From contig SKJB01000141.1 in assembly GCA_007116145.1 (NCBI GenBank), positions 1-32,201 on the forward strand: 32,201 nt of DNA, given 5' to 3'. The notes beneath the pieces were generated by a model. It made no database searches. It saw nothing but the letters and a program-made list of their open reading frames with translations, and had not been told where the DNA came from. Source of the stretch: Limnochordia bacterium. GTDB taxonomy: Bacteria; Bacillota; Limnochordia; Darwinibacteriales; DTU012. Positions 1-32,201 of this stretch are shown here, one piece after another. Position numbers and translations under genes: made by a program. Each line of letters starts with the position of its first letter. The stretch's first letter is position 1.

Positions 1-48
1 CATGATAAGTAAAACGAGCAAAAACACACTTAATAAACCTTTTTTCAT
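1..48 (-). CDS. Start of an exported protein (signal peptide only, partial)
   Basis: Only the first 16 codons, read leftward, lie in the window. They encode two lysines followed by a leucine/valine-rich stretch (MKKGLLSVFLLVLLIM), the n-region and hydrophobic core of a signal peptide or lipoprotein leader. A strong ribosome binding site (GAGGAGG, about 55-62 on the plus strand) sits a few bases before the ATG, and a good promoter lies upstream at 83-111. The mature protein is outside the window, so its function cannot be given. The gene is divergent from the pyruvate formate-lyase unit. Confidence 0.6.
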   Translation of the reverse strand, partial: MKKGLLSVFLLVLLIM

Positions 49-82
49 ACAAAAACCTCCTCATATAATTACTATCTATCTA

Positions 83-111
83 ATTTTATAAGAAATTTAT
101 GAGGTTGTCAA
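83..111 (-). promoter_or_regulatory. SigA-type promoter for the leftward exported-protein gene
   Basis: Read leftward, TTGACA (106-111) is followed by 17 bases and TAAAAT (83-88), about 35 bases before the ATG at 48. This is a near-consensus vegetative promoter. I see no gene or clear structure in 112-197. Confidence 0.65.
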
Positions 112-197
112 TAATAACGGTTAAAACAGTTAATAAAAATAGTGACGTATCGCCTCTCGATGAAGGTTGAGCCCAGCACTTTTTTCCAACAGTTCAT

Positions 198-226
198 TTG
201 ACAGATAGCGAAGAAACGTTTATAAT
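198..226 (+). promoter_or_regulatory. Consensus SigA promoter of the ZTP-riboswitch/pfl unit
   Basis: TTGACA at 198-203, a 17-base spacer and TATAAT at 221-226 match both consensus hexamers exactly. Transcription should begin near 233, just before the riboswitch aptamer. A perfect promoter suits a transcript whose output is set by attenuation. Confidence 0.8.
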
Positions 227-250
227 TTAGGTAACTGAAAAATGATGTTC

Positions 251-323
251 ACCCCAAAACTGGCGGATATGTGGAATCAACCACACGGGATTGGGATGAT
301 AGCTTAGCCGACCGCCTGGGCAA
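251..323 (+). promoter_or_regulatory. ZTP/ZMP riboswitch (pfl motif) aptamer
   Basis: The leader matches the ZTP (pfl) riboswitch core by eye. P1 is CCCAA (253-257) with TTGGG (291-295). The junction carries CTGGCGGA. P2 is GTGG (271-274) with CCAC (281-284). The conserved 3' element GCCGACCGCCTGGGC ends near 321. The class's pseudoknot is present: GGCGG (262-266) is complementary to CCGCC (312-316). The class senses ZTP/ZMP (AICAR nucleotides), which build up when 10-formyl-tetrahydrofolate is short. The 3' element doubles as the left arm of a terminator, so this should be an ON switch: ligand holds CCGCC in the aptamer and allows readthrough. The gene controlled is a pyruvate formate-lyase, a formate source for formyl-THF. 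Recognition is from memory of the consensus. Confidence 0.88.
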
Positions 324-355
324 ATGATGAGAATCATTGTTCAGGCGGTTTTTTT
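311..355 (+). terminator. Riboswitch-controlled intrinsic terminator
   Basis: ACCGCCTG (311-318) pairs with CAGGCGGT (342-349), with an inner AATGAT-GAGA-ATCATT hairpin (323-338), followed by seven Ts (349-355). The left arm overlaps the conserved CCGCC of the ZTP aptamer, so terminator and aptamer are mutually exclusive. Confidence 0.88.
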
Positions 356-381
356 ATGTTTATGCAGAAAGGATGGTTATT

Positions 382-2613
382 GTGGAAAATTTTGCTTGGA
401 GGAATTTTCAAGACGGTGCATGGGTTAATTCCATTAACACGCGGGATTTTATTCAACGAAACTATTCACCTTTTGAAGGAGACGAGAGTTTTTTAGCGCC
501 CATTACCTTACGAACGAAGGGATTACTGGAGCAAGTAAATAAGGTATTGCAGCTTGAACAAGAAAATAATGGGGTACTTGCGATTGATACTGCACGAATC
601 TCTTCGTTATTAAGCTATCCGCCTGGTTACATCGATCAAGAACGAGAGATTATTGTTGGACTTCAAACGGATCAACCGCTTAAGCGTGGAGTGAACCCAT
701 TTGGTGGGATTCGCATGGCAAAGCAAGCTTGTGAGTCCTATGGGTATACATTAGATGCAAAGATCGAAGAAATTTTTGCTTATCGTAGTAATCATAATGA
801 AGGTGTTTTTCGCGTGTATACTGATGAGATGAAGAATGCGAGAAGGAGTAAGATAATAACTGGGTTGCCGGATGCGTATGGGCGCGGACGGATTATTGGC
901 GACTACCGGCGAGTGCCTTTATATGGAGTTGACGCTTTGATTCGGGCAAAACAAAGCGATAAGGATAGTATTGGGCACCAAGGAATGAATGAGGAAACAA
1001 TTCGTTTATGTGAAGAGGTGCATAAGCAGATCGATTTTTTACATAAATTAAAGGAAATGGCAAAACTTTACGGCTTGGACATCTCAAAACCTGCACAAAC
1101 TGGCTTAGAAGCGGTTCAATGGTTATATTTTGCATACCTAGGTGCAATTAAAGAGCAGAATGGGGCCGCCATGTCGCTTGGACGGGTCAGTACTTTTCTC
1201 GATATTTACTTTGCTAGAGATTTACAGGAAGGTACTGTGACTGAATCAGTGGTTCAGGAAATAGTGGATGATTTTGTGCTGAAATTACGGCTAGCAAGGC
1301 AACTGCGCACACCAGAGTATAATCAATTATTTGCTGGTGATCCAATGTGGATTACCGAGGCAATAGGTGGAATCGGCGAGGACGGCCGTTCTCTTGTTAC
1401 CAAAACTTCATACCGTATTTTACACACGTTGTATAACCTCGGTCCTGCTCCTGAACCGAACTTGACGGTTTTGTGGTCGAAGGATTTACCAGAGTCATTC
1501 AAAAAATATTGTGCGAAAGTATCCGTTGAAACTCACGCTATTCAGTACGAGAATGATGATCTTATGCGTACTCACTATGGTGATGACTATGCCATTGCTT
1601 GTTGTGTTTCTGCTATGAAGGTGGGGCAGCAAATGCAATTTTTTGGAGCACGCTGCAATTTGCCAAAGCTACTACTGATGGCACTAAACGGAGGCAAAGA
1701 TGAAGTTAGTGGGGAGCAGGTTGGGCCGGTTTGTGAACCGTATCAGGGGGAATTCCTTGACTATGATCAGACAGTGCAGGTTTTTCGTTTCTATCGTAAT
1801 TGGCTATGCAAATTATATGTGAATACCATGAATGTGATTCATTATATGCATGATAAATATGCGTATGAGAAATTGCAAATGGCACTTCATGATACTGCGG
1901 TAGAACGCTCAATGGCTTTCGGTATTGCTGGCCTTTCTGTGGTTGCTGATTCTTTTAGTGCCATTAAACATGCAAAGGTGAGACCAATTCGTGACGCAAA
2001 CGGGCTGATTATAGATTTTGAGATTACAGGCAAATATCCAGCATTTGGTAATAATTATCCCCAGGTGGACTCAATGGCTGTAACTTTAGTTGAGGAATTT
2101 TATCGCAGTTTAACTCAAACACCGACATATCGACAAGCTAAGCATACCCTGTCGCTCCTAACGATAACATCCAATGTTGTGTACGGTTGTAGTACAGGTG
2201 CAACACCAGATGGTCGCAAAGCAGGTGAGCCCTTTGCCCCTGGTGCGAATCCGATGCACAATCGTGAAAAAAACGGAGCCTTGGCTTCCTTGCAGTCTGT
2301 TGCTAAGTTGCCCTATGTGTATTGTATGGATGGGATTTCTAACACATTTAATATACTGCCTGCTGCAATCGGCAAAGGGATTAGTGAGCAAGCTTCTAAT
2401 CTTGTCGGGCTCATGGATGGATATTTTTCGCTCCAAGGGCATCATTTGAATGTGAATGTTTTAGATAAGGTATATTTGCGCAAAGCGATGGAATCCCCTA
2501 AAGACTATCCGAACTTAACCATTCGCGTCTCGGGATATGCGGTAAATTTTCATCGTCTCCGTAGAGAACAACAGTTAGAGGTGATAAACCGGACGTTTCA
2601 CGGCATTACATAG
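382..2613 (+). CDS. pflB: Pyruvate formate-lyase (formate C-acetyltransferase)
   Basis: Glycyl-radical enzyme converting pyruvate and CoA to acetyl-CoA and formate in anaerobic cytoplasm. From the chosen start it has 743 residues, close to the family's ~760. The vicinal active-site cysteines are C407 and C408 (IACCVSAM), and the glycyl-radical loop near the C-terminus is RVSGYAVNF with G718. The reading frame stays open back to 337, but that segment lies in the terminator. I prefer GTG 382 (VENFAWRNF), preceded by AGAAAGGATGG at good spacing; ATG 373 is possible but has its purine-rich stretch directly against it. No activating enzyme (pflA) is adjacent, so activation must come from elsewhere. 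Control is by the ZTP riboswitch directly upstream, suggesting a role in formate supply for one-carbon metabolism as well as fermentation. No clear terminator follows. Confidence 0.95.
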
Positions 2614-2674
2614 GATAACAAACGATTTTCAGTTAGTCCAAACCAGTATTTTTGATCCAGTTAGGTAATAATTC

Positions 2675-2703
2675 TTGACAAAGTATGGTTGTTCAAGGAT
2701 AAT
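2675..2703 (+). promoter_or_regulatory. SigA-type promoter of carAB
   Basis: TTGACA at 2675-2680, a 17-base spacer and GATAAT at 2698-2703. It lies about 30 bases before the PyrR-type leader element, so carAB has its own transcript independent of pfl. Confidence 0.75.
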
Positions 2704-2732
2704 CAAGAGGGCAAGTAATTTCATATTTTAAT

Positions 2733-2844
2733 CCTTTAAATATGTCCAGAGAGACGTATAAGGGTGTTTAGAGTTGATGCTTTGTCATATGTAAATACAA
2801 CTCTTATTTGTTGCACCTTAGAGGAGACTCAAGGTGCTTTTTTA
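2733..2844 (+). promoter_or_regulatory. PyrR-type attenuator leader of carAB
   Basis: The leader contains a PyrR-binding-loop-like element: CCTT (2733-2736) pairs with AAGG (2760-2763), and inside it GTC (2744-2746) and GAC (2753-2755) flank the loop CAGAGA, matching the conserved UCCAGAGAG core of PyrR sites. The terminator hairpin follows at 2813-2843. AAGGGTG (2760-2766), the 3' side of the PyrR loop, can instead pair with CACCTT (2814-2819), the left arm of the terminator, which would be the antiterminator. PyrR bound with UMP would stabilise the first hairpin and cause termination. A further AGAGTTG/CAACTCT hairpin (2770-2804) lies between. The PyrR protein is not in this window. Confidence 0.75.
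2813..2843 (+). terminator. Attenuator terminator before carA
   Basis: GCACCTT (2813-2819) and AAGGTGC (2831-2837) form the stem, followed by six Ts. It ends 37 bases before the carA start, the arrangement expected of a regulated leader terminator. Confidence 0.85.
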
Positions 2845-2880
2845 CGCGCAAGTATTCCTATTAGGAAGTGAGGTAATAGA

Positions 2881-3939
2881 ATGAAAAGGCAGTTAATATT
2901 GGAAAACGGAGATGTCTTTGTTGGACAAGCGTTCGGTAGTACGGAGGGTGCAGAGGGTGAAGTTGTTTTTAACACAGGGATGACTGGATATCAAGAGATT
3001 TTGTCTGATCCGTCTTATTGTGGTCAAATTGTGACACTAACCTATCCGCTTGTCGGTAACTATGGCATCAATGTAGATGATTTTGAGACAATGCGTCCAG
3101 CGATTCGTGGGCTAATAGTCAAAGAAGCTTGTAGCAATCCTAGTAATTGGCGTAGCCAGAGAACGATAATAGATGCTCTTAGAGAATATCAAATCCCAGG
3201 TTTACAAGGGATAGATACACGCAGACTAACTCGAGTTATTCGTGAGTTTGGTACGCTACGTGGTCGACTATGCTCCATGGATGTTCACGTAGACGATATC
3301 TGTCATACAATGGCGAATCGAGCCATTGAGTCTGATCAGGTATCTCAAGTGTCGATTACGGATCCTTATGTTATTCCAGGTGTGGGCAAGCGAATTGTGG
3401 TGATAGATTATGGAGTGAAGCGCGGGATTCTGCGTAGTCTTACGCAAAGACAGTGTAACGTAATTGTTGTTCCTTATAATTTTTCGGCTGCCCAAATCCG
3501 TAATTTGTCGCCAGATGGGATAATATTGAGCAATGGACCAGGAGATCCCATGAGTATTTTGGACGTGACAGAGGTTATCAAAGAGTTGTTAGGACACATT
3601 CCTCTATTTGGAATCTGTTTGGGTCATCAATTGCTAGCCTTAGCCTGTGGCGCTTCCACAGTAAAACTTAAGTTCGGTCATCGCGGTGCTAATCATCCAG
3701 TACAGTGTCTCGATACAGGTAAGGTAAGAATTACCTCGCAGAACCATAATTACACAGTTGACCATGACTCAGTGGGGCAAACGCGTTTAGCAGTTACCCA
3801 TCAATCTGTCAATGATCAAACCATTGAAGGGTTAGCACACAAGGATTACCCTGCATTTAGTGTACAGTTCCACCCAGAGGCAGCACCAGGTCCCCATGAC
3901 TCTGATGACTTATTTAATCAGTTTATAGATCGCTTATAA
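2881..3939 (+). CDS. carA: Carbamoyl-phosphate synthase small subunit (glutaminase)
   Basis: Hydrolyses glutamine and channels ammonia to CarB for carbamoyl phosphate, the precursor of pyrimidines and arginine. It has 352 residues, slightly shorter than the usual 360-380. The N-terminal small-subunit domain (about 1-135) contains the typical [11 protein letters not shown] signature. The C-terminal class I glutamine amidotransferase domain contains NGPGDP, the nucleophile C246 in GICLGHQ, and the catalytic pair H331/E333 in QFHPEA. The ATG start is preceded by AGGAAGTGAGGT. CarB follows 28 bases later. The PyrR-type leader upstream indicates that this copy is tuned to pyrimidine supply. Confidence 0.96.
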
Positions 3940-3967
3940 AACGAATAAACTACGAGGAGGAACGAAT

Positions 3968-6900
3968 ATGAAACGAGATGATATTAAGAAAATACTAGTA
4001 ATTGGTTCTGGTCCCATCGTTATCGGTCAGGGAGCTGAATTTGATTATGCTGGAACCCAAGCCTGTCAGAGCTTGAAGGAAGAAGGGTATCAAGTTGTTT
4101 TAGTCAATTCTAATCCTGCTACAATTATGACCGATCGGTCGATGGCTGATCGGGTTTATATTGAGCCGTTAACCGTGGAGTTTATCTCCAATATTATCCG
4201 CAAAGAACGCCCAGATGGACTCTTAGCCACTCTCGGAGGACAGACTGGGCTAAACATGGCCATGGAATTACAGGATGTTGGCATTCTCGATGAATTCCAA
4301 ATCGAATTACTAGGAACAAAGCTTGACGCCATAAAGCAAGCGGAGGATCGAGAACAATTCCGCGCTCTTATGCAGAGGTTAGGTGAACCAATACCAGAGA
4401 GTGCAATCATTCATTCCGTTGATGAGGCATTAGCATTTGTTGGGCAGATAGGTTATCCGGTGATAGTACGCCCCGCGTATACCTTAGGCGGGACTGGAGG
4501 GGGGTTGGCTCATAACCAGATAGAACTTACAGAAATTGTTATGAATGGAATCAAATACTCACCGATTAAACAGTGCCTCATTGAAAAAAGTATTGCGGGT
4601 TACAAAGAAATTGAGTATGAGGTGATGCGCGATAAGAATGACAATGCGATTGTGGTTTGTAACATGGAGAATTTTGATCCTGTCGGTGTCCACACTGGCG
4701 ATTCCATCGTTGTTGCTCCTAGTCAGACCTTAGCTGACCGTGAATACCAACTGTTGCGTAATGCCTCATTAAAGATTATTCGTGCCCTAGGAATTGAGGG
4801 CGGTTGTAATGTGCAATTTGGATTAGATCCTCATAGTTTTCAGTATTATGTGATAGAGGTAAATCCGCGAGTTAGTCGCTCATCTGCACTCGCATCAAAA
4901 GCCACTGGATATCCGATTGCAAAAATTGCAACTCTGATCAGTGTGGGGTATATGTTAGATGAAATCGTAAATCCTGTAACGAGTACCACATATGCTAGTT
5001 TTGAACCTGCTTTGGATTATGTTGTCTGTAAAATACCTTGTTGGCCTTTTAACAAATTTGAGTCAGCTAACCGTCTCTTGGGTACCCAGATGAAAGCAAC
5101 AGGAGAAGTGATGGCTATTGGGCGTAACTTTGAAGAATCGCTATTAAAAGCTGTCCGTTCGTTAGATGATGCCACGTATCATCTTGAACGAGAAATATTT
5201 AAATCGATAGATAGCAAAGGACTAGAAGCAAAGATACAGTTTGCTAATGATGAAAGATTATATGCTTTAGCAGAAGCACTGCGGCGAGGATACACACCAA
5301 GTGAACTGTCCTTGCTCAGCGGGATAGATGTCTTTTTCCTAGATAAAATGCATGGAATTATCGAGTTGGAGAAGCGACTGTTACATCATAAATTTGACAG
5401 CGAACTTTTACTTGAAGCTAAACAGCGAGGTTTTTCTGATGCCTTTTTAGCTAAGCTTTGGCAGTGCAGTGAAGAGATCATCTTCCATTTACGCGTAAAG
5501 GAGAAACTTCTACCGGTTTATAAAATGGTTGATACCTGTGCAGCAGAATTTACTTCCGTTACGTCGTATTTCTATGGTACCTATGAGGAAGAGCAAGAAT
5601 CTGTGGTTAGTGTGAAACCGAAGGTTGTTGTTCTCGGTTCTGGACCTATTCGCATTGGTCAGGGGATTGAATTTGATTATGCAACAGTGCATGCCGTGTT
5701 AGCGATTAAACAAGCTGGATATGAAGCGATTATTATCAACAACAATCCTGAAACTGTTTCGACTGACTTTAGCATTTCGGATAAACTCTATTTTGAGCCT
5801 TTGACGATTGAGGATGTTATGCATGTGATTTTACACGAACAACCATTAGGAGTGGTTGTGCAGTTTGGTGGACAAACAGCTCTAAACTTAGCAGGTGAAT
5901 TAGCAAATCGTGGCGTTAATATTCTTGGTACAGATTTAGCGGATATGGATCGTGCGGAAAACAGAGATAAGTTTGAGCACACTCTCACAGCATTGAAGAT
6001 ACCACAGCCGCCTGGTAAAACTGCGCTTTCCGTTAAAGGTGCAGTAGAGATAGGCGAATCTCTAGGATATCCTGTGTTAGTTCGACCCTCGTACGTCTTA
6101 GGCGGTCGAGCGATGGAAATTGTCTACGAGCAAAGTGAACTGTTATACTATATGGAAAATGCCGTTAAGGTTAACCCGCAACACCCTGTACTCATCGATC
6201 GCTATTTACTTGGGAAAGAATTTGAAGTGGATGCCATATCCGACGGCGAGACAGTCTATATACCTGGCATCATGGAACACATTGAACGTGCGGGTATCCA
6301 CTCGGGGGATTCGATTGGTGTGTATCCTCCCCAAAGTTTGACACCGCAGCTTAAGCAAGACATTATTGACTATACTACAGCTCTAGCTCGCGGATTTCGC
6401 ATTGTTGGCTTACTAAATATTCAATTTGTGCTTTCCAATGGCAAAATCTATGTAATTGAGGTAAACCCCAGATCAAGTCGGACGGTACCGTTTTTGAGCA
6501 AAATTACGGGTGTGCCAATGGCTAACGTGGCAACAAAAGTTATCCTAGGGAGCTCGTTAGAAGAGTTAGGGTATGAAAGTGGATATCATCCAGAGTCCGC
6601 TGAAGTTTCTGTCAAAGTACCGGTCTTCTCATTTGCCAAGTTACGAAACGTTGATATTTCTCTTGGTCCTGAGATGAAATCAACTGGTGAAGTAATGGGA
6701 CGAGATAAAACAATCGAAAAGGCCCTTTACAAAGGATTAGTTGCTTCGGGTATGAATATACCGATGTATGGATCTGTGCTCTTTACTGTAGCAAATAAGG
6801 ATAAAGAGGAAGCATTTAGTTTGGTCTCCCGCTTTTCGCAGTTAGGATTCAATATTTTAGCTACAGAGGGTACAGCGAGTTGCATTCGCAAGGGTGGCGT

Positions 6901-7153
6901 ACCAGTAACGGTGGTTGATAAAATTGGTACTGCTAAGCCTGATTTACTGGATTTGATTCGTACAGGGCAGGCTCAGTTTGTCGTTAATACCCTAACAAGA
7001 GGAAAACAGCCAGCTCGCGATGGTTTCCGTATCCGACGAGAGTCTGTTGAGAATGGTGTGGTATGTTTCACCTCACTAGATACAGCCGAAGCTTTATTGC
7101 GTGTACTCGAGTCCATGAGTTTTATAACCCAATCTATTCACCTAATCCACTAG
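3968..7153 (+). CDS. carB: Carbamoyl-phosphate synthase large subunit
   Basis: Makes carbamoyl phosphate from bicarbonate, two ATP and ammonia delivered by CarA. It has 1061 residues against about 1070 for the family. The internal duplication is plain: [20 protein letters not shown] near the N-terminus recurs as [20 protein letters not shown] from about residue 553. Each half has a preATP-grasp and ATP-grasp domain (the first roughly 120-390, the second 670-930), separated by an oligomerisation region. The C-terminal ~125 residues ([13 protein letters not shown] onward) form the MGS-like allosteric domain. GAGGAGG precedes the ATG. It is co-transcribed with carA. Confidence 0.96.
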
Positions 7154-7186
7154 GGATTAAAAACTATGCTTAATGTGAGCGATGGT

Positions 7187-7225
7187 GAAATTGATGTCGA
7201 TTGACACGTAGCCAATTTCTTTTGT
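7187..7225 (+). terminator. Possible terminator after carB
   Basis: GAAATTG (7187-7193) pairs with CAATTTC (7213-7219), with an inner TGTC/GACA helix, and is followed by TTTTG. The stem is AT-rich and the T-run interrupted, so this is a weak call. Confidence 0.4.
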
Positions 7226-7295
7226 TAAATAAAAAATAATTAAAGGATAATCAAACTCTTTGTTGAATATAAGTTGGATAGTAGCATTGTGTGGT

Positions 7296-7324
7296 TTGTA
7301 TTCAAAACACAAAAAATGTATAAT
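7296..7324 (+). promoter_or_regulatory. Promoter of the isomerase/transketolase operon
   Basis: TTGTAT (7296-7301), a 17-base spacer and a perfect TATAAT (7319-7324), 30 bases before the first ATG. A second, weaker candidate lies upstream: TTGTTA (7222-7227), an 18-base spacer and GATAAT (7246-7251). No operator-like inverted repeat is obvious. Confidence 0.55.
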
Positions 7325-7353
7325 ATTACCACCCAGGTGGAGAGAGTGAGAGG

Positions 7354-8346
7354 ATGAATATTATGAGTATGAAGTATGCAGTTATTACCGGTTTTCTTGG
7401 AGGTATGAAAGATCGCTTTCATAGTCACTATGGCCAACAACGAACGATTGCAGAAAAATTTGCCTTAGCATCGAAAATCGAAGGGATTAAAGGATTAGAA
7501 CTAATCTATCCCTACGATTGTCCCGATGTTAACCAGATCAAGGAATTGCAAGCCCAATATGGGTTAGAAATTGCTGCAATTAATGTTAATGTCAAAGCCG
7601 AACCAGACTTTCGTGACGGTTCATACACCAATCCTAGTAGCAAGGTACGGAAGCTAGCTATGGAATATACAGCTGGTGCGATTGAGGCGGCTGCACAACT
7701 TGGTAGCAATCTAGTGACTTGTTGTCCCTTAGCTGATGGACATGATGTATCATTTCAAACTGATTATCGACAGGATTTTAAACGCCTAAAATCAGCTGTA
7801 AACGAGGCTGCACTAATCGATCCAAGTGTTCGGCTTTCCCTTGAGTACAAACCGACAGAGCCACGAGTTAGTTGTTATCTAGATACTGCTGCAACAACAT
7901 TACTATTAGTAGAGGATGTTGGTCATAAAAACTTGGGTGTCACTCTTGACATTGGACACTCCTTGTGTGCAGGTGAAACTCCCGCCCGCGCAGCTGCATT
8001 ATTAGGTGAGTATAATCGGTTGTTTTACGTACACGTCAATGACAACAACCGAGCCTGGGATTGGGACTTAGTTCCAGGAACAGAGCATATCTGGGCATTA
8101 GTTGAATTTTTAGTCTATCTAAAATTCTATCCACATGCAGGATGGTATACAGCAGATATGATGCCAGCTCGCATTGATCCAATTAAAGGTTTCTCACAAA
8201 CTTACCGCGTCATGGAGAGATTTCAACAAGTAGCTGATCGGATCGATTTAGCGCACCTACAGGATCTGACAGCACATGGCGATGTGTCTGATGTGTATGA
8301 CTTCTTATGGAGTTTACTGGGTGATTGGGGAGGTTCGCAGAAATAA
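7354..8346 (+). CDS. TIM-barrel sugar (phosphate) isomerase/epimerase-like protein
   Basis: A 330-residue protein resembling the xylose isomerase-like / AP endonuclease 2 TIM-barrel family, which isomerises or epimerises sugars using a divalent metal. Candidate metal ligands at strand ends are E164 (LEYKP), D199 and H202 (TLDIGH) and H227 (VHVND). The exact substrate cannot be read from the sequence. Its stop overlaps the ATG of the transketolase N-terminal subunit by one base, so the two are translationally coupled and probably act in one pathway. A purine-rich stretch (GGTGGAGAGAG) precedes ATG 7354; ATG 7363 and 7369 are alternatives. No kinase or transporter gene is adjacent. Confidence 0.8.
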   Translation: MNIMSMKYAVITGFLGGMKDRFHSHYGQQRTIAEKFALASKIEGIKGLELIYPYDCPDVNQIKELQAQYGLEIAAINVNVKAEPDFRDGSYTNPSSKVRKLAMEYTAGAIEAAAQLGSNLVTCCPLADGHDVSFQTDYRQDFKRLKSAVNEAALIDPSVRLSLEYKPTEPRVSCYLDTAATTLLLVEDVGHKNLGVTLDIGHSLCAGETPARAAALLGEYNRLFYVHVNDNNRAWDWDLVPGTEHIWALVEFLVYLKFYPHAGWYTADMMPARIDPIKGFSQTYRVMERFQQVADRIDLAHLQDLTAHGDVSDVYDFLWSLLGDWGGSQK

Positions 8347-9179
8347 TGAAAGAGATAACTGGGTTGGTTAAAGGATTAGAAGACCAAGCTAAGCTTGTAC
8401 GCAAAGAAATTATTAGGATGATTGCTGCTGCCCAATCAGGTCATCCTGGTGGCAGTCTCTCTGCAACCGATTTGCTAACTGCGCTCTATTTCCATGAAAT
8501 GAAATTGGATCCAAAAAATCCTGATTGGGAAGATCGTGATCGTTTTATCTTATCGAAGGGGCACTGTTGCCCAGTGGTCTATGCTTGTCTAGCACTTCGA
8601 GGGTATTATCCGGTTGACACGTTATTAACACTACGAGCTTTTGAGAGCACATTACAAGGACATCCTGATATGCGTAAGACCGTTGGATTAGATGCGACAA
8701 CGGGCTCTCTAGGTCAGGGTTTGTCACTTGGCGTGGGTCTGGCGTTGGCAGCAAAATTAGCGAAAAAGGATTACTTTAGTTATGTATTAATGGGTGATGG
8801 TGAGCAAAACGAAGGACAGATTTGGGAAGCTGCCTGCACAGCTGTTAAATACCAGTTGGGTAATCTCGTCGGTATTGTAGATCAGAATGGATTACAAAAT
8901 GATGGTCCGACAGATACGATTATGCCGATGGAGAGTCTTGCCTATCGATGGAGAAGTTTCGGTTGGCAAGTAATCGAGATTGACGGACATAACATGACAG
9001 AAATTCTTCATGCTCTATCTTTAGCTAAATGTAATACAGACAAGCCGTCGATGTTGGTTTGTAATACCATTAAAGGTAAAGGTGTTTCTTATATGGAAAA
9101 TGTCGTGGAATGGCATAGTGGTGCGATCAGCGATGCCCAGATGGAACAAGCTTTTGCTGATATTGAAAGGGGTGTGTAG
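8346..9179 (+). CDS. Transketolase, N-terminal (TPP-binding) subunit
   Basis: The N-terminal half of a split transketolase, moving two-carbon ketol units between sugar phosphates with thiamine diphosphate. It has 277 residues from ATG 8346, which overlaps the preceding stop (TAATG) and has GGGGAGG 12 bases upstream; a longer frame back to 8325 has no better start. HPGGSLS (33-39) and KGH (71-73) are typical transketolase motifs, and the diphosphate/Mg motif runs from GDGEQ (150-154) to N181. The pyrimidine-binding half is the next gene, 2 bases on. The upstream isomerase suggests a dedicated substrate, but it could equally serve the pentose phosphate pathway. Confidence 0.93.
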   Translation: MKEITGLVKGLEDQAKLVRKEIIRMIAAAQSGHPGGSLSATDLLTALYFHEMKLDPKNPDWEDRDRFILSKGHCCPVVYACLALRGYYPVDTLLTLRAFESTLQGHPDMRKTVGLDATTGSLGQGLSLGVGLALAAKLAKKDYFSYVLMGDGEQNEGQIWEAACTAVKYQLGNLVGIVDQNGLQNDGPTDTIMPMESLAYRWRSFGWQVIEIDGHNMTEILHALSLAKCNTDKPSMLVCNTIKGKGVSYMENVVEWHSGAISDAQMEQAFADIERGV

Positions 9180-9181
9180 CC

Positions 9182-10135
9182 ATGACACAGCTTTTACGAG
9201 ACGGAATTAGTACTCGACAGGCTTATGGTCAGGAGTTGTTAGCACTCCCGGCGACTTTTGAAAAGCTCTTAGTTCTTGATGGAGATATTTCGCGTTCTAT
9301 GCAAACAGTGGAGTTCGGCAAGGAATACCCAGATCGACATTTAAACCTGGGAATTGCCGAACAAAATCTGATGGGAGTAGCTGCTGGCTTAGCATTAGGG
9401 GGATACCTTCCTATAGTATCAAGCTACGCTGTCTTTCTTAGCATGAGAGCCCTTGAACAGGTGCGCACCTCGATTTGCTATCCGAAACTTAATGTAAAAA
9501 TCGTTGCATCACACGGTGGGCTAACACCGGGTAATGACGGACCAACCCATCAAGGTATTGAGGATATGGGTTTGATGCGTGGGATACCGAATATGACAGT
9601 GATTATGCCAGCTGATGGCTATAGTTTACAGGATCTACTACGGCAAGCTTGTACGATAGACGGACCTGTATATATCCGCTTAACTCGGGATGCAGTCCCA
9701 TACATTTATGAGTCTACCGATTCCTGCCAGATTGGAAAAGCCAATACACTAGTCGATGGAAATGATGTGACACTCATTGCCATTGGTGATATGGTGCAGT
9801 GGGCCATTCGCGCAAGTGAGCAGTTAGCAGCGGAAGGAATTCAGGCTCGAGTGATCGATATGCATACATTGAAACCGCTAGATCAACAAGCGGTAATAAG
9901 TGCTGCTAGTGAAACAGGAGCAATTGTTACGGTCGAAGATCATAGCATCTTCAATGGACTTGGTAGTGCTGTGGCTGAAGTATTAGTCGAAAATTACTTA
10001 GTGCCAATGAAGCGGATTGGTTTAAGAGATACCTTTGCAGAATCAGGTCCATATGAAATGCTCTTAGAGAAATATGGGATGAGTACGCAAAATATCTACC
10101 AGGCCGCTAAAGAGGTAATTGCGCTTAAGAGCTAG
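9182..10135 (+). CDS. Transketolase, C-terminal (pyrimidine-binding) subunit
   Basis: The partner of the preceding gene, 317 residues. It carries the pyrimidine-binding domain with catalytic glutamate E60 in LGIAEQNLMG, followed by the DxGxTHQGIED region typical of transketolases, and a C-terminal transketolase domain from about residue 190 (VTLIAIGDM). Together the two chains equal one full-length transketolase. AAAGGGGTG just upstream serves as ribosome binding site. A long hairpin at 10165-10210 ends the operon. Confidence 0.93.
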   Translation: MTQLLRDGISTRQAYGQELLALPATFEKLLVLDGDISRSMQTVEFGKEYPDRHLNLGIAEQNLMGVAAGLALGGYLPIVSSYAVFLSMRALEQVRTSICYPKLNVKIVASHGGLTPGNDGPTHQGIEDMGLMRGIPNMTVIMPADGYSLQDLLRQACTIDGPVYIRLTRDAVPYIYESTDSCQIGKANTLVDGNDVTLIAIGDMVQWAIRASEQLAAEGIQARVIDMHTLKPLDQQAVISAASETGAIVTVEDHSIFNGLGSAVAEVLVENYLVPMKRIGLRDTFAESGPYEMLLEKYGMSTQNIYQAAKEVIALKS

Positions 10136-10164
10136 TTTTCTTCGCTAATCATAAAAATTAGTAC

Positions 10165-10210
10165 AATACATGAATAACCCCACCAAATATGATGGGGTTA
10201 TTCGTGTATT
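10165..10210. terminator. Bidirectional terminator between transketolase and the small membrane protein gene
   Basis: An 18-base arm at 10165-10182 pairs with 10193-10210 with one G-U, around a 10-base loop; the core is GAATAACCCCA/TGGGGTTATTC. It lies between convergent genes and overlaps the stop codon of the leftward gene. The flanking AT-rich ends give modest U-runs in both directions. Confidence 0.75.
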
Positions 10211-10376
10211 ATTCTTTAACTGCAGGTCGAGCAAGATCGAGCAAGCCGAGAACTATGTGAGCTAGACCGAAACCGAGGATACCAGCTGCAAATTGACCCG
10301 GTAGTAAAAAGTAACCAATGGCTGAAACGATAATTCCTAGGCCAATGACAACCCAACTTGTGGATGTTGGACTCAT
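10209..10376 (-). CDS. Small two-helix membrane protein (unknown function)
   Basis: A 55-residue protein from ATG 10376, preceded by a strong TAGGAGGTGAA. After a short polar N-terminus (MSPTSTS) there are two hydrophobic segments, about residues 8-26 and 28-46, rich in Gly, Leu and Ile, separated by PGQ; it ends in a charged tail (LARPAVKE). The longer frame to 10415 is not needed and crosses the ribosome binding site. It lies downstream of lgt on the same strand but is separated from it by a terminator, so it may have its own promoter. I do not recognise the family. Confidence 0.7.
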   Translation of the reverse strand: MSPTSTSWVVIGLGIIVSAIGYFLLPGQFAAGILGFGLAHIVLGLLDLARPAVKE

Positions 10377-10447
10377 ATGTTCACCTCCTAGGTATAACGT
10401 GCCACAACTCATCATAATTTATCCGAAATGGAATTGACATTCATCAA

Positions 10448-10489
10448 GATCAAAACAAGTTAACCAAAATGGTTAACTTGTTTTTGATC
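10448..10489. terminator. Bidirectional terminator at the end of lgt
   Basis: GATCAAAACAAGTTAACC (10448-10465) pairs with GGTTAACTTG plus TTTTTGATC (10471-10489), with one bulged T and a 5-base loop. The lgt stop codon (10473-10475) lies inside the stem. A-rich and T-rich flanks let it work in both directions. Confidence 0.75.
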
Positions 10490-11198
10490 TTTGCCATAAA
10501 TAGATACTCATCCCAATAATAAAACCGAAAGCGATAATCTGTGTGAGCACAAATGGTCCAATTAATGTAGTGTGTTGTCGGAGGAAGTCGAGAAAAACAC
10601 GAATAACAGAGTGTATCAGCATCACTCGAAAGAATGCATAACCAGGATATTTCGGAGAACGGGCCCATTTGAGCGCAAACGGTAAGATTAAAAGTGACAA
10701 CAGCGCTTCGTAGAGTTGAACGGGGTGTACAGGTTGTCCGCTTGTTGGAAACTCTATGGCCCAAGGTAGAGTGGTGGGTGCACCATAAAGCTCACCATTG
10801 ATAAAATTTCCCATGCGAACAAATATATGACCGATCGATAGTGATGGAGCGATAGCATCAGCCATTGTCCAATAAGCAAGATTAGCCTTTTTTGCTAAGA
10901 AATAACCAAGGATCATCACAGTTATAATAGCTCCGTGGGATCCTAAACCAGCCCGAGTAAAGATATGCATGGGGTTTGCTAGGTAATAGTCAAGATTAAT
11001 TAACACTATGCCAAGCCGTGCCCCAATAATCAGCGCAAAAGCTAGCTTAAATATGAGATCATCAACCGCATTCATCGGTAAATTATAGGTTTTTGCATTA
11101 GCACGAATATTAAGGTGCCCAAGCACAAAAGCTATTGCGACGAATATTCCATACCAATAGATAGCTAGTGATCCAATTTGAAGGGCAATAGGGTTCAT
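10473..11198 (-). CDS. lgt: Prolipoprotein diacylglyceryl transferase
   Basis: Integral membrane enzyme that transfers a diacylglyceryl group from phosphatidylglycerol to the lipobox cysteine of prelipoproteins, the first step of lipoprotein maturation. It has 241 residues with about seven hydrophobic segments. The family signature is present as RMGNFINGELYG (128-139); R128 and N131 match the essential arginine and asparagine of this motif. The N-terminal IYWYG and the C-terminal RFFLD-like segment (RVFLDFLRQH) are also typical. AAGAGG precedes the ATG. It is the last gene of a leftward run beginning at 14523, 15 bases after the KamA-family gene. Confidence 0.94.
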   Translation of the reverse strand: MNPIALQIGSLAIYWYGIFVAIAFVLGHLNIRANAKTYNLPMNAVDDLIFKLAFALIIGARLGIVLINLDYYLANPMHIFTRAGLGSHGAIITVMILGYFLAKKANLAYWTMADAIAPSLSIGHIFVRMGNFINGELYGAPTTLPWAIEFPTSGQPVHPVQLYEALLSLLILPFALKWARSPKYPGYAFFRVMLIHSVIRVFLDFLRQHTTLIGPFVLTQIIAFGFIIGMSIYLWQRSKTS

Positions 11199-11213
11199 CT
11201 GTTAACCTCTTTC

Positions 11214-12308
11214 TTATTTTATTGGTTCAGGATAGGTGAAAACTTTTCCCTCATAATTACGTAGTACTATTTTTTCAGGTGTCTGGTACAAAACATAGTG
11301 CGGTGTAACGGGAATTTTTCCTCCACCACCCGGAGCATCAATTACAAAAGTAGGAATCGCAAAACCAGAGGTGTGGCCTCGTAAGTGCTCCATAATCTCT
11401 ATTCCGCGAGATACTGGAGTCCGAAAATGCTCAAGTCCCTGTACAAGATCACATTGATACAAGTAGTAGGGACGCACGCGGATTTGGACAAGTTTCTGCA
11501 CTAGATGTTTCTGAATTTCTACCGTATCGTTAATACCTCGTAATAATACAGTTTGATTGCCTAAGGGGATACCAGCATCAGCGAGTCGTTCACAAGCTTT
11601 TGTTGACTCTGCAGTGATTTCATTTGGATGGTTAAATTGAACATTCATCCAAATAGGATGAAACTGCCGTAGCATTTCCACAAATTGTTGTGTAATTCGA
11701 AACGGGTTTGTTATCGGCGCTCGAGAGCCTATGCGAATTACTTCGACATGTTTAATACGATGTACTTCTGCTAAGATGCGTTCTAATCTTTCATCCCCGA
11801 GGGATAACGGATCTCCACCACTAACTAGGACATCACGCACTTCGGTGTGTTCTTCGATGTATTTTAGTGCAATTGCTAACTGCTCCGAGGTAATTGCTTC
11901 TTCGTGAAAGCCGACACGGCGCTTGCGTGTGCAATGGCGACAATACATGTGACACGTTTCTGTAACAATAAGCAGGACGCGATCCGGATAACGATGAACG
12001 ATATATGGAACAGGAGAACGAGTCTCCTCGGCTAACGGATCGGGCAAATCGTTACTATGAGAAATGAATTCAGCCCCTAATGGTATAGCTTGACGACGAA
12101 TGGGGCAATTTGGATCATGCGGATCCATGATGGAAGCAAAATAAGGAGTAATCCCCACAGCAAACCTCGTAGTTTTAGTCAGGGACTCTTTTTCGTCGTC
12201 TGTTAAATTCAGCGCTTCGTCTAATTGGCTAAGTGTTCGCAAACGATAGCGAAACTGCCATTGCCAATCTTCCCAATCTTGGGCGGGTATATCTTGTTTT
12301 TTAAGCAT
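11214..12308 (-). CDS. KamA-family radical SAM aminomutase (lysine 2,3-aminomutase-like)
   Basis: A 364-residue radical SAM, PLP-dependent aminomutase. The 4Fe-4S cysteines are C119, C123 and C126 (TCHMYCRHC). The PLP lysine is K331 in PGGGGKIP. D287 (QCDLVQG) and D324 (IDAPGG) align with the two aspartates that bind the substrate's side-chain amine in clostridial lysine 2,3-aminomutase, and which differ in glutamate 2,3-aminomutase, so lysine is the better guess. It is shorter than classical KamA (about 416) and nearer the EF-P lysine aminomutase EpmB (about 340), but no efp or epmA is present. It lies 12 bases after the ATP-grasp-like gene. TAGGAG precedes the ATG. Neither an acetyltransferase (AblB-like) nor lysine-fermentation genes are nearby. 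The family is certain; the substrate is inferred. Confidence 0.88.
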   Translation of the reverse strand: MLKKQDIPAQDWEDWQWQFRYRLRTLSQLDEALNLTDDEKESLTKTTRFAVGITPYFASIMDPHDPNCPIRRQAIPLGAEFISHSNDLPDPLAEETRSPVPYIVHRYPDRVLLIVTETCHMYCRHCTRKRRVGFHEEAITSEQLAIALKYIEEHTEVRDVLVSGGDPLSLGDERLERILAEVHRIKHVEVIRIGSRAPITNPFRITQQFVEMLRQFHPIWMNVQFNHPNEITAESTKACERLADAGIPLGNQTVLLRGINDTVEIQKHLVQKLVQIRVRPYYLYQCDLVQGLEHFRTPVSRGIEIMEHLRGHTSGFAIPTFVIDAPGGGGKIPVTPHYVLYQTPEKIVLRNYEGKVFTYPEPIK

Positions 12309-12320
12309 AACGTTCAGCTC

Positions 12321-13754
12321 CTAACGGAGGGCTGTGGGTACCATAATTGCATCGACCATTCCATGAATTAATTTTTTGTCTAATGGACAAATGGTGGCTA
12401 AGATACCTGCTAACTCCACTTTATCATTAGTGCGAAAATAGTATGGGCACAGACGAACACGGCCTTGCATTTCTTTAATCTGTGTGGACTCAAAGTCGTA
12501 ATATAAGGCATGTACTTGGGTGCTTTTGTGAAACTGCTGCAAAACATATGGGTTCTTGGGAAAGCTCCTTAGTGCAGTATCCATTGATTTGCCCCATTCA
12601 GTTGCAGCCATGTCATGACCGATAGTCACCCCTTTACTGCCCCAGGCTTGCTCAGAAAAACCAGATACTTTGAGAACGAATTGTCGTTCTTTCTTTGATG
12701 CACCCTTGAGTTGTTGCCAATCTGTGACCGGACGATCACCCACCTGCAATTCTGGTATAACTGCGTGAGGCGGTAGTGGATTTGGATCTACAATCCAAGT
12801 TTTGGGAAATACTTGCTTTAAGTTCGTGTAGGTGTTAGCTCCTAGCTCACTCTGCCAAAAACTGCAGAGTGTGGGATGGTGTAAAAGGCCGAATAGCATT
12901 TTCTCTTCTAGATAGCTCTTAAGTGGTGGTGTAATTGTCACTAGCTGTTTGCGAACAGCATAGAGGATCAGATCCATTTTAGGAATATTTTTCAGATCAA
13001 ATAACTCAAAAAACCGGTAAATCGCATGTATTTTTTTCGCTCCTGTTTTTTCTTGGACATATAAGCCATCTTCTTGAAAGATGATGTCCTCGGGTGCAAG
13101 GGTGAAACTTTGTAATCCTATTTTACTTAAGGCTTGACTAAGCCACTGCATTTCTTTAAGGTAATCTTGCGACTCTTTAGAGACAATGATGGCTAAATTC
13201 GGGTCTGGTACGCTAACCTGGGATCGAATAGCTGACACAAATGAATCTAAAATACCTGAGTTACCACCAATTAGCTCAAATCCTAGTTCGCCGTAATACT
13301 GGGAAAGGGCAGCTAGCAGTCCAAAACCACCAGGAACAGAATCAAGTTCTGACGCTACAAATCCGTCATTTGTTAAAAGAATGTCTGGTCGGATGATTAA
13401 AGGATAATCCTGCTTGAAGCGTCGCATTCGTCCGTAGGCTACTACTTGCTCTGATTTGCCAGCTTCTAAATATTCACGGATCCAGGTCGGTTGTTTCTCG
13501 CGACACGATAAATCATAGAGTCGTTGAACTCCGTGATAAAAGGTATTGATTTGCTCTCCAAGATTCGTAAGAGAGGCAACAATATTAGGATCCAGGTAAA
13601 AAGGCTCTGGTGAGATCCTCCAAGTACTATTTTGTTCACTATAGATTTCGCGTTTTGCATCACCGAAAAGACCGTTATCTGCTAATTTTTGGTTTATAGC
13701 ATTACATGATTCTCGAGGATCACGTATACTTTGTGTCAGAGATTCACAGTTCAT
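12321..13754 (-). CDS. Putative circularly permuted ATP-grasp-like protein, function unknown
   Basis: A 477-residue cytoplasmic-looking protein that I do not recognise with certainty. It has a preATP-grasp-like segment around SELDSVPGGFG (135-145), resembling the acidic Glu/Asn-rich motif of glutathionylspermidine-synthetase-like and circularly permuted ATP-grasp families. A YRFFELFD segment (246-253) comes before a helical linker. A glycine/serine loop with lysine follows, K362 and SGFSEQAWGSKGV (364-376), which could hold nucleotide phosphates; then QQFHK (406-410) and GRVRLCPYYF (431-440). Enzymes with this layout commonly join an amine to a carboxylate using ATP. It is 16 bases after the HTH-MBL gene and 12 before the KamA-like gene, so a ligase using a beta-amino acid is an attractive but unproven idea. 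AGAGGCG precedes the ATG. Confidence 0.6.
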   Translation of the reverse strand: MNCESLTQSIRDPRESCNAINQKLADNGLFGDAKREIYSEQNSTWRISPEPFYLDPNIVASLTNLGEQINTFYHGVQRLYDLSCREKQPTWIREYLEAGKSEQVVAYGRMRRFKQDYPLIIRPDILLTNDGFVASELDSVPGGFGLLAALSQYYGELGFELIGGNSGILDSFVSAIRSQVSVPDPNLAIIVSKESQDYLKEMQWLSQALSKIGLQSFTLAPEDIIFQEDGLYVQEKTGAKKIHAIYRFFELFDLKNIPKMDLILYAVRKQLVTITPPLKSYLEEKMLFGLLHHPTLCSFWQSELGANTYTNLKQVFPKTWIVDPNPLPPHAVIPELQVGDRPVTDWQQLKGASKKERQFVLKVSGFSEQAWGSKGVTIGHDMAATEWGKSMDTALRSFPKNPYVLQQFHKSTQVHALYYDFESTQIKEMQGRVRLCPYYFRTNDKVELAGILATICPLDKKLIHGMVDAIMVPTALR

Positions 13755-13770
13755 GACTTCGCCTCTAATC

Positions 13771-14523
13771 TTAGATAAATGGATTGTTTTTACGCTCTGT
13801 GTCGATTGTAGTGACAGGCCCGTGGCCAGGATAAAGAGTTATGTCTGCGTTCATACTTAAGATATTTGCTACACTTGATAGGTGAGACTTCCAATAACGT
13901 GTCGGTGCTCGCCCAACGGATCCTGCAAAGAGCAGATCACCAACAAATATAAATCCAGGAAAACGATAGCAAACACTATCTGGCGTGTGACCTGGTGTAG
14001 CAAGCGTTTCAAATTCAAACTCTGATGCAGTTTCACAATCATAGTGCTGTTTAAGAGCAGGCAAGCTGCGAGTGTGATCGGCGTGGTTATGAGTGATAAG
14101 AACCCCGACCTTGTCAATTTTGTGCTCATGGAATATATCTAGAATTCGACTATATGTAACTCCTGGATCGATAATTATAGCTGATTGTATGCGAGAGTGC
14201 CTTACAATATAACAATTAGCCTCACTCACATCACCCTGCAACCGATGTACGTACCATTCTCCATACTTATCAGAAATAGTGGGTGGGTGCCATATACTCG
14301 ATGCAATCCGATGTAAGCTTGGAGCATTCAATTGCAATACATTAGCAAATTTTTCTCTGATTGCAGTGGTAGGAATGCACTCATAGTGTTCGATAGCAGT
14401 AATTAACTGGGCAGAAAGACCTACCTGCAAAGCTAAAGCGTCCACATCCAACCCTAATCCTTGTCGGGCTTTCTGAACAATATCACCAAATTCATCTTCT
14501 AAGATATAAGTGTTTTTTATCAC
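13771..14523 (-). CDS. HTH (XRE-like) domain fused to a metallo-beta-lactamase-fold hydrolase
   Basis: A 250-residue two-domain protein. Residues about 12-65 resemble a Cro/C1-type helix-turn-helix (QKARQGLGLDVDALALQVGL). Residues about 88-245 form a glyoxalase II-like metallo-beta-lactamase fold with the full metal set: H145, H147, D149 and H150 (THNHADH), H179 (TPGHT), D196 (VGDLLF) and H234 (YPGHGP). Glyoxalase II enzymes hydrolyse thioesters, but the fold covers many hydrolases, so the substrate is open. The fusion to a DNA-binding-type domain is unusual and may allow autoregulation. The start is GTG 14523 with AAAGGGG upstream; a nearby ATG is out of frame. It is the first gene of the leftward operon; a terminator separates it from ilvE. 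Confidence 0.82.
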   Translation of the reverse strand: MIKNTYILEDEFGDIVQKARQGLGLDVDALALQVGLSAQLITAIEHYECIPTTAIREKFANVLQLNAPSLHRIASSIWHPPTISDKYGEWYVHRLQGDVSEANCYIVRHSRIQSAIIIDPGVTYSRILDIFHEHKIDKVGVLITHNHADHTRSLPALKQHYDCETASEFEFETLATPGHTPDSVCYRFPGFIFVGDLLFAGSVGRAPTRYWKSHLSSVANILSMNADITLYPGHGPVTTIDTERKNNPFI

Positions 14524-14580
14524 TGCATTTACCCCTTTATGGAATAATACTTTCGAGGTTAGTATTGATTTTCCTGCTAT

Positions 14581-14616
14581 TAATAAGACCCTCTTATCGC
14601 AAAGAGGGTCTTATTA
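14581..14616. terminator. Terminator after ilvE
   Basis: TAATAAGACCCTCTT (14581-14595) pairs perfectly with AAGAGGGTCTTATTA (14602-14616) around a 6-base loop, 5 bases past the ilvE stop. It separates ilvE from the HTH-MBL operon. The U-tract is broken by A, but the 15-bp stem is strong. Confidence 0.75.
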
Positions 14617-14621
14617 ATAGC

Positions 14622-15536
14622 TTAACGAACAGGAGTACACCAGTGGGAGTACTTCTTGACTTTATTTTTGACGACATCAAAATAGAGTTTTTGGATCTCT
14701 GAGCAAATTGGACCCATATGTCCTGTGCCAATCATTCGCCGATCAATCTCGGAAATCGGACTAACCTGAGCCCCAGTGCCCACAAAAAATGCTTCATCTA
14801 CTACGTATAGTTCCGTACGGTCGATCTCTCTTTCAACTGTGGCGATTCCAAGTTCCTCGCGCGCTAAGTCAATAATCGTATTTCTCGTAATACCTTCTAA
14901 AATATCTCCAGTAACAGGAGGAGTAATCAACTTACCGTTGCGTACGAGAAAAATATTTTCTGCACTTCCTTCAGAAACATGCCCACTAGAGTCGAGGAAA
15001 ATGGCTTCGTCATACCCGTCGACCTGCGCTTCGCTTTTCGCTAAAGCTGCATTTACATAGGCGCCATTGATTTTTGCGCGCATAGGAATCATGTTGTCCT
15101 CTACATGACGCCAAGACGAGACTCGAACTTTTAATCCTTTTGCTAAATCTAGATAGGCGCCGAACGGGACGGAGAAAAGCAGAAAGTCATCGTCTAAACC
15201 ATCAAGTTTTACTCCGACAAATTCTGAGCTCTTATAAAAAATAGGGCGAATGTAGATATCTTGTCTATCTTGGCTTTTGGCCACTACATCCAGGGTTATC
15301 TGGCACAGTTCTTCAACCGTGTATCGAGGTTTTATTTTTAGTATTTTACAGGAATTGAGGATTCTTTGGTAGTGCTCTTTCATTCGGAAGAGATACATCT
15401 GTTGATCGTCGTCGTTCCAATAAGCACGAATTCCCTCAAAACAGGCTGTGCCATATAGAAAAGCATGGGTGGTAATGCTCAGTTTAGCATCTTGCATGGG
15501 TATAATATTACCTTGAAAAAATGCATAGCGATTCAA
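14622..15536 (-). CDS. ilvE: Branched-chain amino acid aminotransferase
   Basis: PLP class IV aminotransferase interconverting leucine, isoleucine and valine with their 2-oxo acids. From the chosen start it has 304 residues. The PLP lysine is K155 in RAKINGAYVN, and the class IV signature GHVSEGSAENIFLV follows, with E189 contacting the cofactor. FEGIRAYW near the N-terminus is typical of IlvE. The frame extends to an ATG at 15578, but a strong AAGGAGGT lies inside that extension at ideal spacing before TTG 15536, which begins the usual NRYAFFQGN sequence, so TTG is the likely start. It stands alone without other ilv/leu genes, is divergent from murG and ends at a strong hairpin. A D-amino-acid or aminodeoxychorismate-type member is less likely given the motifs. 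Confidence 0.92.
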   Translation of the reverse strand: MNRYAFFQGNIIPMQDAKLSITTHAFLYGTACFEGIRAYWNDDDQQMYLFRMKEHYQRILNSCKILKIKPRYTVEELCQITLDVVAKSQDRQDIYIRPIFYKSSEFVGVKLDGLDDDFLLFSVPFGAYLDLAKGLKVRVSSWRHVEDNMIPMRAKINGAYVNAALAKSEAQVDGYDEAIFLDSSGHVSEGSAENIFLVRNGKLITPPVTGDILEGITRNTIIDLAREELGIATVEREIDRTELYVVDEAFFVGTGAQVSPISEIDRRMIGTGHMGPICSEIQKLYFDVVKNKVKKYSHWCTPVR

Positions 15537-15681
15537 GTTAGTTACCTCCTTAAAAATATATCTGCTACTATTTTCCACTTTTATCTTGGAAACCCTGCAA
15601 GAATTTGTTAAGCTAGTAATAAGTTCTCACAAGTTGTATAAATTGTATATATGGCTGATGAGGAGGTAGGAGGTTGGATTT

Positions 15682-16740
15682 ATGAAGTGTATTGTTCTAA
15701 CTGGAGGGGGATCGGCTGGCCATGTCACACCTCATTTAGCATTATTACCAAAATTAGCGGATTTACAATGGGATATCCACTATATCGGTACAAAAAATGG
15801 AATCGAGCGCGACCTTATGACGGGCTTAGTACCCTATCACGCTATCAGTGCTGGTAAGTTACGGCGATATTTTGATTTAAAGAATTTTAGTGATCCGTTC
15901 CGCGTACTGCAGGGTACAGTGGAAGCATTTTGGATTTTGCGGCGTCTCCGCCCAAACGTGATCTTGAGTAAAGGAGGTTTTGTATCTCTTCCAGTGGCTG
16001 TGGCAGCTAGATCATTAGGAATTCCTGTAATACTACATGAATCAGATATCACACCTGGATTAGCAAACAGATTGGCGTTGCCATTTGCAACACATTTATG
16101 TGTTACATTTCCAGAAACATTACAGTACATCAAAAAAGCAAGCGTTTCCCTGACGGGGAATCCCATTCGCGAGTCATTGTTCACAGGTGAAGCCAAGCAA
16201 GGATATGCACTCTGTAAGTTTCAAAAGGGAAAACCATTACTACTTGTTATTGGTGGAAGTTTAGGGGCAAGCAAAGTTAATCAAGCGTTGCGTGAGAGTT
16301 TAGTAACCCTGACCAAATCGTATCAAATTGCGCACATTTGTGGTGAGGGGAATGTGGATACTTCCATCGAGATGCAGGGTTATACACAGTTCTCGTATGT
16401 AAACGATGAGTTGCGTCATCTGTTTGCTGCAGCCGATATGGTTATCTCGCGCGCAGGTGCGAATGCCATTTTTGAATTATTGGCTTTACGTAAACCCAAT
16501 CTGTTAATCCCACTATCGCGATCAGCAAGTCGGGGAGATCAAATCATGAATGCAAAATCCTTTGTTACCCAAGGTTTTAGTATCCTTTTAGCAGAGGAAA
16601 AACTAACGCCTGAGAGTTTAGTTGAAAATATCCATAGCTTGGCAGAGCAAGCCAGTAAAATGCGAAAAACCATGGAGTTGTCACCGATTTCAAAGAGTTC
16701 GGATGAGGTGATGAAGGTCATTCTAGAATATGTAGAATAA
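15682..16740 (+). CDS. murG: UDP-GlcNAc:undecaprenyl-PP-MurNAc-pentapeptide GlcNAc transferase (MurG)
   Basis: Peripheral membrane GT28-family glycosyltransferase that makes lipid II from lipid I for peptidoglycan. It has 352 residues. The N-terminal glycine loop is GGGSAGHVTPH (about 8-18); the family also shows SKGGFVSLPV and HESDITPGLANR. The C-terminal UDP-GlcNAc domain has GGSLGA, the SRAGANAIFELLAL signature and the SASRGDQIMNA segment. AGGAGGTAGGAGG precedes the ATG. It stands alone rather than in the dcw cell-wall cluster, between divergent ilvE and a convergent transporter gene, with its own terminator, so it may be a second copy. I could not settle on a promoter in the AT-rich stretch 15600-15655. 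Confidence 0.92.
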   Translation: MKCIVLTGGGSAGHVTPHLALLPKLADLQWDIHYIGTKNGIERDLMTGLVPYHAISAGKLRRYFDLKNFSDPFRVLQGTVEAFWILRRLRPNVILSKGGFVSLPVAVAARSLGIPVILHESDITPGLANRLALPFATHLCVTFPETLQYIKKASVSLTGNPIRESLFTGEAKQGYALCKFQKGKPLLLVIGGSLGASKVNQALRESLVTLTKSYQIAHICGEGNVDTSIEMQGYTQFSYVNDELRHLFAAADMVISRAGANAIFELLALRKPNLLIPLSRSASRGDQIMNAKSFVTQGFSILLAEEKLTPESLVENIHSLAEQASKMRKTMELSPISKSSDEVMKVILEYVE

Positions 16741-16777
16741 AAAATTGAACTGTCCTAATGGGCAGTTCAATTTTTTA
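16741..16777. terminator. Bidirectional terminator between murG and the transporter gene
   Basis: AAAATTGAACTGTCC (16741-16755) pairs with GGGCAGTTCAATTTT (16760-16774) around TAAT, with one G-U. T-run on the right, A-run on the left. It lies directly between the two convergent stop codons. Confidence 0.88.
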
Positions 16778-18103
16778 TGTCGACACAGAGGAACGAACGT
16801 TCGTTATTGTTCTGCGATAATGGAGCTGTATGAAAATACAGTCTGCCAGTTCACCCATGACGAGAGCCAAGGCTCCGGCTGCCGCTGGACTAAGGTTTAG
16901 AGCTAATAGACTTACTAAACTACCAATCACAATGACTAAATTAACGGCCTTCGCTTTTCCAATAATATCGGTCAGTTTTTGTTGCATAAGAATACCCCAT
17001 AAATACTCTCGCCAAGCAGTAAAAAATGGTTTCAGCGTTAAAATTCGCATAACCATTAAAGCTTGCTCGGCTACTTGCGGGGTAAGTCCCATGGGATGTG
17101 CAAGGATCCAAGGTCCAACGGGCGAGAAACTCACAACAGCTAGTAAGATGGTTGCGCACAACGCAAAACCTCCAGTAAAAATCTTGGTAATTCTATAGGA
17201 TTGCGGTTGGTTGCTGGCAGTAAACGATAGTGTACATTGGTGTAACATCCCCAAAGGAGCCAGTATAAGTTGGGCGATCCCCAACCCGACCGAATAGGCA
17301 GCCAGTGTAACTTCGGGACTTACTGTGCGGGCTAGACCAGTATTAATCAATGGGCCAAAGGCTGTACTCACAAAGGTAGTGACCATAAGCGGTAAGAAGA
17401 ATCGAGAGATCTGCTTCGTTGTTAGTTCTTTGCCTGTTCGTGTTCGTCTAAATACGGTTGGATCTTGTAATAGGGGTTTTGCGCGCCAACGCATAATCAA
17501 GGCTTCTCCAAAAAAAGCACCAACAAAAGCTAGGCTAGCACTAACAGCTCCTGGTAGTTCTGTATACAGAGCTAATCCAAAGATAATACTTGTCATCATA
17601 ATCAAACGAATGGCCGTCGATAAAGGTACCATGATTGTTTGACGAGCAATGATGGCAACCCCGTGATAAACGTTACGACTAACCGTAGTTATGGGGAGTA
17701 AAAATAACACAGCGAGAGCTAAATGGCTTTGCCTTGCTAACTCGTCGGAAGCCCCCATGATATTCGTTAATACAATAAAACCTAAAGGGGTAAACCCAAG
17801 AATTGCAAGAAAAAAAGTAATGAAACCTGCCATTACGTAAACAAATCGCTTAACCTGCAGAAAAGAGGATACGTCTTTGACTAAAGAAGCCACCGTTTGG
17901 CGCACCATAAACATAGGGTTTTCAATTAACATAACTAAACTTTTTGCTAAAGCATAAGCTGCTAGAGCAATCTCTGGATCGGGAGTACGCGCAACTCCTG
18001 CGTTCACCACAGAATGGGATAGAGTAATTATAAGATTTGTTAATGAGAGCGGTAGAACAAATTGGGCAATACTTAAATATGTTGGTGCTTTATTCGTTTC
18101 CAT
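16775..18103 (-). CDS. MOP/MATE-like (possibly ANK-type) polytopic membrane transporter
   Basis: A 442-residue protein, almost wholly hydrophobic, with about 12 predicted membrane segments. The two halves are an internal repeat: NAGVARTPDPEIALAAY (34-50) matches NTGLARTVSPEVTLAAY (254-270), each preceded by a LPL-type helix and followed by a long hydrophobic helix ending in Q/HQ. Two-fold pseudosymmetry is the hallmark of the MOP flippase/MATE superfamily, and the short NxGxAR motif recalls ANK-type members. The substrate is unknown; drug, lipid-linked or organic-anion export are all possible. I chose ATG 18103 because TAGGAGG lies about 10 bases upstream; the longer frame to 18163 runs through the promoter. 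It is transcribed alone, convergent with murG. Confidence 0.8.
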   Translation of the reverse strand: METNKAPTYLSIAQFVLPLSLTNLIITLSHSVVNAGVARTPDPEIALAAYALAKSLVMLIENPMFMVRQTVASLVKDVSSFLQVKRFVYVMAGFITFFLAILGFTPLGFIVLTNIMGASDELARQSHLALAVLFLLPITTVSRNVYHGVAIIARQTIMVPLSTAIRLIMMTSIIFGLALYTELPGAVSASLAFVGAFFGEALIMRWRAKPLLQDPTVFRRTRTGKELTTKQISRFFLPLMVTTFVSTAFGPLINTGLARTVSPEVTLAAYSVGLGIAQLILAPLGMLHQCTLSFTASNQPQSYRITKIFTGGFALCATILLAVVSFSPVGPWILAHPMGLTPQVAEQALMVMRILTLKPFFTAWREYLWGILMQQKLTDIIGKAKAVNLVIVIGSLVSLLALNLSPAAAGALALVMGELADCIFIQLHYRRTITNVRSSVST

Positions 18104-18128
18104 ACTAAATTTCCTCCTATCCTCACTT

Positions 18129-18157
18129 ATAATACACTGTTCCTTAGAGAACTGCAA
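18129..18157 (-). promoter_or_regulatory. Promoter of the MOP/MATE-like gene
   Basis: Read leftward, TTGCAG (18152-18157), 17 bases, then TATTAT (18129-18134), about 25 bases before the ATG at 18103. Both hexamers are one or two bases from consensus. The remaining stretch to 18342 holds no gene; I see only a weak GGCGGG/CCCTGCC hairpin near 18305-18322. Confidence 0.6.
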
Positions 18158-18342
18158 CTTCAACCACAGAAACTTGTTCTCATAATTGGGAGAGATTACT
18201 GAGTGGTGTTTGTACTAATCGGTTACACTAAGAGGGCTGATGTAAGACGAGAGGCTGGATATGTGGTACATGTAGAGCAATCAGCATCGAAAAAATTGTT
18301 AAGTGGCGGGAATAACCCTGCCCAATCTGACGAGGTGATTAT

Positions 18343-19014
18343 TTGTCGGTCGTTATCATTATTCTGGCTTCATTAATTCCTGGTGTATTGTGGGTATGGT
18401 TCTTTCATTCTAAAGACCGATTTGAAAAAGAACCCTTGGGAATAGTTGTCAAAACGTTCATTTTTGGTGCCTTAGCAGTAATACCTGCAGCTTTATATGA
18501 GTTGCCTTTTCGTTCGTTCATTGCTCCGGGCGCTACAATCTTTACCTATTTCTGGGTGTCGTTCTTTGTTATTGGACTCGGTGAAGAATTCTTTAAGTTC
18601 CTGGCTATCTATTTCAGCGCTTACCACAGTAGTGAGTTTAATGAGCCGGTAGATGCAATTGTTTATGCAGTGACAGCGGGTCTCGGTTTTTCAGTCGTTG
18701 AAAATATGCTCTACACAGCTACATTTGGCATTCACGTAGCACCTGTTAGAGCTGTAATTGCATCTTTAGCACATGCTTCTTTTTCAGGTTTAATCGGAGT
18801 CTATATGGGACGAGCTAAATTTGGGTCGCAGCCAAAGCGAGATATCACGTTTGGCTTGATTTTAGCTGCAAGTCTTCATGGACTCTATGACTTTATTCTG
18901 CTATCGCACATTGCATCACCATTGTTTTCTATTGCGCTGGTCGGAGTTCTCTATTACTACTTGCGTCATCAGATTGACGAAGCCTTAAGCAAATCTCCGT
19001 TTCAAGAAGATTAA
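18343..19014 (+). CDS. PrsW-family intramembrane metalloprotease
   Basis: A 223-residue membrane protein with about seven hydrophobic segments. The PrsW/CPBP-type catalytic motifs are in order: GEEFFK (E81, E82, K85), FSVVEN (116-121), AHASFSG (H144) and SLHGLYDF (H179). PrsW in Bacillus starts cleavage of the anti-sigma factor RsiW; here no sigma/anti-sigma pair is adjacent, so the substrate is unknown. In endospore formers a PrsW-type protein also acts in germination or stress signalling, but that is only context. The start is TTG 18343 with GAGGTGATT just upstream. It is followed by yebC with its own promoter. Confidence 0.87.
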   Translation: MSVVIIILASLIPGVLWVWFFHSKDRFEKEPLGIVVKTFIFGALAVIPAALYELPFRSFIAPGATIFTYFWVSFFVIGLGEEFFKFLAIYFSAYHSSEFNEPVDAIVYAVTAGLGFSVVENMLYTATFGIHVAPVRAVIASLAHASFSGLIGVYMGRAKFGSQPKRDITFGLILAASLHGLYDFILLSHIASPLFSIALVGVLYYYLRHQIDEALSKSPFQED

Positions 19015-19027
19015 GCGTCAGATTCTC

Positions 19028-19056
19028 TTGGCATCTTTTCTCTACTGTGCTAAAAT
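19028..19056 (+). promoter_or_regulatory. SigA-type promoter of yebC
   Basis: TTGGCA (19028-19033), a 17-base spacer and TAAAAT (19051-19056), 24 bases before the yebC ATG, giving a short leader with GGAGGGGATGTGGAG as ribosome binding site. Confidence 0.7.
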
Positions 19057-19079
19057 AGTTTCGGAGGGGATGTGGAGAT

Positions 19080-19805
19080 ATGTCTGGACATTCTAAATGG
19101 AAAACGATTAAAAATCGTAAGGCAGCGCAGGATAATAAGCGCGGCCAAGTTTTTACTAAAATTGCCCGTCAGATTACAGTTGCTGCAAAAGAAGGCGGAG
19201 CTGACCCAGACTCCAATGTTAAGTTACGCATTGCAATTGATAATGCGAAAGCTGTCAACATGCCAAATGATAATGTTGAACGGGCAATTAGCAAGGGAAT
19301 TGGTGGTCTTGATGGCAATAATTACGAAGAGATTGTGTATGAAGGATATGGACCAAATGGTGTTGCAATCTTATTAGAAGCGTTAACGGATAATCGTAAT
19401 CGCACTGCAAGTGAGTTGCGCCACAGCTTTTCTAAGAATGGCGGAAATCTTGGTGAATCAGGTTGTGTTGCTTGGATTTTTGAGAAAAAAGGGCTCTTAG
19501 TTGTTGATAAAGAAATAGTGAATGAAGAAGAGTTAATGCTTGCTGCTATTGAAGCAGGTGCGGAGGATGTAGAAATAGAAGATGAGGTATTCAAGGTGCT
19601 AACGGATCCCAGTAGTTTTTTGGTAGTCAAGAAGTCTTTGACAGATTCTGGTATATCCTTTCTAGCTACTGAAGTGACTATGATTCCACAAAATACAGTA
19701 ACTGTAACTCCGATGGAGTCAAACCGGTTAGAGAAACTCGTTGATATTTTAGAGGAACTTGATGACATACAAGCGGTTTATTGCAATTTTGAAGTTTCCG
19801 AGTAA
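19080..19805 (+). CDS. yebC: YebC/PmpR-family protein (TACO1 homologue)
   Basis: A 241-residue cytoplasmic protein of the universal YebC/TACO1 family, which has been linked both to transcription regulation and to translation of difficult (proline-rich) sequences at the ribosome. The N-terminus SGHSKWKTIKNRKAAQD and the following FTKIARQI and GADPDSNVKLRIAI segments are diagnostic, and the length is typical. ATG 19080 follows GTGGAGAT. In many Firmicutes yebC lies beside bofC and ruvCAB, as here. A strong terminator follows directly, so it forms a single-gene unit. Confidence 0.95.
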   Translation: MSGHSKWKTIKNRKAAQDNKRGQVFTKIARQITVAAKEGGADPDSNVKLRIAIDNAKAVNMPNDNVERAISKGIGGLDGNNYEEIVYEGYGPNGVAILLEALTDNRNRTASELRHSFSKNGGNLGESGCVAWIFEKKGLLVVDKEIVNEEELMLAAIEAGAEDVEIEDEVFKVLTDPSSFLVVKKSLTDSGISFLATEVTMIPQNTVTVTPMESNRLEKLVDILEELDDIQAVYCNFEVSE

Positions 19806-19836
19806 AACACGAGTATTGTATTCGTGTTTTTTTTTT
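19804..19836 (+). terminator. Terminator after yebC
   Basis: AAAACACGA (19804-19812) pairs with TCGTGTTTT (19822-19830), followed by an unbroken T-run to 19836. It starts within the yebC stop codon. Confidence 0.88.
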
Positions 19837-19846
19837 GTGCATACTA
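19817..19846 (+). promoter_or_regulatory. Candidate sigma-G (forespore) promoter of the bofC-like gene
   Basis: TGTATT (19817-19822), a 17-base spacer and CATACTA (19840-19846). CATACTA is the consensus -10 element for sigma-G, and the -35 matches TGAATA at four of six positions. It lies 43 bases before the ATG and overlaps the yebC terminator. In Bacillus subtilis bofC is transcribed in the forespore, which fits. A chance match to a 7-mer is possible. Confidence 0.45.
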
Positions 19847-19888
19847 TGGCTTTTTCCTGGAAAGAATGGTTAAAAAGGAGGCATTAAA

Positions 19889-20383
19889 ATGCGCAGAGTC
19901 GGTATATTGTTGCTAACGGCCATTTTCTTTTTTAGTCTAAGTTTTACCATTACGTTTTTTGTCAATCAGCATGAAGATGCTGGCGAATTGGAGCCAGTGT
20001 TAGAGCCAGTCGGTGACTTGGTTATCGAATCATTACGCCATAAATCGCAAACTTCGTCAGAAGATGAGTCTGAAAAAGAATTAGTGAATTCCACACCCAT
20101 GGTTGAAATTGTTGAAGTTGTCGAATTCCCCCTATCATCCTACGAGATCTTAGAGGATGATAGGGGGAAAGAAGGCTTGAAACAGCGGTATATGGGAGTA
20201 CTCGGTGACTATGTAGCAGTATTCAAAGGAGAACCTGGAGTGGATAGTGTTTTGATAGAAGAGACCGAAATTCCTATTGTTAATTTGCCGGAGTTTGAGA
20301 TAAAAAATTTGCGTAAAGGTATTTCCTTTATGTCTGAAGAAGAGAAATATAGCATTCTGGAAGGACTTCATTTTCCGCGGTAA
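19889..20383 (+). CDS. bofC: BofC-like forespore protein
   Basis: A 164-residue protein with an N-terminal membrane anchor or signal peptide (about 5-25), an acidic low-complexity linker (about 28-95) and a C-terminal domain resembling the BofC C-terminal domain: YMGVLGDYVAVFKGEPG (101-117) and GISFMSEEEKYSILEGL (144-160). BofC of Bacillus restrains the SpoIVB protease that signals from forespore to mother cell during sporulation. Three things agree: the C-terminal motif, the position between yebC and ruvCAB, and the sigma-G-like promoter. AAAGGAGG precedes the ATG. The linker is encoded partly by a 16-bp perfect inverted repeat (20126-20169). Homology is by eye and the N-terminal half is not recognisable, so equivalence to Bacillus BofC is inferred. 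Confidence 0.72.
   Translation: MRRVGILLLTAIFFFSLSFTITFFVNQHEDAGELEPVLEPVGDLVIESLRHKSQTSSEDESEKELVNSTPMVEIVEVVEFPLSSYEILEDDRGKEGLKQRYMGVLGDYVAVFKGEPGVDSVLIEETEIPIVNLPEFEIKNLRKGISFMSEEEKYSILEGLHFPR
20126..20169. repeat. Perfect 16-bp inverted repeat inside the bofC-like gene
   Basis: TTCCCCCTATCATCCT (20126-20141) and AGGATGATAGGGGGAA (20154-20169) are exact reverse complements around a 12-base loop that itself contains AGATCT. It encodes residues 80-94 of the linker before the BofC-like domain. No T-run follows, so it is not a typical terminator. Confidence 0.95.
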
Positions 20384-20401
20384 CACTCTGACAAGGGTGC
20401 A

Positions 20402-20426
20402 ACACCCTGCAGGGTGTCTTTTTTTT
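20402..20426 (+). terminator. Terminator after the bofC-like gene
   Basis: The palindrome ACACCCTGCAGGGTGT (20402-20417) is followed by C and eight Ts. A further copy of AGGGTG just upstream (about 20394-20399) could pair with the same ACACCCT arm as an alternative hairpin. Confidence 0.85.
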
Positions 20427-20494
20427 GTCTGCTCACAATAACAGGACTCTCATGAAAACATGTCGAAACGTATATTCGAAGGATGTGTTATAAG

Positions 20495-20986
20495 GTGATC
20501 ATATTAGGAATTGATCCTGGAACAGCTATTACTGGATATGGTATAATTCAAACAGATCGTACAGGCAAGTTAACCGTGCTCGGATTTGGAGCGATTCGGA
20601 CTCCAGCAAACCAACAGGCTGAATTACGGTTGGTTAGCATTTATCAGGGGGTGCAACAGTTGATTGTTGAATTCAGTCCCGAATGCCTGGCCATTGAGCA
20701 ATTATTTTTCAATCGTAATGTTTCCACCGCACTAGCTGTGGGAGAAGCACGCGGGGTAACCATGTTAGCCGCTGCCCACAAAGGGTTAATGATAGGTGAA
20801 TATACTCCATTACAGGTAAAGCAATCCGTAACAGGTCAGGGACGTGCTCCCAAAGAACAGGTAGGATATATGGTTCGTTTATTACTAGGTTTAGAGACTG
20901 TGCCACAGCCCGATGATGTGGCAGACGCCTTAGCAGTGAGTATATGTCATGCTTATAATGGACAAGGATGGAGAGGACAAAAATGA
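20495..20986 (+). CDS. ruvC: Holliday junction endonuclease RuvC
   Basis: Metal-dependent endonuclease that resolves Holliday junctions made by RecA-type recombination, working with RuvAB. From GTG 20495 it has 163 residues, normal for RuvC. The four acidic catalytic residues are D7 (GIDPGT), E68 (LAIEQLFF), D141 and D144 (PDDVADALA). The GTG is preferred to the in-frame ATG 20483 because RuvC proteins begin IILGIDPGT and because GAAGGATG stands about 9 bases before the GTG; the upstream ATG falls within that site. Its stop overlaps the ruvA start (ATGA). Confidence 0.95.
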   Translation: MIILGIDPGTAITGYGIIQTDRTGKLTVLGFGAIRTPANQQAELRLVSIYQGVQQLIVEFSPECLAIEQLFFNRNVSTALAVGEARGVTMLAAAHKGLMIGEYTPLQVKQSVTGQGRAPKEQVGYMVRLLLGLETVPQPDDVADALAVSICHAYNGQGWRGQK

Positions 20987-21606
20987 TTGCAGTATTACGA
21001 GGGAGTGTTCTACTAATTGAGGAAAACAATGTCATACTAGACGTAAATGGAGTTGGGTATCAATTGCAGGTAACAGGTGCCGCACTCCAGATTGTAACTC
21101 GTAAAGCCGACGAAGTCACACTGTATACCCATCTACAGATGAGAGAAGACGGGATTGCTTTGTATGGTTTTGCTTCTCATGAGGAACGAGTATTATTTCA
21201 ACGGATTATTACAGTTTCAGGGGCAGGGCCGAAGACCGCTTTGAGTATCCTATCGGCAATGTCACCAAATCAATTCATTGGGGCCATCCATGAAGGAGAT
21301 CGTATAGCGTTAACGAAAATTCTCGGTGTGGGTAAGAAAACTGCAGAGCGTTTGATTTTGGAGTTAAAAGAAGTGCTTACATATGCTGGAGCAGAAAATG
21401 ATTGGGATCTAGAAGGAGATATACCAGTGACTGCGAGTCGCGGTGTTTGGTATGATGCGCATCAAGCCTTGTTGGCACTTGGTTATACCGAGAGTGAAGC
21501 GGATACAATGTTAAAATCTGCTCAAGAGTTCGCTAGTGAGACGCAGGACTTACAAGAGTTGCTTAAAGTTGCACTAACGAATTACGGAAGGAGGGGGAAT
21601 AAGTAG
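20983..21606 (+). CDS. ruvA: Holliday junction DNA-binding subunit RuvA
   Basis: Tetrameric junction-binding protein that loads RuvB for branch migration. It has 207 residues from ATG 20983, which overlaps the ruvC stop (ATGA) and follows GGAGAGG. The N-terminal OB-fold starts MIAVLRGSV; the central helix-hairpin-helix repeats are visible in [14 protein letters not shown] and [18 protein letters not shown]; the C-terminal domain III that contacts RuvB is the last ~50 residues ([16 protein letters not shown]). The reading frame extends five codons further upstream, but without a ribosome binding site. Confidence 0.96.
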
Positions 21607-22616
21607 TGGAAGAGGAACGGCTGATAACTGGTTGGAAACGACCAGAGGATTGCGATATAGATGCGACATTGCGTCCTCGCACATTAGCAGAGTATATTGG
21701 ACAGCATAAGGTAAAGGAACAGTTGCAGTTATTTATTACAGCGGCCACGCAGCGGGGAGAGGCGCTGGATCATGTTTTATTATATGGTCCTCCCGGTCTT
21801 GGGAAGACTAGTTTAGCGCATATCATCGCAGCTGAACTGGGAGTGGGAATTCATACAACATCGGGTCCTGCTATCGAGCGCCAGGGTGATTTAGTAGCCA
21901 TTTTGACCAATCTCCAGCCCAAGGATGTTTTGTTCATTGATGAGATTCATCGCCTCAACCGAACGGTAGAAGAAATTTTATATCCGGCTATGGAAGACGG
22001 AGTTGTGGATATCATTATCGGTAAGGGACCAGGAGCTCGGTCTGTCCGTTTAGAATTACCGACATTTACGCTAATTGGAGCCACTACCCGGGCGGGCATG
22101 CTTACTTCACCCTTGCGTGATCGATTCGGTGTTATTAATCGATTGGATTTCTATGATCAAGCAGACTTAGGCATTATTGTTAGTCGAGCTGCGAGAATTC
22201 TTAACGTCGCAATCGATTCGTTTGGGGCAAAGGAGATTGCTTGTAGATCGCGAGGGACACCGCGGGTAGCCAATCGTTTACTGCGCCGCGTGCGCGACTA
22301 TGCGCAAGTAAAAGCAGATAACATTATTTCAGTGGAGGTAGCAAAAAAAGCCTTAGCCTTGTTTGAGATAGACGATAAAGGTCTGGATCAAGTGGATCGG
22401 AAATTGCTGCAGATGATTATTCAAGTATTTAGTGGCGGTCCAGTTGGCCTTGATACGCTCGCAGCATCGATTAGCGAGGAGTCTACAACCATTGAGGACG
22501 TATATGAGCCGTACTTGCTACAGTTAGGTTTTCTCCAACGAACTGCTAGAGGTCGTGTGGTCACAAATGCAGTTTATGAATATTTAGGATTACCAGTGCC
22601 TCAAAATCAAGGATAA
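21606..22616 (+). CDS. ruvB: Holliday junction branch migration ATPase RuvB
   Basis: AAA+ motor that drives branch migration with RuvA. It has 336 residues, typical for the family. Walker A is GPPGLGKTS (61-69), Walker B is FIDEIHRLN (110-118), sensor 1 is GATTR (158-162), the arginine-finger region is RDRFG (171-175), and a C-terminal winged-helix domain follows. The GTG start overlaps the ruvA stop by one base (TAGTG) and has GGAGGGGG upstream. The queA-tgt genes that follow ruvB in many bacteria are absent. The stretch 22617-22780 after it shows no convincing gene, terminator or promoter. Confidence 0.97.
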
Positions 22617-22780
22617 GGAGATATTTTATTTAGACGTGGAAGTTACACATTTTATTTTCCCTTAGCAACCTCGTTGTATTTAGTCTTGTCCTTACTCTAG
22701 TATTTTGGTTGTTTCGATGTTGAGCAGGCATAAGCTTTTCACTGTTGGGAAGGATAGATAACAGAGGGAGGTGTTCTGCT

Positions 22781-22939
22781 GTGACGAACAGCAGTGTCTT
22801 TTGGCAGCTATTTACAGCAACAGGACAAATTGGTCCATACTTGCTCTACAAGTCTTTTAGCCATGAGATTTCTTCGGAATTGATTGAAGAAGAGGAACAG
22901 GAACAAGGTTTTAAGGAGGTAGCCTCGGAGAGAGGATGA
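22781..22939 (+). CDS. yqzL: YqzL-family small protein
   Basis: A 52-residue protein from GTG 22781 with GGGAGGTG 8 bases upstream. The N-terminal part (SSVFWQLFTATGQIGPYLLYKSF) matches the pattern of YqzL, a short protein of unknown role found just before recO in Bacillus and relatives (WxxFxxTGxIxxYLLxK). The C-terminal half is acidic (EEEEQEQ). The frame runs further upstream to 22745, but the ribosome binding site supports the shorter form. RecO begins 7 bases after its stop, so the two are co-transcribed. Confidence 0.75.
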   Translation: MTNSSVFWQLFTATGQIGPYLLYKSFSHEISSELIEEEEQEQGFKEVASERG

Positions 22940-22945
22940 AATCCA

Positions 22946-23680
22946 TTGTACAAGACAGACGGAGTTGTTCTTCGTACAAGAAATCTAGGTGAGGCTGACA
23001 AGATCGTCACCGTGTATACGAAAACCAAGGGAAAAGTTGTAGCAGTGGCACGGGGTGCACGCAGAATACGTAATCGATTGCTAAGCTCTACACAAATGTT
23101 TACCCATGGTCGTTATTTATTCTTTGATGGCAAAACGCTAGATACGCTATGTCAAGGAGAAATTGTCCTTTCTTTTCAGCCTTTGCGTGATGATTTAGAT
23201 AAAATGGCTTATGCGATGTATTTATGTGAATTGGTCGATGTTTTCGTTGAAGAGGGAGAACCGAGTCCTGAAATTTTTGTGCTCCTAATCAATAGTCTAA
23301 AGATGGTGAACGAGGGGCAAGTTCTCCTAGCTCTACGGCGATTTGAGTTACGTTTAATGAAATGCCTGGGATATCACCCAGAAATGCATCACTGTATAAG
23401 TTGTGGAACGGAACCGGAAGCAATCATCTATTTTTCTAAAGAAGGTGGTATTGTTTGCTCGCACTGTAAACCACAATTTTCGACAACGCATATAGTCAGT
23501 AGGGGGACGTGGGAATTGACAAAACGCCTCTTAGATTGGGAATGGTCAAGGATTTCAATTCTTCACCCTTCTGCTTTTAGTTTGGTAGAGATTGAGCATT
23601 GTATGCGAGACTACATTGATTACCGGCTAGACAGACCCCTACGCTCATTAGGATTTTTGCAGACACTGAAGCAGTTTTAG
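22946..23680 (+). CDS. recO: DNA repair protein RecO
   Basis: Recombination mediator that helps load RecA on SSB-coated single strands with RecR (RecFOR pathway) and anneals DNA. It has 244 residues. The N-terminal OB-fold begins YKTDGVVLRTRNLGEADKI, characteristic of RecO. A zinc-finger-like set C150/C153 (CISC) and C171/C174 (CSHC) lies in the C-terminal region. The start is TTG 22946, with GAGAGAGG about 10 bases upstream; no in-frame ATG would preserve the conserved N-terminus. It is coupled to yqzL upstream and followed 19 bases later by the DUF4342 gene. Confidence 0.95.
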   Translation: MYKTDGVVLRTRNLGEADKIVTVYTKTKGKVVAVARGARRIRNRLLSSTQMFTHGRYLFFDGKTLDTLCQGEIVLSFQPLRDDLDKMAYAMYLCELVDVFVEEGEPSPEIFVLLINSLKMVNEGQVLLALRRFELRLMKCLGYHPEMHHCISCGTEPEAIIYFSKEGGIVCSHCKPQFSTTHIVSRGTWELTKRLLDWEWSRISILHPSAFSLVEIEHCMRDYIDYRLDRPLRSLGFLQTLKQF

Positions 23681-23699
23681 AAATGGAGGTGAAAGGATA

Positions 23700-24101
23700 G
23701 TGACCACAGACTTACTTAAAAGTGAATTAGAAAAAATAGATGTTATCATGGAGCGTACAAAATTAAAGATTCAAGATGCACGCGAATTATTAGCAGATGC
23801 TGATTGGGATGTAATGGAAGCCCTAGTAATCTATGAGCAAGAAGCAAAGGTTGCGTCAAACCAATGGGAAGTGCGAGGACACGAGGTTTTAGCTAAAGTA
23901 AAGCAAATGGTGCAGGAAGGGAATATCACTCATATCCGTGTGCAGTCCCAAGGTCGTACTATAGTGGAGATACCAGTTACACTTGGGGTTGTTACCACTG
24001 TGTTCGCACCGAAACTCGCTCTGCTCGCAGCCGCTACCTGTATGCTGACCAAGTGCACTATCGAGTTCGATAGAAAGACCGAGAAGCTAGTGAGAGATTG
24101 A
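23700..24101 (+). CDS. DUF4342-type protein with N-terminal UBA-like helices
   Basis: A 133-residue protein. The first ~50 residues (LEKIDVIMERTKLKIQDARELL and ADWDVMEALVIYEQE) look like the three-helix UBA/TS-N fold found in EF-Ts. The rest (about 60-130: KVKQMVQEGNITHIRV, EIPVTLGVVTTVFAPKLALLAA) resembles DUF4342, with a hydrophobic segment at about 90-112 that may be membrane-associated. Function is unknown. The GTG start overlaps the preceding TAG and has GGAGGTGAAAGG upstream. It ends within the promoter of the glycine T-box. It follows recO and may be part of that operon. Confidence 0.8.
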   Translation: MTTDLLKSELEKIDVIMERTKLKIQDARELLADADWDVMEALVIYEQEAKVASNQWEVRGHEVLAKVKQMVQEGNITHIRVQSQGRTIVEIPVTLGVVTTVFAPKLALLAAATCMLTKCTIEFDRKTEKLVRD

Positions 24102-24126
24102 CAATCAATGACTTTTCTGCTATATT
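24098..24126 (+). promoter_or_regulatory. SigA promoter of the T-box/glyQS unit
   Basis: TTGACA (24098-24103), a 17-base spacer and TATATT (24121-24126). The -35 box overlaps the stop codon of the DUF4342 gene, so upstream genes and this promoter are tightly packed. Confidence 0.8.
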
Positions 24127-24132
24127 TAGCTC

Positions 24133-24347
24133 AAATGATATACGTTGGCGATGAAAAAGAGGAGTACTTTACGGATGTGCGAAACAGAGAGCTTGGGTGA
24201 GGTGGAAACCAGGCATGCTACTTGCCGTATTGGAAGGCGCTTTTGAGCAGAGAACTATAAGAGGGTTGTGTTTTAAGCACCAACCAGGGTGGAACCGCGG
24301 AAGAAACCTTTCGTCCCTGATTTTCAGGGACGAAAGGTTTCTTTTTG
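24133..24347 (+). promoter_or_regulatory. Glycine T-box riboswitch
   Basis: A T-box leader sensing uncharged tRNA-Gly. The T-box sequence AGGGTGGAACCGCGG is at 24286-24300. Its TGGA element would pair with a tRNA ending UCCA, and tRNA-Gly has discriminator U. In stem I the 5' side carries the conserved AGTA (about 24163-24166); on the 3' side GAA is followed by GGC (24236-24238) and a purine, giving a glycine specifier for anticodon GCC. ACGG/CCGT pairing closes the specifier loop above it. The AGGG of the T-box can pair with CCCT of the terminator arm as the antiterminator. Uncharged tRNA should give readthrough. Confidence 0.93.
24302..24347 (+). terminator. T-box regulated terminator
   Basis: AGAAACCTTTCGTCCCTG (24302-24319) and CAGGGACGAAAGGTTTCT (24325-24342) form a perfect 18-bp stem with loop ATTTT, then a T-run. 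It ends about 35 bases before glyQ. Confidence 0.95.
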
Positions 24348-24381
24348 TAGTCAAACCCTAATTTGAGAGGAGGAATTTGTT

Positions 24382-25263
24382 GTGAATTTCCAAGAAATTA
24401 TTTTGCGATTGCAGCAGTATTGGGGTAAGCACCATTGCCTAATTTATCAGCCTTATGATACAGAAGTCGGTGCAGGTACGATGTCCCCTGCTACGTTTTT
24501 GAAAGCATTAGGTCCGGAGCCGTGGAATGTAGCTTATGTGCAACCTTGTCGTCGGCCTACTGATGGTCGGTACGGTCAAAATCCGAATCGCGTTCAACAC
24601 TACTATCAATACCAAGTGATCTTAAAACCTTCACCAGACAACGTCCAGGAACTCTATCTGGCTAGTTTGGAAGCTTTAGGGGTCGATTTAGCCCAACATG
24701 ATGTGCGATTTGTAGAAGATGATTGGGAATCACCTACACTTGGAGCCTGGGGTCTAGGCTGGGAGGTGTGGCTTGATGGGATGGAAATTACACAATTTAC
24801 TTATTTTCAGCAGGTTGGTGGAATTGATGTAGCACCAGTTTGTGCTGAAATCACCTATGGTATTGAGCGCTTAGCCATGTTTATCCAAGGTGTGGATAGT
24901 ATTTTTGACTTAGAGTGGGTAGACGGTGTTACGTATGGCGATGTCTTTATGCAAAATGAAGTTGAATACTCAAAGTATAATTTTGAAGTCAGTGATGCAA
25001 ACGGTCTTTTTTCTTTATTTAACAGCTATGAAGCCGAGGCCAAACGCCTAATTGAAGAAGGATTAGTCTTGCCAGGGTATGACTTTGTCCTAAAATGCTC
25101 CCACACCTTTAATCTGCTTGATGCCCGGGGTGCGATTAGTGTAACCGAGCGACAACGCTTTATCGGCCGGGTACGTGCATTAGCACGCATTGCAGCCCAA
25201 GGTTATTTAGCAACTCGAGAGAGTCTTGGGTTTCCCTTATTAGCAAAGGAGGCTAAATCGTGA
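24382..25263 (+). CDS. glyQ: Glycyl-tRNA synthetase alpha subunit
   Basis: Catalytic subunit of the heterotetrameric bacterial glycyl-tRNA synthetase. It has 293 residues, typical length. The N-terminal [12 protein letters not shown] and the strongly conserved [11 protein letters not shown] and [17 protein letters not shown] segments identify the family. The GTG start is preceded by GAGAGGAGG. Its stop overlaps the glyS start (GTGA at 25260-25263), so alpha and beta chains are translationally coupled. Expression is controlled by the T-box upstream. Confidence 0.97.
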
Positions 25264-27326
25264 GAGATCTATTACTAGAAATTGGGGTAGAAGAATTGCC
25301 CGCTCGGTTTATTCTACCAGCAGTTAAGCAACTTGGAGAGTTACTAGAGACTCAACTAGCTGCACAGCGGATTACATTCAATGAGATTCAACTATTTAGT
25401 ACGCCTAGGCGTCTAGCAGTCAAAGTAATTGGAGTCGCGCTATTACAACTTGATCTTGAACAAGAGGTAAAAGGACCGCCAAAGAGCATTGCATTTCAAG
25501 ATGGGGTTCCTACTAAGGCTGCTCTGGGTTTTGCACGCTCACAAGAGCTAGAGATTGATCAGCTCATTGTCAAGGAATTAGGCGGAGCAGAGTATCTCTT
25601 TGCACCGAAGTTTCAAAAAGGTCAGCCAACAAAAGAGGTACTCACGAATATTTTACCAGAAATTATAACTGGACTATCTTTTGCTAAAAATATGCGATGG
25701 GGAAATTCTCAACTGCGTTATGCCCGACCACTGCGCTGGATTGTGGCTATGTTAGGCCAAGAGATTGTTCCTTGTAGTGTAGGGAATGTTGCGTCTGATA
25801 ATCTCACGTATGGCCATCGGCAACTATCAACAGGTCCTATTGTCCTTACGTCTGCATCACAATATCCTCATTTGCTAGAGGAAAGCTATGTGATCGTGGA
25901 TTACAAGCAACGTCGGCAACGAATCTCGCAACAAATCCAAGCGTTGGCCAAACAATCGCAGGCTCAGGTCCTAACGGACGAGGACTTACTAACCGAGGTA
26001 ACAAACTTAGTGGAGTATCCAACAGCATTTCTTGGATCTTTTGCCCAAGAATATTTAGCGGTCCCAAATGATGTACTTATCACATCCATGAAGGAACATC
26101 AACGTTATTTCCCCTTATTTGACACGCAAAATCAACTGTTACCAGCTTTTATCGGAGTGCGTAATGGGGCTGATAACCACTTACACTTAGTGACCGCTGG
26201 AAACGAGAAGGTACTTCGAGCGCGTCTGTCTGATGCCAAATTCTTTTTTGATGAAGATCGGAATCAACCGCTAGAAGACAATGTGGAAAAATTGAAATCG
26301 GTTGTCTTTCAAGAGGGACTGGGAACCGTGTATGACAAAGTTGAACGCATCCAAAATCTTACAAAAAAATTGTGTGATGTATTGGGATATGCAGAGCAAA
26401 AGCTTGCATGTGAACGTACAGCCAGACTTGCTAAAGCTGATTTGGTATCTCACATGGTTTATGAGTTCCCAGAGTTACAGGGTATTATGGGGGCTGAGTA
26501 TGCGCAGTTAGCAGGTGAAGAGACTCTCATTGTTAGGGGGATCGTCGATCACTACAAGCCGCGCTTTGCGGGTGATCAATTACCAGAGAGTATATCTGGC
26601 ATCATTGTCGGGTTAGCCGACAAATTAGATTCTTTGGTAGGGTATTTTGGGTTAGGGAAGATTCCTACAGGATCACAAGATCCCTTTGCCTTACGCCGTC
26701 AAGCTCAAGGGATCGTTGCAATTCTTTGGCACAAGCAGTTAAATGGTCAGTTAAAGCAAATCATTGATCTAGCGATTGCTGGTTACGAAACATTGTTTGC
26801 TGAAAAATCCGATGAACTAGCCGTACAGGTGCTAGAATTTTTGCGAGGTCGCATCCGCGTAATGTTTTTGGATCAAGGTTTTCGCTACGATGAGGTAGAT
26901 GCAGTGTTAGCGGGAAACTGTGATCAGATACCCGGACTTCATCAGCGGGTGGCAGTTTTGAATGAGTTTCGTACCAGCAAGGAATTCAAGGATCTCTTGA
27001 CTGCATTTGAACGTTGCAGTAATCTCGCTAGCAAAAGCACACGTACCGTTATCGATAAGAGTTTGTTGACCAGTGAGGATAGTGCATTTAAGAGTGTGAT
27101 TGATGATGTGCGTACTCAATGTTTACAATTGCTAGAAGCACATCGCTATCAGGAGTATTTAGCGACTCTAGCTAAAACACGCCCAGCAATTGATGCTTAC
27201 TTTAAGGCAGTAATGATCATGGATAAAGAAGAAAAAGTTCGGCAAAATAGATTAGAGTTGCTCCATGAAGTAGTTGATCTATTCATCCAATATGCAGATT
27301 TTCGCATGATTGTTATAGATATGTGA
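25260..27326 (+). CDS. glyS: Glycyl-tRNA synthetase beta subunit
   Basis: tRNA-binding partner of GlyQ, with 688 residues against about 689 in E. coli. The N-terminus [14 protein letters not shown] is diagnostic, as are [12 protein letters not shown] and the HD-like central region; the C-terminal part is the DALR-type anticodon-binding helical domain (last ~120 residues). The GTG start lies in the glyQ stop. No terminator is evident after the stop; ppdK starts 96 bases later and may be partly co-transcribed. Confidence 0.97.
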
Positions 27327-27422
27327 AATGTGCCATGTGAGAGAAGGATTATCGAATCAGAGTATGGAATATATTTGATTGGAATTCGACTAGACAAGAT
27401 TCAAACAAGGAGGAAATTGTTC

Positions 27423-30053
27423 ATGACGACTAAATGGGTATACTTTTTTGGAAATGGTCAAACCGATGGCCAGGTTGGAAATAAAAACCTTGTCGGCGGT
27501 AAGGGCGCAAATTTAGCTGAAATGGTTGATCTCGGTATCCCCGTACCGGCAGGATTTACGATTACAACTGAAGTGTGTAATGCTTTTTATGCCAATAATC
27601 GCCAATGGCCAGCAGGGTTAGACGAACAGTTAGAGGAAAACATTGTTCGTATGGAAGCAGCTATGGGTGCAAAATTCGGTGATACTGAAAACCCACTGTT
27701 ACTTTCTGTTCGATCAGGTGCGCGTGTATCGATGCCTGGTATGATGGACACTGTTTTAAATCTTGGATTAAACGATGCAACTGTAGCGGGTTTGATTAAA
27801 AAGTCAGGTAATCCTCGTTTTGCATGGGATTCCTATCGTCGCTTTATCCAAATGTACGGCGACGTAGTAATGGGAGTTGATCACCATAACTTTGAGAAAG
27901 CCTTAGAAGCTATCAAAGAAGCCAAAGGCGCTACACTTGACACGGAACTATCAGCTGATGATTTAAAAGAGGTAGTGGAAGCATACAAGGTGGCCATATT
28001 AGAGGTGGCTGGACGGTTATTCCCTGAAGATCCCCGCGAGCAATTAAAGGGTGCTGTAAATGCGGTATTCCTATCTTGGAACACGTCTCGTGCTGTTCGC
28101 TATCGAAAGATGAATGACATTCCTGCAGAGTGGGGTACTGCTGTTTCCGTACAAGCTATGGTATTTGGTAATATGGGTGAAAACTCCGGCACCGGCGTTG
28201 CCTTTACTAGAGATCCTTCTACTGGTGAGAATATATTCTATGGTGAGTATCTAATGAACGCTCAGGGCGAAGACGTTGTAGCTGGTATTCGAACTCCTCT
28301 GCCTATTAAGACGTTAGCAGAGAAAAAACCTGCGATATATCAGCAGCTTGTAGATATCTACATGAATCTTGAAAAACATTATAAAGATATGCAAGATATT
28401 GAATTTACTATTCAAGAAGACAAGTTATATATGTTACAAACTCGTACTGGAAAACGCACAGCTGCAGCTGCAGTGCGTATGGCCGTTGAGATGTTTGATG
28501 AAGGATTAATTGATAAGGAAACTGCTATTATGCGTGTAGAGCCAAGTCAATTAGATCAGCTACTACATAAGACCATTGATCCTAAGGCTAAACTTGATGT
28601 TATAGCAAAGGGACTACCTGCTTCTCCAGGAGCAGCAGTTGGTAAAGTGGTGTTTAATGCAGAAGATGCAGAAGAATGGGCTAAACGTGGCGAAAAGGTT
28701 GTCTTAGTTCGGACAGAAACCTCTCCAGAAGATATCGGTGGGATGGATGCAGCAGAAGGCATTTTAACTGCACGTGGTGGAATGACTTCACATGCTGCGG
28801 TTGTGGCTCGCGGAATGGGTAAGTGTTGTGTAGCTGGTTGTAGTGATGCTAAAGTCAGCGAAGCAAACAAAATGGTGACACTAAATGGTCATCAGGTTAA
28901 AGAAGGCGAATGGCTTACATTAAACGGTACCACTGGTGAAGTTATCATTGGTCAAGTGGAGTTAATTGAACCGCAGTTAACAGGTTCCTTTGGTACGCTT
29001 ATGCAATGGGCCGATGACTTACGAGCATTAGGTGTGCGTACAAACGCAGACACTCCTCACGATAGTGAGGTTGCACGTAATTTTGGTGCTGAAGGTATTG
29101 GTCTTTGTCGTACTGAGCATATGTTCTTTGAAGGCGATAGAATTCGTGCTGTACGCCAAATGATCTTAGCAAAGGATCTTGCAGGTAGAGAAAAAGCATT
29201 AGCTAAATTGTTGCCCTACCAAAAGAGTGACTTCTTGGGCATTTTTAAAGCAATGGCTGGATTACCTGTAACGGTTCGGTTACTCGATCCACCTCTACAT
29301 GAATTTTTGCCACATGAAGATGAAGCGGTACAAGAACTAGCCCAGGATTTGGGTGTGAGCTTTGAAGAGCTAAAGGCAACTGTTGAGAGCTTATCAGAGA
29401 TGAATCCAATGCTTGGACACAGAGGCTGCCGCTTAGGTGTAACCTACCCTGAGATCTACGCAATGCAAGCTCGGGCTATCTTTGAAGCAGCAGCAGAAAT
29501 AACGAAATCTGGGCAAACAGTAATCCCTGAAGTCATGATTCCATTAGTTGGTGTGCTACCTGAACTGAAATTAATGAAGGAAGTCTGTGTTGAGGTAGCT
29601 AACCAAGTAATCGCAGAAACTGGTGTTACATTCGAGTATAAAATTGGTACAATGATTGAAATACCGAGAGCGTGTGTCGTCGCCGATGAAATCGCCAAAG
29701 AGGCAGAATTCTTCTCCTTTGGTACAAACGATTTAACGCAAATGACTTTTGGCTATAGTCGAGATGATGCAGGCCGTTTCTTACCGATTTATGTGGATAA
29801 GGGTGTTTTAGAAAAGGATCCATTCCAGAGTTTAGATCAGGCTGGTGTAGGTGCTTTAGTTGAGATGGGTGTAGCCAAAGGGCGCACAACAGATGCTAAA
29901 CTTAAAATTGGTATCTGCGGCGAACATGGTGGCGATCCTTCATCTATTGACTTCTGTCATCGTGCAGGATTAGATTATGTCAGTTGTTCGCCATTTAGAG
30001 TACCCATTGCTCGTTTGGCAGCGGCTCAAGCAAACATTCGTAATCCTAGATGA
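27423..30053 (+). CDS. ppdK: Pyruvate, phosphate dikinase
   Basis: Interconverts pyruvate + ATP + Pi with PEP + AMP + PPi; in anaerobes it links glycolysis and gluconeogenesis. It has 876 residues, the usual length. The N-terminal nucleotide-binding domain starts [12 protein letters not shown]. The swivelling phosphohistidine domain has [15 protein letters not shown] with H457 (and T455, the residue that is a regulatory phosphorylation site in some homologues). The C-terminal PEP/pyruvate barrel has [10 protein letters not shown] and [10 protein letters not shown] with the catalytic cysteine. The frame is open to 27330, but AAGGAGG just before ATG 27423 and the conserved [10 protein letters not shown] beginning settle the start. 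No PPDK regulatory protein gene is adjacent. A hairpin at 30098-30132 ends the unit. Confidence 0.97.
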
Positions 30054-30097
30054 TTTTTCTGATAAATGAAAGGTAGGGAGGAATCATCCTCCTCTGT

Positions 30098-30132
30098 GGG
30101 GAACCCATACATATATAGTATGGGTCCCTTTT
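30098..30132 (+). terminator. Terminator after ppdK
   Basis: GGG plus ACCCATAC (30099-30110, with one bulged A) pairs with GTATGGGT plus CCC (30118-30128) around ATATATA, followed by TTTT. A smaller GGAGGA/TCCTCC hairpin precedes it at about 30077-30093. Confidence 0.8.
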
Positions 30133-30177
30133 ATCTTTTATTCTTGATTTGATAGATTGATAGGACGGGGGTGTTAC

Positions 30178-31188
30178 ATGCGCTTACGGTTAGAAAGTAC
30201 GCAACGAGAAAAAGAGTATCTCTCCCCCTATGCATGCTTTGTGGGCGAAAGTAAAGGACGAGTCTACGATGAAGAAGAGTGTGAAGTACGAACTGCTTTT
30301 CAACGAGATCGAGATCGTATTGTTCACTGTAAGGCCTTTCGCCGCCTTAAATCGAAAACCCAGGTTTTTATCGCGCCTGAAGGCGATCATTATCGGACAC
30401 GACTTACCCATACGTTAGAAGTAGCCCAAGTCAGTCGTACTGTGGCTAGGGCCTTATGCTTAAATGAGGATCTGACCGAAGCGATTGCCCTAGGACATGA
30501 TCTCGGGCATACCCCGTTTGGACATGCTGGCGAAGCCGCACTTGAACTGTTATTTGGGAGCTTCCAACATAATGAGCAGAGTTTACGTGTTGTTGAGTTT
30601 CTAGAACGACCGAAGAAAGCTTATCAGGGTCTAAACTTAACATATGAAGTACGAGAAGGGATTCTTGGTCATACCGGGCCAAATAAGCCTACGACCATGG
30701 AAGGACAGATTGTACGAATTTGTGATCGTGTAGCTTATTTAAACCATGATATTGAAGATTCCATACGTGGTGGGCTATTATGCGAGGATGATTTGCCAGT
30801 GCATGTGATCGAAGTATTAGGCGTAACTCGCACCCAACGAATAGGATTAATGGTTAAGGATCTAATTATCCATAGCGAAGGGAAAAACGAAATTCAGATG
30901 AGTGAGCCCGTTAAACAGGCTACTGACGAATTACGCAACTTTCTTTACCAAAGGGTCTATATCGGTTCAGCAGCGAAACTCGAAGAAGCAAAAGTATACA
31001 ATGTACTTCGGATGTTTTACGAGTATTACCTATCCCATCCTCAGTTCTTAGAGGAGCGGCTAGGTCATAAGGTGGACCCTGCAGAGTATACGTTAGGTGT
31101 GATTGATTACATCGCTGGAATGACCGATAGCTATGCAATTGCAGAATTGCAACGGTTGTTTTTACCACGGGGATGGGCAAGGCTCTAA
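30178..31188 (+). CDS. dgt: dGTPase-like HD-domain triphosphohydrolase
   Basis: Metal-dependent HD hydrolase of the Dgt family, which removes triphosphate from dNTPs, probably for nucleotide-pool control. It has 336 residues, matching the shorter type 2 form found in Firmicutes rather than the ~505-residue E. coli enzyme. The HD ligands are H78 (RLTHTLEV), H107-D108 (GHDLGHTPFGH) and D183 (ICDRVAYLNHD). ATG 30178 has GGGGGTG upstream; an earlier in-frame start at 30157 has none. It lies before dnaG, the usual place of this gene in Clostridia-type genomes. The substrate preference among dNTPs is not readable. Confidence 0.92.
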   Translation: MRLRLESTQREKEYLSPYACFVGESKGRVYDEEECEVRTAFQRDRDRIVHCKAFRRLKSKTQVFIAPEGDHYRTRLTHTLEVAQVSRTVARALCLNEDLTEAIALGHDLGHTPFGHAGEAALELLFGSFQHNEQSLRVVEFLERPKKAYQGLNLTYEVREGILGHTGPNKPTTMEGQIVRICDRVAYLNHDIEDSIRGGLLCEDDLPVHVIEVLGVTRTQRIGLMVKDLIIHSEGKNEIQMSEPVKQATDELRNFLYQRVYIGSAAKLEEAKVYNVLRMFYEYYLSHPQFLEERLGHKVDPAEYTLGVIDYIAGMTDSYAIAELQRLFLPRGWARL

Positions 31189-31229
31189 ACAAGTATTAGC
31201 GCTAACCAGTTTAAGAAAGGAGGAGTCAG

Positions 31230-31292
31230 ATGTGCGTAATTGTTTTGCGAGAGATTCATTACGTAATCTGTAGATCTCGTGGCTCAGTTTAG
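31230..31292 (+). CDS. Putative 20-codon leader ORF overlapping the dnaG start
   Basis: ATG 31230 is preceded by AAAGGAGG at ideal spacing and opens a 20-codon frame ending at TAG 31290-31292. The dnaG GTG at 31279 lies inside it in the +1 frame and has no good ribosome binding site of its own. The peptide shows no recognisable feature. The likely role is to bring ribosomes to the dnaG start (translational coupling). It could instead be an artefact of a base error that hides the true dnaG start. Confidence 0.45.
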   Translation: MCVIVLREIHYVICRSRGSV

Positions 31293-32201
31293 TGATGATT
31301 GGTTAGATAAGGTAAAACAAGCACATAGTATTGTCGACATAGTTGGTAAAAAGATTGATTTGAAACCTAGCGGTCAAAACTTTCTTGGACTGTGCCCTTT
31401 CCATGAGGAAAAAACTCCCTCTTTTAGTGTAAATACGCAGAATCAGTTTTATTATTGTTTCGGATGTGGTAGTGGTGGTAACATATTTAATTGGATCATG
31501 CGTACAGAGAATCTAAGTTTCCCAGATGCAGTAGAAGTCTTAGCCAAAGAAGCTAATATTCCCATGCCGAAAATGTCAGAAAAGGAACAACGAATGGCTG
31601 AAAAGCACGAGCAGTTGTACCATGTTAATTACTTGGCAGCACAATATTATTACAAATCGTTGCGTTCGCAAACCGGAGCGACTGCGAGAAGATACCTCGT
31701 AGATCGTGGAATTAATGGAGAGCTAGCAAAGCAATTCTATTTGGGATTGTCATCTGCACAGTGGGATGGCTTGTTAAGTTTTTTTCAAAGAAATGGCATA
31801 GAAGAGAGTCTAGCTGTGGAAGCAGGGCTAATTGTTAAAGGTAAGAAAGGGTACTATGATCGTTTTCGTGAACGTATAATGTTTCCAATATGTGATTATC
31901 GCGGACGTTTTCTTGGATTTGGTGGCCGTCTGTACGGACAAGGGCAGCCGAAATATCTTAATACGCAAGAAACAACCATCTTCCATAAGAGTAAAAACCT
32001 TTATGGTCTTAATTGGGCTAAGGATGCGATAGCAAAACAGGATTCTGTTGTTGTTGTTGAGGGATATACGGATTGTATTGGTTTATACGAAAAAAGTATC
32101 CACAATGTTGTGGCAAGCTTGGGAACAGCATTTACGCAGTATCATGCGCAGCTTTTAGCTAGATTCACAAAGAATATTATTATTGCCTTTGATGGAGATG
32201 C
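31279..32201 (+). CDS. dnaG: DNA primase (partial, 5' part)
   Basis: Makes RNA primers at the replication fork. The first 307 codons are present; the gene runs off the window. The zinc-binding domain has C39, H42, C60 and C63 (CPFH and CFGC). The RNA polymerase core follows, with the TOPRIM glutamate E261 in VVVEGYTD and the aspartates D305 and D307 in AFDGD at the very end. A stop in frame at 31264 and the conserved AQFSDDWLDKV beginning make GTG 31279 the likely start, although it lacks its own ribosome binding site and sits within a leader ORF. rpoD would be expected downstream. Confidence 0.95.
   Translation, partial: MAQFSDDWLDKVKQAHSIVDIVGKKIDLKPSGQNFLGLCPFHEEKTPSFSVNTQNQFYYCFGCGSGGNIFNWIMRTENLSFPDAVEVLAKEANIPMPKMSEKEQRMAEKHEQLYHVNYLAAQYYYKSLRSQTGATARRYLVDRGINGELAKQFYLGLSSAQWDGLLSFFQRNGIEESLAVEAGLIVKGKKGYYDRFRERIMFPICDYRGRFLGFGGRLYGQGQPKYLNTQETTIFHKSKNLYGLNWAKDAIAKQDSVVVVEGYTDCIGLYEKSIHNVVASLGTAFTQYHAQLLARFTKNIIIAFDGD

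Follow-up and report, generated by a model that had tools for sequence, protein, structure and literature searches.

How does a perfect inverted repeat with 16-base arms come to lie inside a protein-coding gene? The window, meaning the whole analysed stretch of 32,201 nucleotides, carries such a repeat in frame within a gene for a BofC-like protein. BofC is an inhibitor of the SpoIVB signalling protease, which acts in sporulation. We examined the geometry of the repeat, its rarity in coding sequence, its presence in related genes and its copy number, and weighed the possible origins against these observations.

Position, structure and rarity of the repeat

The two arms are complementary at 16 of 16 positions and are separated by a 12-base spacer (Table 1); coordinates, arm length and pairing are all exact, as the sequence-only reading had described them, including AGATCT in the loop. 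Because AGATCT is centred on the dyad, 38 of the 44 repeat bases are symmetric; the motif is set off from the arms by three mismatched pairs. The first pair outside the arms is A/A and is unpaired, so the repeat ends abruptly. The 101 nt around the repeat fold with an energy of −37.3 kcal/mol (z −4.4), and none of 200 shuffles was equally stable. In 11 of the stem's 16 pairs, a first codon position meets a second one; in the remaining five, both bases are third positions.

Table 1. Coordinates of the repeat, its host gene and the neighbouring genes in the window
Feature	Positions	Strand	Remarks
yebC-like gene, upstream of the bofC-like gene	19080–19805	+	order identical in 8 of 8 related loci
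bofC-like gene, 164 aa	19889–20383	+	N-terminal hydrophobic segment, variable linker, BofC C-terminal domain (residues 99–159)
left arm, 16 bases	20126–20141	+	codons 80–84 and base 1 of codon 85 (F P L S S)
spacer, 12 bases	20142–20153	+	AGATCT at 20145–20150, exactly on the dyad
right arm, 16 bases	20154–20169	+	within codons 89–94 (E D D R G K)
ruvC, downstream of the bofC-like gene	20483–20986	+	order identical in 8 of 8 related loci

Spanning codons 80–94 of the 164-codon ORF, the repeat is in frame. The Pfam domain BofC_C was matched with 32.9 bits, above its curated cut-off of 21, and the protein belongs to the BofC family by this measure. Since the domain begins at residue 99, the repeat lies in the linker directly ahead of it and behind the N-terminal hydrophobic segment, and its earlier placement in the linker-coding part of the gene is correct. 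The gene is flanked by yebC and ruvC–ruvA; in the related loci, its place between yebC and ruvC was taken from a contig scan combined with YebC and RuvC matches. The source genome is a draft of 164 contigs, a setting in which an assembly or library fold-back artefact could arise; here, however, the reading frame is open before and after the repeat and is followed by a normal BofC domain and then by ruvC, which makes such an artefact improbable. An intrinsic terminator was also considered. Our terminator scan permits loops of 3–8 bases, so that a repeat with a 12-base loop is beyond its reach; read by eye, the sequence shows a mid-gene position and no T-run on either strand, as had been observed before.

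To place the repeat among others, we surveyed 552 coding sequences of its own genome, which comprise 563,751 coding bases with the window included; these are ORFs of at least 100 aa picked by length, not curated genes. In this sample, the repeat is the sole perfect arm of at least 14 bases that lies fully within a coding sequence. The null expectation was obtained from synonymous-codon shuffles within genes, run 60 times on each sample; the three samples together hold 829,584 coding bases. Shuffled coding sequence contains one arm of at least 16 bases per ∼50 Mb; the number expected is ∼0.01 in the 563,751 sampled bases and ∼0.05 when the rate is scaled to the whole genome. For arms of 10, 11, 12, 13 and 16 bases, the observed counts are 9, 5, 2, 1 and 1, and the null means are 9.6, 2.4, 0.57, 0.15 and 0.017, respectively; there is no clear genome-wide excess of perfect repeats in the coding sequence of the sample over the shuffles. 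Nine relatives, sampled over 265,833 coding bases, had no arm of at least 12 bases. Of the other arms of at least 13 bases in the first own-genome sample, 14 lie between genes and 6 straddle a gene end, in a tally that included ORFs running off the stretch ends, which the survey of 563,751 bases excluded. In a ranking by best 50-nt folding energy, which covered the first sample with its 335 coding sequences and not the 217 from the second sample, the repeat comes first. A second, smaller in-gene perfect repeat of the same genome was noticed at L094:846–874, with 13-base arms and a 3-base loop, in a 421-aa ORF on the minus strand.

These numbers bear on a rival explanation, in which the 16 complementary bases arose by coincidence from single-base changes in a linker that evolves fast. 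The ∼0.05 cases expected per genome leave some room for chance; against it stand the expectation of ∼0.01 for the sampled coding sequence and the top rank of the repeat in local folding. We regard chance as possible but rather unlikely. The rarity of the repeat is strong evidence for a single window and moderate for a many-genome scan, since some arms with a frequency of one per ∼50 Mb will turn up when many genomes are scanned. The earlier statement that the repeat is very unlikely by chance thus holds for this window and is weaker for a large scan.

Related genes and further copies

In the protein search, 12 of 40 genomes gave a match, the own genome included, and the other matching genomes are all outside the genus; the viral contigs yielded no relative. 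Among the 11 matching relatives, L011 and L012, which share only the class, were omitted from the alignment and the arm survey, and nine were examined. The gene of the nearest relative is 52% identical over the alignment. Across the ten aligned proteins, the linker is highly variable in sequence and length, and the BofC domain is conserved. The hairpin is absent from the bofC genes of all nine relatives, in which the longest perfect arms are 5–8 bases.

The closest linker is that of L003 (genome G002), which aligns with the linker here as an ungapped 20-residue block starting from E-F/L-P, followed by a 10-residue gap. The BLOSUM62 score of this block is 26, which was reached by none of 20,000 shuffles; this register also accommodates L010, with weaker support (score 15, reached by 97 of 20,000 shuffles). 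The gaps fall elsewhere in the MAFFT alignment and in the pairwise alignments with L010 and L002, so that the register is hypothetical and best for L003; on this register, the homologous arm positions pair at 6 of 16 in L003 and 3 of 16 in L010, which is near random. Because the arms of the relatives are short and the homologous positions are unpaired, the hairpin appears to be lineage-specific, as far as relatives at the family and order level reach. At that level, we therefore see what the sequence-only reading had named as the observation that would speak against it, the homologous protein segment with its arms unpaired.

The same comparison bears on a recent small insertion that lengthened the linker, as had been proposed. 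A local change of the DNA was rightly suspected; however, the block aligns to L003 without insertion, and the linker here is 10 residues shorter than that of L003. The linkers of six relatives (L004–L009) are shorter than the one here, and the length varies freely.

Could the repeat be a selected RNA hairpin, serving as a translational pause, an RNase site or an mRNA stabiliser? The high stability of the local fold would suit such a role. However, the hairpin is missing from the nine relatives, Rfam has no match at the repeat, and the register of the stem joins mainly codon positions 1 and 2; if pairing had been selected stepwise, it would have required linked amino-acid changes. We consider a selected hairpin unlikely. 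Membership in a conserved class of intragenic RNA elements is contradicted by the relatives, in which neither the stem nor the pairing of the homologous positions is kept. A younger effect, restricted to this lineage, is also conceivable: the hairpin in the bofC mRNA might slow translation or attract RNase, and thereby tune the amount of this sporulation checkpoint protein. Only the stability of the hairpin points to it, and we find it improbable. The symmetry of the 44 bases would fit a dyad at which a regulator binds the DNA; a site that is unique in the genome, lies in the middle of a gene and does not occur in relatives is, however, a very doubtful candidate for such a role. The suggestions of a translational pause, an RNase target or a protein-binding site are thus unsupported, as no examined relative keeps the hairpin.

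Mobile palindromic elements of the Rickettsia RPE/REP kind can be inserted in frame into ORFs, and they resemble the bofC repeat in being short in-frame palindromes (PMC3733652); size and position would therefore be in keeping with such an element. Different from the bofC palindrome, which is single copy, the Rickettsia elements form multi-copy families (PMC3733652). The search for other genomic copies, which had been suggested along with the insertion, was carried out: in the own genome, the exact matches to the pattern are the two arms alone. Among the 36 genomes of the order that were searched, the own site is again the only one, the 35 others yielding no further site, and no site matching the palindrome was found in the viral contigs. 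With dispersed copies lacking in the genome and the order, and with a block that aligns to L003 without insertion, membership in an RPE, REP or MITE family is largely refuted, and a mobile origin is barely credible.

Template switching as the probable origin

We favour, with a probability of roughly 0.58, an origin of the lineage-specific palindrome in one short template-switch event of replication that perfected the palindrome. In such an event, the polymerase would leave its template for a short while at one arm, copy the nascent strand by fold-back or the opposite strand instead, and then return; this would turn one arm into a precise reverse complement of its partner. In keeping with this origin, the repeat is perfect, ends abruptly, has a short spacer, occurs once and lies in an unconstrained linker; the examined relatives lack it, and their homologous positions pair at a near-random level. 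A single copying step would not require the linked amino-acid changes that the 11 pairs on codon positions 1 and 2 impose on stepwise selection. The palindrome may have persisted because it is in frame within a linker of freely varying sequence and length.

Which arm served as the source was asked with three measures. Amino-acid similarity favours the left arm as the old one, with BLOSUM62 scores of 6 (L003) and 7 (L010), compared to −1 and 0 for the right arm. By codon usage, the right arm (0.67) would be the older, the left arm (0.44) being below the 5% quantile of the sample (0.57). Nucleotide identity to L003 is about even, 8/16 and 9/16 for the two arms. As the measures disagree, we name neither arm as the source, and the template-switch event is an inference from the repeat and its setting. 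Two further observations count against it: the nearest bofC gene, at 52% identity, is too distant to display the state before the event, and coding sequence has no clear genome-wide excess of such repeats.

Events of this kind have precedents. In-gene template switching is known from bacteria, phage and yeast (PMC7202029, PMC8604942): it makes quasipalindromes perfect in E. coli (PMC7202029), it altered 39 protein-coding genes in yeast (PMC8604942), and it can generate new perfect stems in one step (PMC8794818). Like the bofC repeat, the quasipalindrome mutations of E. coli thyA and lacZ, T4 rII and yeast CYC1 concern short perfect inverted repeats within genes; their arms were matched by copying, as we propose for bofC, and they differ from it in that their state before the mutation is known. 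Nematomorpha mitochondria likewise carry perfect inverted repeats within the frames of protein-coding genes, with gains and losses from species to species, and template switching is discussed for them too (PMC6649704). Those repeats are many, reach 284 bp and have conserved residues in both arms (PMC6649704), whereas bofC has a single one, 16 bp long, in a linker that varies.

If the template-switch origin is true, the repeat would be a bacterial case of one replication slip rewriting ∼5–6 adjacent codons of a protein linker. Such multi-codon jumps may be misread as positive selection or as RNA elements. The consequence for BofC biology is little; the repeat is a real but ordinary lineage-specific oddity.

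Other elements in the window

In the Rfam search of the window, nothing was reported at the repeat, and the sole match is a ZMP/ZTP riboswitch (RF01750, 63.9 bits) at 246–328 on the plus strand, just upstream of a 758-aa ORF starting at 337. A leader at 24150–24345 (plus strand) contains AGGGTGGAACCGCGG, followed by a 20-bp perfect hairpin with a T-run (24301–24343), and lies ahead of ORFs of 293 and 688 aa. It is unreported by Rfam at the gathering threshold; from the motif and the gene names, we take it to resemble the T-box leader of glyQ–glyS. Another 20-bp perfect inverted repeat, with a 6-base loop, is found at 14576–14621; it abuts the minus-strand ORF 14622–15578 and is probably the terminator of that ORF.
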